From Sphingobium sp. WTD-1 (lineage in GTDB: Bacteria > Pseudomonadota > Alphaproteobacteria > Sphingomonadales > Sphingomonadaceae): a stretch of DNA of 64,000 nucleotides. Positions 1 to 64,000 of the stretch are shown piece after piece. Position numbers and translations under genes: made by a program. Within the stretch, counting starts at the first letter, position 1; each line of letters opens with the position of its first letter. Where the stretch lies: NCBI RefSeq assembly GCF_030128825.1, contig NZ_CP119127.1:3162001-3226000 (forward strand), in the 5' to 3' direction. The notes beneath the pieces were generated by a model, which was given only the letters and a program-made list of their open reading frames with translations, had not been told where the DNA came from and did no database searches.

Positions 1-69
1 GGCGAAGACCACCGATCCGCCCAGCAGCAATGCCGCCATGCCCAGGGCCAGAGTGCCGATCCGTGTCAT
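1..69 (-). CDS. Secreted-protein gene, 5' end only (runs off left edge)
   Basis: Only the first 23 codons are in the window. They read as a typical Sec signal peptide: Met, one Arg, then a hydrophobic run (LALGMAALLLGGSVVFA) that reaches the window edge. A GGGAG Shine-Dalgarno at 76-80 sits about six bases before the ATG. The gene starts 11 bases after the stop of the alpha/beta hydrolase at 81-1115 and lies on the same strand, so it is probably the next gene of that leftward operon. The mature protein is outside the window, so no function can be given. Confidence 0.6.
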   Translation of the reverse strand, partial: MTRIGTLALGMAALLLGGSVVFA

Positions 70-80
70 CGCTGGCTCCC

Positions 81-1115
81 TCATCCGGCCATGCGTGCGG
101 CGTCGAGCACCGCTTTCGCGAAGGCGGCCGGCGCTTCCTGCGGCAGATTATGACCGATGCCCCCGTCGATCAGCCGATGGTCATAAACGCCCGCGAACTT
201 CGCGCGATAGGCGGCCGGATCGGGGTGCGGCGCGCCATTGGCATCGCCTTCCATCGTAATCGCCGGGATCGTCACCGGCGGGCCCGCCGCCAGTTTCGCC
301 TCCAGCGCGTCATATTGCGGCTCGCCTTCGGCCAGGCCCAGCCGCCAGCGATAATTGTGGATGACGATCGCGACATGGTCGGGATTGACGAAGGAGGCCG
401 CCGACCGGGCAAAGGTCGCATCGTCGAACGCCCAGCGCGGCGACGCCAATTGCCAGATCTGCTTGTTGAAGGCGTTGGTATTGGCGGCATAGCCGGCCTT
501 GCCGCGCTCCGTCGCGAAATAATATTGATACCACCATTGCAGTTCGGCGGCGGGCGGCAGCGGCTTGGCATTGGCGGCCTGGCTGCCGATCAGATAGCCG
601 CTGACCGACACCAGCGCCTTGCACCGTTCGGGCCACAGCGCCGCCATGATGTCTGCCGTGCGCGCGCCCCAGTCGAAGCCGGCCACCACCGCGTGGCGGA
701 TGCCCAGCGCATCCATCAGCGCGATGCCATCCGCGCCCAGCGCCGCCTGCTGTGCATTGCGCGGGGTGGCTGCGTCGCGGAAGACGGTGCTGCCATGGCC
801 GCGCAGATGCGGGATGATGACCCGGTGCCCCTGCGCCACCAGCAGCGGCGCGACCTCGGCAAAGGCATGGATGTCATAGGGCCAGCCATGGAACAGCAGG
901 ACCGGCGCGCCATCGCGCGGCCCCATGTCGACATAGCCGATATTGAGCACACCGGCGTCGATCTGGCGGATCGGGCCCAGCGCAGGCGGGTTCGCCCCGG
1001 CTACCGGAGCGGCAAACGCCCGACCAGCCGACCCGCCAGCCACCAGCGTCGCGGCCATGGCGGCTGCGACACGAACGAAATCCCGGCGAGCGGGGTCTGC
1101 AATATCCTGACGCAT
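81..1115 (-). CDS. Tat-exported alpha/beta hydrolase, epoxide-hydrolase-like (Asp nucleophile)
   Basis: About 344 residues. The N-terminus carries a twin-arginine signal (ARRDFVRVAAA followed by an Ala-rich core), so the enzyme probably acts in the periplasm. HGWPYD supplies an HGxP oxyanion motif. The nucleophile elbow reads GFDWG, with Asp at about residue 148 instead of Ser, as in soluble epoxide hydrolases and haloalkane dehalogenases. The likely catalytic His is in GIGHNLP near residue 322. Three consecutive ATGs follow a GGGAGA Shine-Dalgarno at 1122-1127. The third (1115) has the best spacing; 1121 or 1118 are possible, and the longer frame to 1163 is less likely. It is the downstream member of a leftward cluster with Ohr and a second epoxide hydrolase. 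The substrate is unknown. Confidence 0.8.
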   Translation of the reverse strand: MRQDIADPARRDFVRVAAAMAATLVAGGSAGRAFAAPVAGANPPALGPIRQIDAGVLNIGYVDMGPRDGAPVLLFHGWPYDIHAFAEVAPLLVAQGHRVIIPHLRGHGSTVFRDAATPRNAQQAALGADGIALMDALGIRHAVVAGFDWGARTADIMAALWPERCKALVSVSGYLIGSQAANAKPLPPAAELQWWYQYYFATERGKAGYAANTNAFNKQIWQLASPRWAFDDATFARSAASFVNPDHVAIVIHNYRWRLGLAEGEPQYDALEAKLAAGPPVTIPAITMEGDANGAPHPDPAAYRAKFAGVYDHRLIDGGIGHNLPQEAPAAFAKAVLDAARMAG

Positions 1116-1187
1116 CATCATTCTCCCATCCATGGGCTGAGCCGGGTTCAAGCTAGCCGGCACTCACGGCGACGGTTTCCTGATAGA

Positions 1188-1205
1188 CGCATCGCCGGCG
1201 ATGCG
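1188..1205. other. Perfect 18-bp palindrome between two hydrolase genes
   Basis: CGCATCGCCGGCGATGCG is fully self-complementary. It lies in the 136-bp gap between the genes at 81-1115 and 1252-2022, 72 bases before the Shine-Dalgarno of the downstream gene. There is no T-run on either side, so it is not a classical terminator. It could be an operator, an RNA-processing hairpin or a small intergenic repeat. Confidence 0.35.
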
Positions 1206-1251
1206 CCTGTTAATCGCTGTGATCTGCTGTGAGCCGGCATGGTTCCCGTTG

Positions 1252-2022
1252 TCAGTCGGCAGTCGCCGCCTTTTCGATCAGCCGGGCGACTTCGGGTGCG
1301 TGCGATACCATCACGACATGCGATGCGCCGCGGATCACCACGCTCTGCCGCGCCGCTGCGCGCTGCGCCATGAAGGCCATGGCGGCGGGCGGGATGTTGC
1401 GGTCGGCGTCGCCATAGATGAACCAGGACGGCACGGTCTTCCACGCTGCCTGGGTCGCGGCTTCCGACAGGGCGGCCTCGGCAATCGGGCGCTGCCCCGC
1501 CGCCATCAGGCGCGCTTCGGCCGGCGGCACGTCGGCGGCGAACTGGTCATGGAAGCGGGCCTGCAGGATATAGAGATCCTTGCCTCCCGAACCGAGCGAG
1601 ACCGGCGGTGCCAGTGCCGGCCCTAGCGTGCTGCCGGGGAATTTGCCGGTCAGGCCGATGGCGGTTTCGCCGACGTCCGGCGCGAAGGCGGCGACATAGA
1701 CCAGCCCCTTCACATTGGCCTGGCCGGCCGCAGCCTCGCTGATCACCGACCCTCCATAGGAATGACCGACCAGGATCACCGGCCCGGCGATGCTGCGAAC
1801 CAGATCGGCCACGACATCGGCATCGGCGCGCACGCCGCGCAGCGGATTGGGCGCGGCGACCACCCGATAGCCATCCTGTTCAAGGAAGGGGATCACCCCG
1901 TTCCAGCTGGAACCGTCGGCAAAGGCGCCATGGACAAGAATGATGGTCGGCTTGACCGGCTGGGCCTGGGCATTGCTTGCGGCAAGCCCCACCAGCAATG
2001 CGCCCATGATGAGAGTCCGCAT
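1252..2022 (-). CDS. Secreted alpha/beta-fold esterase/hydrolase (Ser nucleophile)
   Basis: 256 residues with a Sec signal peptide (MRTLIMGALLVGLAASNAQA). The core starts with ILVHGAF (oxyanion turn). The nucleophile elbow is GHSYGG, with Ser at about residue 96. The acid is probably in the IYGDADRN stretch and the His in RGASHVVMVSHAP near the C-terminus. This is the pattern of the small AB-hydrolase group (PF12697 type) that includes esterases and methylesterase-like enzymes. The start at 2022 is set by AGGAGA about six bases upstream. The open frame continues upstream into the ohr gene but has no other good start. It lies 25 bp after ohr and is probably co-transcribed with it. The substrate is unknown. 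Confidence 0.8.
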   Translation of the reverse strand: MRTLIMGALLVGLAASNAQAQPVKPTIILVHGAFADGSSWNGVIPFLEQDGYRVVAAPNPLRGVRADADVVADLVRSIAGPVILVGHSYGGSVISEAAAGQANVKGLVYVAAFAPDVGETAIGLTGKFPGSTLGPALAPPVSLGSGGKDLYILQARFHDQFAADVPPAEARLMAAGQRPIAEAALSEAATQAAWKTVPSWFIYGDADRNIPPAAMAFMAQRAAARQSVVIRGASHVVMVSHAPEVARLIEKAATAD

Positions 2023-2047
2023 GTCAAATCTCCTGAGGTTCGGGGTT

Positions 2048-2461
2048 TCAGACAAGCGTGACCAGGGCATCGATATTGCCCTTGATCGCCTTGGAATAAG
2101 GGCAGGTGCGGTGCGCCTGCTCGATGATCTGCCGGGCCATGTCGGGCGCGAGGCCGGGTACCGAGACATTGAGCCGGGCGGCAAGCGAATAGCCTTCGTC
2201 GCCATGGCACAGCGACACCGCCGCATCGATCGCCAGGTCATCCGGCAGGGTCACGCCCTTCCCCTTCGCAGCGATCACCATCGCGCCTTCGAAACAGGCA
2301 GACCAGCCGGCCGCGAACAATTGTTCGGGATTGGTCCCCTGCCCCGGTCCGCCGGGCGTGGAAAGAGGAAGGTCGAGGCGCCCATCGGAACTGCGGGCGT
2401 GACCTTCGCGTCCACCGGTCACATGGACCTGGGCGGTATAGAGCGTCTTGGTGTCGGACAT
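2048..2461 (-). CDS. ohr: Organic hydroperoxide resistance protein (OsmC/Ohr family)
   Basis: 137 residues, normal for Ohr. It reduces organic and fatty-acid hydroperoxides in the cytoplasm with a cysteine pair. The peroxidatic Cys56 (in AGWSACFEGA) and resolving Cys120 (RTCPYSKA) are present, as are the Ohr-type Arg18 and Glu46 that activate the thiol. The NPEQLFAAG stretch and the C-terminal PYSKAI motif favour Ohr over OsmC. A GGAGA Shine-Dalgarno precedes the ATG. It lies 26 bp after the epoxide hydrolase gene and 25 bp before an esterase gene. No MarR-type OhrR is adjacent, so control more likely comes from the shared promoter region around 3790-3970. Confidence 0.93.
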   Translation of the reverse strand: MSDTKTLYTAQVHVTGGREGHARSSDGRLDLPLSTPGGPGQGTNPEQLFAAGWSACFEGAMVIAAKGKGVTLPDDLAIDAAVSLCHGDEGYSLAARLNVSVPGLAPDMARQIIEQAHRTCPYSKAIKGNIDALVTLV

Positions 2462-2487
2462 GGCAAGTCTCCTTTTATTGAGGGGGT

Positions 2488-3786
2488 TCAGCGCAGCGAA
2501 CGGAAGGCGGCGCGCAGTTCCTGTGCGAACAGCATCGGCTGTTCCCAGGCGGCGAAATGGCCGCCATCGGCCACCGCGTTGAAATAATGGAGGCGGCTGT
2601 AGCAGCGCTCGGCCCAGCTTCTGGGCGCGCGGAAAATCTCGCCGGGGAAGACGCTGATAGCGACCGGCAGGTCGATGACACCGCGCGCGTTGAAATTATT
2701 GCTATGATCTTCCCAATAGATCCGGGCGGCCGAGGCGCCAGTGCCGGTCAGCCAGTAGAGCGAAAGATCGTCGAGGATGACATCGCGGCCCAGCAGCTTC
2801 TCGGGCTGGCCGTCGCTAAAGGTCCATTGCGCGATCTTCTCGTACATCCACGCCGCCATGCCGACCGGCGAGTCCACTAGCGCATAGCCGATCGTCTGCG
2901 GCCGCGTGTTCATCATCGCGGCATAGGCGGCATTGTCGCGATAGAAGGCGGCGAGTTGGTCGAAGGCCCGGCGTTCCGGCGCGCTCGAGGTGGCGGGGGC
3001 GGGATCGCCGGCGGCAAGGATATGGGCGATCTCGGCCGGCACCACGGCCGGCATGTTGAGATGGATGCCGATCAGGCCCGGCACATGCTGCGGAGCCATG
3101 CGCTGCGAGATCACCGATCCGCAATCGCCGCCCTGGCTGACATAGCGGTCATAGCCCAGCCGCCGCATCAGCACTGACCAGGCCCGACCGATATGGTCGG
3201 ATCCCCAGCCCGGCACGCGGGGCTTTTCGGAAAAGCCGAAGCCAGGGATCGAGGGAATGACGAGGTGGAAGGCGTCGTCCGCCGTGCCGCCATGCGCGGT
3301 CGGATCGGTCAGCGGACCGATGACCTTCAGAAATTCCAGGATCGACCCCGGCCAGCCATGGGTCAGGATCATCGGCAAGGCGCCAGCATGACGCGAACGG
3401 ACATGGATGAACTGGATGTCGAGCCCGTCGATCCGGGTCATGAACATCGGCTGCGCATTGAGCTGCGCCTCGACCCGGCGCCAGTCATAGGCGCCCGCCC
3501 AGTAGCGCATCAGCGGTTCCAGCGTCTGGCGCCGCACGCCCTGGCTGTCATCAGCGACCGACTGGGGATCGGCCCAGCGGGTTTCGGCGATGCGCCGCTT
3601 CATCGTTGCAATGTCCACCTGCGGGATGGCGACGCGAAAGGGCCGAACAGCCGTGTCGTCGATCGCGGCCCGCAGCGCGGACGGCATGGCGCCGGCCGCG
3701 CCTGCCAATGCAGCACCTGCCATGAACCGGCGGCGTGATGTCGAATGGGGTTCCGTGATGTTCATTTCCTCGATCCGGGAAGTCAT
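2488..3786 (-). CDS. Tat-exported epoxide hydrolase with EHN N-terminal domain
   Basis: About 432 residues, resembling microsomal/juvenile-hormone-type epoxide hydrolases. A twin-arginine signal (SRRRFMAGAALAGAAGA) is followed by the EHN domain (from about residue 48, PFRVAIPQ), which covers the alpha/beta hydrolase lid region. THGWPGS (about 143-149) forms the oxyanion hole. The nucleophile motif is QGGDCGS with Asp221; the family usually has GGDWG, so Cys replaces Trp. The catalytic His is in DGGHFAAWEQP (about 410). The start may instead be the internal ATG at 3765. It is the first gene of the leftward cluster and diverges from the thioredoxin-like gene at 3974. Probable role: hydrolysis of an epoxide or lipid-derived electrophile outside the cytoplasm. 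Confidence 0.85.
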   Translation of the reverse strand: MTSRIEEMNITEPHSTSRRRFMAGAALAGAAGAMPSALRAAIDDTAVRPFRVAIPQVDIATMKRRIAETRWADPQSVADDSQGVRRQTLEPLMRYWAGAYDWRRVEAQLNAQPMFMTRIDGLDIQFIHVRSRHAGALPMILTHGWPGSILEFLKVIGPLTDPTAHGGTADDAFHLVIPSIPGFGFSEKPRVPGWGSDHIGRAWSVLMRRLGYDRYVSQGGDCGSVISQRMAPQHVPGLIGIHLNMPAVVPAEIAHILAAGDPAPATSSAPERRAFDQLAAFYRDNAAYAAMMNTRPQTIGYALVDSPVGMAAWMYEKIAQWTFSDGQPEKLLGRDVILDDLSLYWLTGTGASAARIYWEDHSNNFNARGVIDLPVAISVFPGEIFRAPRSWAERCYSRLHYFNAVADGGHFAAWEQPMLFAQELRAAFRSLR

Positions 3787-3820
3787 GGTCCCGGAGATAG
3801 AGGAGCGCGCGCGGAACGCC

Positions 3821-3930
3821 CGTTAGTTGGGATGATGGGGCGTTAGCCGTTGCAAATGCGATCTGCCGCCCGCGCCACTGCCGCCAACTAATGCGCCCGC
3901 ACAGGGCCTAACAGGCATCCGCGCAACCGG
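3821..3930. promoter_or_regulatory. Divergent intergenic region with repeated TTAG elements
   Basis: The 187-bp gap between the leftward cluster and the rightward thioredoxin/regulator pair contains an 8-bp inverted repeat, TTAGTTGG at 3823-3830 and CCAACTAA at 3884-3891. It also contains further GTTAG or CTAAC copies near 3841-3845 and 3907-3913. Repeats in this arrangement suggest binding sites for a dimeric regulator, and the winged-helix protein encoded at 5167-7908 is the obvious candidate. This is inference from pattern and position only. Confidence 0.35.
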
Positions 3931-3973
3931 CCGCTACATTGCAGGCAAGAGAGCAACCACAAGGCCGCCCGCC

Positions 3974-5059
3974 ATGACGAGAACCCGTTCCATCCGCTTT
4001 ATCACCGCCACGCTGCTGGCAGCCGGTGCCACCACCATCGCCTGCTGCGCCGATGCGATCCGCGCAGCGCCCTCCCTTGCCGCGCCGTTCGGCGCCCCGC
4101 GAAAGGCCATTGACGTGCTCGATCATGCAGGCCCCTGGCTGACGCCCGTGCCGGGTGGCGTGGCCTCGCTGCGCGGCAAGGTGGTGCTGGTGAATTTCTG
4201 GACCTATTCCTGCATCAACTCGCTGCGCGCCCTGCCCTATCTGCGCGCCTGGCAGGAACGCTATTGTGACAAGGGGCTGGTCGTGGTCGGCGTCCATACG
4301 CCCGAATTCCGGTTCGAGCATGATCCTGCCAAGGTCCGTCAGGCCACCGCCCGGTTGGGCGTGGGCTATCCCAATCTTCAGGACAATGACTATGCCGTCT
4401 GGCAGGCGTTCGGCAATCAGGGCTGGCCCGGCTTCTATTTCATCGACGCCAAGGGACAGGTGCGCGGCTATCGCATCGGCGAGGGCGATTATGCCGAGTC
4501 CGAACAATTGATCCGCCGCCTGCTGGCCGAGGCCGGTCACGATCCTGCGGCCATTCCCGTGACGCCGATCCAGGGGCGCGGAATCGAGGCCCCGGCCGAC
4601 TGGCGCAATCTGGCATCGGGCGAAGCCTATCTGGGCCATGACAAGGCAAGCGGCTTCCGGTCGCCCGGCGGCCTGCGCCGGGATGCGACCGCAAGCTACA
4701 ACGCGACAACCGATCTGCCGCTGGGCGGGTGGGATCTGTCCGGCGACTGGACCGTCGGATCGGAATTTTCCCGCCTGGATGCGCCCAATGGCACGCTGCG
4801 CTATCGCTTCCATGCGCGCGACGCGCATCTGGTCCTGGGCGGCGCACCCGATGGCCACCCGATCCGTTTCCGCGTGACGATCGACGGCGCGGCGCCCGGT
4901 GCCAGCCATGGCGCCGATACCGATGCGCAGGGCTGGGGCGAAGTGCGGGAAGACCGGCTCTACCAGCTTGTCCGCCAGACCGGCCCCATTCGCGATCGCA
5001 CCATCGCCATCCAGTTCGCCCGGCCGGAGGCCAGAGCCTATTCCTTCACCTTCGGCTGA
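3974..5059 (+). CDS. Secreted DipZ-like thioredoxin-fold protein with C-terminal jelly-roll-like domain
   Basis: 361 residues with an N-terminal signal segment. Residues about 45-165 are a TlpA/redoxin fold (VVLVNFWTYSC, VVVGVHTPEFRFEH, GWPGFYFIDAKGQVRG). Residues about 200-361 match the extra C-terminal domain found in DipZ-type proteins. The redox motif reads C80-I-N-S83: the second Cys of CxxC is Ser, so it cannot form the usual intramolecular disulfide, although a lone Cys98 is present. It may act through Cys80 alone, or as a binding or chaperone protein. It is followed 107 bp later by a large regulator on the same strand and diverges from epoxide hydrolase and ohr genes, which suggests a shared oxidative/electrophile-stress role. 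Confidence 0.8.
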   Translation: MTRTRSIRFITATLLAAGATTIACCADAIRAAPSLAAPFGAPRKAIDVLDHAGPWLTPVPGGVASLRGKVVLVNFWTYSCINSLRALPYLRAWQERYCDKGLVVVGVHTPEFRFEHDPAKVRQATARLGVGYPNLQDNDYAVWQAFGNQGWPGFYFIDAKGQVRGYRIGEGDYAESEQLIRRLLAEAGHDPAAIPVTPIQGRGIEAPADWRNLASGEAYLGHDKASGFRSPGGLRRDATASYNATTDLPLGGWDLSGDWTVGSEFSRLDAPNGTLRYRFHARDAHLVLGGAPDGHPIRFRVTIDGAAPGASHGADTDAQGWGEVREDRLYQLVRQTGPIRDRTIAIQFARPEARAYSFTFG

Positions 5060-5166
5060 TTTCCCGGTCCATCTTTCGCCACCCTACTGGTCGTTGCCTT
5101 TCGCTAACGATATGGCAATGCAGCAGACAGCGGCGCGAGCGTCGCCGGAAATGGGACGGTGCGAGC

Positions 5167-7908
5167 GTGGCGGACGGAGACAGGCAGCTTCTGGGCGAAC
5201 GGCGCAGCTTCGGCCCCTTCGCGCTGCTGCCGGCCGAACGGCTGCTTACCCGCGATGGTGTCCCGGTCGAGATTGGCGGCCGCTCCTTCGACCTGCTGGT
5301 AGTGCTGACCGAACAGCCAGGGCAGATCCTTTCCAAACGCGACCTGTTGAAGCGGGTCTGGCCCGATGTCGTGGTCGAGGATGGCAGCCTGCGCTTCCAT
5401 ATGGCGGGCCTGCGCAAGCTGCTGGGCGAAGGCACCGGTGGCGCACGCTATATCGCGACCCAGGTTGGTGTCGGCTATGCCTTCGTCGCCCCGGTCGCGG
5501 TGCAAGGGCCGGAGACGGGTCAGACCGTGACGCCCGCCCCTGCCCCGCTCGCACCGACGCATAATATCCCGCCGCGCCTGCCGCACCTGATCGGCCGGAC
5601 GGAGGATCTGGCGCTGTTGCAGGACCGGGTCATGGACACGCCGCTCTTCACCATCGTCGGCGCTGGCGGGGTCGGCAAGACGTCGCTGGCGATCGAGATC
5701 GGCCACGCCCTCGCCCCGCAATTCGCCAATCGCGTCGCCTTCGTCGATTTCAGCATGTTGGAAAATCCCGGCCTGGTGCGGCCGATGATCGCCGGCGCCA
5801 TGGGCCTGACCGTGCAGAGCAACGATCCGCTGGCGGTGATCCTGGGCCATCTGCGCGATCAATCCTTTCTGCTGCTGCTCGACAATTGCGAGCATCTGAT
5901 CGGCCCCACGGCCGAGTTGGTCGAGCATATCATCGACGCCGCGCCGCAGGTGCGCATCCTTGCCACCTCGCGTGAGCCGCTGCGCGTCCGCGGCGAACAT
6001 GTCCATCGCCTCGATGCGCTCGGCTATCCCGATGATGCACAGGCGCTGACGCTAGCGGAGTTGCGCGCCTATCCCGCGATCGAGCTATTCCTGGAACGGG
6101 CGCGCGCGGCCGACAGCCAGTTTCGGGTCGATGAGGGTGACGCGCGCCTGATCGGGGATCTCTGCGCCCGGCTGGGCGGCATGGCCCTGCCGATCGAACT
6201 GGCGGCCGTGCGCGCGGCGACCCATGGGCTGGAAGCGACGGCCCGGCAACTGGGCGAACGGTTCAGCCTGATGTGGCCGGGGCGGCGCACCGCCCTGCCG
6301 CGTCAGCAGACATTGCAGGCGACGCTCGACTGGAGCCATGACCTCCTGCCCGACGTCGAGCGGATCGTGCTGGAGCGGCTGGCCATCTTCGTCGGCCCCT
6401 TCTCGATCGACGCGGCGCTCGCGGTGGTGGCCGACGCGCTGGTGGGCGCGGACGATATCGCCGCCGCCGTCGATCAACTGGTCGCCAAGTCGCTGATCGC
6501 GCCAAATCGGATGCGAGGCGCGGGTACCTATCGCCTCCTGGAAATGACCCGTGCTCATGGGCGCCAACATCTGCTGACCCGTGGACAGGCCGAGGTTAAT
6601 GCCAATGCCCGGCGCCATGCCGCCTATTATCTGGCGGAACTGGAAGCCCTGCTCGCGCAGGAAGATGACGTCCTTCAGGATCAGCGCCCCCTGCGACAGC
6701 AACTGGGCAATATCCGCAGCGCGCTCGATTGGGCCTTTGGTGACAAGGGCGATCGGCGCATTGCCGTGCGCCTTGCCGCTGCCAGTGCGCCGGTCTTCCT
6801 CAATCTCTCGCATCTAATCGAATGCCGCAACTGGTGCAGCCGGGCGCTGGCCGAAATGATGGACAGCGAACGCGGCACCGCGATCGAGCTGGAATTGCAG
6901 GGCGCGCTCGCCATCGCGCTGATGTTCACCCGTGGCAATCGGCCGGAAGCCGGCAAGGCGCTCGACCGCGCGCTGGAAATCGCCCGGCTGCTGGACGATC
7001 ACTGGAGCGAGCTGCGCATTCTTGGCCGACTGCACATTTTTCATGAGCGGATCGGCGAATATCAGGCCGCGATGGATCACGCCGCGCGGGCAATCCAGGT
7101 GGCCGAGGCGGTCGGCGAGGATGAAGCCATCGGCGTCGCCTATTCGCTGTCAGGCATTTCGCACCATCTGGCCGGCAACCAGATACAGGCGCGCGCCGAT
7201 CTGGAAATGTCCCTGGCGCATGCTCCCCAATCGCTGCGCAGTCAGACGGTGCGCTATGGCTTCGACCATCGCAATCGCTCCATCATCGCACTGGCCCGCA
7301 CGCTCTGGCTGACCGGTGACGAACGACGGGCCAAGGCGCTGGCGCGCCAGGCCGTCGAGGACGCCGCGACGCTCAATCATCCCGTGACCCTCTGCATCGC
7401 GCTCATCTGGTCGCTGTCGATCCACAGCTGGATGAGGGACTTTGCTGCCGCGGAGGAGACGCTCGCCACCTTTGCCGACTGTGCCGAAGCCAATGCCCTA
7501 GGCCCCTATATCGCCGCAGCCAGCGGCTTTGCCGGCGAGTTCGCAATCCTGCGCGGGGAAGCAGGCGGCGGCGCGCTGGCCGCCATCGAGCAATGCCTCG
7601 TCCGGCTGCGCACTGCCCGTTATGACCTGCTGACGACGCCTTTTTCCATCGCACTGGCGCAGGGCATGATGCTCGACACGCGTTTCACAGAGGCTGGGAA
7701 TGTGATCGACGCCACCATCCGTCGATGCGAGGCGAATGGCGAACAATGCCTGATGCCCGAATTGTTGCGGATCAAGGCCAGGATCGCAATCGCGCTCCTC
7801 AACGGGACAATTGCGACACCCTTGCTGGATCGCGCCATGACGCTCGCCCGTCAGCAAGGCGCTGTCGCATGGGAGTTGCGGGCTGCCGGTGATCTGGCTT
7901 CTTCGTGA
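5167..7908 (+). CDS. Winged-helix DNA-binding regulator with STAND-like NTPase and TPR-type repeats
   Basis: About 913 residues. Residues 12-110 are an OmpR/CadC-type winged helix (FDLLVVL, GQILSKRDLLKRVWP, YIATQVGVGYAF). Residues about 135-450 are an AAA/NB-ARC-like NTPase with P-loop GAGGVGKT (165-172), Walker B LLLLDN (Asp239) and ATSREPL. The rest is helical, with TPR-like repeats. This plan fits a ligand- or partner-sensing STAND regulator that needs ATP to switch. The start is GTG at 5167; the frame stays open upstream across the previous gene but has no convincing start there. No phospho-receiver or membrane segment is visible. It probably regulates the divergent hydrolase/Ohr cluster and the thioredoxin-like gene. 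The inducer is unknown. Confidence 0.82.
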   Translation: MADGDRQLLGERRSFGPFALLPAERLLTRDGVPVEIGGRSFDLLVVLTEQPGQILSKRDLLKRVWPDVVVEDGSLRFHMAGLRKLLGEGTGGARYIATQVGVGYAFVAPVAVQGPETGQTVTPAPAPLAPTHNIPPRLPHLIGRTEDLALLQDRVMDTPLFTIVGAGGVGKTSLAIEIGHALAPQFANRVAFVDFSMLENPGLVRPMIAGAMGLTVQSNDPLAVILGHLRDQSFLLLLDNCEHLIGPTAELVEHIIDAAPQVRILATSREPLRVRGEHVHRLDALGYPDDAQALTLAELRAYPAIELFLERARAADSQFRVDEGDARLIGDLCARLGGMALPIELAAVRAATHGLEATARQLGERFSLMWPGRRTALPRQQTLQATLDWSHDLLPDVERIVLERLAIFVGPFSIDAALAVVADALVGADDIAAAVDQLVAKSLIAPNRMRGAGTYRLLEMTRAHGRQHLLTRGQAEVNANARRHAAYYLAELEALLAQEDDVLQDQRPLRQQLGNIRSALDWAFGDKGDRRIAVRLAAASAPVFLNLSHLIECRNWCSRALAEMMDSERGTAIELELQGALAIALMFTRGNRPEAGKALDRALEIARLLDDHWSELRILGRLHIFHERIGEYQAAMDHAARAIQVAEAVGEDEAIGVAYSLSGISHHLAGNQIQARADLEMSLAHAPQSLRSQTVRYGFDHRNRSIIALARTLWLTGDERRAKALARQAVEDAATLNHPVTLCIALIWSLSIHSWMRDFAAAEETLATFADCAEANALGPYIAAASGFAGEFAILRGEAGGGALAAIEQCLVRLRTARYDLLTTPFSIALAQGMMLDTRFTEAGNVIDATIRRCEANGEQCLMPELLRIKARIAIALLNGTIATPLLDRAMTLARQQGAVAWELRAAGDLASS

Positions 7909-8091
7909 CGGCTGTTGGAGGATAGGTTCGCTAGGGTATGGGAGAGCCCGGAGAGAGCCTTCTCGGTTGCTTAGCGAACATATCTCCCCTCCCAGCAGTC
8001 GACCGACTGCTATCGTTGTCCACCAGCGGTTGACCTCGCCTGATTGAAGGCAGGCGCGAACGCGAGCCTGCGGTTGCCATCGCGTGACCGA

Positions 8092-9498
8092 TCATTTCCC
8101 GATATCCATCCACCCCCCTCCAAGGGATCTGAAAAGGTCCACGCGCAACGATGACAGGCGCTGTACCGAGGAGGCTTGTGCCGCCCGCGCGTCCAGCAAC
8201 GCCGTCTGCGCGACCAGCACATCGAGAAGACCGACAGACCCAGCGCGATAACGCGCATTGGCAAAGTCGAATGCGCGCTGGGACCGGCTCTGCGCCTCTT
8301 CCAGTGCGGTGAGCCTTTCCTGTTCCCGCGCGACATTGCTGAGCGCCTGTTCAACCTGCTTGAGCGCCGTGATGACGGTGCCGTCGAAGGTCGCCAGAGA
8401 GGCGTCCCCCTGCGTTTCGGCCTGACGGATGCGGGCACGCGCGACGCTGATATTGGGGAAGCTCCAACTGAGCAGCGGTCCCACCGAAAAGCTGAGACTG
8501 TCATTGCCGCGGACGCTGTCGTTGCGGAAGAGATTGCCCGATCCACCCAGGCTGATCTTCGGGTAGAGCGCGGCGGTGGCGACGCCGATCCGCGCCGTGT
8601 CGGCCGCCAGTTGCCGTTCCGCCTGGCGCAGATCAGGGCGACGGCGCAACAGGGATGCGCCGTCGCCCACCGGCAATGCCGCCACGGGGGCAGGCGGCGT
8701 CGTGCATTGCCGGGCAGAAAGGGGAATGTCGGTAGGTGTGGCGCCGAGCAGGGCCGCAAGCTCGAACAGGGCGACCTGATGCTGCGCTTCCAGCGCCGGG
8801 ATCGCTGCACGCGCGGTTGCGGCCGCGGCGGCGGCACGTTCGACATCGAATTTGCCGACCGATCCGGCTTTTGCCTGCGCGGTCACCAGCCGCAGGCTGT
8901 CGGTGCTGACACGCCAGCTATCCTGTGCAACGCTGAGGGCACGTGCATAGGAGCAGGCATCGAGATAGGCGCGTGTCGTTTCCGCCACGACCGTCACGCG
9001 CACAACGTCGCGGGCGGCCTCCACCGCCTGCGCATCGGCGCGGGCGGCCTCGACCGCGCGGCTGACGCGGCCGAAAAGGTCAACCTCCCAGATCAGCGCC
9101 AGGCTGCCATTTTGCGACCATTGCGCTGTGTCCTGGCTGAAGGCGCCGCCCGCCCCCTGCATCCCATCGCCATAGCTGACCCCGCCATTGATGTCGGTGG
9201 TCGGCAGGCGTCCTGCCTTGGCCTCGCTCAGGGTGGCGCGGGCCTTGGCGAGATTGGCGGCGGCGACGCGCAGGTCAGTGTTCGCGACCAGTGCCTGCGA
9301 AACTAACGCATCGAGCGCCGGATCATCATAGAGTTTCCACCATTGGTCCGGCAGCGGCGCGGTCGGATCGAAGGCATTGGCTTGCGTCATGAAAGCGCCA
9401 CTGGCGTCGGCCTTCGGTTCGGGACGATGATAGTTGGGGCCGGCGGCGCATCCGCCGGCCAGCAGCGCCGCGACCAGCGGCAACAGGATCTTATGCAT
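8092..9498 (-). CDS. RND efflux outer-membrane channel lipoprotein (NodT/OprM family)
   Basis: 468 residues. A lipoprotein signal peptide ends in LLAGGCAAGPNY, so Cys is the predicted lipidated residue. The two repeats of the OEP/TolC fold follow, with the family pattern of long coiled helices (TDLRVAAANLAKARATLSEA; RRPDLRQAERQL). It would form the outer-membrane exit duct of the pump encoded just upstream. The start at 9498 follows GGGAGA and overlaps the last eight bases of the pump gene, so translation is probably coupled; the frame extends to 9531 without a better start. It is the last gene of the adaptor-pump-channel operon. Confidence 0.92.
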   Translation of the reverse strand: MHKILLPLVAALLAGGCAAGPNYHRPEPKADASGAFMTQANAFDPTAPLPDQWWKLYDDPALDALVSQALVANTDLRVAAANLAKARATLSEAKAGRLPTTDINGGVSYGDGMQGAGGAFSQDTAQWSQNGSLALIWEVDLFGRVSRAVEAARADAQAVEAARDVVRVTVVAETTRAYLDACSYARALSVAQDSWRVSTDSLRLVTAQAKAGSVGKFDVERAAAAAATARAAIPALEAQHQVALFELAALLGATPTDIPLSARQCTTPPAPVAALPVGDGASLLRRRPDLRQAERQLAADTARIGVATAALYPKISLGGSGNLFRNDSVRGNDSLSFSVGPLLSWSFPNISVARARIRQAETQGDASLATFDGTVITALKQVEQALSNVAREQERLTALEEAQSRSQRAFDFANARYRAGSVGLLDVLVAQTALLDARAAQASSVQRLSSLRVDLFRSLGGGWMDIGK

Positions 9499-12400
9499 GG
9501 GCAAGGTCTCCCGCAGGCTGGGCGGCTTCATCGCCGGACGCCGTCTTGCGATGGTCGCCGGCCAGCAGCGTGTAGAAAGTGGGCAGGACGAACAGGGTGA
9601 AGAGCGTGCCTATCAGCATGCCCATGACGACGACGATGCCGATGGCGAAGCGGCTCGCCGCCCCCGCGCCGCCAGCGAAGAGCAGCGGGACAAGCCCCGC
9701 CACCATCGCCGCCGTGGTCATCAGCACAGGCCGCATCCGGACGGCGGCGGCATGGCGGATCGCCTCCATGCGGCTCAGCCCTTTCTTCGCCTGCATCTCG
9801 TTGGCGAAGGACACCATCAAAATGCCGTGCTTGGATATCAGGCCGATCAGCGTCACCAGCCCGATCTGGGTGTAGATGTTGAGCGTGGTGAAACCGAGAT
9901 AGAGCGGCACCAGCGCGCCGCACACCGCCAGCGGCACCGTTACCAGGATGACCAGTGGATCGCGGAAGCTTTCGAACTGCGCCGCCAGCACCAGGAAGAT
10001 GACGATCAGGGCAAAGGCGAAGGAGACGGTCAGCCGGTCCCCCTCGGTCACATATTGGCGGCTGTTCGACAGCCAGTCGATGCTGGTGCCGGCCGGCATC
10101 GGCTGCTTCTTCAGGAAATCGACCGCCTGGCCCATGGTAACGCCCGGCATCAAAACCGCGGACAGGGTGGCAGAGTTCATCTGGTTGAACTGCGGCAGCT
10201 TGTTGGGCTGGGGCCGCATCTCGACCTGTGCCACCGTGGACAGCGGAATCAGCGCGCCGGAACCAGCCCTAAGATAATATTGGCCGAGATTGTCGGGGGT
10301 CACGCGCTTGTCGCGCGGCACCTGCGCAATCACGTCATAGCTCCGGTCATGCCAGTTGAAGCGGTTGACATAATTTTCGCCCACCAGCACCGCCAGCGTA
10401 TCGGCAATCTCCGCCATGGTGACGCCCAGTTGCCCGGCCTTGGCTCGATCAACGCGGATATGCGCTTCGGGACTGTCGAAGGCGAGGTCGCTGTCGACGA
10501 AGGCGAAGAGGCCACTGCCCCAGGCTGCCCCCTTCACTGCCTCCAGCGTCTGGTAGATTTGCGGGAAATCGTCGGACGAACGGATCACCATCTGCACCGG
10601 CAGGCCGCCGCTGCCCGCCGGCAGCGGGCTGTCCTGGAAGGCGGTGGCATAGATGCCGGTCACCGCGCCGGTGCGACCGGCCAGCTCATTCTGGATGGCA
10701 TCGGCGCTGCGCTTGCGCTTGTCCCATTCCGACAGGATGATCCCGCCAAAGCCGCTGTTCGTGCCGTTGGCGCCGCCGGCGTCGAACCAACTGCCGCGAT
10801 ATTCGGGGAAGGTGCGGAAGATGTCATCGACTTGGGCATTGAAGCGCGAGATATAGTCGATATTCGCATATTGCGGCGCCTTGGTCGCGACGAAGACATA
10901 GCCCATATCCTCCTGCGGGGCGAGTTCGCGCTGGCTGCCGGTGAAGAGCAGGACGATCGTGCCGAGCATCGCCACGCCGACCACCAGTACGGCCGCGCGC
11001 GCCGCCAGCGTGCGATCGAGCAGCCGCCCATACCCCCGGATCAGCCGTTCCATATTATGCTCGATCGCCTGGCTCAGCCTGCCCTCTGCCAGCTTGGCAT
11101 TGAGCAGCTTGCCGCTCATCATCGGTGACAGGGTAAGCGCGATCACGCCCGAAACGATCACCGATCCGGCCAGGGTGAAGGCGAACTCCCGGAACAGCGC
11201 GCCGGTGAGGCCACCCATCAAGCCGATCGGCGCATAGACTGCTGCCAGAGTGATGGTCATGGCGATGACCGGCACAACAATTTCGCGCGCGCCGACCAGC
11301 GCCGCGTCGAAGGGCGACAGGCCTTCCTCGATATGGCGGTGGATATTTTCGACCACAACGATGGCATCATCGACCACCAGCCCGATCGCCAGCACCATGG
11401 CCAGCAGGGTCAGCAGGTTGAGCGAGAAGCCGAAGGCCAGCATCAGCGCCGCCGTGCCGAGCAGTGATAGCGGGATGGTCACGATCGGAATGATGACCGC
11501 ACGGACGGAGCCAAGGAACAGGAAGATGACGAGGATGACGATGACGATCGCCTCGATCAGCGTATGTTCGACCTCCTCGATCGAGGCGTTGACGAAATGG
11601 GCGACGTCGAAGTCGTTATGGACCTTCACCCCCGGCGGGGCGACGCGCTGCATTTCGGGCAACAGGGCCTGCACCGCCTTGACGATCTCCAGCGGATTGC
11701 CATCCGGCGTCGGCGCGATCGCGATCGATATCCCCGGCACGCCCGATGACAGGGCGCCGGCATCATAATTCTGCCCGCCCATTTCGACCGTTGCGACATC
11801 AGCCAGGCGGACGATACCGCCCTCCCCGCTTTTCAGCACCATGTCGCGGAAGGCGGCCACATCGCGCAGATCAGTCGCGGCCGTGATGTTGATCGTCGTG
11901 CTGGCGCCCTTCAACTGGCCGGGCGATGCCTGCACATTGTTGGCGCGCAACGCATTGGCGACGTTACTGGCGGTCAAGCCGCGCGCCGCCAGCTTCACCG
12001 GATCGACCCATATGCGCATGGCGAGCGGCGCACCGCCGGTCATCTCTGCCGAAGCAACGCCTGGGACAGAGGTGATCATCGGCTGCGCCACGCGAGTGGC
12101 GAAATCCTGGATCTGCGGCGGCGACAATGTCTTGCTGGAAAAGGAGACATATTGGATCGCCGATGCGCCGTCGGTGATTTTGGCGATGACCGGATCGGTG
12201 ACGCCGGTCGGCAGGCGATATTTGACCTGCTGCACCTTGGCCAGAATCTCGGTCATCGACCGGTCGGCATTGGCGTTCAGCACCAGCTTGGCGGCGATAT
12301 GGCTTTTGCCCTGGCTGGAGGTGGAGGTGAGATATTCGATGCCGTTGGCGGTCGCGATCGCCTGCGCGATCGGCGTCGTGACAAAGCCCTGCATCACATC

Positions 12401-12580
12401 CTGTGCTGCGCCCGGCAGCGCCGTGTCGATCGTGATCGTGGCGCTTTCCATCCGGGGATATTGGCGGATCGGCAGGCTGAACAGCGCAGCAAGACCGACG
12501 AGCAGGATGAGCAGGCTGACGACGACCGACAGGATCGGCCGGCGAATGAAGAGATCGGTGAAGGAGCGGGTGGCCGTCAT
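9491..12580 (-). CDS. RND (HAE1-type) multidrug efflux pump, inner-membrane permease
   Basis: 1029 residues, full length for the family. It is a proton-driven antiporter with 12 predicted membrane helices and two large periplasmic loops. The N-terminus FIRRPILSVVVSLLILLVGL is typical of TM1. The TM4 acidic pair is present in GLVVDDAIVVVENIHRH, which is needed for proton transfer. The sequence continues through PQEDMGYVF and GLVTLIGLISKHGIL (TM10/11 region). The adaptor gene ends one base before its ATG, and the outer-membrane channel gene overlaps its stop, so all three are one unit. The divergent SoxR-type promoter suggests induction by redox-active compounds. Substrates cannot be read from the sequence. 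Confidence 0.95.
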   Translation of the reverse strand: MTATRSFTDLFIRRPILSVVVSLLILLVGLAALFSLPIRQYPRMESATITIDTALPGAAQDVMQGFVTTPIAQAIATANGIEYLTSTSSQGKSHIAAKLVLNANADRSMTEILAKVQQVKYRLPTGVTDPVIAKITDGASAIQYVSFSSKTLSPPQIQDFATRVAQPMITSVPGVASAEMTGGAPLAMRIWVDPVKLAARGLTASNVANALRANNVQASPGQLKGASTTINITAATDLRDVAAFRDMVLKSGEGGIVRLADVATVEMGGQNYDAGALSSGVPGISIAIAPTPDGNPLEIVKAVQALLPEMQRVAPPGVKVHNDFDVAHFVNASIEEVEHTLIEAIVIVILVIFLFLGSVRAVIIPIVTIPLSLLGTAALMLAFGFSLNLLTLLAMVLAIGLVVDDAIVVVENIHRHIEEGLSPFDAALVGAREIVVPVIAMTITLAAVYAPIGLMGGLTGALFREFAFTLAGSVIVSGVIALTLSPMMSGKLLNAKLAEGRLSQAIEHNMERLIRGYGRLLDRTLAARAAVLVVGVAMLGTIVLLFTGSQRELAPQEDMGYVFVATKAPQYANIDYISRFNAQVDDIFRTFPEYRGSWFDAGGANGTNSGFGGIILSEWDKRKRSADAIQNELAGRTGAVTGIYATAFQDSPLPAGSGGLPVQMVIRSSDDFPQIYQTLEAVKGAAWGSGLFAFVDSDLAFDSPEAHIRVDRAKAGQLGVTMAEIADTLAVLVGENYVNRFNWHDRSYDVIAQVPRDKRVTPDNLGQYYLRAGSGALIPLSTVAQVEMRPQPNKLPQFNQMNSATLSAVLMPGVTMGQAVDFLKKQPMPAGTSIDWLSNSRQYVTEGDRLTVSFAFALIVIFLVLAAQFESFRDPLVILVTVPLAVCGALVPLYLGFTTLNIYTQIGLVTLIGLISKHGILMVSFANEMQAKKGLSRMEAIRHAAAVRMRPVLMTTAAMVAGLVPLLFAGGAGAASRFAIGIVVVMGMLIGTLFTLFVLPTFYTLLAGDHRKTASGDEAAQPAGDLAHA

Positions 12581-12581
12581 A

Positions 12582-13724
12582 TCAGCGCCCTCCCTGCTTG
12601 GCGGGGATGGCCCCGGCGACCTTGACCTCGGCGCCCGGCTGTACTCGCAACTGGCCCTCGGTGACGATCACGTCCCCAACGTGCAGGCCGCTCGTGACGA
12701 CGACATCATTGCCGACCCGGCGCCCGGTCTGGACCGGCACGATCTCCGCCTTGCCGCCAACGCGTGCATTGCTGCCACGAATGACGATGATGCTGTCCCC
12801 TTGTGCCGACGTCTGGATCGCCGTGGCGGGGACGAGCAGCGCGCCCTGCTGCACCGGCAATTCCAGCGCGGCGGTGACATACATGCCCGGACGCAATGCG
12901 CGATCGCCATTCCCCAGCAGCGCCTGCACGCTGACGTTGCGGGTATCCGCGCCGATTTTCGGCTCGATCGCGTTCACCTTTGCCGTGAAGCGGCGGCCGG
13001 GCCAGGCATCGCTGGTAACAATGACCGTTGCTCCCGGCTTCAACCGGCTCAGTTCCTGTTGCGGCAGGGCGAAATCAACGAACAGGCTGTCAAGCGCGGT
13101 CAGCGTCGCCACGGCATCGCCGGGATTGAGATATTGGCCAAGATTGACCTGCCGGATGCCCAATACCCCGGCAAAAGGCGCGCGCACCTGCTTCTGGACC
13201 AGCCGTGCGTCGATCTGCTGCACGGCGGCTGCGGCCTGATCGCGATCGGCACGGCGCTGCTCCAGCTTCTCGCGCGGCTCCGCACCGGTCGGCGCCAGTT
13301 GCTGCGACCGGGCGACCTGCACCCCGGCAAAGGCCGCCTTGGCCTGCGCCGCTCTACGATCCGCAAGTTCCGGCCCGTCGAACAATTGCACCAGCAGCGC
13401 GCCGGCTCCAACCGGTTGCCCCGCTTTGAAATGAATCGCTGAAACTCTGCCGGCAATTTCGGGCGACAAAGTGACTTCGCGCACGGCACGCAGAGAACCG
13501 ACAGCTTCCAGCGCTGCGGGGATGTCACGCGACTGCACGACCATGGCAGCGACCGGCACCGCTTGTGGCTGCCAGGTCTGGGCCTGACTCGCGCGCCATC
13601 CACGCCAAAGATAAAGGGTCCCCAGAAGCACGAAAAGCAGGACGATCGTCAGCGACATGGTGCGTGTCGGGCGGATCAATCGGGGTGCAACGCGCGATGG
13701 TTCGGACAGATTGTGGTCGCTCAT
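12582..13724 (-). CDS. RND efflux periplasmic adaptor (membrane-fusion protein)
   Basis: 380 residues. A single N-terminal membrane anchor (about 24-42, MSLTIVLLFVLLGTLYLW) is followed by a lipoyl/barrel-sandwich half (EIAGRVSAIHFKAGQPVGAGALLVQL), a helical hairpin, the second lipoyl half (VRAPFAGVLGIRQVNLGQYL) and beta-barrel domains. It bridges the pump and the outer-membrane channel. The start at 13724 has a strong GGGAGG Shine-Dalgarno; an in-frame extension to 13778 is unsupported. It is the first gene of the efflux operon. A long leader (13725 to about 14190) separates it from the SoxR-type promoter. Confidence 0.93.
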   Translation of the reverse strand: MSDHNLSEPSRVAPRLIRPTRTMSLTIVLLFVLLGTLYLWRGWRASQAQTWQPQAVPVAAMVVQSRDIPAALEAVGSLRAVREVTLSPEIAGRVSAIHFKAGQPVGAGALLVQLFDGPELADRRAAQAKAAFAGVQVARSQQLAPTGAEPREKLEQRRADRDQAAAAVQQIDARLVQKQVRAPFAGVLGIRQVNLGQYLNPGDAVATLTALDSLFVDFALPQQELSRLKPGATVIVTSDAWPGRRFTAKVNAIEPKIGADTRNVSVQALLGNGDRALRPGMYVTAALELPVQQGALLVPATAIQTSAQGDSIIVIRGSNARVGGKAEIVPVQTGRRVGNDVVVTSGLHVGDVIVTEGQLRVQPGAEVKVAGAIPAKQGGR

Positions 13725-14190
13725 GCTTTCACCTCCCCCGCTTCGGGCGAACGAAGTGGGGCCAGAGGAGAACCGCAAGGCCGAAAGGATCGATGCTCAT
13801 CGAGAATCCAGTTGGATAAGAGGAATATAGGCGAGATGGCTGCCGCGAAGTCACGCAGGGCTTCGTCAAAGACAGTCGCTCATCGGAGAATGGGGAAGGG
13901 GCGCAATCGTCTGCGCGCACGGGCTATCCTTCGCTGGGACAGGACGTGCGTCGGCAAGAGCCGCAAATACCGCGCGCCATGCCCCGAAACAGGTTCGGGT
14001 TGACGCCGCGGCGGAGAAGAACTTGCCACCTGGCAAGCGCAGGAGACACCACCCTGCAACTCTATTTCCGGCCAACATCGATTATTCTTGTTGCGAGAAG
14101 CTTGCAACAGGAATCGCTTGTGAGCGCGCCAATGCGACGCGCGAACCATTGAGATCAGGAATAACAAATTGGCCTCCCTTGCGAATCAGG
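13725..14190 (-). other. Long leader of the efflux operon, no convincing gene
   Basis: About 465 bases lie between the predicted SoxR-dependent start site and the adaptor gene. Frames on both strands look like shadows. A 23-codon frame (13729-13800, minus, ATG) ends four bases before the adaptor start, and a small inverted repeat (CTTCG/CGAAG, 13741-13756) lies inside it. Either could influence translation, but neither is strongly supported. The palindrome at 14022-14037 lies within this stretch. Confidence 0.3.
14022..14037. promoter_or_regulatory. Operator-like palindrome CTTGCCA-CC-TGGCAAG
   Basis: A perfect 7-bp inverted repeat separated by two bases lies in the non-coding leader of the efflux operon. 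Its size and symmetry suit a TetR- or MarR-type operator, but no such regulator gene is adjacent. It could also form a short hairpin in the leader RNA. Confidence 0.35.
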
Positions 14191-14197
14191 GAGTGCC

Positions 14198-14228
14198 TCT
14201 ATAAAACCTCAACAAAAGTTGAGGTAAA
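14198..14228 (-). promoter_or_regulatory. SoxR-dependent promoter with SoxR box
   Basis: CCTCAAC-AAAA-GTTGAGG (14207-14224) is an 18-bp dyad of the form known for SoxR boxes. Read leftward, it lies between a -35-like TTTACC (14223-14228, overlapping the box) and a -10-like TATAGA (14198-14203). The spacer is exactly 19 bp, the over-long spacing typical of MerR/SoxR-activated promoters. The direction is toward the efflux operon, and soxR itself begins on the other side at 14262. Confidence 0.85.
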
Positions 14229-14261
14229 GCGATATCTCGTCCGCGACGGTATCGCTGCAAA

Positions 14262-14714
14262 ATGGATATATCGATGCCGCTGGCAGCTACTGGCCTTGGT
14301 GTGGGTGAAGTCGCCCGGCGCGCCGGCGTGCCGATCTCGACGCTTCATTTCTACGAGGCGCAGGGTTTGATCGAGAGCCAGCGGACCAGTGGCAATCAGC
14401 GGCGCTATCATCGCTCGGTGCTTCGCCTGATCGCAGTGATCAAGGTGGCGCAGCGGGTCGGCATTCCACTCGGCCAGATTCGCGAGAACCTCAGCCATCT
14501 GCCCTCTGGGCATTTGCGCAACGCAGCCGACTGGTCGGCCTTATCGACAGACTGGCGCGAGGAACTGGATCAGCGGATCGCGCTGTTGGTGCGGCTGCGC
14601 GATCAGTTGGACAGTTGCATTGGTTGCGGCTGTCTATCGTTGACGGATTGCCCGCTGCGTAATCCTGGCGACGTAGCAGCCGGATTCGGGTCGGGCGCAC
14701 GCGCATTCGACTAA
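14262..14714 (+). CDS. soxR: Redox-sensitive MerR-family activator SoxR
   Basis: 150 residues. The N-terminal MerR winged helix (VGEVARRAGVPISTLHFYEAQGL) is followed by a dimerisation helix and the [2Fe-2S] site C119-X2-C122-X-C124-X5-C130 (CIGCGC then DCPLRNP), which is diagnostic for SoxR. Oxidation of the cluster by redox-cycling compounds switches it to the activating form. It is divergent from the RND operon, and its box lies about 40 bases upstream of its ATG. A control circuit for the pump is therefore likely, as in bacteria where SoxR controls efflux rather than soxS. The internal ATG at 14274 is an alternative start. Confidence 0.95.
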   Translation: MDISMPLAATGLGVGEVARRAGVPISTLHFYEAQGLIESQRTSGNQRRYHRSVLRLIAVIKVAQRVGIPLGQIRENLSHLPSGHLRNAADWSALSTDWREELDQRIALLVRLRDQLDSCIGCGCLSLTDCPLRNPGDVAAGFGSGARAFD

Positions 14715-14985
14715 GAACAAAATCTCTGTTCACACGCGCCCCTTATGAGACGCTCAGAGCCAGAATTCGGCTCCCTAGGTACAGACCTTCCGCTTTCTGG
14801 CAGCTCGCGACCGACTTGCGCCGTTCTGGAGCAATGCTGGCAATGTCAGATTGCGCCGAAGCAAGCCATCTTCTCGCATGACGATTGTCGAGCAGCGAAG
14901 CGCGACGATGGAGCCGTCTAGAGAAGTTGTCACCACGCTGATCAGAACTGTGCGGACCAACCGCCCTCAGGCTGAGCGCTCATTC
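14715..14985. other. Intergenic stretch, no gene seen
   Basis: About 270 bases downstream of soxR contain no frame with recognisable protein features. Base composition looks less GC-rich than the flanks. It borders the decayed DUF1905 and IS region and is probably degraded sequence. Confidence 0.4.
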
Positions 14986-15300
14986 CTAGCGTGATGGTCC
15001 CTTGGATAGGGTAATTCGTACTGTGATCATGTCGCCTTCGGCTAGCTTTTCTGCTTTTCTCACGCTCGCCTTGATGGGCAGCAAGTAGCCTTGGCGCGCC
15101 TTGTTCGGAAAGACTGATGTGCACCAACATGTTTCGCCAATGCCGGCCTCTACGTAGACCGATCCCCAAGCCGCTGATTGGCCAGACGATGCTACACGGA
15201 TGGCGTCGGCGACCTCACCGTCGATCGTCAGAAAATGCCACGACATCGATGAGGGCTGGCCTTCCTTGCTTTCCCGCGCCACAACCAGATAGGGCCGACA
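14986..15300 (-). pseudogene. DUF1905-family remnant, apparently frameshifted
   Basis: The frame ending at 14986 carries clear DUF1905 features: SWHFLTIDGEVADAIR, WGSVYVEAGIGETCW, TSVFPNKARQGYLLPIKA, VRKAEKLAEGDMITVRITL. The family N-terminus (usually a WLW-type strand just before WHF) is missing from this frame. A fitting GPIWLWRGKA occurs in another frame around 15270-15300, so a one-base indel near 15247-15278 probably broke the gene. If it is intact, a start at ATG 15246 would give 86 residues lacking the first strand. The family function is unknown. Decay next to a dead IS element fits loss of function. Confidence 0.55.
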
Positions 15301-15674
15301 TGCTCCCAAGCTGTTTCGTCACGTGAGACGTCTCCGCCCAGTTCCTCGCGCAGGAAGCGGATGAGCTCGGGGTCTGTTGGGCCATCGTTCGTTTGCACCA
15401 CGGGATCATTGGCTGAGCGCTCGTTTGATGCAACCCGATCTTGCGCTATCGTTTGCGTCTACTTTCTCTTTCGTTGGGCGCCGCAGTTGCCCCCTTGTGG
15501 CCACTCTGCGGCCAAATTTAAACGCTCGGTTGCGGAAGGTCCGTATTCTGTCAGGCGTTGGCTCCCGTTCGCCTCTGGACTCACATGGAATCATCTTGCC
15601 AATAACTTAAAGTACATAACAATTACATCCTCCGATATATCCCAGGCAGTTTAAGTACCGCGACCAAATCACTA
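15301..15674. other. Intergenic/decayed sequence left of the IS remnant
   Basis: No gene is supported here. On the minus strand, an open stretch (about 15290-15460) in the same frame as GPIWLWRGKA reads TDPELIRFLREELGGD but has no ATG and an in-frame stop upstream. It may be the extended N-terminus of the broken DUF1905 gene or another fragment. Confidence 0.35.
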
Positions 15675-16435
15675 GGCTGTGACTCATAAACGCGGAACCA
15701 AAGGCGTATTGAGGCGAGTTGAACCATGGCGAGGAATTGGGCGGCGATCATGTCGTAACGGGTGGCGATCCGGCGGATGTGCTTTAGCTTGGAGAAGAAC
15801 CGCGCGATCAGGCTGCGCTCGCGGTAGAGGCGCTTGCTGAAGCAGGACTTCCATTTCCGGTTGGATTTGGCTGGGATGTTGGGCGTGGCACCCTATTCGT
15901 GAATTAGCATCCCGGATGCGGTCGGAGTCATAGGCTTTGTCAGCCAGCACGATCATATGCGGCCGAGGCGATTGAGCAGTTTGTCAGCGGCTTGGCCATC
16001 ATGCGCTTGCCCCGCCGTCAAGCCGAGCCGGATCGGGAGGCCTTGCGCATCGATGACCGCGTGGATTTTGGTCGTGAGACCGCTACGGGAGCGACCGAGA
16101 CAATGATCTCGATCCCCCTTTTTGCCGTCGCGGCCTACTGGTGGGCCCGAACAGAGGTGCTATCGATCATCTGGATCTCGCCGTCATGGGCAGCGGTGAT
16201 GGCGTCCATCATCCGGTCCCAGACGCCTTCCTTGCGCCATCGCACGAAGCGGTTGTAGCAGATGGTTCATGGGCCATAGCGCTCGGGCAGGTCGCGCCAC
16301 GGCGCACCGAGCGCAGTATCCAGAAGATGCCATTCAGCACGCGGCGGTCATCGACGCGCGGCACGCCCGCGGCTTGTTGGGCAGCAGGGGCTCGATCACG
16401 CGCCGCTCGAAGTCGGCCAGGACATATCGGCTCAT
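15675..16435 (-). pseudogene. IS5-family transposase, multiply disrupted
   Basis: The ATG at 16435 starts MSRYVLADFERRVIEPLLPNKPR, a familiar IS5/IS427 transposase N-terminus. The frame then shifts near 16365 (one base lost before GVPRVDDRRVLNGIFWILRS) and again near 16310 (one base lost after LRS). Two in-frame stops follow, one at the usual GPY-T site and one in the RAHQQ region. After another shift, MIVLADKAYDSDRIRD and, in yet another frame, FSKRLYRERSLIARFF to LWFRVYES complete the DDE domain. It cannot produce active transposase. Confidence 0.85.
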
Positions 16436-16461
16436 GCCAAGCCTGAATCAGATAGCAGCTC
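15675..16461 (-). mobile_element. Degenerate IS5-family element (IS427-like)
   Basis: About 790 bp carrying a single transposase gene in several broken frames. The ends show an imperfect match: GGCTGTGACTCAT going right from about 15675, and AGCTGCTATCTGAT read leftward from 16460. These are probably worn terminal inverted repeats. No clear target duplication was found. The element separates the DUF1905 remnant from a small membrane-protein gene. Confidence 0.65.
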
Positions 16462-16494
16462 GAATTGATAGCCAACAATCGAACAGACCCACCT

Positions 16495-16818
16495 TTATCT
16501 TGCGATGAAAAACGTCCAGACGGGCAAAGTCAGCACAGCAATGCTGAGTGCAGCATCCAGAATGCCCAACGGCCCTGGCGCGAGCGGCCTTATCGTCGAA
16601 AATCCATAATCGTGGAGAGCGGCAAAACCCATCGCAGCAAGCCACAACCAAAGAAACAGGATTAGCCAATACCACCAACGAATGGACACAAGCGTAGCAG
16701 CCTGCAACCGATCAATGGCGTCCTGTTCTTGCCGGTTTATGAGTTTACGACCTAGTGACGATCGCTTATTCGCAATAGACGTTACCGCGATCAATCTCAC
16801 GGCCCAGCGCGCCGCCAA
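16495..16818 (-). CDS. Small predicted two-helix membrane protein, uncharacterised
   Basis: Up to 107 residues. The C-terminal half has two hydrophobic segments: WWYWLILFLWLWLAAMGFAAL and LGILDAALSIAVLTLPVWTFF. The N-terminal half is charged (IANKRSSLGRKLINRQEQDAIDRL). The longest frame would overlap the end of the glycine-zipper gene by 53 bp. A shorter product starting at an internal TTG or GTG (before LQAATLVS) would avoid most of this. No family was recognised. It ends about 30 bases from the IS remnant, so its promoter or length may have been affected. Confidence 0.4.
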   Translation of the reverse strand: MAARWAVRLIAVTSIANKRSSLGRKLINRQEQDAIDRLQAATLVSIRWWYWLILFLWLWLAAMGFAALHDYGFSTIRPLAPGPLGILDAALSIAVLTLPVWTFFIAR

Positions 16819-17278
16819 CGCCTGCGCCCAGGATCGTGCTCAACACGCCGGAGTCGCCGTCACCCAGCGCATTGCCCAGAAGGCCGCCGACGGCCGCACC
16901 AACAATCAGGCCAGTCGATCCATCATTGCGACGGCAATAATAGCGCCCATTACCGCCACGATAAACGCGCGTATTCCGATCAATGCGATAGCGATCACGC
17001 GACGAACCGGGGCGATAATGCTGGTCGGGATAATATTTTCCGCCGTGGGAGGCGGAATGCGACGGCCTGCCCGGTGCCGGCGGACGTCCATTATTATGGG
17101 ACGGCTTGCCATGGGATGCGCCAGGACCAGGTCCGCCATTATGGCCTGGCGGTCGCTGGCCGGGGCCATTGCCGTTATTGTGCGAAGGCTTGTTCTGTCC
17201 GTGGCCGGGCGGCTGAGCCGTGGCCGCAATCGGGGCGGCCATCACAGCCAAGGCCAGCACCATCGCGAATTTTCTCAT
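16766..17278 (-). CDS. Secreted glycine-zipper (17-kDa surface antigen-like) protein
   Basis: 170 residues. A Sec signal peptide (MRKFAMVLALAVMAAPIAATA) is followed by a long low-complexity Pro/Gly/His/Asn segment (about 22-80), then a Tyr/Arg-rich stretch. A C-terminal glycine-zipper 2TM motif follows (GLIVGAAVGGLLGNALGDGD; GAGVGGALGREIDRG), as in Rickettsia 17-kDa antigen-like and osmotically induced envelope proteins. It probably sits at the outer membrane or periplasm. AAGGAGAAGGGC immediately before the ATG fixes the start at 17278. It is downstream of secA on the same strand but behind the secA terminator, so it is likely a separate transcript. Confidence 0.75.
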   Translation of the reverse strand: MRKFAMVLALAVMAAPIAATAQPPGHGQNKPSHNNGNGPGQRPPGHNGGPGPGASHGKPSHNNGRPPAPGRPSHSASHGGKYYPDQHYRPGSSRDRYRIDRNTRVYRGGNGRYYCRRNDGSTGLIVGAAVGGLLGNALGDGDSGVLSTILGAGVGGALGREIDRGNVYCE

Positions 17279-17380
17279 GCCCTTCTCCTTCCGCCGGAAC
17301 ATCCGGTCCGCATCGCATAGGCGCAATGCGCAACGGCCTGTCAGCGCAAGAGTTCCCCATTTTCATTGCAGGATCAAAAC

Positions 17381-17410
17381 AAAAAAAGGGCGCTGCCATC
17401 GGCAACGCCC
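17381..17410 (-). terminator. Rho-independent terminator of secA
   Basis: Read leftward, GGGCGTTGCC-GAT-GGCAGCGCCC forms a 10-bp stem with one G-T wobble, followed by seven T residues. It lies 29 bp beyond the secA stop. Confidence 0.9.
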
Positions 17411-17438
17411 TTCCCTGTTTCTCGCCTGTGGTCGCGCC

Positions 17439-20171
17439 TTAACTCAGCGCACCATGGCAATGCTTGTATTTCTGGCCCGAACCGCAGGGGCACAGCGCAT
17501 TGCGGCTGATATCCAGATTGGCGAACTCGCCCGGCGCAACATTGTCCACCGGCGCGCGCGGAATGGTGGTGGTGATGCCCGCCAGCTGGCTGCCATCGAT
17601 ATCCGCGCTGTTATCCTCGCCCGAGAAGGGGTCGATATGGGTGGTGATGAAGTCCGGCAGCACCGGCAGGTCGAACTGCGGCTGCGGCGCCTCCATGCGA
17701 AACTGCACCCGCGCGATCGAACTGGTCACGTCCTCGCGGATATTTTCCAGCATGCGCTCGAACAGGGCGAAGGCTTCCTGCTTATATTCATTGATAGGCG
17801 TCTTCTGCGCATAGGCGCGCAGATGGACCACCTGGCGCAGTGCATCCAGCGTGGAGAGATGCTCCTTCCAGTGATGGTCGAGGCTCTGGAGCATGATGCT
17901 CTTCTCGATCATGTGCCAGTCGGTCGCTTCGACTTCCTGCGTCTTCTCGGCAATGGCCGCGTCGGCCAGACCGGCAAGCCGTTCCTCGATCATTTCCGGA
18001 TCGACGGCATCCTCGGCCAGCCAGGCGTCGAAATCGGGCTCCAGGCCCAGCACTTCAGCAGTGCGCAGCTTCAGCCGCTCCATATCCCATTGTTCGGGAT
18101 AGGTGCCCGGCGGGCAGGACGCGCCGACCAGGTCGTTGACCGTCTCATGGCGCATGTCGGTGACGACATCGTCCACCGTTTCGGCGTCCATGATGTCGCT
18201 GCGCTGCTCGTAGATCACCTTGCGCTGATCGTTCATGACATCGTCATATTCGACGACCTGCTTGCGGATGTCGTAGTTGCGGGCCTCGACCTTGCGCTGG
18301 GCGGTCTCGATCGCCTTGCTCAGCCATTTGGACGGGGGCAGCGCCTCGCCATCCTCCAGGTTGGACCGGATCATCTTGGCGAACATCGTGTCCGGGCCGA
18401 AGATGCGCATCAGGTCATCGTCGAGGCTGAGGTAGAAGCGCGACAGGCCGGGGTCACCCTGGCGGCCCGAACGGCCACGCAGCTGATTGTCGATACGGCG
18501 GCTTTCGTGCCGCTCGGTCGCCAGAACGAACAGGCCACCGGCGGCCAGCACTTCCTGCTTCTCTGCCTCGATCTCGACCTCGATGCGGGCGATCGCAGCA
18601 TCGCGCTCCGGGCCTTCCGGCACATCGCGCAACTCGTCCTCGACGCGCATCTCCAGATTGCCGCCCAGCTTGATGTCGGTGCCGCGGCCAGCCATGTTGG
18701 TGGCGATCGTCACTGCGCCTTTGCGACCTGCCTGGGCAACGATATGGGCTTCGCTCTCGTGGAAGCGCGCGTTCAGGACCGCGTGCTTGACGCCTTCCTG
18801 ATTGAGGAATTCCGACAGCATTTCCGACTTTTCGATCGACACGGTGCCGACCAGCACCGGCTGACCCTTTTCGGCATGTTCCTTGATGGTGCGCGCGATG
18901 CCGCGGAACTTGTCTTCCAGATTCTTGTAGAACGTGTCTTCCTCGTCGACGCGCTGCACCGGCCGGTTGGTCGGGATGGTGACGACGTTCATCTTGTAGA
19001 TTTCGTAGAATTCGGTGGCTTCGGTCGAAGCGGTGCCGGTCATCCCCGAAATCTTGGGGTACATGCGGAAATAATTCTGGAAGGTGATCGATGCGAGCGT
19101 CTGGTTTTCCGGCTCGATCTGGACGCCTTCCTTGGCTTCCACCGCCTGATGCAGGCCATCCGACCAGCGGCGACCATCCATCATGCGGCCGGTGAATTCG
19201 TCGATGATGACGACCTTGCCGTCCTTGACGATATAATCGATGTCGCGACGGAACATCACCACCGCGCGCAGCGCCTGGTTGACGTGATGGACGACCTGGG
19301 TGTTCTCGAAATCGTAGAGATTATTGCCCTGGAGCAGGCCGGCGGCCTCCAGCAGGCGCTCGATCTTCTCGGTGCCGTCCTCGGTCAGCGTGATCGTGCG
19401 CTGCTTCTCGTCCTTCTCATAATCCTCCTCGACCAGCTGCTTCACGATCGCGTCGACCGCGACATACAGCTCCGACTTGTCGTCGGTCGGACCGGAAATG
19501 ATCAGCGGCGTGCGCGCCTCATCGATCAGGATCGAATCGACTTCGTCGACGATCGCATGGTTGAACGGGCGCTGGACCATCGCACCGCGATCGAACTTCA
19601 TGTTATCGCGCAGATAATCGAAGCCGAGTTCATTGTTGGTCGCATAGGTGATGTCGGCATTATAGGCCTCGCGGCGCTGGTCTTCCGACAGGTTGGGCAC
19701 GATCACACCGGTCGTGAGGCCCAGGAAACGATAGACCTGGCCCATCCATTCGCAGTCGCGGCTGGCCAGATAGTCGTTCACGGTGACGACATGGACGCCC
19801 TTGCCTTCAAGCGCGTTCAGATAAGTGGCGAGCGTCGCCACCAGCGTCTTGCCCTCGCCGGTGCGCATTTCGGCGATCTCGCCGCGATGCAGCACGATGC
19901 CGCCGATCATCTGGACGTCGAAGTGACGCATGCCCAGCACACGGACCGATGCTTCGCGGACGGTCGCAAAGGCTTCGGGCAGCAGGCCGTCCAGCGTCTC
20001 GCCATTGGCCAGACGCTCGCGGAAGCGCGCCGTCTGGTTCACCAGTTCCTCATCGCTCATCGCCTGGATCGTCGGTTCGAAGGCGGCGATCTGGTCGATG
20101 ACCTTGCCCAGCGATTTCACATAACGTTCGTTGGACGATCCGAAGATAGACTTGGCGAGTGCGCCGAACAT
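17439..20171 (-). CDS. secA: Preprotein translocase ATPase SecA
   Basis: 910 residues. It is the motor that drives Sec-dependent export through SecYEG. The start at 20171 ([16 protein letters not shown]) has an AGGAAT Shine-Dalgarno; the 30-codon upstream extension is unsupported. Visible parts are the Walker A motif MRTGEGKT (about 102-109), DEAD-box-like [38 protein letters not shown] and the C-terminal zinc-binding SecB/ribosome tail [14 protein letters not shown]. All features of an active SecA are intact. It is monocistronic, with a terminator downstream and a divergent glycosyltransferase gene upstream. Confidence 0.99.
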
Positions 20172-20443
20172 GCAAATTCCTGACAATGAGGGGGCCATGG
20201 GTCCAACGGACACATGGGCAGATATGCGCCGCGATTTAGGCATGGCACAGCCGATAGTCAATCAACGCAACGGACTGTCGCACGGCTGTAACGGCTTTGC
20301 CCGATGCGGTTTTGCCGCAGCCGTGCCGTCCTGCCGTCGTGCAGGCGCGACGCGCGGCCGAAAATATTTTGCGTTTGGGCTCACGCCGCCGCAAGAGCGC
20401 CACGGCAACAAGGGTCGCAAACAGGGTGTATCGTTCCATTTCC

Positions 20444-21943
20444 ATGGCGCCGTCGCGCCGATTGCGCCTGCCTCTGGCTGTGCTGCTGATCAGCGCATTG
20501 ACCGGCTGGTTCCTGATCGCCGCGATTGCCGCGCCCTTCGATCATGACGAGAGCCAATATGTCGCCGGCGCCTATTTCAGCGGGCATGCAGTCATGTTTC
20601 GCGACTTTCTCTATCTTCAGCCGCCGCTGCATGCCTGGGTGCTGGCACCGCTGAGCCTCTTGGTATCGGGCCATATGGTACTGGCGATGCGCCTCGCCAC
20701 TGCCGTCATGGCACTCGCGACGCTTGCGTTCATCTGGGCGGCCCAGCGTACGGCAGGCATATCCCGCTCCAGCGCTACCCTGGCCATGCTACTGATGGCG
20801 GCAACAGCCGCGTTCCAGTTCAGCGGCTCCGTGGTTCGCAATGATATGCTGCCGACCCTGCTGGCTTCTGCCGCCATGCTGCTGACCTTGCTCGGCCTGC
20901 GCCATCGCGCGGACAGCCACTGGCTTGGGGCCGGCCTGCTGTTTGGCCTTGCGATCGCGACAAAGCTCAATTTCGCCCCGCTCGGCGCCACCGTCGGCCT
21001 GTTCGTTATCGTCAGCGGCGGCCGACACGCTATTCGCGCGGCCCTGTGCCTGGCCCTCGGCGCGCTGCTGGGCATGGTCCCCATGGCCATTGCCTGGGCA
21101 TCGGGGCCGGACAGCTTTCTGTACGGCGTCCTGACCTATGGCATGACCGCGCCCCACGCCTGGTATGCGGCCAACGGTGCCGCGCAGGAACTGGCAACGA
21201 TTGAAAAGCTGCGCGACCTCTTCAAATATCTCTGGAAGGGGCCGGCTCTTGTCGCCTTGCTGCTGCTCATCGCCAACTGGATCGCGACCCGTGGCCGCAC
21301 GCGCTCATCCGGGCGCCGGCTGGCGATCTGGATGAGCGCCGGCGCACTGATCGGCGCCGCGCTGCCGACGCCGACGCAATTGCAATATCTGATGCCGTTG
21401 CTCCCGCCGCTCGCCCTCGCCCTGGGCTATCTGCTCGACGACGCCCGTCACTGGCGGCCGCTGCGGCGCAAGGCGATGCTGGCGCTGCTCTGCCTGGCAA
21501 TGATCCCCGGTCTCATTCCCTCGATCCGAGATCTGGTGACGGCCGCCCGTACCGGATCGCCGCTATTGGCTGCGCAGGCCAATGCCCATTGGCTGGGCAT
21601 GACGGTGCGCGCCGCGGGCGGCGCCGATATCCTTACCCTCTCGCCGCATCTCGCGATCGACAGCGGCTTGGCGCTCGATCCGCGCCTGGCAACCGGCCCG
21701 TTCGTCTATCGCACCGGCTGGACGCTCCGCCCCGAGCAGGCCCGCCGGCTCCATGCGCTGACGCCCGCTACCCTGCCTGACCTGGATCGCGCCATGCCGG
21801 CAGCGATCCTTACCGGCTATGAAAATGGCACGCGCAAATTGCCGCTGCGCCCTGACGACAGCCTGGAATATTACGCCCGCTGCCATGGCTATCGCATGGT
21901 CCCGATGCCCGACGGCGTCGGGCGCCTCTATCTGCGGGACTAG
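20444..21943 (+). CDS. GT-C fold membrane glycosyltransferase (PMT/ArnT-like)
   Basis: About 499 residues with roughly ten or more hydrophobic segments. The first periplasmic loop after TM1 carries FDHDESQYVAGAYF, the acidic DE signature of GT-C enzymes that use polyprenyl-phosphate sugars. GlyGlyPro-rich loops and a C-terminal periplasmic tail (ARCHGYRMVPMPDGVGRLYL) follow. Such enzymes transfer sugars to protein, lipid A or other envelope acceptors in the periplasm. The start at ATG 20444 is chosen because the hydrophobic N-terminus begins there; the frame is open back to 20297. The region 20172-20443 between it and secA holds only promoters. The acceptor and donor are unknown. Confidence 0.75.
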   Translation: MAPSRRLRLPLAVLLISALTGWFLIAAIAAPFDHDESQYVAGAYFSGHAVMFRDFLYLQPPLHAWVLAPLSLLVSGHMVLAMRLATAVMALATLAFIWAAQRTAGISRSSATLAMLLMAATAAFQFSGSVVRNDMLPTLLASAAMLLTLLGLRHRADSHWLGAGLLFGLAIATKLNFAPLGATVGLFVIVSGGRHAIRAALCLALGALLGMVPMAIAWASGPDSFLYGVLTYGMTAPHAWYAANGAAQELATIEKLRDLFKYLWKGPALVALLLLIANWIATRGRTRSSGRRLAIWMSAGALIGAALPTPTQLQYLMPLLPPLALALGYLLDDARHWRPLRRKAMLALLCLAMIPGLIPSIRDLVTAARTGSPLLAAQANAHWLGMTVRAAGGADILTLSPHLAIDSGLALDPRLATGPFVYRTGWTLRPEQARRLHALTPATLPDLDRAMPAAILTGYENGTRKLPLRPDDSLEYYARCHGYRMVPMPDGVGRLYLRD

Positions 21944-21982
21944 CGCCCGATCGGGCCATTGACGCAAGGGGGGATTTCGCTC

Positions 21983-23221
21983 ATGCCGCGCCCCATGACC
22001 GACCGTTCCCCCCTCGCCCCCGCCGCCTTTCCGGCCCTGCCCGCCATTGCCGGCGTGACATTGCGTGTCGCAAAGGCGCGCTACAAGAATTGGGACCGGT
22101 GCGACCTCACCTATGTCGAGCTGGACGCGGGCACGGCGGTCGCAGGCGTGACGACGCAGAGCAAATGCCCCTCGCCCGAGGTCGAATGGTGCCGTGACGC
22201 CATCCCGCTGGGTCAGGCCCGCGCCGTCGTCGTCAATGCCGGCAACGCCAACGCATTTACCGGCCATCGCGGCCGTGCCGCTGTCGAGGCGATCGCCGCC
22301 AAGGTTGCCAATCATCTGTCCTGCCAGCCGTCCGACATCTTCGTCTCCTCGACCGGCGTGATCGGTGTGCCGCTGCCGATCGACAAAGCCGAGGCGGGCC
22401 TGGAAGCGGCCTTCACCGCCGCACCCTGCGGCTGGGAGGATGCGGCGAACACGATCGGCACCACCGACACCTATGCCAAGGGCGCCCATGTCTCGGCGAT
22501 GATTGGCGACACCCGCGTCGATCTGGTCGGCATCATTAAGGGATCGGGCATGATCGCGCCCGACATGGCGACGATGCTCGGCTATATCTTCACCGACGCC
22601 GCGATCGAGCCGGCGCTGCTGCAACAGATGCTCTCGGCCGCCAACAAGCGGACCTTCTCCTGTATCACCGTCGACAGCGACACCTCGACCAGCGACACGG
22701 TGCTGGCCTTCGCTACCGGCAAGGCGGGCAACGCGCCGCTCGCGTCGATGGACGATGCCGGGGCGGATGCCCTTGCCGCTGCGCTGTCCGACCTGTGCCG
22801 TCAACTCGCCCATCTGGTCGTGCGCGACGGCGAAGGCGCCAGCAAGTTCATCGAAATCACGGTCGAGGGCGCCGAGAGCGATGCCAGCGCCCATCGCATT
22901 GCCCTCTCCATCGCCAATTCGCCGCTGGTGAAGACGGCGATCGCTGGCGAGGATGCCAATTGGGGCCGCGTCGTCATGGCGGTGGGTAAGGCCGGCGAAC
23001 CGGCCGAGCGTGACAAGCTCGCCATCCGCTTTGGCGCCACCCAGGTGGCGGCCGGCGGCCTAGCGCTCGACGGTTATGACGAGGCCCCCGTTGCCGCGCA
23101 TCTCAAGGGGCAGGACATCGTCATCGGCGTCGATATCGGCCTGGGCGAAGGCCGCGCCACGGTGTGGACCTGCGACCTGACCCATGGCTATATCTCGATC
23201 AACGCGGATTATCGCAGCTAA
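21983..23221 (+). CDS. argJ: Bifunctional ornithine acetyltransferase / N-acetylglutamate synthase
   Basis: 412 residues. It recycles the acetyl group from N-acetylornithine to glutamate and can also use acetyl-CoA, for arginine biosynthesis. It is an Ntn-hydrolase-type enzyme that cleaves itself before a threonine. The cleavage motif KGSGMIAPDMAT-ML is present, with nucleophile Thr at about residue 197. Other conserved runs are NAGNANAFTG, SSTGVIGVPLP and the C-terminal VDIGLGEGRATVWTCDLTHGYISINADYRS region. AAGGGGGG precedes the ATG at 21983. It is followed 12 bp later by an inositol-monophosphatase-like gene. Confidence 0.97.
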   Translation: MPRPMTDRSPLAPAAFPALPAIAGVTLRVAKARYKNWDRCDLTYVELDAGTAVAGVTTQSKCPSPEVEWCRDAIPLGQARAVVVNAGNANAFTGHRGRAAVEAIAAKVANHLSCQPSDIFVSSTGVIGVPLPIDKAEAGLEAAFTAAPCGWEDAANTIGTTDTYAKGAHVSAMIGDTRVDLVGIIKGSGMIAPDMATMLGYIFTDAAIEPALLQQMLSAANKRTFSCITVDSDTSTSDTVLAFATGKAGNAPLASMDDAGADALAAALSDLCRQLAHLVVRDGEGASKFIEITVEGAESDASAHRIALSIANSPLVKTAIAGEDANWGRVVMAVGKAGEPAERDKLAIRFGATQVAAGGLALDGYDEAPVAAHLKGQDIVIGVDIGLGEGRATVWTCDLTHGYISINADYRS

Positions 23222-23233
23222 GGGGACCGGCGC

Positions 23234-24031
23234 ATGATGGTGGAACTGCATGATCCCGTCGTCGCGCTGATGCGACAGGTCGGGCGCGACATCGTCATGC
23301 CCCGCTACCAGAATCTGACGGCGGAAGAGATTAGCGAGAAGGCGGCGAACGACTTCGTCACCATCGCCGACAAGGAAAGCGAGATACGGCTCGCCGAAGG
23401 GCTGACGTCGATCCTGCCCGAAGCCGGGGTCATCGGCGAAGAGGCCTGCGCGGCCGACCCGTCGATCCTCGACCGCGCCGGCGACGGCCTCAACTGGATT
23501 ATCGATCCGATCGACGGCACGGGCAATTTCGCGTCGGGCAAGCCGCCCTTCGGCATCATGATCGCGCTTGCCGACAATGGCGCGACTCTGGCCGGCTGGA
23601 TCCTCGATCCGTTGACGGGCCGGCTGTGCCATGCAACCCTGGGCGGTGGCAGCCATGTCGATGGCGAACGGATCATGGCGAAGGAAAGCATCGGCGACCT
23701 GCCGATCGCAGCCATCTCCACCATCTTCATGGAAGCCGACGAACGGGCCGAGATGGAGCGCAAGTCGCAGGCCATTTTCACCATGGTGGACATTCCCCGC
23801 TGCGCCGCCGAGCAATATCCCCGGCTGGTGCTAGGGCAGAATGACGTGTCGATCTTCGCGCGCGTGCTGCCCTGGGACCATGCGGCCGGCACTCTGTTCG
23901 TCAACGAGGCGGGGGGCTGCTGCCAGCGGCTCGACGGCAGCGCCTATCGGGTCGGTGAACAGCGTCGGGGCCTGATGGGCGCATCCTCGCCGCGCCTGTG
24001 GGATCTGGCGGCCAAAACCTATTACGCCTGA
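23234..24031 (+). CDS. Inositol monophosphatase family phosphatase
   Basis: 265 residues, normal for the family (Mg-dependent, Li-sensitive sugar/inositol phosphatases). The metal-binding motifs are in order: GEE at about 68-70, DPIDGTGNF at 91-99, and WDHAAGTLFVNEAGG near the C-terminus. A GGGGA Shine-Dalgarno precedes two tandem ATGs, so the start could be 23234 or 23237. It sits between argJ and a GST gene with gaps of 12 and 17 bp and is probably in one transcript. Family members in this position often dephosphorylate histidinol phosphate, PAP or inositol phosphate, and the sequence alone does not choose between them. Confidence 0.88.
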   Translation: MMVELHDPVVALMRQVGRDIVMPRYQNLTAEEISEKAANDFVTIADKESEIRLAEGLTSILPEAGVIGEEACAADPSILDRAGDGLNWIIDPIDGTGNFASGKPPFGIMIALADNGATLAGWILDPLTGRLCHATLGGGSHVDGERIMAKESIGDLPIAAISTIFMEADERAEMERKSQAIFTMVDIPRCAAEQYPRLVLGQNDVSIFARVLPWDHAAGTLFVNEAGGCCQRLDGSAYRVGEQRRGLMGASSPRLWDLAAKTYYA

Positions 24032-24048
24032 CCGAAGGAAGACCGACA

Positions 24049-24660
24049 ATGCTGACGATCTGGGGCCGCCTCAATTCGCATAATGTGAAGAAGGTCGCCT
24101 GGTTCGCGCAGGAAATCGGCCTGCCCTTCATCCGCCATGATGTCGGCATGGAACATGGCATGTCCGACGCCTATCTGGCGATGAACCCCAACCGGCTGAT
24201 CCCGACGATCGAGGATGGCGATGTCGTGCTGTGGGAATCCAACGCGATCCTGCGCTATCTTGCCCACCGCTACGCCTCGGAGGAGATGTATCCTGCCGAT
24301 CCGGCGCGGCGGGCGCAGGGTGACAAATGGATGGACTGGCAATTCAGCTTTGCCGATGCCCAGCGCGACGCCTTCATCCAGTTGGTGCGACGCCAAAGTG
24401 GACAGCGAAATTTACAGGTGGTCGAGACATCCGCGCAGGCGTCCGGCGCGGCGATGACGATCCTCGACCGGGCGCTGGCGGATCAAGAATGGCTTTCGGG
24501 TGTCAATTTCGGTGTCGCGGATGTGCCGATGGGCGTCTATGCCCATACCTATTTCACGCTCGACATGGCGCGGCCCGACCTGCCGCATCTGCGGGCCTGG
24601 TATGAGCGGCTGCGCGAAAGGCCGGCCTATGCCGAACTGGTGATGATCCCGCTCAGCTAG
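24049..24660 (+). CDS. Glutathione S-transferase family protein
   Basis: 203 residues. The N-terminal thioredoxin-like domain (LTIWGRLNSHNVKKVAWFAQEIGL) has Ser in the position usual for GSH activation in bacterial GSTs. The cis-Pro/GSH-binding region PTIEDGDVVLWESNAILRYLA carries the ES motif. The C-terminal helical domain includes LADQEWLSGVNFGVADVPMG, the N-capping box. It probably conjugates or reduces small electrophiles. GAAGGAAG before ATG 24049 fixes the start. It is the last gene of the argJ transcript and ends just before a bidirectional terminator. Confidence 0.9.
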   Translation: MLTIWGRLNSHNVKKVAWFAQEIGLPFIRHDVGMEHGMSDAYLAMNPNRLIPTIEDGDVVLWESNAILRYLAHRYASEEMYPADPARRAQGDKWMDWQFSFADAQRDAFIQLVRRQSGQRNLQVVETSAQASGAAMTILDRALADQEWLSGVNFGVADVPMGVYAHTYFTLDMARPDLPHLRAWYERLRERPAYAELVMIPLS

Positions 24661-24661
24661 T

Positions 24662-24695
24662 AAAAAGGGACGGCAGTGGGCTGCCGTCCCTTTTT
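24662..24695. terminator. Bidirectional terminator between gst and trxA
   Basis: AAAAAGGGACGGCAG-TGGG-CTGCCGTCCCTTTTT: a perfect GC-rich stem of 10 bp extended by A-T pairs, with T-runs on both strands. It lies between the convergent GST and thioredoxin genes. Confidence 0.95.
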
Positions 24696-24711
24696 AAGAT
24701 GCATCAGCGGC

Positions 24712-25032
24712 TTAGAGGACGCTTTCGATCCAGCCCTTGAGCGCGCTCTTGGGCGCAGCGCCGACCTTGGTTGCGGCGACTTCGCCGTTCTTGAACAGGA
24801 TCATCGTCGGAATACCGCGCACGCCATACTGGCCCGGTGCATCGGGATTTTCGTCGATGTTGATCTTGGCGATCGTGACCTTGTCGGCCAGTTCCTCGCT
24901 AATCTCTTCCAGAGCCGGGCCGATCATCTTGCACGGGCCGCACCATTCGGCCCAGAAGTCGACAAGCACGGGCTTGTCGGCGTCGATCACGTCCTGCTTG
25001 AAGCTGACATCGGTAACTGCCTTGGTGGCCAT
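24712..25032 (-). CDS. trxA: Thioredoxin 1
   Basis: 106 residues, the usual size. It is a cytoplasmic dithiol-disulfide reductant for ribonucleotide reductase, peroxiredoxins and others. The active site is WCGPCK (Cys31, Cys34), with the buried Asp in VLVDFWAEW and cis-Pro in [15 protein letters not shown] precedes the ATG. It is downstream of addA on the same strand (59 bp gap) and is the last gene before the shared terminator at 24662-24695. The addBA-trxA order is common in Alphaproteobacteria. Confidence 0.98.
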
Positions 25033-25091
25033 AACTACAAACTCCTTAAGTTGGTCGATATCTAGGATGGCTGCGCCCGCTGCTCAACGGG

Positions 25092-28000
25092 TCACAGCAG
25101 CAAATATTGCTGCGTGGGCGAGAAGCCCGGCTTGTAGGGCGCCAGTTGCGCCGCCGGCAGCGCGATGAGCCGTGCCGCGCTGGTATAGAGCAGGGCCGCT
25201 TCCACCACGCGGCCGGGGAAGATCACTTCCAGCGCGGCGACATAGGCCGCCATCTGCCGGACATGGGCGACCGGCACCTCCTCCGCATCGCGCGGCGTCA
25301 TCCGCCCGGTCTTGAAATCGACCAGTTGGACCCGGTCCGCCTCGACCCGCAGCCGGTCGACCGTGCCGGCAATCACCGCTTCGCCCACCACCGCCGCGAT
25401 CGGCGCTTCGGCGAGCGCCCCCGGCGCGAACAGGGCGGCGAAATGCGGATCCTCGATCACCCGAAGCGCATGGTCGATTACATCCCGGCGCAGCGTGGCA
25501 TCCCCTGCCCCCTGCTGTTCCAGCCAGCCCTCCGCGCCCTCGCGCCGCCGCTCGGTAGGCAGGTCGGGCAGGCGCTGGAACAGGGCATGGAGCCAACGAC
25601 CGCGCTCGGCCGCCTGGCGCATCGCGGCGGTCGGCGGCGGATTGGGCACGTCATCCTCGACCGGCGCGGACGGCGCCAGTGGCCGGGGCGGACGCTGTTC
25701 CGCCGGCGCCTGCGCGCGCAGCCAGTCCGGCTCGACCACCACAGGCTTCTCTTCGGCGCTTTCGGGCTGCGCGGCCTTGGGCGTCAGCACCTCGGTCCCG
25801 CGCCAGCGGCGGCGGGCGCCCCAGAGCGGATCGGCTTCCCAGTCGCAGCCCATGTCGACCATCGCCGCATCGACCGCGCCATACCAGCTTTGCGGCTTGA
25901 CCTCGCCCTTCGCCCTTGGCCCGAGCGATCCGGCAACGATCAGTTTCTCCTCGGCACGGGTGAGCGCGACATAGAGAAGGCGCCAATGCTCCTCCCGCTC
26001 GATTGCCGCGGCATCGGCCGCGACGTCGCCGACCGGTCCCAGTCGCTCGCCCTTGCGCGGGGCCAGGATCGGCAGGCCGTTCCACTCGAGCGAATCCATG
26101 CGGTTGCCGGCGTCGGGATCGAGACAGGCATCGGCGAGAATGACGATCGGCGCCTGCAGCCCCTTGGCGCCATGCACGGTCAGCAGTCGCAGCGCATCGC
26201 CTTGCGCCGCCGCATCGCGGACGATTTCGACTTCGCCGCGATCGAACCAGTCGATGAAGCGCTGGAGCGAGGGATGATCGTCCGCCTCAAAGCCCAGCGC
26301 GGCGTTCAGCAATTCCTCGATCGGGTCGGCCGCTTCCGCCCCCAGCCGCTCGATCAGCCGGCGGCGGCCGTCCATCGGGCCGGACAGGATCGCCTCCAGA
26401 TAGCGATAGGGGGTGGTGAAGTCCGCCTGCCCCAGCAATTGCCGCAGCGGCAGCAGTTGGGCGTCGTTCAAGTGCTGGAGCAGATGGCGCCACAGGCCAC
26501 CCTTGCGCCCGATCGCTCGCTCCATCAATTCATCCTGGGTCCAGCCGATCAGCGGCGACACCAGCAGGGCGGCGAGGTTCAGGTCATCGTCGGGCTGCGT
26601 AGCAAAGCGCAGCGCGGCCAACAGGTCGCGGACCGCCAGCGGCGCATTGAGACGCAGGCGGTCTATCCCCGCAACCGCGACCTTTTCCTCATAGAGACGG
26701 GCGACGATCAGGCGCGCGAGTTCGCTGCGGCGGCGGACCAGGATCATGATGTCGCCGGGGCGGACCGGGCGCCCGCGCGCCTCCAGCATCATCTTGTCGT
26801 CGATCCATTGCCGGATCTGGCGCGCGATCTTGCCGGCCAGTTCCCGTTCCTGATCGGCGACCCAATCCTCCTCGCCCTCGACCTCGTCGGCCAGCCCCGC
26901 AATCGTCGGCTTCCACAGCAGCACGTCGCCGGGATGGCGATTGGCACTGATATGGCGCACCTCGCCATCGGAAAGGCCCAGCGACTGCGCCCGCAAGGTG
27001 GCGATCGTCCGGTCGACCAGATCCAGCACCGGCGGCGTCGAGCGGAAGCTGCGATCGAGCGACAGGTCGTGAAAGGCATGGCCGGCGATGTCGGCATGGC
27101 GGGCGAACACCATCTGCGCGGCGGCGAAAGCCTGTGGACTGGTGCCCTGGAAGCCGAAGATCGCTTGCTTGAAATCGCCCACGGTGAAGATGGTGCGGAC
27201 CTTGTCGGCCTTGGCACCGTCACCGGCGAAAAACTCGGCGGCCAGCGCACCGACGATCGCCCATTGATGGACATTGGTGTCCTGCGCCTCGTCGACCAGG
27301 ATGTGATCGATCCGCTGGTCGAGCTTGTAGCGTATCCATTCGGCGATCCCCTCCTTCTGGAGCAGGGACGCCGTGCGCGCGATCAAATCATCGAAATCAA
27401 CTGCACCGGCGAGCCGCTTGGCCTCGTCATAGGCGCGGGCATAGGCGCGGCCGGCATGGAGCGCGCGGGCCAGCAGTGCGGCATAATCGGCCTGCAGCTT
27501 GACGCCGATCAGTTCGGCGCAACGGGCATGGAGGCGCGCGGTCGCATCGCCATAGCCGTCGATCGGCGGCACCCAGCCCTTGGCGGAGATAAGGTCGCCA
27601 TCCGCCTTGGCCCAGGCGCCGTGCAGGTCGGTCAGGGTCGCGGCGCGCGCGGCGGGTTCGCGGCCGCGCCAGGCGGCGATCCGGTCGCAGCGCTCCAGCG
27701 CCCGGCCCGTGCCCCAGTCGGCATTGGCCTGCGCCACCCAGGCAAGGCTGCGCATGTCGAACATGGCGTCGCTGCACTGATCCGCCAGCCAGGCGTCGAT
27801 ATCGCCTTCGGGCAGGCCCAGTTCGCGCGCCAGCCAGGGACCGATATCGCCGGGTAGCTCTGTCAGTGCGGAGAGGCGGGCGGCACAGCGCAGCAGGAAA
27901 GTCTCGGCCGCCCCCTCTCCCAGTCGCAGGCTCAAAGCCTGCAACGCGTCGATCAGGTCGCCATCGCCCAGTTCCTCGGCGCGGATGACCATGTCGGCCA

Positions 28001-28502
28001 ATGTCTGGCGCGCCAGCACACCCTGTTCGCGCGCGTCGAGCGGGCGGAAGCCGGGGGCGAGGTCCGCCTCCAGCGGGAAGGAGGCGAGCAATTGCTGGCA
28101 GAAGCCATGAATAGTCTGGATGCGCAGGCCGCCACCGGTCGATTCCAGCACTTCGGCGAACAGGCGCCGGGCGCGGTCGCGCGCTTCCGGTCCGCTCTCT
28201 TCGCCGAGTGCTTCCAGATCGTTGAACAGGTCGCGTTCCTCGGCCTGCACCCAGGTCGCGAGCCGGTCATGGATGCGGTCGGCCATTTCCGCCGCGCCCG
28301 CCTTGGTAAAGGTCAGGCAGAGGATATTTTCGGGACGCACGCCCTGCAGCAGCAGGCGGAAGACGCGCGCGGTCAGCACATGGGTCTTGCCGGTGCCGGC
28401 GGACGCCGACAGCCAGACATGGGCATCGGGCGCAGCGGCCAGCGCCTGCGCGCCGGCCAGCGGTTGCAGCGGGCTGGAGCCTTTAGCCATCGTCGCGCCC
28501 AT
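25092..28502 (-). CDS. addA: AddA, helicase-nuclease subunit of the AddAB recombination complex
   Basis: 1136 residues. It is the UvrD-like 3'-5' helicase plus nuclease of AddAB, the RecBCD counterpart that processes double-strand breaks for RecA. Helicase motif I is SASAGTGKTHVLT (about 33-45). The motif II region is HILVDEAQDTN and the motif V/VI region RLLTVHGAKGLQ with LLYVALTRAEEKL. The C-terminal PD-(D/E)XK nuclease has LVDFKTGRMT and QMAAYVAAL. The start at 28502 is supported by GGAGGA five bases upstream, inside the end of addB, so the genes overlap by 20 bp. It acts with AddB at 28483-31461. Confidence 0.96.
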   Translation of the reverse strand: MGATMAKGSSPLQPLAGAQALAAAPDAHVWLSASAGTGKTHVLTARVFRLLLQGVRPENILCLTFTKAGAAEMADRIHDRLATWVQAEERDLFNDLEALGEESGPEARDRARRLFAEVLESTGGGLRIQTIHGFCQQLLASFPLEADLAPGFRPLDAREQGVLARQTLADMVIRAEELGDGDLIDALQALSLRLGEGAAETFLLRCAARLSALTELPGDIGPWLARELGLPEGDIDAWLADQCSDAMFDMRSLAWVAQANADWGTGRALERCDRIAAWRGREPAARAATLTDLHGAWAKADGDLISAKGWVPPIDGYGDATARLHARCAELIGVKLQADYAALLARALHAGRAYARAYDEAKRLAGAVDFDDLIARTASLLQKEGIAEWIRYKLDQRIDHILVDEAQDTNVHQWAIVGALAAEFFAGDGAKADKVRTIFTVGDFKQAIFGFQGTSPQAFAAAQMVFARHADIAGHAFHDLSLDRSFRSTPPVLDLVDRTIATLRAQSLGLSDGEVRHISANRHPGDVLLWKPTIAGLADEVEGEEDWVADQERELAGKIARQIRQWIDDKMMLEARGRPVRPGDIMILVRRRSELARLIVARLYEEKVAVAGIDRLRLNAPLAVRDLLAALRFATQPDDDLNLAALLVSPLIGWTQDELMERAIGRKGGLWRHLLQHLNDAQLLPLRQLLGQADFTTPYRYLEAILSGPMDGRRRLIERLGAEAADPIEELLNAALGFEADDHPSLQRFIDWFDRGEVEIVRDAAAQGDALRLLTVHGAKGLQAPIVILADACLDPDAGNRMDSLEWNGLPILAPRKGERLGPVGDVAADAAAIEREEHWRLLYVALTRAEEKLIVAGSLGPRAKGEVKPQSWYGAVDAAMVDMGCDWEADPLWGARRRWRGTEVLTPKAAQPESAEEKPVVVEPDWLRAQAPAEQRPPRPLAPSAPVEDDVPNPPPTAAMRQAAERGRWLHALFQRLPDLPTERRREGAEGWLEQQGAGDATLRRDVIDHALRVIEDPHFAALFAPGALAEAPIAAVVGEAVIAGTVDRLRVEADRVQLVDFKTGRMTPRDAEEVPVAHVRQMAAYVAALEVIFPGRVVEAALLYTSAARLIALPAAQLAPYKPGFSPTQQYLLL

Positions 28503-31461
28503 ACCATTCCTCCAGCCGCATCAACTGGTCATAATCGCCATAATTGGCCACTTCCGGATTGACCTGTGCGGCGAAGGGCGCAGTCCCGGTGAGCCAGGTT
28601 TCGGCCGCGTCGCGGAACTGATCATAGACGAAGGCGGTAAAATCGGCGGTGACGATCTTGTCGCGCTTGCCCATCGGATCGACCGGGCTCTCGCGATAGC
28701 CGAAGGCGTCGCCCTTCTTGGCCAGCGACCAATATTCGAAACTGCCCGCCACCCGCGCGCCGGCTACACCGGGAAAGGCGCCATGGGCGGATTCCGCGAT
28801 CAATCCGAGCAGGCCGAGCTGCAACGCATAGCCGCCGCGCACCTGCCGCGCGCTGGGCGGCTTGCCCGTCTTGTAGTCGACGATGCCGATGCTGCCGTCG
28901 GGCATCCGGTCGATGCGGTCGGCCTTGCCGGTCAGCAGCACGCCGGCAATCTCAGCCTTGCCCTCGGTTTCGACCGCAAGGATATGCCGGCCCGCAGCCT
29001 GATCCTTCGTCACTTCGGCCGCGATCCAGCGGATCGCCTCGATCAGGCGCGGTTGCCACAGCGCGCGCAGCAGCGGATGGACATCGGGCCGGGCGAACAT
29101 GGCGCGGGCGCGCGCCTCCAGATCGGCCGGATCACGGCTGCCGCCCTGCGCCCAATGCTCCAATATCTCATGCACGACCGTCCCGCGCCACGCCGGGCCG
29201 GCATCGGCATCGACCGGATCGAGCCGATTGAGCTTCAGGATGCGCCGGGCATAGAAGGCAAAGGGATCGGCCTTCAGCCGGTCGACATCGGTGACCGGAA
29301 TGCGGGTTGGCCGGACGGCGAGCGGCGGCACCGGCGCGGGGCGTTGCGATGGCCGATGGCTGGGCGGTAGGTCCAGCGCATCGGCCAGCAGGCGATAGCG
29401 ATCGGCCGTCTTCCATTGCGGACCCGCCATCGCCTTCAGCCGCAGCCAGAAACGCGAGGCGATTGCCGGGCCGCCGCTGCCGCGCCGGGCGCGGGTGATG
29501 AGGACATGGGGCGCGCCGAGCGCGCTCGCAAAATCATGCGCGGCAAGGCCGATCCGGGTTTCGAGGCCCGGCAAGCCCAGTTCGCGACGAATGCGCGGCG
29601 CCAGCCAGGGATCGGGCGATGGCAGGCCCGGCCAGCTGCCTTCGTTGAGGCCGCCCAGGATCATGAGGTCTGCCTGCACCAACTGCGCCTCGACCAGACC
29701 CAATATGGCGATACGCGGATGGCCGCCCTGTGGCGGTCGCACCGACACGCCGCCCAGCATATGGTCGAGTAGCGCCGGCAGCGACCGGATATCGGCCTGG
29801 CGCGGCCCTTCGGTGGCGGCGGCCTCCATCTCGGCGAACAGGTCGGCGGCGGCATGACCCTGATGCCCGGCCCAAAGCGCGTCGTTGGTGAGCGCCCCGG
29901 CCTGTTCGCGCACCGCCGCCAATTGCCCCGCCAGATCAGGCGCGAGCGCGAAGGCGGCCTCCAGCGGTTCGAGCAGATCACGCGCCCAGGGCCACCAGGC
30001 GCGGGCCTGCGCCCGAAACTCCTTCTGCCGGTCCTCTCCCTCGCGTGGCTCCAGCAGCAGGTCGATGCCGCGCAGCCCCGCCTGCGGCCGCGGCCCCCGC
30101 AACAGCAAGTCGAGCTGACGCACCCCCTCCAGCCAGGGCAGGCGCATCGCGCCGCGCATCACCAGCGGATGCTTGAGCAGGGTCAGCAGCGCGACCGGCG
30201 CAAAGCGCTCGGCCGCCGCCTCCGCCATGGCGATCAGCAAGGTGCCGGGCGGCAGGCGCGACAAAGGCTGGCCCGCGGAATCGTCGGCGTCTATGCCCCA
30301 ACGGCGCAGATGGGCGGAGACACGCACGGCGAGTTGTCGGTCGGGCGTTACCAGCGCGGCGGTGAGTTCGGGTGTTTCCAGCGCCTCACGCAGCGCGATG
30401 GCAATGGCCTGCGCTTCCTCGCCGGGCGTCGCCACCTCCAGCGCCTCGACCCCGGCGAGCGAGCGGTCGGCGGTCTTGAGGTCACGCCAGCGACTAGTCA
30501 GGCGCGGCGGCAGCATCGCGTTGGAAATATTGCGGCCGCGCACAGCGCGGGCATCATGCTCGCTGCCCCAGCGCCATTGAGCGACATCCTCGCGGCTGGC
30601 GCTCATGCGGTCGAGCAGGCGCTTCAAGGCATATTGAGGATGGGTCTCATGCCCTGCGGCGCTGCGGCCGGTGACGGGATCGGGCGGGAATGGACCGATC
30701 GCCGTCCAGGCATCTTCATCCAAATTCTGGTCGAGGCCGGCGAATATCACCTGCCCATTAGGCAGTTCGGCGATCCGCCGCAGCAGCCTAGCGATCGCCG
30801 GAGCGGTTGCGCTGATGCCGGCCGCGACGATGAAACCTGGTGGCGGTGCTTCGCCCCAGCGCGCCGCGACCCGATCGAACAACCGGTTGCGCCGATCCGC
30901 AAGGTCGATGAAGCCCAGCCGCGCCAGTTCGGCCGGCCAACGCGCGATCAGGATGGAGAATAGGTCGAGCGATTTTTCCCAATGGCTCGACAGCCCCTCG
31001 ATAAGGTCGAGATTCGACAGCGCATCGAGCGGCACCCGCTCCACCTGCATCTGGTCGAGCACGGCGCCCAGCGCCTGCCCCAGTTGCAGCGCCTGACCGG
31101 CATCGGCCGCGCCGCCTGCATCCTGCACCATACGCGCAAGGATCATCTGTCGCCGCATCGGCGGGATGGCGGCCGGAACGGCGTTGCCTTCCCAGAGCGG
31201 ATCGAGCGCACCGCCCACTTCCTCGCCCAGTTCCGGATCGCCCAGCGCGACCAGGCGCGGCAGCAGCAGGCCGCCCTCGGCCCGCCGGACAAAGGCGTCG
31301 CTGACGGCACGGACCGCGCGATTGCTGGGCAGCAGGATCATGCCCTGCGCCAGGCGGACGGGATCGCTCCCCTGCTGCGCCAATATGCCGGCGACCAGCG
31401 CGTCGGCGAAGGCCCGGTGCGCCGGGATGGTGTACAGCGCCGGCTTGGCCTGATCACCCAT
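28483..31461 (-). CDS. addB: AddB, nuclease/Chi-recognition subunit of AddAB
   Basis: 992 residues. It is the alphaproteobacterial AddB type: an inactivated helicase-like N-terminal part (LLPSNRAVRAVSDAF in place of a P-loop), a long middle region, and a C-terminal PD-(D/E)XK nuclease (GIVDYKTGKPPSARQVRGGYALQLGLLGL). HEILEHWAQGG marks the nuclease His. It overlaps murU upstream by 8 bp (ATGGGTGA) and addA downstream by 20 bp, so tight translational coupling is likely. Together with AddA it resects double-strand ends and hands over to RecA. Confidence 0.95.
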   Translation of the reverse strand: MGDQAKPALYTIPAHRAFADALVAGILAQQGSDPVRLAQGMILLPSNRAVRAVSDAFVRRAEGGLLLPRLVALGDPELGEEVGGALDPLWEGNAVPAAIPPMRRQMILARMVQDAGGAADAGQALQLGQALGAVLDQMQVERVPLDALSNLDLIEGLSSHWEKSLDLFSILIARWPAELARLGFIDLADRRNRLFDRVAARWGEAPPPGFIVAAGISATAPAIARLLRRIAELPNGQVIFAGLDQNLDEDAWTAIGPFPPDPVTGRSAAGHETHPQYALKRLLDRMSASREDVAQWRWGSEHDARAVRGRNISNAMLPPRLTSRWRDLKTADRSLAGVEALEVATPGEEAQAIAIALREALETPELTAALVTPDRQLAVRVSAHLRRWGIDADDSAGQPLSRLPPGTLLIAMAEAAAERFAPVALLTLLKHPLVMRGAMRLPWLEGVRQLDLLLRGPRPQAGLRGIDLLLEPREGEDRQKEFRAQARAWWPWARDLLEPLEAAFALAPDLAGQLAAVREQAGALTNDALWAGHQGHAAADLFAEMEAAATEGPRQADIRSLPALLDHMLGGVSVRPPQGGHPRIAILGLVEAQLVQADLMILGGLNEGSWPGLPSPDPWLAPRIRRELGLPGLETRIGLAAHDFASALGAPHVLITRARRGSGGPAIASRFWLRLKAMAGPQWKTADRYRLLADALDLPPSHRPSQRPAPVPPLAVRPTRIPVTDVDRLKADPFAFYARRILKLNRLDPVDADAGPAWRGTVVHEILEHWAQGGSRDPADLEARARAMFARPDVHPLLRALWQPRLIEAIRWIAAEVTKDQAAGRHILAVETEGKAEIAGVLLTGKADRIDRMPDGSIGIVDYKTGKPPSARQVRGGYALQLGLLGLIAESAHGAFPGVAGARVAGSFEYWSLAKKGDAFGYRESPVDPMGKRDKIVTADFTAFVYDQFRDAAETWLTGTAPFAAQVNPEVANYGDYDQLMRLEEWYGRDDG

Positions 31462-32161
31462 GGGCGATCATCGACTCCACGACGGGAATGGCCTGCGGCG
31501 TGCCCACGTCGAACCACAGTCCCTGATGCACCGCGCCATAGAGACGCCCCGCCTCGATCGCACGGTTCCAGAAGATGTTCGTCGAAAAGACATCCGCCGG
31601 TGGATCGACCAGCAGGCGGGGCGACAGGATCTGCACGCCGGTGAACACGAACGGCGCGACATGGGCGGTCTTGCGCCGGGTCAGGCGGCCATTGGCGTCC
31701 ATGTGGAAATCGCCCGGTCCGCTATGGCAATTGGCCCGCGCCAGCGGCACCAGCAGCAGCAGCGCATCCATCCGTTCGGGATCCCATAGCCGCTGCATCA
31801 TGCCCAGCGTCTCGGCCGGCCCGTCGATCCACAGATTGTCGCTATTGGCGCAGATGAACGGCTTGTCGCCGAGCAGTGGTCTGGCGTGGATCAATCCGCC
31901 ACCGGTTTCCAGCAGCTTGGCCCGCTCGTCGGAAATGCGGAAGTCCATATCCTTGCGCGTCTTCAGGTGCGCTTCGACCGTGTCAGCGAGATAATGGACG
32001 TTGACGACCACCGTCTTGATTCCGCCGGCCGCCAGGCGATCGAGCGCATGGTCCATCAGCGCCCTGCCGGCGACCTTGACCAACGGCTTGGGTCGGGTCG
32101 CCGTCAGCGGGCGCATCCGTTTACCCAGGCCAGCGGCCATCAGCATGGCGGTATCGATCAT
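31454..32161 (-). CDS. murU: N-acetylmuramate-1-phosphate uridylyltransferase-like nucleotidyltransferase
   Basis: 235 residues. Sugar-1-phosphate nucleotidyltransferase fold: AMLMAAGLGKRMRPLTATRPKPLVKVAGR holds the GxGxRxxPxT signature and the catalytic Lys. ANSDNLW supplies the metal-binding Asp, and WFDVGTPQA ends the domain. Size and partner point to MurU of the anabolic peptidoglycan-recycling route: AmgK phosphorylates MurNAc and MurU makes UDP-MurNAc, bypassing fosfomycin-sensitive MurA. The start at 32161 shares ATGA with the stop of amgK. A general mannose-1-phosphate guanylyltransferase role is the alternative. Confidence 0.85.
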   Translation of the reverse strand: MIDTAMLMAAGLGKRMRPLTATRPKPLVKVAGRALMDHALDRLAAGGIKTVVVNVHYLADTVEAHLKTRKDMDFRISDERAKLLETGGGLIHARPLLGDKPFICANSDNLWIDGPAETLGMMQRLWDPERMDALLLLVPLARANCHSGPGDFHMDANGRLTRRKTAHVAPFVFTGVQILSPRLLVDPPADVFSTNIFWNRAIEAGRLYGAVHQGLWFDVGTPQAIPVVESMIAHG

Positions 32162-33144
32162 GCCTGGGCAAACTCTTCGAGTGCATGATGGCGCTTGTCG
32201 GCGGGGATATTGGCGTCGAACCAGACCTTGACCGGTGCCAGCGCCGGATGGGCCAGATCGCGTTCCAGCAGTCCCCACATGCGCGGCAGATAGGACAAAT
32301 AGCGCGGCTTGTGGTCGCGCTGCCAAAGGCGAGTGAAGATGCCGATGATCTTCGCGTTGCGCTGGGCACCCAGCACAGCATAAGCGGCGTCAAAATCGGC
32401 CGGCGGATTGGCGACCGCATGATAATGGGCCAGCATCGCGGCCTCCAGTTCCGGCGACACGTCGCGCCGGGCGTCCTGCAGCAGCGAGACGAGATCATAG
32501 GCGGGATGCCCCGCCAGAGCGTCCTGAAAATCGAGCAGACCAAGGCCTCGTACTTCGGGGCGGTCGATCAGCATGATGTTTTCGGCGTGATAGTCACGCA
32601 GCACGGTGACGACGGGACTGGCCGACTTTTCGGCGATCGGCAACACCGCGTCCCAGGCCGCATGATAGGCGTCGGCATCGACGTCCAGCCCGAGCGCCGG
32701 GCAATACCATTCGGTCAGCAGGCCGACCTCGCGCTGATAGACCGCGCGGTCGTAAGGCGGGACATCGGCAGCGGGCAGCTTGTGCAGGTCGGCCAGCAGG
32801 TCGATTGCGCGGCGATAGACCGCCAGTTCGCCCGCCGGAACCTCCTCGACATGTTCCTTCAGGCGTTCGTCGCCAAAATCCTCGATCAGGACCAGCCCCT
32901 GCGCCAGATCCTGCGCCAGGATCGCGGGCGCGGCAAAGCCCTGACCCAGCAGATGCTGAGCAATGGCAATGAAGGGGCGCGGATCTTCATGCGGCGGCGG
33001 CGCGTCCATCAGCACGGCACGGCGGCCGCCATTGAGCACACGAAAATAGCGACGGAAGGAGGCATCGCCGGCAAGCGGAACGATGGCGGCGCCATCCCAG
33101 CCCGCCTGCGTGAGGAAAGCGGGGGCGGTTGCGGGGGGGATCAT
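32158..33144 (-). CDS. amgK: Aminoglycoside-phosphotransferase-fold sugar kinase, AmgK type
   Basis: About 328 residues. It has a protein-kinase-like/APH fold: GDASFRRYFRV (nucleotide loop), VLIEDFGDERL (hinge), VLRDYHAENIML (catalytic loop with Asp and Asn) and LGLLDFQDALAGHPAYDLVSLLQDARRD (metal-binding Asp). AmgK phosphorylates the anomeric position of MurNAc/GlcNAc released during wall turnover and passes it to MurU, encoded next door. The start at 33144 overlaps the tsaE stop (ATGA); 33156 is an alternative ATG with GGAG close by. The set tsaE-amgK-murU-addB-addA is a frequent alphaproteobacterial order. Confidence 0.87.
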   Translation of the reverse strand: MIPPATAPAFLTQAGWDGAAIVPLAGDASFRRYFRVLNGGRRAVLMDAPPPHEDPRPFIAIAQHLLGQGFAAPAILAQDLAQGLVLIEDFGDERLKEHVEEVPAGELAVYRRAIDLLADLHKLPAADVPPYDRAVYQREVGLLTEWYCPALGLDVDADAYHAAWDAVLPIAEKSASPVVTVLRDYHAENIMLIDRPEVRGLGLLDFQDALAGHPAYDLVSLLQDARRDVSPELEAAMLAHYHAVANPPADFDAAYAVLGAQRNAKIIGIFTRLWQRDHKPRYLSYLPRMWGLLERDLAHPALAPVKVWFDANIPADKRHHALEEFAQA

Positions 33145-33599
33145 ATCTGTGACCATCGCTCCGTCCAAGCGTCGGGCACGCGCGCTGTCAAGCGCCGTGC
33201 GCCATCCGGCTCGATCATGATGGTCAGAAACAGGGCGTGCGACCAGAGCCCATCGCCCAGCCTGTCGGGCCATTCGATGATCAGCAGGCTGTCCTGCAGA
33301 TATTCGTCCAGCGCCAGCTCGGCCGCTTCCTCCGCATCATCAAGCCGGTAGAGATCGACATGGGCGACCGGCAGGCGGACATCGGGAATGTCATAGGGCT
33401 GGACGATCGCGAAGCTGGGGCTGGGCGCCTCCCCTTCCAGGCCAAGCCCCTCCAGCAGGCCGCGCGCCAAAGTGGTCTTGCCTGCACCCAGTCCGCCTTC
33501 CAGCGCGATGACGTCACCGATGCGGACATGCGCCGCCAGTCGTCGCCCCAGATCGAGCTGGGCGCCCTCGCCCTCCAGGATCATATCCAGATCAGCCAC
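33141..33599 (-). CDS. tsaE: tRNA t6A-modification ATPase TsaE
   Basis: 152 residues. The P-loop is ALEGGLGAGKTTLARGLL (about 33-50), followed by SPSFAIVQPY (the TsaE switch-like SPTF region), HVDLYRLDD and LLIIEWPDRLGD. TsaE works with TsaB/TsaD to form the threonylcarbamoyl group of t6A37 in tRNAs. The start is GTG at 33599, which overlaps the divL stop by 8 bp; an ATG at 33584 is the alternative. It is in the overlapping run divL-tsaE-amgK-murU-addB-addA. Confidence 0.95.
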   Translation of the reverse strand: MADLDMILEGEGAQLDLGRRLAAHVRIGDVIALEGGLGAGKTTLARGLLEGLGLEGEAPSPSFAIVQPYDIPDVRLPVAHVDLYRLDDAEEAAELALDEYLQDSLLIIEWPDRLGDGLWSHALFLTIMIEPDGARRLTARVPDAWTERWSQI

Positions 33600-35940
33600 G
33601 CGGCAGCTCGATCACGACCATCGTTCCCTGTCCCGGTTCAGACACCAATTCGAACGTGCCGCCATGGGCCTGCGCCAACTGCTTGACCAGCGGCAGGCCA
33701 ATCGTCGCTCGCGCGCCCTTGCGGTTCTGCTCGGCGCGGCTGATCGCATCGAAGATCGTGGCTTGCCGGATCGCATCGATGCCGGGGCCATTGTCCGACA
33801 CGACCAGGCGAGCGAGATCGGGGCCGCCATCGCCATGCAACAGCACTCGTGCGCCCGCGCCGCAATAGCGCACCGCATTTTCCAGAAGATGATCGACCGC
33901 CTGACCGATCCGTCGCGCATCGCCCTGGATCACCCCCAGCGTATCCTGCAGGGTGACGGCAAGATCGATCCCCTTGGCCTTTGCCTCGGCGTCGATGCGC
34001 GCGACGCTAGCGCGCACCAGCGCCGCCAGATCGACCTCGCTGCGCTCGATCGGCAGGGTGCCGGCCTCGCCCTGAGTCAGGTCGAGCACATTGTCGATCA
34101 GCATCGACAGGCGCCCGGTGCTCTGTAGGATGCCGTTCACATATTCGACCGCACTTTCGCTGAGTTCACCGGCATAGCCCGCGCTCATCATCTCGGCAAA
34201 GCCGGCAATGGTCGTCAGCGGCGTGCGCAATTCATAACTCATATTCGTGACGAAGGCGGTCTTGACCTTGTCGGCCTGCTCCAGCGCCTCGTTACGGTCG
34301 CGCAGCATCTGCTCGACCCGCCGGCTGTCGGTGACATCCAGCATGGTGAACAGGGCATTGCCATCCGGCAGCGGAATGGCGGCAAATTCGAAGATACGCC
34401 CATCGGCAAAGCCGACATGGCCGACGCGCTGCTTGCGCTCGACCGTTGCCGCGCGGACCAGTTCGCGCACCAGATTGCTCTGCTGCGGTTTGGCAAGGCG
34501 GCTCTGCACGGCGCGCATCAACTCATCAATGCGGGGATGCTTGCCCAACGCCTCTTCGCTGATGTCCCAGATGGTGCGGAAACGGCTGTTCCACAGATGC
34601 AGGCGCCCATCCGACGAGAAGACGCCGATCGCCTCGAACAGATTGTCGAAGGTCGCCGTCCGCACCCGCAGCAGCGTATCGCGCGCACTGGACAATTGCA
34701 CCTGCTCGGTCCGATCCTCGAAGATCAGCAACAGGCCACCGTCGGGCAGCGGCTGGGCATAGACGCGCAAATGCGTGCCATCGACCAGCAGCCAGTTTTC
34801 CTCCAGTGGATCAGGCGACAGGAACCAGTCGCGCCGCTCCGCGCGCCAGGCCGGAAAATCGCGATTTTCCGGCAGGCGGCGCGCATCGCGCATCTGATCC
34901 AGCACGCGCTCGAACAGCGGCGCATCCGTGAGCGCTTCCTGTTTCAGGCCGAACAGGCTGATGAAGGGCTGGTTCCAGAAACGCAGCGCCCGGTCGGGAC
35001 CAAAGCGCGCGACACCGGCCGACAGCCGATCGAGCAGATCGCGCTGTGCCGCTTCCAGCCGGCGATGCTCGACCCGTGCCTGTTCCAGTTCATGCTGGTC
35101 CATCGCGAAGCCTGCGACCCCGGCCGCACCCAGCGGCACGTCGACGACGCGCATCGTCCGCCGTTCGCCATCAATGGTCGCAGGAACGATCCGCGCAAGT
35201 GAGGCGCCCTCTTCCATGGCCTGCGCGGCGGCATCCTGTGGGCTGAACCCGTTGACGTCCTCGACCAGTTCGGTGCCGTTCATGATCACATCATGGGCAC
35301 CAGGGCCATCGACCGCGCGCACATAGGCGCTGTTGACCAGGCTCAATCGAAGATCGGGCGTCCGGTGCCACATCGGGAACGGCGCGGCCTCGACCAGTCC
35401 TGCCAGTGCCTCCAGCGCCTCGCGCAGTTGTGCCACGGTCCCGCTCAGCGCCTGAATTTCAGCCTGGCTGTCGGTCGCGTCGAAGATCCAGAGGACCACG
35501 CCGCCATTGCCTGCCAGCCCCGGCCCTGCCGGCGCCCCGCGAACCAGCAAGGTTCGGGATGATCCGCTGCCTCTGATCGGCAGGGAAAAGCTCTTGCCGG
35601 CCTTTTGTGCGGCACCAATTTCACGCCCCAACGCGGCGGCATCGCCGGGCTCAAGCCCACCGTCAGGCGCCGTCAGTTCGGACACGAAGGTCGGGACACG
35701 ATCCCGGCCCAGCCATTTGCCCAGCCGGTCTGCAGCCTCCATCCGTCCGTCGGGATGAATGATCACAGGTGCAGCGGGTGCCGACGCCAGCAATGTCGTC
35801 AGTCGATCCAGTTTTCCCTGCGCCTGCATGCCTTCACGACGCATGCGCTGGCCAGTGACCAGCGCCCATATCGCAGCCCCCAGCCAGCCGGCCATCATCG
35901 TGCCCAGCAACAAAGTGGCAAGCGGGCTCACAGACCCCAT
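33592..35940 (-). CDS. divL: DivL-type PAS pseudo-histidine kinase (Tyr in place of His)
   Basis: 782 residues, near Caulobacter DivL length (769). One N-terminal membrane helix (about 5-28) is followed by several PAS-like domains, a dimerisation helix and an HATPase domain (LLENAVRYCGAGA as N-box; DNGPGIDAIRQ; ATIGLPLVKQLAQAHGG). The H-box reads NMSYELRTPL: the phospho-accepting His is Tyr (TAT codon), the hallmark of DivL. In Caulobacter, DivL is a polar regulator that controls CckA-CtrA signalling by binding DivK rather than as a normal kinase. Its stop overlaps tsaE. Upstream, 35941-36084 holds its promoter and lies beyond the ahcY terminator. Confidence 0.92.
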   Translation of the reverse strand: MGSVSPLATLLLGTMMAGWLGAAIWALVTGQRMRREGMQAQGKLDRLTTLLASAPAAPVIIHPDGRMEAADRLGKWLGRDRVPTFVSELTAPDGGLEPGDAAALGREIGAAQKAGKSFSLPIRGSGSSRTLLVRGAPAGPGLAGNGGVVLWIFDATDSQAEIQALSGTVAQLREALEALAGLVEAAPFPMWHRTPDLRLSLVNSAYVRAVDGPGAHDVIMNGTELVEDVNGFSPQDAAAQAMEEGASLARIVPATIDGERRTMRVVDVPLGAAGVAGFAMDQHELEQARVEHRRLEAAQRDLLDRLSAGVARFGPDRALRFWNQPFISLFGLKQEALTDAPLFERVLDQMRDARRLPENRDFPAWRAERRDWFLSPDPLEENWLLVDGTHLRVYAQPLPDGGLLLIFEDRTEQVQLSSARDTLLRVRTATFDNLFEAIGVFSSDGRLHLWNSRFRTIWDISEEALGKHPRIDELMRAVQSRLAKPQQSNLVRELVRAATVERKQRVGHVGFADGRIFEFAAIPLPDGNALFTMLDVTDSRRVEQMLRDRNEALEQADKVKTAFVTNMSYELRTPLTTIAGFAEMMSAGYAGELSESAVEYVNGILQSTGRLSMLIDNVLDLTQGEAGTLPIERSEVDLAALVRASVARIDAEAKAKGIDLAVTLQDTLGVIQGDARRIGQAVDHLLENAVRYCGAGARVLLHGDGGPDLARLVVSDNGPGIDAIRQATIFDAISRAEQNRKGARATIGLPLVKQLAQAHGGTFELVSEPGQGTMVVIELPRG

Positions 35941-36084
35941 TGCGCCATTCCCATCCCGTTCGCGACCAATTGTTTATCGTTCATACAGACCAATGGCCAT
36001 GGGCCTATCGCAAGTCTGCGACGGCGGGAAGCATCCAGATATGATGAATGCCCGGTACGGCATGGTCCGGGCATCAGATAAGGT

Positions 36085-36116
36085 AAAAAGGGGGAGGATG
36101 ACCCTCCCCCTTTTTT
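36085..36116 (-). terminator. Rho-independent terminator after ahcY
   Basis: AAAAAGGGGGAGG and CCTCCCCCTTTTT pair perfectly (36085-36097 with 36103-36115) around a 5-base loop. It lies directly downstream of the ahcY stop and ends that transcript before divL on the same strand. The A/T flanks make it symmetric. Confidence 0.93.
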
Positions 36117-36119
36117 GTC

Positions 36120-37538
36120 TTAATAGCGGTAATGGTCCGGCTTGAACGGGCCTTCGACCGGCACGCCGATATAGTCGGCCTGACGCTGGCTGAGCTGGGT
36201 CAGCTTGACGCCCAGCTTTTCCAAGTGCAGCGCGGCGACCTTCTCGTCCAGATGCTTGGGGAGGACATAGACGTCGTTGCCGTAGGTTTCGCTCTTGGTC
36301 CACAGCTCGATCTGGGCCAGCGTCTGGTTGGTGAAGCTGGCCGACATCACGAAGCTGGGATGGCCGGTGGCGTTGCCCAGGTTGACCAGGCGGCCCTTCG
36401 ACAGGACGATGATCTTCTTGCCATCGGGGAATTCGACTTCGTCGACCTGCGGCTTGATCTCGGTCCACTTCATGTTGGCGAGGCCGGCGATTTCGATCTC
36501 GCTGTCGAAGTGACCGATGTTCGACACGATCGCCATATTCTTCATGGCGCGCATGTGATCGACGGTCAGAACGCCTTCGTTGCCAGTGGCGGTGACGAAG
36601 ATGTCGGCGCGCGGCGCGGCTTCTTCCATCGTTACGACTTCATAGCCTTCCATCGCGGCCTGCAATGCGCAGATCGGATCGATTTCGGTCACGAGAACGC
36701 GGGCACCGCCGTTGCGCAGCGATGCGGCCGAACCCTTGCCGACATCGCCGAAACCGGCGACGCAGGCGACCTTGCCGGCCAGCATGACGTCGGTGCCGCG
36801 ACGGATGGCGTCGACCAGCGATTCCTTGCAGCCATAGAGATTGTCAAACTTCGACTTGGTGACGCTGTCGTTCACGTTGATCGCCGGGAAGGGCAGCTTG
36901 CCCTTCTTCGACAGTTCATACAGGCGATGCACGCCCGTGGTGGTTTCTTCCGACACGCCCTTGATCGACTGGACAGTCTTGGTCAGGAAGCCCGGACGCT
37001 CGGCCAGAACGCGCTTCAGCACGGCGCAGAAGATTTCCTCTTCCTCGTTCGACGGCGTGAACAGTTCTTCGCCGGCTTCGACGCGGGCGCCCCACAGGGC
37101 GAACATGGTGGCGTCGCCCCCATCGTCGAGGATCAGGTTGCAGACACCGCTGTCGTCATTGTGCCAGTCGAAGATGCGCTCGACATAGTCCCAATATTCC
37201 TGGAGGCTCTCGCCCTTGACAGCGAAGACCGGCACGCCCGACGCGGCGATCGCGGCGGCGGCATGGTCCTGCGTCGAATAGATGTTGCAGGTCGCCCAGC
37301 GGACCTGCGCGCCCAGCGCGGTCAGCGTCTCGATCAGCACGGCGGTCTGGATCGTCATGTGCAGCGAGCCGGTGATGCGCGCGCCCTTGAGCGGCTGCGA
37401 CGCACCGAATTCGGCGCGCAGAGCCATCAGGCCGGGCATTTCGGTTTCGGCGATCTCGATTTCCTTGCGACCAAAGGCGGCAAGGCCGATATCGGCGATC
37501 ACATAATCCTGCGCCTTGTCAGCGGGTACGGTGGCCAC
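36120..37538 (-). CDS. ahcY: Adenosylhomocysteinase (SAH hydrolase)
   Basis: 472 residues. It cleaves S-adenosylhomocysteine to adenosine and homocysteine and keeps methylation reactions running. Conserved parts include [45 protein letters not shown], the NAD site [12 protein letters not shown], and the C-terminal [20 protein letters not shown] and KPDHYRY. The length and 40-residue insert are typical of proteobacterial forms. GTG at 37538 is the start: GGAGA lies about eight bases upstream, and the frame further upstream has no conserved residues. A strong stem-loop (37589-37621) lies in the leader. Confidence 0.97.
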
Positions 37539-37588
37539 GAGCCTGTCTCCATCATTAGAAATTGACCGGCCGCCGGCATAAGGAAGGC

Positions 37589-37621
37589 GGCGGCGATGGT
37601 CGGGCTTTACCAATCGCCGCC
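37589..37621 (-). promoter_or_regulatory. Conserved-looking stem-loop in the ahcY leader
   Basis: Arms at 37589-37600 and 37609-37621 pair over 12 bp (GGCGGCGATGGT with its complement) with one bulged base and an 8-base loop. It ends 50 bases before the GTG start of ahcY. An AT-rich, promoter-like segment (TTAACA, then about 16 bases, then TATTGA, read leftward) lies just upstream near 37630-37665. It could be a cis-regulatory RNA or attenuator. I could not match it to a known SAH or SAM riboswitch. Confidence 0.45.
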
Positions 37622-37657
37622 AAGCATGGCAACTCAATATAAAGCTTTCTTTATGTG

Positions 37658-38248
37658 TTAATTGGCCGGTCCCCGAACCTGTGCGGACGGTAGGCGTGCC
37701 TCCCCCTCCGCCAGTGCGATTGATCGGCCCGCCGAGCCGCCACTCACACCTTCGTCGGCCAGCAGATCATTGGCCAGCGCAATCGCCATGTCGCACTGGG
37801 GCGCATCGATCCGCGGCGCGATGCCGGCAGATTCCGACAATTTCCAGATCGCAGCCCGATTGGCCGGGACCGCATTGGCCGCCGCCTGGATCGCCTGAAG
37901 ATCCCGGCATTCGAGCCCGCCGGCACCCGCACCATAGCTGTTGGCGAGCATGATCACATAGTCATCATAGGCGTCGAGGCCGCCCTCCAGACCTGCAACG
38001 TCCGCGAAGTGGCTCCGCAGCGCGTCATTCACCTCGACCAGCGCCGTCCGCTTTTCACGCACGAACTGGTTATAGGCCGGCAGGAAATCATAGGCACTCG
38101 TATTGCAGCGGAGCGCCGACACCATCAGCATCATCTCGAAATTGCGGACCTGCGCCGCCTCGACATGATCCTTCTTCCAGCAGGTCGCCGCCGACGCCGG
38201 CGCGAGCGGCATCGCTGCGGCAAGCGCCGCACAGATAATCTTCTTCAT
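37658..38248 (-). CDS. Secreted protein of unknown function
   Basis: 196 residues. A Sec signal peptide ([20 protein letters not shown]) is followed by a mainly helical mature part beginning [20 protein letters not shown]. It contains four Cys residues ([29 protein letters not shown]), which could form two periplasmic disulfides. The tail is low-complexity. No known family was recognised. It is upstream of ahcY on the same strand, but the ahcY leader and its own AT-rich gap suggest separate transcription. The start at 38248 follows a GGGG-type Shine-Dalgarno. Confidence 0.65.
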
Positions 38249-38433
38249 GAAATAACCCCGCATATTCCCCGGAGACGGAGAATGGGCGGAACCGATTGCT
38301 GCAATCTATCGCGCCACGGTTAAGGCGAATTTACCCTAAACGGTTCAGTTGCGATGACAGAACAAGCCGCGAATGACTTTTGTTGTTCTGGTTCTACAAC
38401 GGTCGACAATCGACAGCGCAACGGATCAAAAAG

Positions 38434-38994
38434 TCAGGCCGACCCGCCGCCACTCACCAGATGAGCCGAATCGACCCCGGCAGCGGCATAGGCCGCGCGC
38501 CATTTGCGGTGCGCAGGTGTGTCGAACAGCAGGGCTGCATCCCCTTCGGCCAGGAACCAGCTTTCGCCGGCCATTTCCTGTTCCAGTTGGCCTGCGCCCC
38601 AGCCCGCATAGCCCAGCGCGACAAGATAGCGGCTTGGGCCGCGCCCTTCGGCAATCGCCTTCAATATGTCGAGCGAGCCGGAGAGCCCCCAGTCCGGTCC
38701 TGACTGCACCATATCCTGCCCGGCCCAGTCGAGCGAATGCAGCACGAAACCCCGTCGCGGTTCCACCGGTCCGCCCTTCAGCACCGGCTGGTCGGGAATG
38801 GCCGAGCCGTCGATATCGAAACTCTGGAGCAGATCGCGCAAACCGATCCCCTCTACCTCCTCGCTCAGGGAAATGCCCAGCGCCCCATCTTCGTCATGCA
38901 CGCACAGAGCGATGACGGAGTGGTCGAAGCGCTCATCCTCCATGCCCGGCAATGCCAGAAGGAAGCGGCCGCCATAAAAGCGCGGATCGGTCAT
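38434..38994 (-). CDS. YqgE/AlgH family protein
   Basis: 186 residues, the usual size. Conserved features are FLLALPGMEDERFDHSVIALCVHDEDGALGISL near the N-terminus, VLKGGPVEPRRGFVLHS and ALGYAGWGAGQLEQEMAGESWFL. These match the UPF0301/AlgH fold. Its biochemical role is not established; in Pseudomonas AlgH affects alginate and virulence gene expression. The open frame extends far upstream (to 40332), but that part is antisense to the peroxiredoxin and amn genes. The start at 38994 matches the family N-terminus (MTDPRFYGGRFLLALPG). Confidence 0.92.
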   Translation of the reverse strand: MTDPRFYGGRFLLALPGMEDERFDHSVIALCVHDEDGALGISLSEEVEGIGLRDLLQSFDIDGSAIPDQPVLKGGPVEPRRGFVLHSLDWAGQDMVQSGPDWGLSGSLDILKAIAEGRGPSRYLVALGYAGWGAGQLEQEMAGESWFLAEGDAALLFDTPAHRKWRAAYAAAGVDSAHLVSGGGSA

Positions 38995-39138
38995 GCTTCG
39001 GAATATAGGCAGAAACGCGCCAATGCCAATCGGCGACCGTCGCGGCAAAGGGGCATCATGCCATATTCCGCGCCCGCACCCTTGACAGCGAAGGCACGAG
39101 CAACGAACTCCGCGACGCCACAGGCCAGGAGACAAGAT

Positions 39139-39621
39139 ATGACCATCGCCAAGGGTGATCGCCTTCCCAGCACGACCTTCACGAAGATGACCGAAAACGG
39201 CCCCGAGCAGGTTGTTTCGGACGAATATTTCGCAGGCCGCACCGTTGCCCTCTTCTCGGTGCCCGGCGCCTTCACGCCGACCTGCTCGGCCAAGCATCTG
39301 CCCGGCTTCATCGAAAAGGCCGACGCCCTCAAGGGCAAGGGCGTCGATGAAATCGCCTGCACCGCCGTCAACGACGCCTTCGTCATGGGTGCATGGGGCA
39401 AGTCGGCCGGCGCCGATGACAAGGTGACCATGCTGGCCGACGGCAATGGCAGCTTCGCGCAGGCCGTGGGCCTGACGATGGACGGCAGCAAGTTTGGCCT
39501 GGGCGAGCGCGGCCAGCGCTTCTCGATGATCGTCAAGGACGGCGTCGTAGAGGAACTGAACGTCGAAGCACCGGGCGACTTCAAGGTCTCCTCGGCCGAC
39601 TTCATGCTCGAACAGCTCTGA
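39139..39621 (+). CDS. Peroxiredoxin, Prx5-like (glutaredoxin/GSH-dependent type)
   Basis: 160 residues. It is a thiol peroxidase that reduces H2O2 and alkyl hydroperoxides in the cytoplasm. The peroxidatic site is PGAFTPTCSAKHLPGF (Cys at about 49), as in the Prx5/AhpE-like PRX_like group. Other conserved runs are AVNDAFVMGAWGK, MLADGNGSFAQAVGL and RFSMIVKDGVVEELNVE. AGGAGA just before the ATG sets the start. It has its own terminator at 39630-39664. It diverges from yqgE, sharing a 144-bp promoter region. Confidence 0.93.
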   Translation: MTIAKGDRLPSTTFTKMTENGPEQVVSDEYFAGRTVALFSVPGAFTPTCSAKHLPGFIEKADALKGKGVDEIACTAVNDAFVMGAWGKSAGADDKVTMLADGNGSFAQAVGLTMDGSKFGLGERGQRFSMIVKDGVVEELNVEAPGDFKVSSADFMLEQL

Positions 39622-39629
39622 ATTTTCCG

Positions 39630-39664
39630 ATCGCGCGCCCGGCCCGGTCGGTCGGGTGCGCGAT
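39630..39664 (+). terminator. Terminator-like hairpin after the peroxiredoxin gene
   Basis: ATCGCGCGCCCG (39630-39641) pairs with CGGGTGCGCGAT (39653-39664) over 12 bp with one G-T pair and an 11-base loop, followed by TGTTT. The T-run is short, so termination may be partial. Confidence 0.65.
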
Positions 39665-39714
39665 TGTTTCGCTGGCATCTTCCTTCCGTCACACAAGTGC
39701 GGTAGCAAGAGGTG

Positions 39715-41169
39715 ATGACACAGAGCATCGGCACAGCGATCGTCGCGCAACTCGACGCCATCTATCAGACATCCATCGAAAATCTGCGGGAAGCCATGCG
39801 TGCCTATGCCCGCGACGGCAGCATCCCGCCGCCCGAGGCCAGGGCCGATCGGCGCTTCTGCTATCCCGAACTGCGGGTCACCTATCAGGATGACAGCCAG
39901 GCGCCGCCGCCGGGCCGTTCGTTCGCGCGCCTGTCGAAACCCGGCCGCTATGTGACCACGGTCACCCGGCCTGCCATGTTCGCCGATTATCTTGCCGAAC
40001 AGATCGACCTTCTGGTCCGCGACTATGGCGTGGAGGTGGAAACCGGCCTGTCGGATCAGCAGATCCCCTTCCCCTATGTCCTGGACGGGCTCGACATCAA
40101 CGCGCTCGACGGCACGCCGCCGACCGAACTGGCGCGCCACTTCCCGGCAACGGAACTGGCCGAGATCGGCGACGAGATCGCCGACGGATTGTTCACGCCC
40201 GATGCCGAAGGCGACCGTCCGCTGGCCCTGTTCGACGGGCTGCGCACCGATTTTTCGCTGGCGCGCCTGAAGCACTATACCGGCACGCCGGCCGAACATG
40301 TGCAACGCTATATCCTGTTCACCAACTATCATCGTTATGTCGACGAGTTCGTGGACTGGGCGTGCAAGGAACTGCAGCAGCCGGGCAGCCGCTTCACCGC
40401 GCTATCGGGTGCCGGCGGCGTCTTCGTGACGCCTGAAACGGCGGACCCGGCCCAGATGATCGCCGACAGCGCTTGGCGCAAGCATCAGATGCCAGCCTAT
40501 CATCTGATCGCACCGGATCGCAGCGGCATCACGCTTGTCAACATCGGCGTCGGCCCATCCAACGCCAAGACGATCTGCGACCATCTGGCCGTCGTTCGCC
40601 CGGAAGCATGGCTGATGATCGGCCATTGCGGCGGCCTGCGGCCCAGCCAGCGGATCGGCGACTATGTGCTAGCCCACGCCTATCTGCGCGACGACCATGT
40701 CCTCGACGAAATGCTGCCGCCCGAAATCCCGGTGCCGGCGATCGCCGAAGTGCAGGTCGCGATGGCAAGCGCCGCCGAAGCAATATTGGGCGGAGGCAAT
40801 CCTGAGGATTTCAAGCGCCGCCTGCGCACGGGCACAGTCGTCACCACCGACGATCGCAATTGGGAATTGCGCTATTCCAGCTCCGCCCTGCGCTTCAGCC
40901 TGTCCCGCGCGGTCGGCATCGACATGGAATCCGCCACGATCGCGGCGCAGGGTTATCGCTTCCGTGTCCCCTATGGCACGCTGCTCTGCGTGTCGGACAA
41001 GCCTATCCATGGCGAACTGAAGCTACCCGGCCAGGCCAACCGCTTCTATGAGGAAGCCATTGCCGGCCATCTGCGCGTCGGCCTGATGGCCTGCGAACTG
41101 TTGCGCCAGGAAGGGCCAAAGCTGCACAGCCGCAAGCTGCGCGCCTTCAACGAGCCGCCCTTCCGGTAA
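39715..41169 (+). CDS. amn: AMP nucleosidase
   Basis: 484 residues, typical. It splits AMP into adenine and ribose-5-phosphate to adjust the adenylate pool. The N-terminal regulatory domain (about 1-200, with RFCYPELRVTY and LSKPGRYVTTVTRP) precedes the nucleoside-phosphorylase fold. That fold has SGITLVNIGVGPSNAKTICDHL, WLMIGHCGGLRPSQRIGDYVLA, VGIDMESATIAAQGYRFRVPYGTLLCVSDKP and HGELKLPGQANRFY. AGAGG stands just before the ATG at 39715. It is convergent with the diguanylate cyclase gene, 35 bp away. Confidence 0.95.
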   Translation: MTQSIGTAIVAQLDAIYQTSIENLREAMRAYARDGSIPPPEARADRRFCYPELRVTYQDDSQAPPPGRSFARLSKPGRYVTTVTRPAMFADYLAEQIDLLVRDYGVEVETGLSDQQIPFPYVLDGLDINALDGTPPTELARHFPATELAEIGDEIADGLFTPDAEGDRPLALFDGLRTDFSLARLKHYTGTPAEHVQRYILFTNYHRYVDEFVDWACKELQQPGSRFTALSGAGGVFVTPETADPAQMIADSAWRKHQMPAYHLIAPDRSGITLVNIGVGPSNAKTICDHLAVVRPEAWLMIGHCGGLRPSQRIGDYVLAHAYLRDDHVLDEMLPPEIPVPAIAEVQVAMASAAEAILGGGNPEDFKRRLRTGTVVTTDDRNWELRYSSSALRFSLSRAVGIDMESATIAAQGYRFRVPYGTLLCVSDKPIHGELKLPGQANRFYEEAIAGHLRVGLMACELLRQEGPKLHSRKLRAFNEPPFR

Positions 41170-41204
41170 AGCGGAAATCCCCGCGCTGCTGCCGATCTCT
41201 TCGA

Positions 41205-42353
41205 TCAGGCGGCGGCGCGGGATACCGTGACCCGGTTCTTGCCTTCGCGCTTTGCGGCATAGAGCGCCGCATCCGCCCGCGCGACCAGATCGTCCAGTTC
41301 GCGATCATCCGGCCGCAAATCGGTAACGCCAAAGCTGGCATGCAACAGCGCTTGCGGCGCCTCGCCAAGGCGCAGGCAGCTGATTTCGGCCCGGACGCGC
41401 TCCATCGCATCGGCCGCGACCTCTGCGCCAGTGTCCACCATCAGCAGGCCGAACTCGTCGCCACCCAGGCGACCGACCACATCGCCACGCCGCACCGCAT
41501 TGGTCAGCAAATGAGCAAAGCCGCGCAGCGCCGCGTCGCCCGCCATATGACCATAGCCATCATTCAGCCCCTTGAAGCCATCCAGATCACAAATGACCAG
41601 CGAGACAGGACGCCCCTGACGGCGGGCGTTGGCGATCGCCCGCTCTGCTGCCTCCGCGATACCCCGACGATTGAGCACATTGGTCAGCGGGTCGTGCATC
41701 ATCTTCTGTCGCAATTGCTGGGCCAGGTCGCCCGCAACCACCAATACGGCCGCAACCGCCGTGCCGACATAGACGGTCGGCATGAACAGGCCCAAAATTG
41801 CGCGATAAAGCTCCTTGCCTTCGTCGGGGCCGCGGATCAGGGCGGCGGAGGTGGCAAGCGCCAGTTGGCCGATAGCAAAGGCGAGCAGCACCAGGAAAAA
41901 GGCGAACTCTGGCGGTGTGAAGGGCCGATTGCGGGGCCACAGCGACAGGGCACTGACCGCCATCAGCAGGCCGACATAGGCCGGTATGATCATCCCCTGC
42001 ATGATCTGGCTGCCCACCGGTCCGATCGCAATGGCCATCGCCAGGCTCACCAGAATTGCGGGCAAGGCGAAAGCGAGCAGTTGCAAAGGCCGGCCCGAGC
42101 GCTGGCGGATGCCGATCGCTAACAAGGATGCACTGATGATCAGGCCGATACCGGTCACAATGAACAGCAGCCGGCTTTGCAGGAAATAGCCGCCCGCGTT
42201 GGCAATCCACTGAAGTATGGCAACCGCATAGGAGGCTGTCCAAGTCAGCACATGCTTCTGACGACCGAAATGCAGCCAAGAGACAGCCATGGCGATTGTC
42301 ATCACCAGGGCAGTACCGAAAAGGAGAGAAAGGATAACGGCCGGCGCGCTCAT
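41205..42353 (-). CDS. Membrane diguanylate cyclase (GGDEF)
   Basis: 382 residues. The N-terminal half has about six to seven hydrophobic helices forming a MASE-like sensor of unknown ligand. The C-terminal GGDEF domain (about 225-380) has HDPLTNVLNRRG, ICDLDGFKGLND and the active site GRLGGDEFGLL, all intact. RRGD five residues before GGDEF is a full RxxD inhibitory I-site, so the enzyme should make c-di-GMP with product inhibition. No EAL domain is present. The start at 42353 (ATG, MSAPAVILS) is preferred to the TTG at 42371. It is encoded between amn and an M2 peptidase as an independent gene. Confidence 0.9.
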   Translation of the reverse strand: MSAPAVILSLLFGTALVMTIAMAVSWLHFGRQKHVLTWTASYAVAILQWIANAGGYFLQSRLLFIVTGIGLIISASLLAIGIRQRSGRPLQLLAFALPAILVSLAMAIAIGPVGSQIMQGMIIPAYVGLLMAVSALSLWPRNRPFTPPEFAFFLVLLAFAIGQLALATSAALIRGPDEGKELYRAILGLFMPTVYVGTAVAAVLVVAGDLAQQLRQKMMHDPLTNVLNRRGIAEAAERAIANARRQGRPVSLVICDLDGFKGLNDGYGHMAGDAALRGFAHLLTNAVRRGDVVGRLGGDEFGLLMVDTGAEVAADAMERVRAEISCLRLGEAPQALLHASFGVTDLRPDDRELDDLVARADAALYAAKREGKNRVTVSRAAA

Positions 42354-42384
42354 AAACCGGCCGTTTACCAATTTTTACGGCAAC

Positions 42385-44208
42385 TTACCAGCCGCAGGAC
42401 TTGCCTTTATTCTGCTCCTTGAGCCAGCCCTGCAACGGCGCGAAATAGTTGACCAGCGCCTTGCCGGACATCTCGCGACTGCCGGTGAAGGCTTGCAGCG
42501 CATCCGGCCAGGGTTTGGATGCACCCATCTGCAACATGGCATCAAGTTTTGCCCCTACAGCCTTGTTTCCATAGAAGGAACAGCGGTGGAGCGGACCCTT
42601 CCAACCGGACTGACGGCAGGCTGCTTCATAGAATTGGAACTGCAACACACGCGCCAGGAAATAACGGGTATAGGGCGTATTCCCTGGGATATGGAATTTG
42701 GCGCCCGCATCGAACTTCATCTCGTCGCGCGCGACCGGCGGAACGATGCCCTGATATTGGCGGCGCAGGTCGGTCCAGGCCGACTCATATTTGCTTTCCG
42801 GGATCGATCCGTCGAACACGCCCCAGCGCCACTTGTCGATCAGCAGGCCGAACGGCAGGAACGCGACCTTGTCCATCGCCTGGCGCAGCAACAGGCCCAG
42901 ATCCTTGTCGGTGCCCGGCACCTTGGCCGGATCGAGCAGGCCGATCTTCACAAGATAGTCGGGCGTGATCGACAGCGCGATGAAATCACCGATCGCCTCA
43001 TGGAAGCCGTCATTGGCGCCGTCGAGATAGAGCGGCTTCTGGATATTATAGGCGCGCTGGTAATAATTATGGCCCAGCTCATGGTGGATGGTAACGAAAT
43101 CGTCGCCATTCACCTTGGTACACATCTTGATGCGGATATCGTCCTTGTTATCCAGATCCCAGGCGGAAGCGTGGCAGATCACTTCGCGGTCGCGCGGCTT
43201 GATAATCTGCGAACGGTCCCAGAAGGTCTGGGGCAACGGCGCGAAGCCGAGCGAGCTGTAGAAGCCCTCGCCCGTCTTCACCATCTTGATCGGGTCGTAA
43301 TTCTTGGCCGTCAGCAGGTCGGTGATGTCATAGCCCAGATCGCCGGCACCAGCGGGCGCGACGATGTCATAGATATTGCCCCATTCCTGTGCCCACATAT
43401 TGCCGAGAAGGTCAGCGCGGATCGGCCCGGTCTTGGCCTGGACCGCATCGCCATATTTCTCGTTGAGCTTGGTCCGGGTATAGCAATGCAGCTCGTCATA
43501 GAGCGGCTTCACCTCGGCCCAGATCTTGTCGGTCAGCTTGGCGAAGTCGTCAGCCGGCATGTCATATTTTGACCGCCACATCGCACCGGTATCGGCAAAG
43601 CCCAGTTCCTTGGCGCCCTGGTTGGCGATCGTCACCAGCTTGGCATAGTCGCCACGCATCGGCGCGCCGACATTGTCGTGCCAGCTGACCCACATTTCCT
43701 TGAGCTCGTCCGGATTGCGGTCCGTGCCCATCTTCTCTTCGATATCGCTACCGTTGATCGGCTGGCCGTTCAGCGTGCCTTTGCCTTTGCCATAGGTGGA
43801 CTGGAGTTTTGTCGCGAGATCGTTCAGTTCCTGCGAGGCGCCGGGCGTGGTCGGCGCGGGCAAGGTCAGCGCGGTGCGCAGCAGCGTCAGCCGGCGCTTG
43901 GTTTCCTCGGTCAGGCCCGGCGCGGTGGCGAACTTGGCAGCCTCCAGGGCATAGTCGACCCGCATCGTCGTATCGATCGCGCCGAAATAGGAAGCGAGCG
44001 CGTCGGTGTCGTCGGTGATGTAGGTTGCGTTGATCCAGGCGGCCCGGCTGCTGATCAGCGACTGGTCGAACAGCGCCTTCTCCGCCTTGGTCAGGAAGGC
44101 TTCGGCCTCGGCCGCGGTCTGCTGCTGCGTGGTCGGCGCCTGCTGCGCCAGCACCGGCGATGCAACAAGCGCAGCCGCAAGTGCGGCGATCGAAATGGCG
44201 ATTTTCAT
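42385..44208 (-). CDS. Secreted peptidyl-dipeptidase, M2 family (ACE-like)
   Basis: 607 residues with a Sec signal peptide (MKIAISIAALAAALVASPVLA). It is a zinc dipeptidyl carboxypeptidase like bacterial homologues of angiotensin-converting enzyme, acting in the periplasm. The zinc site HHELGHNYY (about 371-379) is followed by the third ligand in NDGFHEAIGDFIALS, with the expected spacing. Chloride-/substrate-binding regions such as GNTPYTRYFLARVLQFQFYEAAC and CSFYGNKAVGAKL are present. It is a full single-domain enzyme and probably serves peptide nutrition. It is a lone gene between the cyclase and a hydrolase. Confidence 0.94.
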   Translation of the reverse strand: MKIAISIAALAAALVASPVLAQQAPTTQQQTAAEAEAFLTKAEKALFDQSLISSRAAWINATYITDDTDALASYFGAIDTTMRVDYALEAAKFATAPGLTEETKRRLTLLRTALTLPAPTTPGASQELNDLATKLQSTYGKGKGTLNGQPINGSDIEEKMGTDRNPDELKEMWVSWHDNVGAPMRGDYAKLVTIANQGAKELGFADTGAMWRSKYDMPADDFAKLTDKIWAEVKPLYDELHCYTRTKLNEKYGDAVQAKTGPIRADLLGNMWAQEWGNIYDIVAPAGAGDLGYDITDLLTAKNYDPIKMVKTGEGFYSSLGFAPLPQTFWDRSQIIKPRDREVICHASAWDLDNKDDIRIKMCTKVNGDDFVTIHHELGHNYYQRAYNIQKPLYLDGANDGFHEAIGDFIALSITPDYLVKIGLLDPAKVPGTDKDLGLLLRQAMDKVAFLPFGLLIDKWRWGVFDGSIPESKYESAWTDLRRQYQGIVPPVARDEMKFDAGAKFHIPGNTPYTRYFLARVLQFQFYEAACRQSGWKGPLHRCSFYGNKAVGAKLDAMLQMGASKPWPDALQAFTGSREMSGKALVNYFAPLQGWLKEQNKGKSCGW

Positions 44209-44266
44209 GAAACTTGGCCCCTCAGGTCTTCTTATGGGGCCAAGGTGGATTAGGCGGGCGAGACAG

Positions 44267-45028
44267 TCAAGCGGTCAGGAAATCGACCATCGCCTGCCCC
44301 AGCTCCTTGCGGGTTACGGCGTTCATATGATTACCCGGTATCTCGACATAGCGACCGTTGGGCAGTGCATCGACCAGTTCCTGTGCAATACCATTATCCT
44401 GGTCGTCGGCGCCGCAGATCACTTCGGTCGGCTGCTGGAAGCCGGCAATCGTCGCCTCGTCGGTATCGACGAAGGTGTTGAGGATGTGCAGCATCGCCAC
44501 CGGATCGCCCTTGGTGGTCTTGAGGAACGCCTCGGTCATCCATTCCGACGTGCCGCGCTCGAACGTGCCGAGATTGGTCAGCACCTTCTTGTAATAGCCG
44601 CCCTTGTCGAGTGTCTTGGTCAGGCCGCGCAGGCCCATGCCGGCCAGGATCACCCGCCGCGGGGTCGCACCACGGGCCAGCATCCGCACGGTCGTGCGGG
44701 CGCCCAGCGAATAGCCGCCGAGGTCATAATCGGTCAGCCCCATCTGCTCGACCAGCGCCAGATTGTCGTCGGTCAGCGCATCGGCCGGATAGTCCGCTGC
44801 ATCATGCGGCTTGCCGCTTTCGCCATGACCGCGCAGGTCCGGCATGATCAGGCGGAAACCCGCCTCCACCAGCTTGGCGGCATGGCCGTAACGGATCCAG
44901 TTGGTCCAGGCATTGGAGAAATAACCATGGATGAGCACCAGGTCGCGTCCCTGTCCCACGACGTGCACCGCGATCGGCAGGCCGCCCAGCCCCTTGATAT
45001 CATGGCGTTCGATCTGCAGGTCGGTCAT
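44267..45028 (-). CDS. Alpha/beta hydrolase (cytoplasmic, Ser nucleophile)
   Basis: 253 residues with no signal peptide. LVLIHGYFSN forms the oxyanion turn and PDLRGHGESGKP is typical of the family. The nucleophile elbow is GGYSLGARTT (Ser at about 105). The acid is in VICGADDQDNG and the His in IPGNHMNAV. This matches AB-hydrolase_1 enzymes such as carboxylesterases or meta-cleavage-product-like hydrolases; the substrate is unknown. ATG 45028 overlaps the stop of the yjdF-like gene (ATGA), so it is the last gene of the asd-yjdF-hydrolase unit. Confidence 0.85.
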   Translation of the reverse strand: MTDLQIERHDIKGLGGLPIAVHVVGQGRDLVLIHGYFSNAWTNWIRYGHAAKLVEAGFRLIMPDLRGHGESGKPHDAADYPADALTDDNLALVEQMGLTDYDLGGYSLGARTTVRMLARGATPRRVILAGMGLRGLTKTLDKGGYYKKVLTNLGTFERGTSEWMTEAFLKTTKGDPVAMLHILNTFVDTDEATIAGFQQPTEVICGADDQDNGIAQELVDALPNGRYVEIPGNHMNAVTRKELGQAMVDFLTA

Positions 45029-45708
45029 TGCGCTGGTCCTTCGGGGCTTGGGGTCTCGCCGATAGGATCTCCGCCGCGCCCGCGCAAGAGCGCGATCAGG
45101 ACCAGGGCGCTGCCGATCTGGGCGGCGGCCATGTCCTTTTGTGGATCCCACACATCGCCTTGCTGGCCGTTATAATAGTCCGCCGTCTCGCCGGCGGCGA
45201 TCACTGTCAGCAGCCATTCGAATATCTCGTAAAGTGCGCTGCCAAGGCCGATTGCAGCAAAGGCGAAGGCCAGGCTCCAGCCATGGCGCAGGCTGCCATT
45301 GCGTCGCGCAATCTCTGCAAACGGCGCCGTCAGCAACGCACCGAAGGCAAAATGGACGAGCCTGTCATAGGCATTGCGCTGCAGGCCGAAGAGACTGGAA
45401 ATATCATGACCGCTGAGCATCCGTGCCCAATCGTCATAGGGGACATAGGTATAGATCCAGCGCGCACCGAAGGTGTGAAGCAGCAGGAACAGCCAGATGC
45501 AGCCAGCCGATCCGGTCGAGAGCGGCCAGCGCCGCAGCAGCCAAGGCGCGGCAAACGCCAGCAGCAGTGTCGGCCCATGCTGCAACGGCGCGAGATCGGG
45601 AAAGGGCTGCGCGACATTGGCCAGCCCGATCGCCACCAGCAAGGTGGCGATCATCCGACGCTGTGCGACAGGAAGGGCGTTCCATGCCGCGACAGCGCCG
45701 GAGATCAT
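45025..45708 (-). CDS. YjdF-like integral membrane protein (DUF2238)
   Basis: 227 residues with about six membrane helices. It has the DUF2238 signature parts: LLLHTFGARWIYTYVPYDDW, NAYDRLVHFAFGALLTAPFAEI, GSALYEIFEWLLTVIAAG and GQQGDVWDPQKDMAAAQIGSAL. The last run holds the conserved acidic motif QGDxWDxQ that gives the family a metal- or substrate-binding look. Its biochemical function is not established. It starts eight bases after the asd stop and overlaps the following hydrolase gene. Confidence 0.88.
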   Translation of the reverse strand: MISGAVAAWNALPVAQRRMIATLLVAIGLANVAQPFPDLAPLQHGPTLLLAFAAPWLLRRWPLSTGSAGCIWLFLLLHTFGARWIYTYVPYDDWARMLSGHDISSLFGLQRNAYDRLVHFAFGALLTAPFAEIARRNGSLRHGWSLAFAFAAIGLGSALYEIFEWLLTVIAAGETADYYNGQQGDVWDPQKDMAAAQIGSALVLIALLRGRGGDPIGETPSPEGPAQ

Positions 45709-45716
45709 GTGCAGGC

Positions 45717-46742
45717 TCAGCCCTTCTTGAGGTGGCGACGGCCCAGCAGTTCGGCGATCTGCACTGCGTTCAGCGCCGCGCCCTTGCGCAGATTGTCGCT
45801 GACGCACCACAGGTTGATGCCGTTCTCGATGGTCGAATCCTCACGCACGCGGCTGATGAAGGTCGCGAAATCGCCGACGCATTCGATCGGCGTGATGTAG
45901 CCACCGTCCTCGCGCTTATCGACCAGCATGATACCCGGCGCTTCGCGCAGGATGTCCTGCGCTTCCTTGGCCGAGATCTCATTCTCGAACTCGATGTTGA
46001 TCGCTTCGCTATGGCCGACGAACACCGGCACGCGCACGCAGGTCGCGGTCAGCTTGATCTTGGGATCGAGGATCTTCTTGGTTTCCGCGACCATCTTCCA
46101 TTCTTCCTTGGTCGAACCATCGTCCAGGAAGACGTCGATGTGCGGGATCACGTTGAAGGCGATCTGCTTGGTGAACTTCTTCGGCTCGGCCGGATCACCG
46201 ACGAAGATGTTGCGCGACTGCTCGAACAGCTCGTCCATGCCTTCCTTGCCGGCGCCCGACACCGACTGGTAGGTGGCGACGACGACGCGCTTGATCTTGG
46301 CGGCGTCATGCAAGGGCTTGAGCGCCACGACCATCTGCGCGGTCGAGCAGTTGGGGTTGGCGATGATGTTCTTCTTCACATAGCCATCGATCGCGTCCGG
46401 GTTCACTTCGGGCACGATCAGCGGCACGTCCGGGTCCATGCGATAGAGCGACGAATTGTCGATCACGACGCAGCCGGCAGCCGCCGCCTTGGGCGCATAT
46501 TCGGCGGTCGGGCCGGAGCCGGCCGCGAACAGGGCGATGTCCCAGCCGGTGAAGTCGAAATGTTCAATATTTTTGCATTTGAGTGTCTTGCCGGTGTCAC
46601 CGAAATCAATTTCGGTGCCCTGCGACCGGGGCGATGCAACCGCCGCGATCTCGTCAATCGGGAATTCGCGTTCGGCGAGAATGGTCAGCATCTCGCGGCC
46701 CACATTACCGGTGGCACCAACGACGACGACCTTATAACCCAT
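45717..46742 (-). CDS. asd: Aspartate-semialdehyde dehydrogenase
   Basis: 341 residues. It reduces aspartyl phosphate to the semialdehyde for lysine/diaminopimelate, threonine and methionine synthesis. The NADP site is VVVGATGNVGREML. Catalytic Cys is in IIANPNCSTAQMV (about 133), with the substrate site YQSVSGAGKEGMDEL and the His in RVPVFVGHSEAINIEFE. All are intact. It is the first gene of a three-gene leftward unit and is divergent from a methyltransferase gene across a 163-bp promoter region. Confidence 0.98.
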   Translation of the reverse strand: MGYKVVVVGATGNVGREMLTILAEREFPIDEIAAVASPRSQGTEIDFGDTGKTLKCKNIEHFDFTGWDIALFAAGSGPTAEYAPKAAAAGCVVIDNSSLYRMDPDVPLIVPEVNPDAIDGYVKKNIIANPNCSTAQMVVALKPLHDAAKIKRVVVATYQSVSGAGKEGMDELFEQSRNIFVGDPAEPKKFTKQIAFNVIPHIDVFLDDGSTKEEWKMVAETKKILDPKIKLTATCVRVPVFVGHSEAINIEFENEISAKEAQDILREAPGIMLVDKREDGGYITPIECVGDFATFISRVREDSTIENGINLWCVSDNLRKGAALNAVQIAELLGRRHLKKG

Positions 46743-46905
46743 GACTTAACACTCCACTCCATGCAGTATTGCGGGGTGGCGCATAGCGCAGTGGCGCGAT
46801 TTGTCCAGAAAGAAGGGCTATTGCCAGCGATAGGCAGTGGATTGTCGACGCGCCCAGATACGGCTAGGAAGCCAGTCCATTTCCGCAAGGCCCGGACCGA
46901 TATTG

Positions 46906-47616
46906 ATGTCGTCTTTGACGCTGCCCCCCCTCCCCGATCGCTGGTTTCATTCCTTCGCCTTTCCTGACGGTGAACAGGTTCAGGGCATCAAGCCGCTGCA
47001 GCCGCTGCGTGCTGAAGCAGACCTGATCTTCAACGAACCGATGGCGGGCAAGCGTGTCCTCGACATCGGTGCCTGGGATGGTTTCTTTTCGTTCGAAGCA
47101 GAGCGGCGCGGCGCCAAAGAAGTGCTGGCCACTGACCATTTCTGCTGGTCTGGCGAAGGCTGGGGCGACAAGCGCGGCTTCAACCACGCCCACGCCCGCT
47201 TCGACTCTGGCGTTCGCTCACTCGACCTCGACGTCGCGCAACATAGGGCCGAAGAACTCGGCCAGTTCGACATCGTGCTATTGCTGGGCGTGCTTTATCA
47301 TGTCACCGACCCTTATCGCGTACTCGAAGCGGCAGCGGCGATGAGCAGCGATCATCTGGTGATCGAGACGGTGACGGCGCTGCGCCATGAGCCGGTTCCC
47401 GCTATGCGCCTGTTCACCGAACTGGAACTGGATCGCGATTCGACCAATTTCTGGGCACCCAACATTCTGGCACTGCGCGAGATGTGTCGCCGCTTTGGTT
47501 ATACCCGTTTCCAGGTACTGCCCGAAACGCTGGACAATCTGGGCTGGCGCCGTTGGGCGATGCCTTTCCGTCGCAAGGATCGCTATCGCCGGGCGATCTT
47601 CCACGCCTGGCGCTGA
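46906..47616 (+). CDS. CmoB-like SAM-dependent methyltransferase
   Basis: 236 residues. It has a class I Rossmann fold: RVLDIGAWDGFFSFEAERRGA (motif I), VLATDHFCWSG, FDIVLLLGVLYHVTDPYRVLE (motif IV/post) and YTRFQVLP near the C-terminus. The N-terminal WFHSFAFPDG resembles the start of the DUF1698/CmoB-like group, which includes tRNA U34 carboxymethyl/methyltransferase relatives and several small-molecule methyltransferases. It lacks the CmoB N-terminal extension (CmoB is about 320 residues), so the tRNA role is not assumed. The start at 46906 is chosen over 46837. Confidence 0.75.
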   Translation: MSSLTLPPLPDRWFHSFAFPDGEQVQGIKPLQPLRAEADLIFNEPMAGKRVLDIGAWDGFFSFEAERRGAKEVLATDHFCWSGEGWGDKRGFNHAHARFDSGVRSLDLDVAQHRAEELGQFDIVLLLGVLYHVTDPYRVLEAAAAMSSDHLVIETVTALRHEPVPAMRLFTELELDRDSTNFWAPNILALREMCRRFGYTRFQVLPETLDNLGWRRWAMPFRRKDRYRRAIFHAWR

Positions 47617-47632
47617 GCCTGTTCCGCTTCAA

Positions 47633-47674
47633 GAAAATGGCCTCCAACTCCATGCCGAGCGGGAGGCCATTTTC
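47633..47674. terminator. Bidirectional terminator between methyltransferase and S9 peptidase
   Basis: GAAAATGGCCTCC (47633-47645) pairs perfectly over 13 bp with GGAGGCCATTTTC (47662-47674). A/T-rich flanks allow use on both strands between these convergent genes. Confidence 0.9.
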
Positions 47675-47687
47675 GTTTCGGCGATCC

Positions 47688-49907
47688 TCAATCCTTGGGA
47701 TCGATACCGTGATCGCGCAGGAAATTCTCGATCGTCGTCCAAAGGTGAACGCTGATTTTCGGTCCGCCCACGCGGTGGGTCTGGCCCGGATAGACCATAA
47801 GCTCGAAAGGCACCGCCGCAGCCTGCATCTTCGCCATCAGCGCAGTGGAGTTGTCGAACACGACATTGTCGTCCGACATGCCATGGATCAGCAGTAACGG
47901 GGCCTTGATCTTCACCGCCTCATCGACCGCATCCGACCCTGGATAGGCGCTCGGCTTGTCCTGCGGTTGGCCCAGATAGCGTTCGGTATAATGGGTGTCG
48001 TAAAACTCCCACTTCGTCACCGGCGCGCCCGAAACGATCGCGGCGAACGTGTCGGGTGCCTTTTCCGCCAGCTTGAGCGACATATAGCCGCCATAGGACC
48101 AGCCATAGGTGGCGATCCGCTTGGGATCGACAAAGGGCTGGGCCTTCAGCCATTCGACGCCCTTCAACTGATCGTCGACCTCGACCGTGCCCATGGCGCG
48201 ATGGATCTGGTCCTCGAAGGCTTTGCCGCGATCGGGCGTGCCGCGATTGTCGATCGAAAAGACGATCCAGCCTTGATCGACCAGATATTGGTTGAGTGCG
48301 CCGCTCCATGTGTTGGTCACCTGGCGGCCAGCACCCGGACCGCCATAATGGATCATGAACACCGGATAGCGCTTGCCCGGCTGCATCGGTGGGGTGAGCA
48401 TCTTGGTGTAGAGGGTGCTTCCGTCGGCGGCCTTGACGGTGCCAAATACGGTTTTGGCATGGCTCGCCAGATAGGGCGCATAGGGATGATCACCCTTCAG
48501 CGCATTTTCTGAAATCCACTGCAACTGCTTGCCCGCGCTATCGGCCAGATAGACCTGCTTGGGCTGGTCTGCATTCTGGCGGGTGACGACCATGCGGCTG
48601 GCCGCGCCATCCATCACTGCGTCGTTCCACCAGCCCTTGGCGGTCAGCGCCTTGAGTGGACCAGCCTTGGCCAACGAGGCGACGTAAAGTTGCTGTTCCA
48701 GCGGGGTCTCGCGATTGCCGGTGAAATAGACCAGGCCCTTGCCCTCATCCACGCCGACGATATCGCGCACTTCCCAGTCACCGCTGGTCAGCGCGGTCCA
48801 TTTGCCGTCCCGCACATGATAGAGATGACCATGGCCGGTCTTTTCCGACCACCACAGGAAGCTGCCGTCGCTCAGCGGCGTGAAATTGTTGCTGAGGTTG
48901 ATCCAACTCTTCGACGTTTCGGTGAGGACGATCTTCGCCTTGCCGGTCGCCGGATCGACCGTAAGCAGGTCAAGCCGCTGCTGGTCGCGGCTTTCGCGCT
49001 GGACATAGAGGGTCTTGCCATCCTTCGACCAGTCGACACGAGCGAGATAGACATTCTTGTCCGTGCCCAGATCCACCTGGACCTGGTCCGAGCCATCAGC
49101 TTTCATGACGAAAAGATCGACGATGGCGTTGGGCGTGCCGGCGGCGGGATAGCGCTGCTGGTAGACCTTGGTGCCTTCGCCGCCAATCGCAGTGCGGGTA
49201 ACGATCCCGACCGGGCTTTCATCGACCCGTGCGACCGCGATCATCGCGTCGGTGGGGGACCACCAATAACCGGTGCGCCGGTCCATTTCCTCCTGCGCGA
49301 CGAATTCCGACACGCCCCAGTTGACCGTATCGCTGGCGCCCTGGGTCAGTTGCTTCTCGCTGCCGTTCATCGGCTGCACGAACAGATTGCCGCCACGCAC
49401 GAAGGACACGAAGCCGACCTTGGGGCTGACCACGCCATTGAGTTCACCATCCGGCGTGTCGGTGAGGCGGGTGACCTTGCCGTCGAGCGCGGCGAGATAG
49501 AGATCGCCGTCGACCGGCACCAGGATCGTCTTGCCATCAGGCGACCAGTCATAGCTCGTAATGCCGGTGCTTCCCGCGACCGAGCGGTCGCGCTCGCGCT
49601 GCATCTTCTCTGCTTCGCTCAGTTCCGCGCCGCTGCCGGTCTTCTTTGAATCCACCAGCATGCGCTCGGCGCCGGTTGCCGTGTCGATCGCCCAGAGGTC
49701 GAGCCGCTCCTTCTCGTCGGCACGCGGCTTGAGCAAGGTTACCAGCTTGCCGTCAGGCGAAAGCTTGAGCGCACGCGGCTGCGGGCCGGCGAGGTCGGGA
49801 CTGGCGAACACGCGCTCCAGCGTCAGCTTGTCCTGCGCTTGCGCGGTAGCGACGGGAAGCAGCAGCAAGGCGCTGACTGCAGCACCGGCCTTCAGATATG
49901 GGGGCAT
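47688..49907 (-). CDS. Secreted prolyl-type oligopeptidase, S9B (dipeptidyl peptidase IV-like)
   Basis: About 739 residues with a Sec signal (MPPYLKAGAAVSALLLLPVATAQA). The N-terminal part is a beta-propeller (DPP-IV N domain, including WGVSEFVAQEEMDRRTGYWWSP with the Glu pair that binds the peptide N-terminus). The C-terminal hydrolase has nucleophile GWSYGGYMS (Ser at about 610), the Asp in HGMSDDNVVFDNS and the His in PGQTHRVGG. It probably removes N-terminal dipeptides in the periplasm. The ATG at 49907 has AAAGGA six bases upstream; 49913 is close behind. It is divergent from the transporter gene at 50199. Confidence 0.93.
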   Translation of the reverse strand: MPPYLKAGAAVSALLLLPVATAQAQDKLTLERVFASPDLAGPQPRALKLSPDGKLVTLLKPRADEKERLDLWAIDTATGAERMLVDSKKTGSGAELSEAEKMQRERDRSVAGSTGITSYDWSPDGKTILVPVDGDLYLAALDGKVTRLTDTPDGELNGVVSPKVGFVSFVRGGNLFVQPMNGSEKQLTQGASDTVNWGVSEFVAQEEMDRRTGYWWSPTDAMIAVARVDESPVGIVTRTAIGGEGTKVYQQRYPAAGTPNAIVDLFVMKADGSDQVQVDLGTDKNVYLARVDWSKDGKTLYVQRESRDQQRLDLLTVDPATGKAKIVLTETSKSWINLSNNFTPLSDGSFLWWSEKTGHGHLYHVRDGKWTALTSGDWEVRDIVGVDEGKGLVYFTGNRETPLEQQLYVASLAKAGPLKALTAKGWWNDAVMDGAASRMVVTRQNADQPKQVYLADSAGKQLQWISENALKGDHPYAPYLASHAKTVFGTVKAADGSTLYTKMLTPPMQPGKRYPVFMIHYGGPGAGRQVTNTWSGALNQYLVDQGWIVFSIDNRGTPDRGKAFEDQIHRAMGTVEVDDQLKGVEWLKAQPFVDPKRIATYGWSYGGYMSLKLAEKAPDTFAAIVSGAPVTKWEFYDTHYTERYLGQPQDKPSAYPGSDAVDEAVKIKAPLLLIHGMSDDNVVFDNSTALMAKMQAAAVPFELMVYPGQTHRVGGPKISVHLWTTIENFLRDHGIDPKD

Positions 49908-50198
49908 CTTCATCCTTTCGAGGCCGCATCCAAAAGGACGCGGCAAGACCTGCATATCGCTTAGCGCGACGCGATGGAAAAGATCAATCTGTTGGAAGAA
50001 TATGTCCCGCCACACCTGCATGTCCGCCATCTGCATCGCCGCAACCGTCACCTTCCGGCTCAATCAATGAGGCCTGCGCTTAGCCCTTTGTCGCACGAAT
50101 GAAAGAATAGCCTTTTAGGACGCGCGCGCCCCACAAATCTCCGTGCGGTCACGAACATACGGGACGTTGAGGTGATCATTACACGGGAAGATGGCCGC

Positions 50199-51647
50199 AT
50201 GCTGGCCTATGCCTCCGGCAATTTCGGTAAGGCGCTGGTCTTTGGCGGCGCGGAATTGACGATCCTGTTCTTGCTTACAGACATATTCGGCCTAGGTGGC
50301 ACCACCGCGGGATGGCTGATGCTGGCCGCCCTGGGCGGCGATCTCGTCTTCGATCTGATCGCCGCACGGTTGGTCATTCGGCTACGACAGGCAGGCAGGG
50401 GTTATCGCTGGATGGTCGCGGTCGCGGCGACGCCCTGCGCGATCGCTTTTGCCCTGCTCTATGCGATGCCGATGCTGGGCGCGCGGCAACTATGGATGCT
50501 GGCGGCCGCGCTGCTGATGTTCCGGGGTGCCTATGCTATCATCGACGTGCCGCACAATGCGCTGATGGCGCAAGTGACCAGCGACAGCCGCGCCCGCGGG
50601 CGCGTGTCCGGCTATCGCCTGCTCTTCAGCACGGCCAGTGCGCTGGTCGTGGCGACCGTCCTGACGCCGCTGGTGCAACGGGCCGGCAGCGATCATGCCT
50701 TCGGCACCATGGCGCTGGCCGGCGCGGTGGCCGGCGGCCTGTTCGCCCTGACCATGATCCTGTGTGCCTGGACATCCGGCAGTGGCAGTCCCCGGCCGAT
50801 GGGGCATGGGTCCGGCCCCGACGGTGTCGGCGTGCCGCTGCGCGATCCCATGGTGATCGGCATGGGCTTGCTGGCCCTTTTGACCGGCTTTGCCGCGCCG
50901 ACCTTCGGACGGACGCTGCTCTATATGGGCAGCTATGTCGTCCACCGCCCCGATCTGGTCGCGACATTGTTACTGGCGCTGGCAGCAGGTCAGTTCGCCG
51001 GAGTCCTGTGCTGGACCGCCCTGACCGGCCGGTTCAGCAAGAGTGTGCTGCTTGCCCTGGGCCATGGCGTGAGCATCCTGGGGCTGGTGGCATTCGGGCT
51101 CTGCCTGTCCTGGTCAACGGCGCTGTTGGGATGCGCGGCGGTCATCGGCTTCGGCCTCGCCAGCGTCTTCATGCTGCCATGGGGGCTGCTTGCCGATGCT
51201 GTCGATGTGGTCGAATGGCGGCACGGCAGGCGGTTCGAAACTGGCCTGTTCGCCGCCTACCTCGTGATGGTGAAGGCAAGCGGCGCGGCCTCGACCAGCC
51301 TGATCGGCTGGACGCTGGGCGGCCTGGGCTATGTCCCCGGCCAGACGCAGACGATGGCGGTGCAGGCGGGTATCATCGGGCTAGGCTTGGGCATCCCGTT
51401 GATCGGCAGCCTTGCCGCCATCGCGCTGATGCGCTGCTTCGCACTGGGTCACGCCCGGCATGGCCGCCTGCTTGCCGCGCTGGACCGGCGCCGTCAGTCG
51501 GGCGCCGATCCGGTCTCCGGATTGAACCGGGGATTGGCGAAGTCCAGCGGGGCGGGCGTGACCTTCGCCGGCGGCTGGGCGCTTTCGGCCCAAGCGCGAC
51601 AGAGCATGTCGCGCAGCATCGCGGCACCGGCCGCGGTCCGTTCATAG
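50199..51647 (+). CDS. GPH/MFS-2 type sugar-cation symporter family transporter
   Basis: About 482 residues with roughly 12 membrane helices. Features of the melibiose-carrier (GPH) group are MLAYASGNFGKALVFGGAELTILFLLTDIFGL (TM1-2), DLVFDLIAARLVIRLR, AYAIIDVPHNALMAQVTSDSRARGRVSGYRLLFS (loop 4-5) and the helix 8-10 stretch GLLADAVDVVEWRHGRRFETGLFAA. The start is ATG 50199 (GGGAAG upstream) or GTG 50172. The last 50 or so codons, after the final helix, run over the end of the convergent P1-nuclease gene (154-bp overlap) and have no transporter features. It may import the product of the neighbouring TonB/nuclease locus. Confidence 0.82.
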   Translation: MLAYASGNFGKALVFGGAELTILFLLTDIFGLGGTTAGWLMLAALGGDLVFDLIAARLVIRLRQAGRGYRWMVAVAATPCAIAFALLYAMPMLGARQLWMLAAALLMFRGAYAIIDVPHNALMAQVTSDSRARGRVSGYRLLFSTASALVVATVLTPLVQRAGSDHAFGTMALAGAVAGGLFALTMILCAWTSGSGSPRPMGHGSGPDGVGVPLRDPMVIGMGLLALLTGFAAPTFGRTLLYMGSYVVHRPDLVATLLLALAAGQFAGVLCWTALTGRFSKSVLLALGHGVSILGLVAFGLCLSWSTALLGCAAVIGFGLASVFMLPWGLLADAVDVVEWRHGRRFETGLFAAYLVMVKASGAASTSLIGWTLGGLGYVPGQTQTMAVQAGIIGLGLGIPLIGSLAAIALMRCFALGHARHGRLLAALDRRRQSGADPVSGLNRGLAKSSGAGVTFAGGWALSAQARQSMSRSIAAPAAVRS

Positions 51648-52489
51648 ACCATGGCGCGCACGATCCGGTCGGCAAAATCGGTGAAGCCCGCCCGCTTCTC
51701 CAGCGTATATACCTGCGCCACCTTGTCGCCGGCCTCGTCCAGATAGGCGAGGACGGCGTCGAACATGTCGCCGTCGCGACGGCCGGGCGCGCCGATGCGC
51801 GGCGCGATGTCGGCCACGGTCAGCTTCATGCCATCGACAAACTGGCTCTCGAACCGGCCATGCACGCTGCGATCGGTCGTGAAGCCATTCGGATTGTCGC
51901 CACGCCACCCGTCCGAATGGATCGAGTCATGCATGGGCTGCGCACCATCGCCAATATAATGGCCAAGGCGGATTGTGTCGAAAGCGCAATGCTGCGCCGG
52001 CACGGATGCGTCCTGCCCCGTCGCCTGCGCCTTGCGGACCTGGCGCATGCAGACAATCAGCCGGTCATAGGCCTCGATCGCCGCATAGGGCAAAGTGCCG
52101 GTCCAGCGAACATTGGTGCGCGCGGCGGTCGCCGGATCGCTGGCCTTGATCGTCTCATAGCGTTTGTAGAGTGCGATCACGAATTCATAGCGCGAACGCG
52201 GGATCGGCTTCAGAAAGGCGAATTGCTCGCGGAACCAGCCATGATTGGGATCTTCCTCAATCTTCGAGAAATTCTCCGAATCCCCGCGCCAGCTGTCGGG
52301 CAGCGAGGCGGAGGCGGCGATATAGTCGGTATAGGCCTTGAGGAAGACGGGGCCGTCCTGCGGGATGGCGTCGAGCGCGGCGCGGTCGATCACCGCATGG
52401 GCGGTGCCGCCCCAGGCCATGGCGGCGCCGGGGCTGAACGCCAGCGCACCGAGCGCCAGGGCCAAGGTCAGTTTACGCATCATCATCAT
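51494..52489 (-). CDS. Secreted S1/P1-type nuclease (zinc-dependent)
   Basis: 331 residues. The signal peptide ends at AMA and the mature protein begins WGGTAH, so the N-terminal Trp is available as a zinc ligand, as in P1 nuclease and phospholipase C. Further zinc ligands are in HYIGDGAQPMHDSIHSDGWRGDNPNG (HxxGDxxQPxH) and the upstream Asp of LPDSWRGD. Enzymes of this fold cut single-stranded nucleic acid and remove 3'-phosphates. It is longer than usual and lacks some family disulfides, so a phosphodiesterase or phospholipase role is possible. Four tandem ATGs (52489-52480) follow GGGAGG. It is eight bases after the YdcF-like gene. Confidence 0.85.
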   Translation of the reverse strand: MMMMRKLTLALALGALAFSPGAAMAWGGTAHAVIDRAALDAIPQDGPVFLKAYTDYIAASASLPDSWRGDSENFSKIEEDPNHGWFREQFAFLKPIPRSRYEFVIALYKRYETIKASDPATAARTNVRWTGTLPYAAIEAYDRLIVCMRQVRKAQATGQDASVPAQHCAFDTIRLGHYIGDGAQPMHDSIHSDGWRGDNPNGFTTDRSVHGRFESQFVDGMKLTVADIAPRIGAPGRRDGDMFDAVLAYLDEAGDKVAQVYTLEKRAGFTDFADRIVRAMVYERTAAGAAMLRDMLCRAWAESAQPPAKVTPAPLDFANPRFNPETGSAPD

Positions 52490-52497
52490 GCCTCCCT

Positions 52498-53676
52498 TCA
52501 GGGGTCAAGCGGATCGCGCGGATCGACCCGCGCGGACAGGCGCGACGGGCGGAACAACAATTCGGTGGGGGTCAGGCGCGCGCCGATGGCACCGGGCTGA
52601 TAGCCCAGTTCCTTGTCGTTGCGCTGCACGAACAGGGGATTTTCGATCATCGCGCTCTGCCCCGGATTGCAGACGATGAGCGTATCCTTGTCCAGCGGCG
52701 CCGCCATCGCCATCAGCAGGCGGGTGGCGTTGCGCAAATTGGTGGTGGTGTGCCGGGCATAGGGTTCGATGATGATGGCATCGGCCGGCACGCCATAGCG
52801 GTCGATCAGCGCCTGGCGCATCTCCTGCGCCTCGGCAAAGCGGGTCGCGCGCGGATGGGCGCGGCCGCCGGTCAGGATGAGGAAGGGCGCGTCGCCATCG
52901 GCAAAGCGGTTGGCGGCAAGACGCAGATGATATTTGCCGAATGGGCTCAGCGCCATACCGTCGATTTCCGGGCCGACGCCGGTGACGATCAGCGCGCTGT
53001 AGCGATAGCGTTTCCAGTCGATATTTTTGGCCCGCGCCATGGCGGGCGCGTTGAGGCCGCCGGTCAGCGGCTCGAAGCCGATCGCGTCGGTGCGGTCACT
53101 GACGTCGAGCAGGGCAAGGACATAGTCGATGCTGGAATCCAGCGCCTGGGCCGATCCCTTGCGCGGCGTCTGCGCGATCCAGGCGGCGGCGCGCAGCCTG
53201 GCCTGGCGCTCGCGCGGGTCGATGGTGCCAGCGCCGTCGATATCGGGATAGGCGGGCACCTGCCCTAGCGCATAGCTGCGCAGGATGGCATTGATCCCCT
53301 CTACCTCGCGGCGGATCTGCGCACCGGCACCATCGTCGGCGACCGGCACGTCACGCAGCGAAAGCGCGGCCTGCACCATCAGGGCGATCTCAGTCGGGGT
53401 CCAGATATGGGCCTGTGCCACGCAATCGACATCGCCGGCACATGCCGTGCGGCGATCTTCGCGGGCATGGAGCAGCGCATCCATGTCCGGCCGGGCGCGG
53501 AAGGCGGCAAGGGCGGCCGGGTCGTGTCCAAGGGCGTCAAGTACGGGAAAGAGGCGCCGGGACAGCGCCTCCGTCACGGCGTCGCGCGCCGCCCCGGCCA
53601 GAGCCGGGACGGGCGTGATCGCCACCGCCGCCATCGTCATCAAAGACGCCGCAACGCGGCCGAGGCGGCGGGCCAT
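52498..53676 (-). CDS. Exported YdcF-like protein (DUF218 domain)
   Basis: 392 residues. An N-terminal signal (RLGRVAASLMTMAAVAITPVPALA) precedes a helical region (about 30-190). The DUF218 domain follows: SALIVTGVGPEIDG, HLRLAANRFADGDAPFLILTGGRAHP, EAQEMRQALIDRYGVPADAIIIEPYARHTTTNLRNA and TLIVCNPGQSAMI. DUF218 proteins have a Rossmann-like fold that can bind nucleotide-like ligands, and some act in envelope metabolism. Exact function is unknown. The ATG shares one base with the stop of the receptor gene (TGATG), so it is co-translated with the TonB-dependent receptor. Confidence 0.82.
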   Translation of the reverse strand: MARRLGRVAASLMTMAAVAITPVPALAGAARDAVTEALSRRLFPVLDALGHDPAALAAFRARPDMDALLHAREDRRTACAGDVDCVAQAHIWTPTEIALMVQAALSLRDVPVADDGAGAQIRREVEGINAILRSYALGQVPAYPDIDGAGTIDPRERQARLRAAAWIAQTPRKGSAQALDSSIDYVLALLDVSDRTDAIGFEPLTGGLNAPAMARAKNIDWKRYRYSALIVTGVGPEIDGMALSPFGKYHLRLAANRFADGDAPFLILTGGRAHPRATRFAEAQEMRQALIDRYGVPADAIIIEPYARHTTTNLRNATRLLMAMAAPLDKDTLIVCNPGQSAMIENPLFVQRNDKELGYQPGAIGARLTPTELLFRPSRLSARVDPRDPLDP

Positions 53677-56171
53677 CACCAGGACTTGCTGATGACGAGG
53701 CGGAAGTTGCGGCCGAAGATCGGGCGACCATAGATCGCCTCGGCACTGCCCTGCCCGCTCAGCGAGTCGGTGCGGGTATTGCCTTCGGTCAGGCCATGGG
53801 CGTTGAACAGATTGTCGCCCACAATCTGTGCCTGCCAGCTGCCATGGCGCGCCGTGATGCCCGCGCCGATCGTGCCATAGGCCGGCAGCGCGGTGTTGTT
53901 GTAGAGGTCGACATAGCGCTTGCCCATATAGGTGTAGCGCCCATAGACCGACACGTCGGTGTCGCCCGTCTGGAAGTCGAAGCTGGGGCGGATATTGCCG
54001 TAGATCTTGGGCTGGCGGACGATCTGGTTGCCTTCGGCCTGTTCCGGATCGGCGCCGGTCGAGCTTTCGAAATTCTTGTATTTGGGATCGCTGATGGTGA
54101 GCGCGCCATTGAGCGAGAACCAGTTGGTCAGCGCCAGCTTGCCGTCGAATTCGACGCCCCTCACCTGCGCCTCGCCAATGAAGGGCACGTTGACATCGTT
54201 GCGGCCCGTGGTCGGATCATAGGCCAGGAAGCTGGCGTTCAAGGGATCGAAATTGGTGTAGAAGCCGGTGACGTAGAGATAGGAGCGGCCGAAGGCGAGC
54301 TTCAGCCCGGCCTCGAACTGGTCGGCCTTGGTGGTGATGATCGTCGGGTTGATGCTCATCACCGTCTGGACGTTGGGCGGCGTTTCGAGGTGCGATGCGC
54401 GGCCATAGATGCCGACATGGCTGGAGAAGTCGTAATTGGCGCCGACCGTCCAGTTGGTGACGTTGGGCTTCAGTTTCTGGTTCAGGATCACGCCGGTGAA
54501 GGCACGGGTGCTGTCGTCCGCCAGGGTGCTGGCGTCGCCCAGATTGGCCGCCTCGGTCAGCGCGGCCCAGCCCTTGTAGCTGTAGCGTTCGTGACGGATG
54601 CCGGCGTCGATGCGCAGGCCCGGCACGATTTCCCAGGTGTCGTTGGCGAAGACGGCGAACATCTTGGCGTCGCTGTCGCCCTGGTTGAGGGTGGCGGCAT
54701 AGTTGAGCACGCCATTGTCGGTGACGCGGCCGATTTCCGCGCCGGCGGCATTATAGGCGACCAGGTCCAGCGTGCGCGGCTTGCCCGCCACTTCGATCAG
54801 GTAATTCTGATAGAGGGTGCGGCTGTCCTCGCCATAGAAGCTGCCATAGACGCCGAGCTTGAGGTCATGGGTGCCAAAGCCGGTCTCGAACTTCTTGGCG
54901 ACCGACAGATTGGCCTGGGCCGAATAGAATTTCGAATGGATGTCGCGATACTGGCCCTGCATCACCAGGCCGGACGCCGCATAGGGATCATAGACGGTGT
55001 TGGTGCCGGCCAGCGTATAGCCGAAATGGTCGACCGCACCGAAAGCCGTCGTGGCGCGGGCGAGATAGCCGGCGGCAAAGGCGTTGCCGTCAGCCGGGTT
55101 GGTGGTCGAGTAGAAGGCGCTGAAATCGAGCTTGCCCTGGGTGTAGCCGGCCTTGGCCGAAACCAGCCAGCCGTCGAAATCGCCATCATATTGCGCGCCG
55201 AAATTGACCATCTGCATGTGGCGGCCGTCCGACAGGTCGCCAGTGCGGCTCTGGACCTGGCCGGTGCCGTCGCGATATTTGAGGTTCACGTGGCGCAGCG
55301 CCGGCGAGTTCATCGTGCCATCGAAATAGTCGATATATTTGTCGAGCGAGACGCTGGGATCGCGCGGGTCGGAGATCGGGATCGGCAGATAGAAGACGTT
55401 GTGGTCGTTCACATAGTTGAGGTTCAGCTTGATCGAGCCATTGTCGAAATCATGCTTGATATTGGCGCGCAGCTGGCCGCCCTTGTCGTTGGCGAAGCCA
55501 TTGTCGCGATAGCCGTCATGATAGCGGATGAAGCCGCCGATCGCATAATAGGTGTCGTTGCCGAGCGGGCCGGCCTGATAGGCGTCAAGGCGGTAGAGGC
55601 CGGTGTCGCCGAGCGTAACCTGCGCCTTGCCGCGCGCTTCGTCGCTGCCGGTCACGGTGATCGCGTTGATGATCGCGCCCGAATAGCTGGCATAGACCGG
55701 GGCCGGGCCGCCGCGCACGACCTCGACATGGTCGGTCATCAGATCCTGCTTCGGGATCGCGTCGCCGCGGAAGAAGACGCCGTCATTCTCGTGGAACAGC
55801 GGCAGGCCGTCCTGCTGGAAGCTGACGAAGCCGCCGTCGTTCGGCAGGCCGCGGATGCGGTAGATATTCTGCACTTCGCCGCCGGTGATTTCGGTCTGGA
55901 AACCGGGCAGCTGGCCGATCAGGTCGGCGAAATTGACAGGGGCGATCTTCTCCACATCTTCGGCCGAGATGGTGTTGATCGCATAGGATACGTCGAAGCG
56001 GCGCTGAGCGCGGGTGGAGCCGGTGACGATGATGTCGTTGGGGCCGTTGCCGGTATCGGCGGCCGCTTCGGCGGCGGGCGCGGTGTCGGCGGCGGCCTGC
56101 GCCAGGGCGGGCGTGGCGATGGTGCAAAGCGCGGCAAGCGCCGTGCCGGAGGCAAGGAAAGTCTTGAGCAT
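53676..56171 (-). CDS. TonB-dependent outer-membrane receptor
   Basis: 831 residues. A signal peptide (MLKTFLASGTALAALCTIATPALAQ) is followed by a low-complexity Ala/Glu linker and the TonB box region (NDIIVTGSTRAQRR). The plug is at about 65-185 (DLIGQLPGFQTEI, YRIRGLPNDGGFVSFQQDGLP, VEVVRGGPAPVYAS). A 22-strand barrel ends GRNFRLVISKSW with a terminal aromatic. It imports a ligand at the expense of the proton motive force. No STN (signalling) domain is visible, so control is presumably by the divergent ROK regulator rather than an anti-sigma factor. The substrate is unknown; the downstream P1-type nuclease hints at a phosphorylated or nucleic-acid-derived compound. Confidence 0.94.
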   Translation of the reverse strand: MLKTFLASGTALAALCTIATPALAQAAADTAPAAEAAADTGNGPNDIIVTGSTRAQRRFDVSYAINTISAEDVEKIAPVNFADLIGQLPGFQTEITGGEVQNIYRIRGLPNDGGFVSFQQDGLPLFHENDGVFFRGDAIPKQDLMTDHVEVVRGGPAPVYASYSGAIINAITVTGSDEARGKAQVTLGDTGLYRLDAYQAGPLGNDTYYAIGGFIRYHDGYRDNGFANDKGGQLRANIKHDFDNGSIKLNLNYVNDHNVFYLPIPISDPRDPSVSLDKYIDYFDGTMNSPALRHVNLKYRDGTGQVQSRTGDLSDGRHMQMVNFGAQYDGDFDGWLVSAKAGYTQGKLDFSAFYSTTNPADGNAFAAGYLARATTAFGAVDHFGYTLAGTNTVYDPYAASGLVMQGQYRDIHSKFYSAQANLSVAKKFETGFGTHDLKLGVYGSFYGEDSRTLYQNYLIEVAGKPRTLDLVAYNAAGAEIGRVTDNGVLNYAATLNQGDSDAKMFAVFANDTWEIVPGLRIDAGIRHERYSYKGWAALTEAANLGDASTLADDSTRAFTGVILNQKLKPNVTNWTVGANYDFSSHVGIYGRASHLETPPNVQTVMSINPTIITTKADQFEAGLKLAFGRSYLYVTGFYTNFDPLNASFLAYDPTTGRNDVNVPFIGEAQVRGVEFDGKLALTNWFSLNGALTISDPKYKNFESSTGADPEQAEGNQIVRQPKIYGNIRPSFDFQTGDTDVSVYGRYTYMGKRYVDLYNNTALPAYGTIGAGITARHGSWQAQIVGDNLFNAHGLTEGNTRTDSLSGQGSAEAIYGRPIFGRNFRLVISKSW

Positions 56172-56227
56172 GATGCGTCCCCTCTGAATTGGTCGGGGCG
56201 CCTCTGGCCGTCCGATATGACATTTTT

Positions 56228-56249
56228 AATTATTGTTGTGAAAATAAAT
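56228..56249. promoter_or_regulatory. Candidate ROK-regulator operator
   Basis: AATTATT-GTTGTGAA-AATAAAT forms an inverted repeat (core TTATT at 56230-56234, AATAA at 56243-56247). It lies in the AT-rich 125-bp gap between the TonB-receptor operon and the divergent ROK gene. The TTATT/AATAA symmetry resembles Mlc/NagC-type operators. Binding by the adjacent ROK protein is inference. Confidence 0.5.
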
Positions 56250-56296
56250 AAATCACCATAACTGGTCGTCGCTTTTCACCGATAGCGGGATCGATC

Positions 56297-57409
56297 ATGC
56301 AGTTTCCCACCCTGGACAAGGACCAGCGGCGCATCCTCCAGATGCTGCGCAAGTCCGGGCCATTGTCCCGCTCCGCGCTGGCGTCCGCGCTGGAGATCAG
56401 CGGGACCGCCCTCACCCGCCTGTCGCGCGACCTGATCGGCCTCAATCTGGTGGAGGAAGTGCCGGGCGCGGAAGCACAGGGTCGCGGGCGCCCTGCCATT
56501 CCCCTGCGCCTGGCCGGCCATGGCGGCTATGCTGTCGGCGCGACGGCGCACAAGGGCTTCATCGACATCGCCCTGGTCGATTTCACCGGCGCCACCATCG
56601 CCACCCATCATGAGGCCGTGGCACCGATCGATCCCCAGGAATTTGCCCGCAAGGTGCGGCGCATGACGCATGAACTGGTGGACCGGCACGGCCTGCTGGG
56701 ACGGCGCATGCTGGGCCTGGGCGTCGCGGTGCCGGGGCCGTCCCTGTCGCCGGCCGGCGATCGATGGAGCGTCGTCGACGTCCTGCCCAACTGGCGCGAT
56801 GCGCCGCTGCGCGACATATTGTCCGCCGAAATGGGCTGGCCGCTGTGGATCGAGAATGATGCCAATGCCGCGGCGATCGCCGAATATTATCTGGGGGGAC
56901 TGCTGCGCGATTTCGGCACGATCGTCGTACTGCTGCTGGGCTTCGGCATTGGCGCCGGCGTCATTGTCGACGGGCGACTGATGCGCGGGCAATATGGCGT
57001 GGCGGGCGAGATTGGCTGCCTGTTTCCGGGCCATCTGCCCCGTCCCAGCCCGCTGGATCTGTTGGCTATGCTCCGCAGCAATGGGTGCGATCTTTCGTCG
57101 GTCACCGACATTGATTTCAATGCCGCGGACCAGATCCAAACCATTAAAAAGTGGCTGGACCGGGCTGCAGAGCAGTTGGAGTCGGTGTGCAACACGGCAT
57201 TCGCCTGGCTTGATCCGGGGGCAATCGTCCTGGCTGGCACCTTGCCACCCACCATTCTTCAGGGCCTGGCCAACCGCCTGGATGATGCAGACCTCGTGAC
57301 AACGGTCCATCACCGCCGGCCGCCTGTTCGGATATCCAGCCTTCAGGGGTCACCGATCACCTTTGGCGCCGCGCTGCTGCCCATTCATGCCTTGTCCGCC
57401 GATGTGTGA
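56297..57409 (+). CDS. ROK-family transcriptional regulator lacking the zinc motif
   Basis: 370 residues. The N-terminal winged helix (about 8-60: DQRRILQMLRKSGPLSRSALASALEISGTALTRLSRDL) is followed by a ROK sugar-kinase-like fold with GVAVPGPS, IENDANAAAIAEYYLG and LLLGFGIGAGVIVDGRLMRG. The region that normally holds the ROK zinc-binding signature (GHxx then CxCGxxGCxE) reads AGEIGCLFPGHLPRPSPLDLL instead, so the metal site and the usual ligand His are absent. It should still bind DNA as a repressor, but ligand sensing is probably changed. It is divergent from the TonB-receptor/YdcF/nuclease operon, its most likely target. Confidence 0.88.
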   Translation: MQFPTLDKDQRRILQMLRKSGPLSRSALASALEISGTALTRLSRDLIGLNLVEEVPGAEAQGRGRPAIPLRLAGHGGYAVGATAHKGFIDIALVDFTGATIATHHEAVAPIDPQEFARKVRRMTHELVDRHGLLGRRMLGLGVAVPGPSLSPAGDRWSVVDVLPNWRDAPLRDILSAEMGWPLWIENDANAAAIAEYYLGGLLRDFGTIVVLLLGFGIGAGVIVDGRLMRGQYGVAGEIGCLFPGHLPRPSPLDLLAMLRSNGCDLSSVTDIDFNAADQIQTIKKWLDRAAEQLESVCNTAFAWLDPGAIVLAGTLPPTILQGLANRLDDADLVTTVHHRRPPVRISSLQGSPITFGAALLPIHALSADV

Positions 57410-57472
57410 AATTTACAGACAGTCCGCTCCATCCTTCATCGAAAATGAATGAAGCGACGGTCCGCAGTTTAC

Positions 57473-57835
57473 CTATCGAGATGCCGGCCCCGAAAGGTCC
57501 CCCCTGCGCACCAGATTCTGACTTATGCGGATCGGTGCCAAATGGCGGCACAACGCATCGAGCGCCGCCGCCGGATCATGGCGCGCGCCGCACAGGAAGA
57601 TGTCGACCGCAGCATAGCCATGTTCGGGCCAGCTATGGATCGACATGTGGGATTCGGCCAGCAGCGCGACGCCAGTGACGCCCTGACCTTCGCCGAAATG
57701 ATGGAGATGCAGGCCGATCACCGTCGCGCCCGCGCTGTCCGCAGCCGCGCGCAGGGCGGTTTCGACCAGCGCCACATCGTCGAGCACGGGACAGCCATAA
57801 AGGTCCGCCAGCAGATGTCGGCCATCATAGGTCAT
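57473..57835 (-). CDS. speD: S-adenosylmethionine decarboxylase proenzyme
   Basis: 120 residues, the short prokaryotic class 1B type. It makes decarboxylated SAM, the aminopropyl donor for spermidine-type polyamines. The self-cleavage site is LAESHMSIHSWPEHGYAA: Ser62 becomes the pyruvoyl group, with His67 and Cys82 (FLCGARHD) as processing and catalytic residues. This is one residue off the Thermotoga enzyme (Ser63, His68, Cys83). A GTG at 57847 that overlaps the upstream stop would add four residues and may be the real, coupled start. It is the last gene of the SPFH/DUF4178/DUF350/aminopropyltransferase operon and converges with the ROK gene. Confidence 0.95.
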   Translation of the reverse strand: MTYDGRHLLADLYGCPVLDDVALVETALRAAADSAGATVIGLHLHHFGEGQGVTGVALLAESHMSIHSWPEHGYAAVDIFLCGARHDPAAALDALCRHLAPIRISQNLVRRGDLSGPASR

Positions 57836-57843
57836 GGGTGGTT

Positions 57844-59457
57844 TCACAGCAAAGTCTCATGAGCATGGCCGATCGCGGACAGCGCCGCCTCGGCCGCGGC
57901 CATGCCCTGATAATGGGCTTCCTCGAACAGCGACAGACCGCTGAGGTCGGAATGGGCGCGGAAGAAGGGCGCGCGAATCCCGGCGCGCTGCCCCGGCGCA
58001 ACCTGCCAGAGGAAGCCGGGCGTCGGCCGGATCATGGCATGGCCCCATTTCCACAAGTCGATCGAGCCGATTGCGCCGTCGAGATCGGGGTTCATGGCCA
58101 AAAGGTCGTTGCGGACCAGCCGCCGCCAGTCGGCATCGGAACGCTCGACCAACAGGCGGCGAGCCTTGGCTGGCGGCATGTCGGACAGGGCCATATACCA
58201 GGTCAGCACCGTCGGCCCTTCGCGCGATGCGTTCTGATGCGTGGCGACGACATAGCCGAGCGAGGCGCTGCTGGCGGAAACATTGTCCCAGGCGAGCCCA
58301 CTGCCCTTCCCCGCCGGCGCGCGATCGACGGTGACATTGGCGATAAGCCAGGGCGCATAGCTGTGGGCGACGTCAGCCTTCTCGCCCAGCAGGCGGCTGG
58401 CGATGAAGTGCGGCATGGCGAGGATGACGGCATCAGCGCGGTAGCGGATGCTGGTCCCCCGCGCGGCATCGAAAACATCGACCGTTGCACCGCCGGCATC
58501 GTCAGGGCGCGCGCGAAAGGCGATCTGGCCGGTCAGGACGCGGTCGCCCAGCCGATCGGCCATCAAGCGGGTGAGGCGGCCATTGCCTTCGGGCCAGGTC
58601 AGTTCATTGTCACCCGCGCCATCGGCGGTGAAGCCGCGCCGACTGGCGAAATAGTGGATGCCGGCCCAGGCGGACACCTCCGCCGGTTCGGTGCCATAGT
58701 CATCGCGACAGGCGTAGCGGACATGGGCGCGCAGCACCGACGAGGTCCAGCCCTGCCGATCGAGCCACCGCGCGAAGCTGATCCGGTCGAGCGCGACCAG
58801 GTCTGCATCCTGCGCGCTATAGGCGATGGGGATTGCAAAGGCGGGCCGCCCCTGCGCATCCCGACGGCGAGAGAAATCGGCCATGGCCCGGTCGAAGGCG
58901 GCAAGATCGGCCCTGTCTCTCACCGACAGGCCGGTTTTCGGCACCAGCCCCTCCTGCCATTTGCCCTGCCAGAGCAAGCGTTCCTGCAAGTCGGCGCAGA
59001 GCTGCAGCGGATCATAGACCGGTCTGCCGTCCCGATCGCCGACGATCATGCCCAGCTGCCGCAGCATATGGCGCAGGCCGCGCGCTTCCTGGTTGGGAAT
59101 GGGGAGATAATGGGCGCCCAGCGGATAGGCTGACACGGCGTTGCGGCCGCCGCGCGCATTGCCGCCGGGCTGTTGTTCCAGTTCGATCAGGCGGAAATCA
59201 TCATAGCCCGCCTCGCGCAGCCGCCAGCCGGCGGTCAGGCCGGCGACGCCGCCGCCCGCGATCAGGATCGGCACATGCGCCTCCCGCTCCGGTTCGGGAA
59301 AGGCGCCGTCGCGCAGCCGGTGGCCAAGCGCCATGTCGGCGCCGCCACTGCTGCCAGCCGTAGGTGTTTCGCAACCGGGCAGAGCCAAAGCAGTCGCCGC
59401 CGCCATGCCTCCCTTCAACACGGCCCGCCTGTTCTGGACTATGGGATCAGCCTTCAT
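57844..59457 (-). CDS. Tat-exported FAD-dependent amine-oxidase-like lipoprotein
   Basis: 537 residues. A twin-arginine signal (QNRRAVLKGG) leads to a lipobox (LALPGC, Cys29), so the protein is predicted to be folded with cofactor, exported by Tat and lipid-anchored. The FAD-binding Rossmann motif is ILIAGGGVAGLTAGWRLREAG (about 64-84) with Glu92, then QQPGGNARGG, the usual GG doublet of amine oxidase/phytoene-desaturase-like flavoproteins. ADAVILAMPHF is the second FAD segment. It overlaps the aminopropyltransferase gene by 11 bp and reaches the speD start, so a polyamine or related amine is a reasonable substrate guess. No direct evidence for the substrate is visible. Confidence 0.82.
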   Translation of the reverse strand: MKADPIVQNRRAVLKGGMAAATALALPGCETPTAGSSGGADMALGHRLRDGAFPEPEREAHVPILIAGGGVAGLTAGWRLREAGYDDFRLIELEQQPGGNARGGRNAVSAYPLGAHYLPIPNQEARGLRHMLRQLGMIVGDRDGRPVYDPLQLCADLQERLLWQGKWQEGLVPKTGLSVRDRADLAAFDRAMADFSRRRDAQGRPAFAIPIAYSAQDADLVALDRISFARWLDRQGWTSSVLRAHVRYACRDDYGTEPAEVSAWAGIHYFASRRGFTADGAGDNELTWPEGNGRLTRLMADRLGDRVLTGQIAFRARPDDAGGATVDVFDAARGTSIRYRADAVILAMPHFIASRLLGEKADVAHSYAPWLIANVTVDRAPAGKGSGLAWDNVSASSASLGYVVATHQNASREGPTVLTWYMALSDMPPAKARRLLVERSDADWRRLVRNDLLAMNPDLDGAIGSIDLWKWGHAMIRPTPGFLWQVAPGQRAGIRAPFFRAHSDLSGLSLFEEAHYQGMAAAEAALSAIGHAHETLL

Positions 59458-60985
59458 AGCGCGCCCATTCCTCGGCGAAGCTGCGCACCAGCGCCTGATT
59501 GTCGAGCCGGTTCACCGGCACCGGACGGCGCGCCATGTCGGGCGGGAAGAATTGGGCCTGGCGTGCGATGGCGTCCGACAGGAAGCGATTGCCCGGCAGC
59601 AGCCGCGTCGCCGCGCCCGGATCGGCCAGCCCGGCCAGGATGAAGCCCCATTCGCCGAAACTGGGCACATAGACATGATAGGCGCGTGTGTGGAAACCGG
59701 CCGCTTCCAGCGTCTGCGCCACGGTCCAGAAAGCGGCGGGGGCGACCAGCGGCGAGGTGCTCTGGATCACCGCCATGCCGCCGGGCGCGAGATGCGGCTG
59801 CAGCATGCGGTAGAAAGTCTCAGTATAGAGTTTGCCGACCGAGAAATCGACCGGATCGGGAAAGTCGACGATGATGACGTCGAAGCGCGCCTTGTTCTCC
59901 CGCACCCAGCGGAAGGCATCGGCATTGACGACGTGCATGCGCTTGTCGGTGAGCGCGCTGCCGTTGAGTGAGCGCAGAAGGCCGGTCTGGCTGAACAGAC
60001 GGGTCATGGCCGGATCGAGATCGACCAGCGTCACGCTGCGCACCTGGGGATGGCGGAACACCTCGCGCGCGGCGAGCCCATCGCCGCCGCCCAGGATCAG
60101 CACATGCGCTGGCCGCGCGACCCGCCCCATCGCCGGATGCACCAGCGCCTCATGATAGCGATATTCGTCGCGCGAGGAGAATTGCAGATTGCCGTTGAGA
60201 TAGAGGCGGATGTCGTCGTCATGCCGGGTCAGCACCAGCCGCTGATAGGGACTGGAAGTCGCATAGATGACGCGTTCGCCATAGGCCGCAATTTCCGACC
60301 AGCGCTGGATGCGATCGGCAAGCAGGAAGCCGGCGATCAGGCTGGCCATCACCAGCAACGCCAGGATGCGTTCCCGCATCAGGCTGGCCCGCGCGGGGAC
60401 CAGCAGCAGCAGGAGCAGCGCGACGCCGACATTGAGCAGGCCGAACATCAGGCCGGTGCGGATCAGCCCCAGATGCGGCACCAGCAGCAGCGGGAAGAGC
60501 AGCGACGCCGCCAGCGCCCCGACATAGTCGAAGGTCAGGACGTTCGACACCGTTTCGCTGAAGTCGAAACGGTCGCGCAGGATACGCATCAGCAGCGGGA
60601 TTTCGAGGCCGACGAGGAAGCCGATGACGAAGACGAGGCCGTAGAGGATCGGCCGGAACTGCTCCACCAGCGGGAAGAGCAGGAACAGGCCGGCGGCCGA
60701 CCAGCCACCCAGCAAGGCGACCAGTATCTCCACCCGGATGAACAGCCGCAATTCGTCGCGCTTCACATAGCGCGAGCACCAGCTGCCCACACCCATGGCG
60801 AACAAATAGGTGCCGATGACAGTCGAAAATTGCGTGACGCTGTCGCCCAGCAGATAGCTGGCGATCGTCCCGGCAAGCAGTTCGTAGATGAGGCCGCAGG
60901 TCGCGACCGCGAACACGCTGGCCAGCAGCAGCCCGACCAGCGCGGTGCGCCTGCGCTCCGTCGGGGCAGAAGGCGTGTCAGCCAT
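59447..60985 (-). CDS. Membrane-embedded polyamine aminopropyltransferase (spermidine synthase type)
   Basis: 512 residues. The first 220 or so form about seven to eight membrane helices. The rest is a spermidine-synthase domain: LYLNGNLQFSSRDEYRYHEALVHP, VLILGGGDGLAAREVFRHP (nucleotide site), VTLVDLDPAM, VVNADAFRWV and IIVDFPDPVDFSVGKLYTETFYRML (catalytic D-x-x-D-P). All residues for aminopropyl transfer from decarboxylated SAM are present. Unlike cytosolic SpeE, it is tied to the membrane, so the acceptor may be a membrane-linked or transported amine. The start at 60985 overlaps the DUF350 gene by 8 bp. SpeD, two genes on, would supply the donor. Confidence 0.9.
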   Translation of the reverse strand: MADTPSAPTERRRTALVGLLLASVFAVATCGLIYELLAGTIASYLLGDSVTQFSTVIGTYLFAMGVGSWCSRYVKRDELRLFIRVEILVALLGGWSAAGLFLLFPLVEQFRPILYGLVFVIGFLVGLEIPLLMRILRDRFDFSETVSNVLTFDYVGALAASLLFPLLLVPHLGLIRTGLMFGLLNVGVALLLLLLVPARASLMRERILALLVMASLIAGFLLADRIQRWSEIAAYGERVIYATSSPYQRLVLTRHDDDIRLYLNGNLQFSSRDEYRYHEALVHPAMGRVARPAHVLILGGGDGLAAREVFRHPQVRSVTLVDLDPAMTRLFSQTGLLRSLNGSALTDKRMHVVNADAFRWVRENKARFDVIIVDFPDPVDFSVGKLYTETFYRMLQPHLAPGGMAVIQSTSPLVAPAAFWTVAQTLEAAGFHTRAYHVYVPSFGEWGFILAGLADPGAATRLLPGNRFLSDAIARQAQFFPPDMARRPVPVNRLDNQALVRSFAEEWARYEG

Positions 60986-61190
60986 GAATGGCGGCGGCAA
61001 CGATGATCCCGAGCGCAATGGCGATAGCGCCCGCAAACTGGGCGACGGCGAGATTCTGCTTGTCGCGTATCTCCTCCCACAGCTTGCCCGGCGTCAGCAG
61101 GTCGAGAATGACGAAGCCGACGACGAAGACGAGGATGCCGACCCCGGCATAGACGAGCGAATTGAGCAATGTCGGCAGCGAGATGAGCAT
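60978..61190 (-). CDS. Half-size DUF350 (YjfL-like) membrane protein
   Basis: 70 residues with two membrane helices (LLNSLVYAGVGILVFVVGFVILDLL and AQFAGAIAIALGIIVAAAI) joined by a short polar loop TPGKLWEEIRDKQNLAV. This is one DUF350 repeat; YjfL of E. coli and many others have two repeats (about 130 residues), so this form probably assembles as a dimer or larger. GGAGA stands six bases before the ATG. The E. coli relative lies in an operon with a glutathionylspermidine-synthase-like gene, a parallel polyamine link. Function unknown. Confidence 0.88.
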   Translation of the reverse strand: MLISLPTLLNSLVYAGVGILVFVVGFVILDLLTPGKLWEEIRDKQNLAVAQFAGAIAIALGIIVAAAIHG

Positions 61191-61199
61191 CGACGTCTC

Positions 61200-61346
61200 C
61201 TATTTATGCGTGGGACCATAAGCGCGATAGGCGCCGGCCGTGCGGCCGCCATCGGCGAAGGGGGAATAACCCTGCGATGCGGCGGCAAGATAGAGGCCAA
61301 GCACGCCAAGGCACCAGAGGGCGTAAAGAAAGCTGCTGCGGCTCAT
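61200..61346 (-). CDS. 48-residue single-pass membrane microprotein
   Basis: A short gene easily missed by length filters. It reads MSRSSFLYALWCLGVLGLYL as an N-terminal membrane helix, then a Gly/Ala/Tyr-rich tail (GYSPFADGGRTAGAYRAYG, ending PTHK). The ATG overlaps the stop of the DUF4178 gene (ATGA), GGGGA lies about nine bases upstream, and the stop is nine bases before the DUF350 start. It fills what would otherwise be a 150-bp hole in a fully overlapping operon. No family recognised. Confidence 0.7.
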   Translation of the reverse strand: MSRSSFLYALWCLGVLGLYLAAASQGYSPFADGGRTAGAYRAYGPTHK

Positions 61347-62686
61347 GGCGATTGCATCCCCTGCAGCCAGTCGTCAGCATCTGCCGGTGACCCGTCCTTC
61401 TGTGCCAGCCGTGCATTTTCGAACATGATGTGCAGCACCAGCATCAGCAGCGGCGGGACCAGGATCATCAGCACCGCCAGCCAGAAGTTGGAGGCGAAGC
61501 GCGCACCACGCGCCACGGTCAGGACGATCTCGACCGGAGGTAGACCTTCGGCCTTGTAGGTGCCGCTGGCCGTATCATAGGCAAAGCTTCCCGAACTGCC
61601 CCAATGATGTGCCTGTACGTCTACCACCAGATCATAGGTGCCAGCAGGGAGACTGGCGACCTTCAGCGTCTGCGCCCGCGCCCCTTCCGACCAATAGCCG
61701 TCGGAATCCCGTCCCGAATAATGTTCGTTGAGGGCATAGGCATCATAGCTGTCCTGGGTCTTGCGATCGACGAAGGCGACATCGACGTCGACCCAGCCCT
61801 GCTCGACACCGGGCGTTTCCACTTCCACCGTCATCGCCTGTCGTCCGAGCGGCAACTGGATCGGGCCGAAGGTCTGCGACACGGTCGGGCCATCGGGGAT
61901 CGCCGACAGACTGAAGCCCTGGGGCTGCGCGGTCCAGCCGAACAGGGTCGCTAGCACTAGCAGCGCCACGAAGGACAAGGCGGCGATCGGCCACCAGCCC
62001 TTGATCCGCCGGGCATAGGGCGATGGCTGATGCGCGAGCGGCGTCATCCCGGGCAGCCAGGCCGGCGGCGGCGCGACATCGAAAGCGGCACCGATTTCTT
62101 GTCCGGTCAGCAATTCGCTGATCGTCCAGCTCTTCTCCCGATCATCCTGTTCCTGGCTCAGCATGAAGCCGGGGCGGACATAATCGGTGGCGCGCACTTC
62201 CTCGCCCACCTTGACCCGCCAGTAGAATTCGCCCGCCACCCGCGTCACCCGCGCGGTGCTGCCGCTGTAGAAGGGGCTGAAGCGGCGGCGGCCGACGATC
62301 AGGTCGCCACCGTCGCGCTGCGGCGTAGCGGTCAGCATGGTGCCAAGGCTCCAATGACCGTTCTGCGCGATCAGCCAGCGATAGCCGGCATATGGGTTGA
62401 ACAGCAGATATTCGTCCCAGGCCGCCCAGCCATCGGTCCGTTGCAGCCAGCCGATCGCTTCCCACTCCACTCCGCGCAGCGTACCGCGCGTGCCGAGCGG
62501 AATGGCGAGCGATGCCTGCACCTCATGATAGCGGGTGATGATCCGCGCATCGGGATTGGTCGCATCGATCAGCGTGCCGCAATATTCGCAGGCGAGCGTC
62601 ACCGTATAGCCGGCCGCGCGCATGGCGATCGTCCCGCCGCAGGCCGGGCAGGACAGGGTGCGGACGCTGCTGTCGTCAGGCGACAT
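61343..62686 (-). CDS. DUF4178 protein with zinc ribbon and membrane helices
   Basis: 447 residues. An N-terminal zinc ribbon (SCPACGG then CEYCGT, about residues 13-40) precedes a DUF4178 domain (about 55-200: GTLRGVEWEAIGWLQRTDGWAAWDEYLLFNPYAGYRWLI, GEFYWRVKVGEEV). A membrane helix follows (about 232-250, WWPIAALSFVALLVLATLFGW), then a beta-rich outer domain and a second helix near the C-terminus (FWLAVLMILVPPLLMLVLHIMF). It begins inside the end of the second DUF4178 gene (11-bp overlap) and ends inside the microprotein start. DUF4178 proteins have no established activity and recur next to DUF350 and polyamine genes. Confidence 0.85.
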   Translation of the reverse strand: MSPDDSSVRTLSCPACGGTIAMRAAGYTVTLACEYCGTLIDATNPDARIITRYHEVQASLAIPLGTRGTLRGVEWEAIGWLQRTDGWAAWDEYLLFNPYAGYRWLIAQNGHWSLGTMLTATPQRDGGDLIVGRRRFSPFYSGSTARVTRVAGEFYWRVKVGEEVRATDYVRPGFMLSQEQDDREKSWTISELLTGQEIGAAFDVAPPPAWLPGMTPLAHQPSPYARRIKGWWPIAALSFVALLVLATLFGWTAQPQGFSLSAIPDGPTVSQTFGPIQLPLGRQAMTVEVETPGVEQGWVDVDVAFVDRKTQDSYDAYALNEHYSGRDSDGYWSEGARAQTLKVASLPAGTYDLVVDVQAHHWGSSGSFAYDTASGTYKAEGLPPVEIVLTVARGARFASNFWLAVLMILVPPLLMLVLHIMFENARLAQKDGSPADADDWLQGMQSP

Positions 62687-63347
62687 GCGGGTGCAAGCTC
62701 CAGCCCGGCAGGGACCGCAGGTTGCGCGGTTGCAGCGACGCCAGCGTCACATGATGGCCGACATAGAGGGACGGGCCGTGCCGATCCTTCTGGAAGGACG
62801 CGCAGCGCCCGTCGCGGTTGCGGAAATCGACGCTCAACGCTTCCCAGCCGGCCGGCGCGGTGAAGGGCAGTTCGCCCTCGCAACCAATGCAGCGCACGGT
62901 GCGGATATCGGTGATCTCATAGCTGTGCCCGGCAATATTGCCGCTCTCGCCCGGCATGACCGGCGCGTCGTTCATCAGGCGGCGGATCATCTGCGCCAGC
63001 GATCCTGCCAGTTCCACCTCGCGCAGCGCCATGAACTGGCCCATCGCCTCGCCCAGCCAAGCATGGCTGCCATCGGCCAGCAGCATCAGCCATTCGTTCC
63101 AGGCGCCATCGTCCCAGGCCCAGCGGACCCGGCCGATGATAGAAAAGGACTGGTCGAAGCACTGCCCTTCGGTGCCGATCTGGACGGGGCTGATGTCGAA
63201 CGGCAGGACCGCCGCCTCCCCCATCGCTTGGGCGCTCTGGCTGTAGCGAACCACCAGCGCGCGACAATAGTCGCACACCCGGACGGGCAGAGCCGGCGAG
63301 CGGAAGACAACCTCCGCGCCGCAAGTGGGACAGGCAAGGGATTGCAT
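62676..63347 (-). CDS. Short DUF4178 protein with zinc ribbon
   Basis: 223 residues with no membrane segment. A zinc ribbon at the N-terminus (LACPTCGAEV, then VCDYCRALVV) and a third Cys pair (VRCIGCEGEL, about 151-160) suggest one or two metal sites. The DUF4178 part includes FSIIGRVRWAWDDGAWNEWLMLLADGSHAWLGEAMGQF. It is a soluble paralogue of the next protein in the operon and could form a heterocomplex with it. It lies seven bases after the SPFH gene and overlaps the next gene by 11 bp. Confidence 0.83.
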   Translation of the reverse strand: MQSLACPTCGAEVVFRSPALPVRVCDYCRALVVRYSQSAQAMGEAAVLPFDISPVQIGTEGQCFDQSFSIIGRVRWAWDDGAWNEWLMLLADGSHAWLGEAMGQFMALREVELAGSLAQMIRRLMNDAPVMPGESGNIAGHSYEITDIRTVRCIGCEGELPFTAPAGWEALSVDFRNRDGRCASFQKDRHGPSLYVGHHVTLASLQPRNLRSLPGWSLHPHVA

Positions 63348-63354
63348 CGACGGC

Positions 63355-64000
63355 TTAGCGGATGCGGCCCAGCAGTTCCGCCTTCTTGCTGTCGAACTCG
63401 GCCTGGGTGAGCGAGCCCATTTCCAGCAACTTGTGCAGCCTTTCGATCAGGGCGAAGGGATCTTCGGAAGGTGCCGCCGGGGCGCTGGCCGCGCCGCCCA
63501 GCGCCCCGGCCATGGCCTGGCCAATGGCAAGGCCGGCCGTTGCGCCCGCGCCGACGCCGGCGACACCGCCGGACTGCGCCGCGGCAGTCTCGATCGCCTC
63601 GGCCGCCTGGAACCTGGCATAGCGGTCGAGATCGCCCAGCACCCGCATCGAACTGGCCTTGTCGAGATGCTTCTGCACCTCTTCGGGAAGGGACAGGCTT
63701 TCGACGAAGAAGCTTTCGACCGACAGGCCCCATTGCGCGAAGGCGGGCGCGACCGCGGCCTTGAGCGCATCGGACAGGGCACTCTGGCTGGCGGCAAGGT
63801 CGAGGAAGGCGGTGCCGCCGCCCGCCACGCCGGTTGCCAGCGCAGTCTGGATCGCCGCACGGAGCTGCGGCTCGACATCCGCTACCTTCACTTCGCCCAG
63901 CGTCCCCATGATCCGCGAGGCGAAGGGCGCGATTTCCTTGATACGGAAGCTGTAGCGGCCGAAGGCCCGGACGCGCAGCGGCCCCAGTTCGGGGTCGCGC
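63355..64000 (-). CDS. SPFH-domain protein with C-terminal SHOCT (5' end off the right edge)
   Basis: The C-terminal 214 codons are in the window, and the frame is open to the edge. The visible SPFH part includes VRAFGRYSFRIKEIAPFASRIMGTLGEV, LRAAIQTALA and QWGLSVESFFVESLSLPEEVQKHLDKASSMRVLGDLDRYARFQAAEAIE. These match the YdjI-like (virion-core-type) branch of SPFH proteins. A Gly/Ala-rich helix (about 63480-63590) and a terminal SHOCT motif (DPFALIERLHKLLEMGSLTQAEFDSKKAELL) follow. Such proteins scaffold membrane microdomains. It is the first visible gene of the DUF4178/DUF350/polyamine operon; its start and promoter are outside the window. Confidence 0.85.
   Translation of the reverse strand, partial: RDPELGPLRVRAFGRYSFRIKEIAPFASRIMGTLGEVKVADVEPQLRAAIQTALATGVAGGGTAFLDLAASQSALSDALKAAVAPAFAQWGLSVESFFVESLSLPEEVQKHLDKASSMRVLGDLDRYARFQAAEAIETAAAQSGGVAGVGAGATAGLAIGQAMAGALGGAASAPAAPSEDPFALIERLHKLLEMGSLTQAEFDSKKAELLGRIR

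Follow-up and report, generated by a model that had tools for sequence, protein, structure and literature searches.

The question raised by this locus is why a membrane protein fused to an aminopropyltransferase is encoded together with a decarboxylase for its presumed donor and a flavoenzyme carrying an export signal. We analyzed the window, a stretch of 64,000 nucleotides from Sphingobium sp. WTD-1, and suggest from sequence and structural models that its eight-gene cluster could serve a periplasm-facing aminopropyl transfer to an envelope molecule, with oxidation by the flavoenzyme as the likely next step. We give this reading an even chance. All eight open reading frames are present on the minus strand, in the order SPFH protein to SpeD:

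63355..64000, continuing to window scale 64344, minus strand: SPFH/Band_7_1 protein with C-terminal SHOCT-like tail (Pfam Band_7_1 3.8e-69)
62676..63347, minus strand: DUF4178 protein 1, Zn-ribbon-like N-terminus and DUF4178 (Pfam 9.1e-11)
61343..62686, minus strand: DUF4178 protein 2 (Pfam 6.2e-17; alignment; AF2 pLDDT 89.8; fold comparison)
61200..61346, minus strand: 48-aa protein with one hydrophobic segment (small ORF, without Pfam family)
60978..61190, minus strand: short DUF350 protein, 70 aa, two hydrophobic segments (Pfam 4.4e-16; alignment of 34)
59447..60985, minus strand: seven-helix membrane protein/aminopropyltransferase fusion, 512 aa from the ATG at 60985 (NF002956; Spermine_synth 1.5e-36; AF2; Foldseek)
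60323..60985, minus strand: membrane half of the fusion, residues 1-221 (charge counts; AF2 helices; alignment)
59450..60274, minus strand: aminopropyltransferase half of the fusion, from residue 238 (alignment residues)
57844..59457, minus strand: flavoenzyme of the amine-oxidase superfamily (Pfam Amino_oxidase 4.1e-8; NCBIfam and PDB comparisons)
59371..59457, minus strand: Tat-type signal with lipobox-like LPGC at the flavoenzyme start (RR at residues 10-11, hydrophobic stretch, Cys; kept in the alignment)
57473..57847, minus strand: SpeD, class-1b S-adenosylmethionine decarboxylase (TIGR03330; AdoMet_dc 3.5e-35; alignment to 1tlu)

The preliminary description had eight leftward genes which overlap or abut, and this holds on recomputation. 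From SPFH to SpeD the gaps are 7, -11, -4, 9, -8, -11 and -4 when SpeD starts at a GTG; an alternative ATG four codons in makes the last gap +8, within the 0-8 bases given before. Its gene names are likewise backed by Pfam (Band_7_1, DUF4178 twice, DUF350, Spermine_synth, Amino_oxidase, AdoMet_dc). The SPFH gene extends beyond the window edge, its likely ATG being at L003:8344, and upstream, at 169 bp from this ATG, a TonB-receptor gene ends. The alignments combine the respective window protein with non-redundant references, 66 of 71 for the fusion, 54 of 75 for the flavoenzyme (four dropped sequences resemble unrelated flavoproteins), 54 of 75 for DUF4178 protein 2 and 33 of 54 for DUF350; in alignment A6, 19 of 30 rows were used.

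Judged by sequence similarity, the core of the cluster stays linked in several bacterial phyla, and the expected neighborhood recurs. Near the fusion of the best 80 named loci, at least one DUF4178 gene, the flavoenzyme, DUF350 and SpeD are found in 79, 78, 76 and 72 cases, respectively, the denominators here and below including contigs that end inside the cluster (e.g. L072, L126, L130). The type of DUF4178 protein 2 occurs in 78 and that of protein 1 in 50 of these 80 loci; two DUF4178 reading frames are present in 50, the 48-aa type in 48 and the SPFH gene in 43. All eight kinds occur together in 37 of the best 80 named loci and in 2 of 27 sampled loci, and just 5 of the 27 have the SPFH gene and just 7 the flavoenzyme. 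Many loci lack the SPFH gene, the flavoenzyme or the full set of eight, so that the core can do without them. Of 249 Pseudomonadota genomes drawn, 28 have the fusion and 18 have DUF4178, all 18 being among those 28. In 30 of 107 loci the flavoenzyme is followed by a His-rich membrane protein that belongs to no Pfam family; this partner is found in other lineages, Bacteroidota included.

The membrane aminopropyltransferase of the preliminary description is well recognizable in sequence. The fusion scores 665.7 bits with the curated model NF002956 (cut-off 472), and its best Foldseek match is the soluble aminopropyltransferase 1uir (E 1.5e-16). With 1uir and SpeE it shares the fold and the donor and catalytic residues (D273, Y277, D302, D324, D374, D377), which places it in the aminopropyltransferases of PF01564. 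It differs from them in its membrane half, in its low cysteine content and at two positions. Position 443 is F in 67 of 67 fusions versus Y in 20 of 21 soluble SpeE, and position 376 is P in 67 of 67 versus T in 20 of 21. Both positions are presumably near the acceptor in soluble SpeE. The acceptor-side Tyr and Thr expected of a spermidine synthase proper are thus missing in all 67 fusions. Of the intact active site claimed earlier, the donor and catalytic residues are confirmed and the acceptor side is not.

On which side of the membrane does this domain reside? The AF2 model (pLDDT 91.3) has seven long helices ahead of the enzyme domain. In 108 of 108 fusions, which are related and do not amount to 108 independent votes, loops 2-3, 4-5 and 6-7 are richer in Lys and Arg than loops 1-2, 3-4 and 5-6, with means of 9.9 and 1.9, respectively. 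With AF2 helix limits the bias has the same direction in 81 of 81 and 27 of 27. From the loop charge pattern and the seven model helices the aminopropyltransferase domain is predicted to lie outside the cytoplasm, on the periplasmic side; predictions of topology from charge bias can fail. Cysteine makes up 0.38% of 67 fusion enzyme domains versus 1.75% of 21 soluble SpeE domains, related sequences again and not independent counts. Of the hydrophobic segments, the last is strong (median best 15-mer 2.5 in the 108 fusions) and TM2 is weak, its best 15-mer exceeding 1.6 in 46% of the fusions. The side of the last helix is independent of the weak TM2. Within the helices of the membrane half, the acidic residues E35, E86, E128 and D153 are conserved.

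The strongest competing explanation, although we regard it as unlikely at about one chance in five, would be an arrangement as in MprF: a cytoplasmic enzyme domain aminopropylates an inner-leaflet lipid or other acceptor, after which the product reaches the flavoenzyme outside by a flip through the membrane half. The donor would be made in the cytosol by SpeD, the Tat-type signal of the flavoenzyme is still compatible and the fused membrane half is transporter-like in the description of PMC11237479. However, the charge bias in every fusion, the seven helices and the low cysteine content all indicate a domain outside.

The flavoenzyme was described before as an exported FAD enzyme, and its sequence does carry an export signal. 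It belongs to the flavin amine-oxidase superfamily (PF01593 Amino_oxidase, 33.4 bits, cut-off 19.8) and has both the twin-arginine motif and the hydrophobic segment of a Tat substrate, so that it is predicted on the periplasmic side. Among 55 operon flavoenzymes the Tat position is RR in 47, as in the window protein, RK in 7 and RG in 1; a hydrophobic stretch (12-mer) follows in all 55 and a lipobox-like Cys in 29. MAO, PAO and LSD1 share a conserved catalytic lysine. No alignment column has Lys in at least 50% of the 55 operon flavoenzymes, and so this lysine is not kept; the label 'polyamine oxidase' appears doubtful from the sequences. Profile matches to MAO B (8.7e-13) and SpdH (7.7e-11) mostly have their best stretches in the FAD-binding start. 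With SpdH and the MAO/PAO/LSD1 oxidases the operon flavoenzyme thus shares the superfamily but not the conserved lysine. The PigB model is matched by 52 of the 55 (best 3.3e-23). By the 850-bit cut-off of this model the window protein, at 15 bits (E 0.0062), is not a PigB; the protein of L067 reaches 82 bits. The likeness to the dihydropyrrole oxidases PigB/HapB is one of profile, but the operon flavoenzymes bear a Tat-type signal and these two scores are far below the cut-off; PigB itself is described as membrane-associated and acting on a dihydropyrrole (PMC7065143).

DUF4178 protein 1 has no membrane helix by eye. DUF4178 protein 2 has a Zn ribbon (Cys 13, 16, 33 and 36 invariant in 55 sequences) and in the AF2 model a helix (223-249), a beta-sandwich (254-394) and a second helix (398-427); judged by eye from the flanking charges the beta-sandwich is outside, and the modeled build is sensor-like. 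The SPFH protein has a Gly/Ala-rich hydrophobic stretch, seen by eye, and a SHOCT match of 24.9 bits (1.6e-5), just below the 27-bit cut-off. The 48-aa protein gives no Pfam hit. It has been proposed in print (PMC11237479) that such operons connect membrane dynamics with the level of polyamines or with the aminopropylation of other substrates. In a pure stress module, SPFH/PspA together with DUF350/DUF4178 would sense the membrane state and the enzymes would tune local polyamines, no defined target being modified. The sensor-like build and the published proposal agree with such a module, as does the presence near the fusion of a PspA_IM30-scoring family in 7 of 107 loci (L140, 1.2e-34) and of a DUF2170 family in 6 of 107 (L129, 2.3e-35), one member of each being scanned. 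It leaves, however, the export signal of the flavoenzyme and an extracytoplasmic aminopropyltransferase unexplained, and we consider it improbable, at little better than one chance in eight.

The role of SpeD as maker of decarboxylated SAM is supported by its sequence: it scores 120.8 bits with TIGR03330 (cut-off 75.65), the class-1b AdoMet decarboxylases, and the processing and catalytic residues are kept. S66, H71 and C86 align with S63, the pyruvoyl Ser, H68 and C83 of the Thermotoga maritima enzyme (PMC10407285). SpeD has also given rise to ornithine and arginine decarboxylases, for which PMC10407285 shows diagnostic positions. The genome has a single class-1 SpeD and no class-2 SpeD. One cluster of the genome, with a PLP decarboxylase, holds ornithine-type decarboxylase, carboxyspermidine synthase-like and decarboxylase-like genes. 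By sequence the genome thus has the genes for a SpeD-independent spermidine route, although its carboxyspermidine genes stay below the strict cut-offs set for the respective models. Because these other route genes are present and there is just one class-1 SpeD, the latter looks dedicated to this operon. A carboxyspermidine-synthase hit is present in only 9 of the 28 genomes with the fusion, so the argument of a dedicated donor is limited to the window's genome. A SpeD hit adjoins a soluble SpeE hit in G082 and G196; G007 has both, but apart.

Slightly less probable than the stress module is that the fusion is an ordinary spermidine synthase tethered to the membrane by chance and the operon serves polyamine housekeeping: its family is named polyamine aminopropyltransferase by NCBIfam, its catalytic residues are kept, no protein of the window's genome reaches the SpeE cut-off, the two other PF01564 matches are short with low scores (34.2 and 24.5 bits, Pfam cut-off 22.9) and S. 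spermidinifaciens (L029), a Sphingomonas whose major polyamine is spermidine according to the title of a reference, carries the operon, but the carboxyspermidine-route cluster, the SpeE tyrosine lost in every fusion, the predicted periplasmic side and earlier null results all speak against it. With a periplasmic location predicted for both the flavoenzyme and the aminopropyltransferase domain, 'envelope modification' is a better fit than polyamine synthesis in the cytosol. As to the null results, Li et al. 2019 reportedly found that a spermidine synthase mutant was not complemented and that the hosts contained no spermidine.

We suggest that the periplasm-facing transfer could proceed in the following steps. 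Cytosolic SpeD would provide decarboxylated SAM for the membrane fusion. The membrane half, with its four acidic residues within the helices, may then carry the cationic donor across, a step which we purely infer. The periplasm-facing catalytic domain would add aminopropyl groups to a putative envelope molecule, probably an acceptor other than putrescine. Finally the flavoenzyme with its Tat signal may act on the aminopropylated product, likely by oxidation, joined in Bacteroidota and others by the His-rich membrane enzyme. Regulation or organization of the reaction at the membrane could fall to DUF350, the SPFH protein and DUF4178, whose zinc ribbon and DUF4178 domain would be inside and whose beta-sandwich would be outside. 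To this chain of carriage, transfer and oxidation we give slightly less than an even chance. Decarboxylated SAM is a cytosolic product, and an enzyme that depends on it in the periplasm is not known to us. If the predicted side is right, a SAM-derived group donor is used outside the cytoplasm, a chemistry in an unexpected compartment, and cytosolic spermidine would not be the product of many genes annotated as 'polyamine aminopropyltransferase' or 'spermidine synthase'. If it is wrong, the window holds another copy of an already published operon.

Clusters of AdoMetDC and MFS-spermidine synthase with DUF350 were reportedly described by Li et al. 2019, who are said to have proposed a polyamine-independent role; these clusters contain the same enzyme pair and DUF350 as the window operon. 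To them the present account probably adds the membrane side, the flavoenzyme's export signal and the spermidine route of the genome itself. The question of what such AdoMetDC/DUF350 clusters do is now narrowed to the topology and to the search for an aminopropylated envelope molecule. The operon kind is not new, and the idea of membrane dynamics is likewise in print (PMC11237479, mSystems 2024). In that paper, DUF350 and DUF4178 accompany the spermidine-synthase/7-TM fusion in PSP-linked polyamine operons, which also bears out the general link between DUF350 and polyamines drawn in the preliminary description. A further type, the band-7/SHOCT variant, includes AdoMet decarboxylase and 'polyamine oxidase' and is described with two membrane helices between band-7 and SHOCT. 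The window operon corresponds to this variant in that band-7, SHOCT (below its cut-off, as given above), DUF350, AdoMetDC and the flavoenzyme occur together. The gene kinds are the same (band-7/SHOCT, DUF350, DUF4178, 7-TM/spermidine synthase fusion, AdoMetDC, flavoenzyme); the window differs in a DUF350 protein of 70 aa and a doubled DUF4178, and other lineages in the His-rich membrane partner. The main text of PMC11237479 has no word beginning with 'periplasm', and the passages considered here do not place the synthase domain on a side of the membrane. What is added here is the probable location and target of the chemistry that these operons encode.

The preliminary description had read the leftward genes as a single operon, and we confirmed eight of them on the minus strand, SPFH to SpeD. 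The window corresponds to G000:C1:3162001-3226000, and for three of its genes the nearest named proteins belong to Sphingobium.

Genes of the operon in Sphingobium sp. WTD-1 (genome of 5.67 Mb, 6 contigs)
SPFH gene (extends beyond the window) to SpeD end at 57473, minus: eight-gene cluster, genes overlapping or abutting
minus: SPFH protein, Band_7_1 and SHOCT-like tail (family search)
minus: two DUF4178 proteins, both with a Zn-ribbon-like N-terminal part (family search)
minus: 48-aa protein, single hydrophobic segment
minus: DUF350 protein, 70 aa (family search)
minus: membrane/aminopropyltransferase fusion (family search)
minus: flavoprotein, amine-oxidase superfamily (family search)
minus: SpeD, class-1b (family search)

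SpeD was rightly taken for a SAM decarboxylase: besides the class-1b match it retains S66, H71 and C86, which align with S63, H68 and C83 named for T. maritima SpeD (PMC10407285). A ROK-family regulator gene at window positions 56297-57409 (+), whose best NCBIfam matches are Mlc/NagC, below their cut-offs, converges with speD, and a TonB-receptor-like gene (L003:8514-10625, minus, in the operon surroundings) precedes the likely SPFH start by 169 bp. The model of DUF4178 protein 2 (pLDDT 89.8) consists of a Zn ribbon, a beta-rich DUF4178 part, a helix (223-249), a beta-sandwich (254-394), which resembles many unrelated sandwiches in fold comparison, and a further helix (398-427).

Scanning genome contigs with the fusion alignment confirmed 569 relatives. 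Among the best 80, that is the nearest ones, we counted neighbours on the same strand and at most 10 kb from the fusion. The expected co-occurrence was found, with at least one DUF4178 gene at 79, DUF350 at 76 and SpeD at 72 of these 80 loci; the flavoenzyme is present at 78 (at L047 only as a 41-residue piece), the 48-aa type at 48, SPFH at 43, two DUF4178 reading frames at 50 and all eight kinds at 37. These 80 come from Pseudomonadota, Bacteroidota, Verrucomicrobiota, Vampirovibrio/Obscuribacter and others. In six Verrucomicrobiota-type loci (L044, L045, L046, L049, L052, L059) the DUF4178 reading frame measures 631-684 aa and may join the two DUF4178 proteins in one chain.

Of 249 Pseudomonadota genomes drawn evenly, 28, WTD-1 counted, contain the fusion above cut-off. 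The other 27 loci, some on short contigs, have DUF350 in 21 cases, DUF4178 in 16, SpeD in 10, the flavoenzyme in 7, SPFH in 5, the 48-aa type in 2 and all eight kinds in 2. Genome-wide, DUF4178 occurs in 18/249, all within the 28 fusion genomes and spread over nine taxonomic families (Fisher 1.2e-20), and SpeD in 23/28 fusion genomes versus 34/221 others (1.4e-12), both tests disregarding shared ancestry. Five fusion genomes lack class-1 SpeD, and two of these carry a class-2 AdoMetDC. Gene families with a PspA or a DUF2170 member (one member scanned each) lie near the fusion at 7/107 and 6/107 loci, in other Pseudomonadota, as described in PMC11237479. Many other Pseudomonadota (L125-L144) have a long DUF350 form of about 280-300 aa instead of 70 aa, and in some of them PspA and DUF2170 genes are close by.

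At 30/107 loci, mostly of Bacteroidota, a polytopic membrane protein of roughly 355 aa is encoded directly after the flavoenzyme.

Loci with the ~355-aa membrane protein
L086:12212-13288
L081:12119-13201
L067:12166-13290
27 more loci

Its gene overlaps the flavoenzyme gene or lies within 200 bp in 29/30 (some overlaps reflect long start choices). Conservation reaches at least 95% at five histidines and extends to acidic residues. No PDB relative was found by sequence and no Pfam family at 0.01 for two members scanned; a 19-member profile gave chance-level Pfam matches only (best 0.026) and, in a search without positive control, no match in the WTD-1 genome. Distant relatives occur at G067:C1:2306716-2307858, G083:C1:3330790-3331176 and G241:C1:377656-377901, in three genomes where the fusion is not above cut-off.

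On which side of the membrane does the fusion enzyme work? In 108/108 fusions, loops 2-3, 4-5 and 6-7 hold more K+R (mean 9.9) than loops 1-2, 3-4 and 5-6 (mean 1.9). Segment seven is strongly hydrophobic and TM2 weak, but the predicted side of the last helix can be read from loop 6-7 alone. The AlphaFold2 model (67 sequences, pLDDT 91.3, pTM 0.79) places helices 10-46, 49-73, 78-106, 110-137, 142-172, 174-195 and 200-221 ahead of the enzyme domain, and the charge bias persists in 81/81 and 27/27 when these helix limits are applied. Cysteine makes up 0.38% of 67 fusion enzyme domains versus 1.75% of 21 soluble SpeE domains, and 28/67 versus 0/21 are cysteine-free. The flavoenzyme carries the predicted export signal of the exported FAD enzyme proposed before, with RR at the twin-arginine position in 47/55, RK in 7/55 and RG in 1/55, and a hydrophobic stretch in 55/55. 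From loop charge, low cysteine and the twin-arginine signal we therefore predict both enzymes to be periplasmic. Four positions inside the fusion helices, E35, E86, E128 and D153, carry an acidic residue in 94-100% of 67, a pattern that would fit a cationic substrate.

The active site, earlier regarded as intact, is so only on the donor side. The best Foldseek match of the fusion model is the Thermus aminopropyltransferase 1uir (E 1.5e-16). Residues shared by at least 90% of 67 fusions and at least 85% of 21 soluble SpeE include Q248, D273, Y277, H278, GGGD 299-302, D324, D356, D374 and D377. At three positions all 67 fusions differ from 20/21 soluble SpeE: F versus Y at 443, P versus T at 376, and L or M versus G at 304; of these, 443 and 376 probably lie near the acceptor. 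Thus the donor site is kept and the acceptor side appears changed.

The flavoenzyme belongs to the amine-oxidase superfamily by Pfam and PDB profiles. Its counterpart is called a polyamine oxidase in the operon descriptions of PMC11237479; we did not adopt this identity because lysine reaches 50% in no column of 55 aligned flavoenzymes. The NCBIfam models HpnE and PigB match 54/55 (best 2.7e-15) and 52/55 (best 3.3e-23), PigB being described as a membrane-associated dihydropyrrole oxidase (PMC7065143).

The WTD-1 genome has one class-1 SpeD and no class-2 AdoMetDC was found there. None of its proteins exceeds the cut-off of the SpeE model, and two further short SpeE-like matches score 34.2 and 24.5 bits, just above the Pfam 22.9. 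About 76 kb before the window lies another gene cluster.

G000:C1:3080517-3085648 (L180): candidate carboxy(nor)spermidine cluster

It encodes a PLP decarboxylase, an alpha/beta hydrolase and proteins resembling carboxynorspermidine synthase (4.3e-133) and carboxynorspermidine decarboxylase (1.7e-112), both below the strict cut-offs. Its presence suggests that WTD-1 can likely make spermidine independently of SpeD by the carboxyspermidine route, which is named in PMC10407285. This is not general, as the carboxyspermidine-synthase match occurs in 9/28 fusion genomes versus 50/221 others of the draw. Against aminopropyl transfer outside the cytoplasm counts Sphingomonas spermidinifaciens (L029), which has all eight gene kinds and, by its authors' title, spermidine as major polyamine, hence its name.

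The idea of an envelope system making or transferring an aminopropylated compound at an SPFH-defined domain finds partial support and has for the most part been published before. Li et al. in 2019 reportedly found the AdoMetDCs functional, spermidine absent and the fusion unable to complement. The operon kind is already known, including a band-7/SHOCT variant (PMC11237479), in whose main text no word starts with "periplasm". Since this kind was described earlier, the additions here are the membrane side, the acceptor-site change and the spermidine route of the own genome, and aminopropyl transfer outside the cytoplasm is the sharper, testable reading that we propose.
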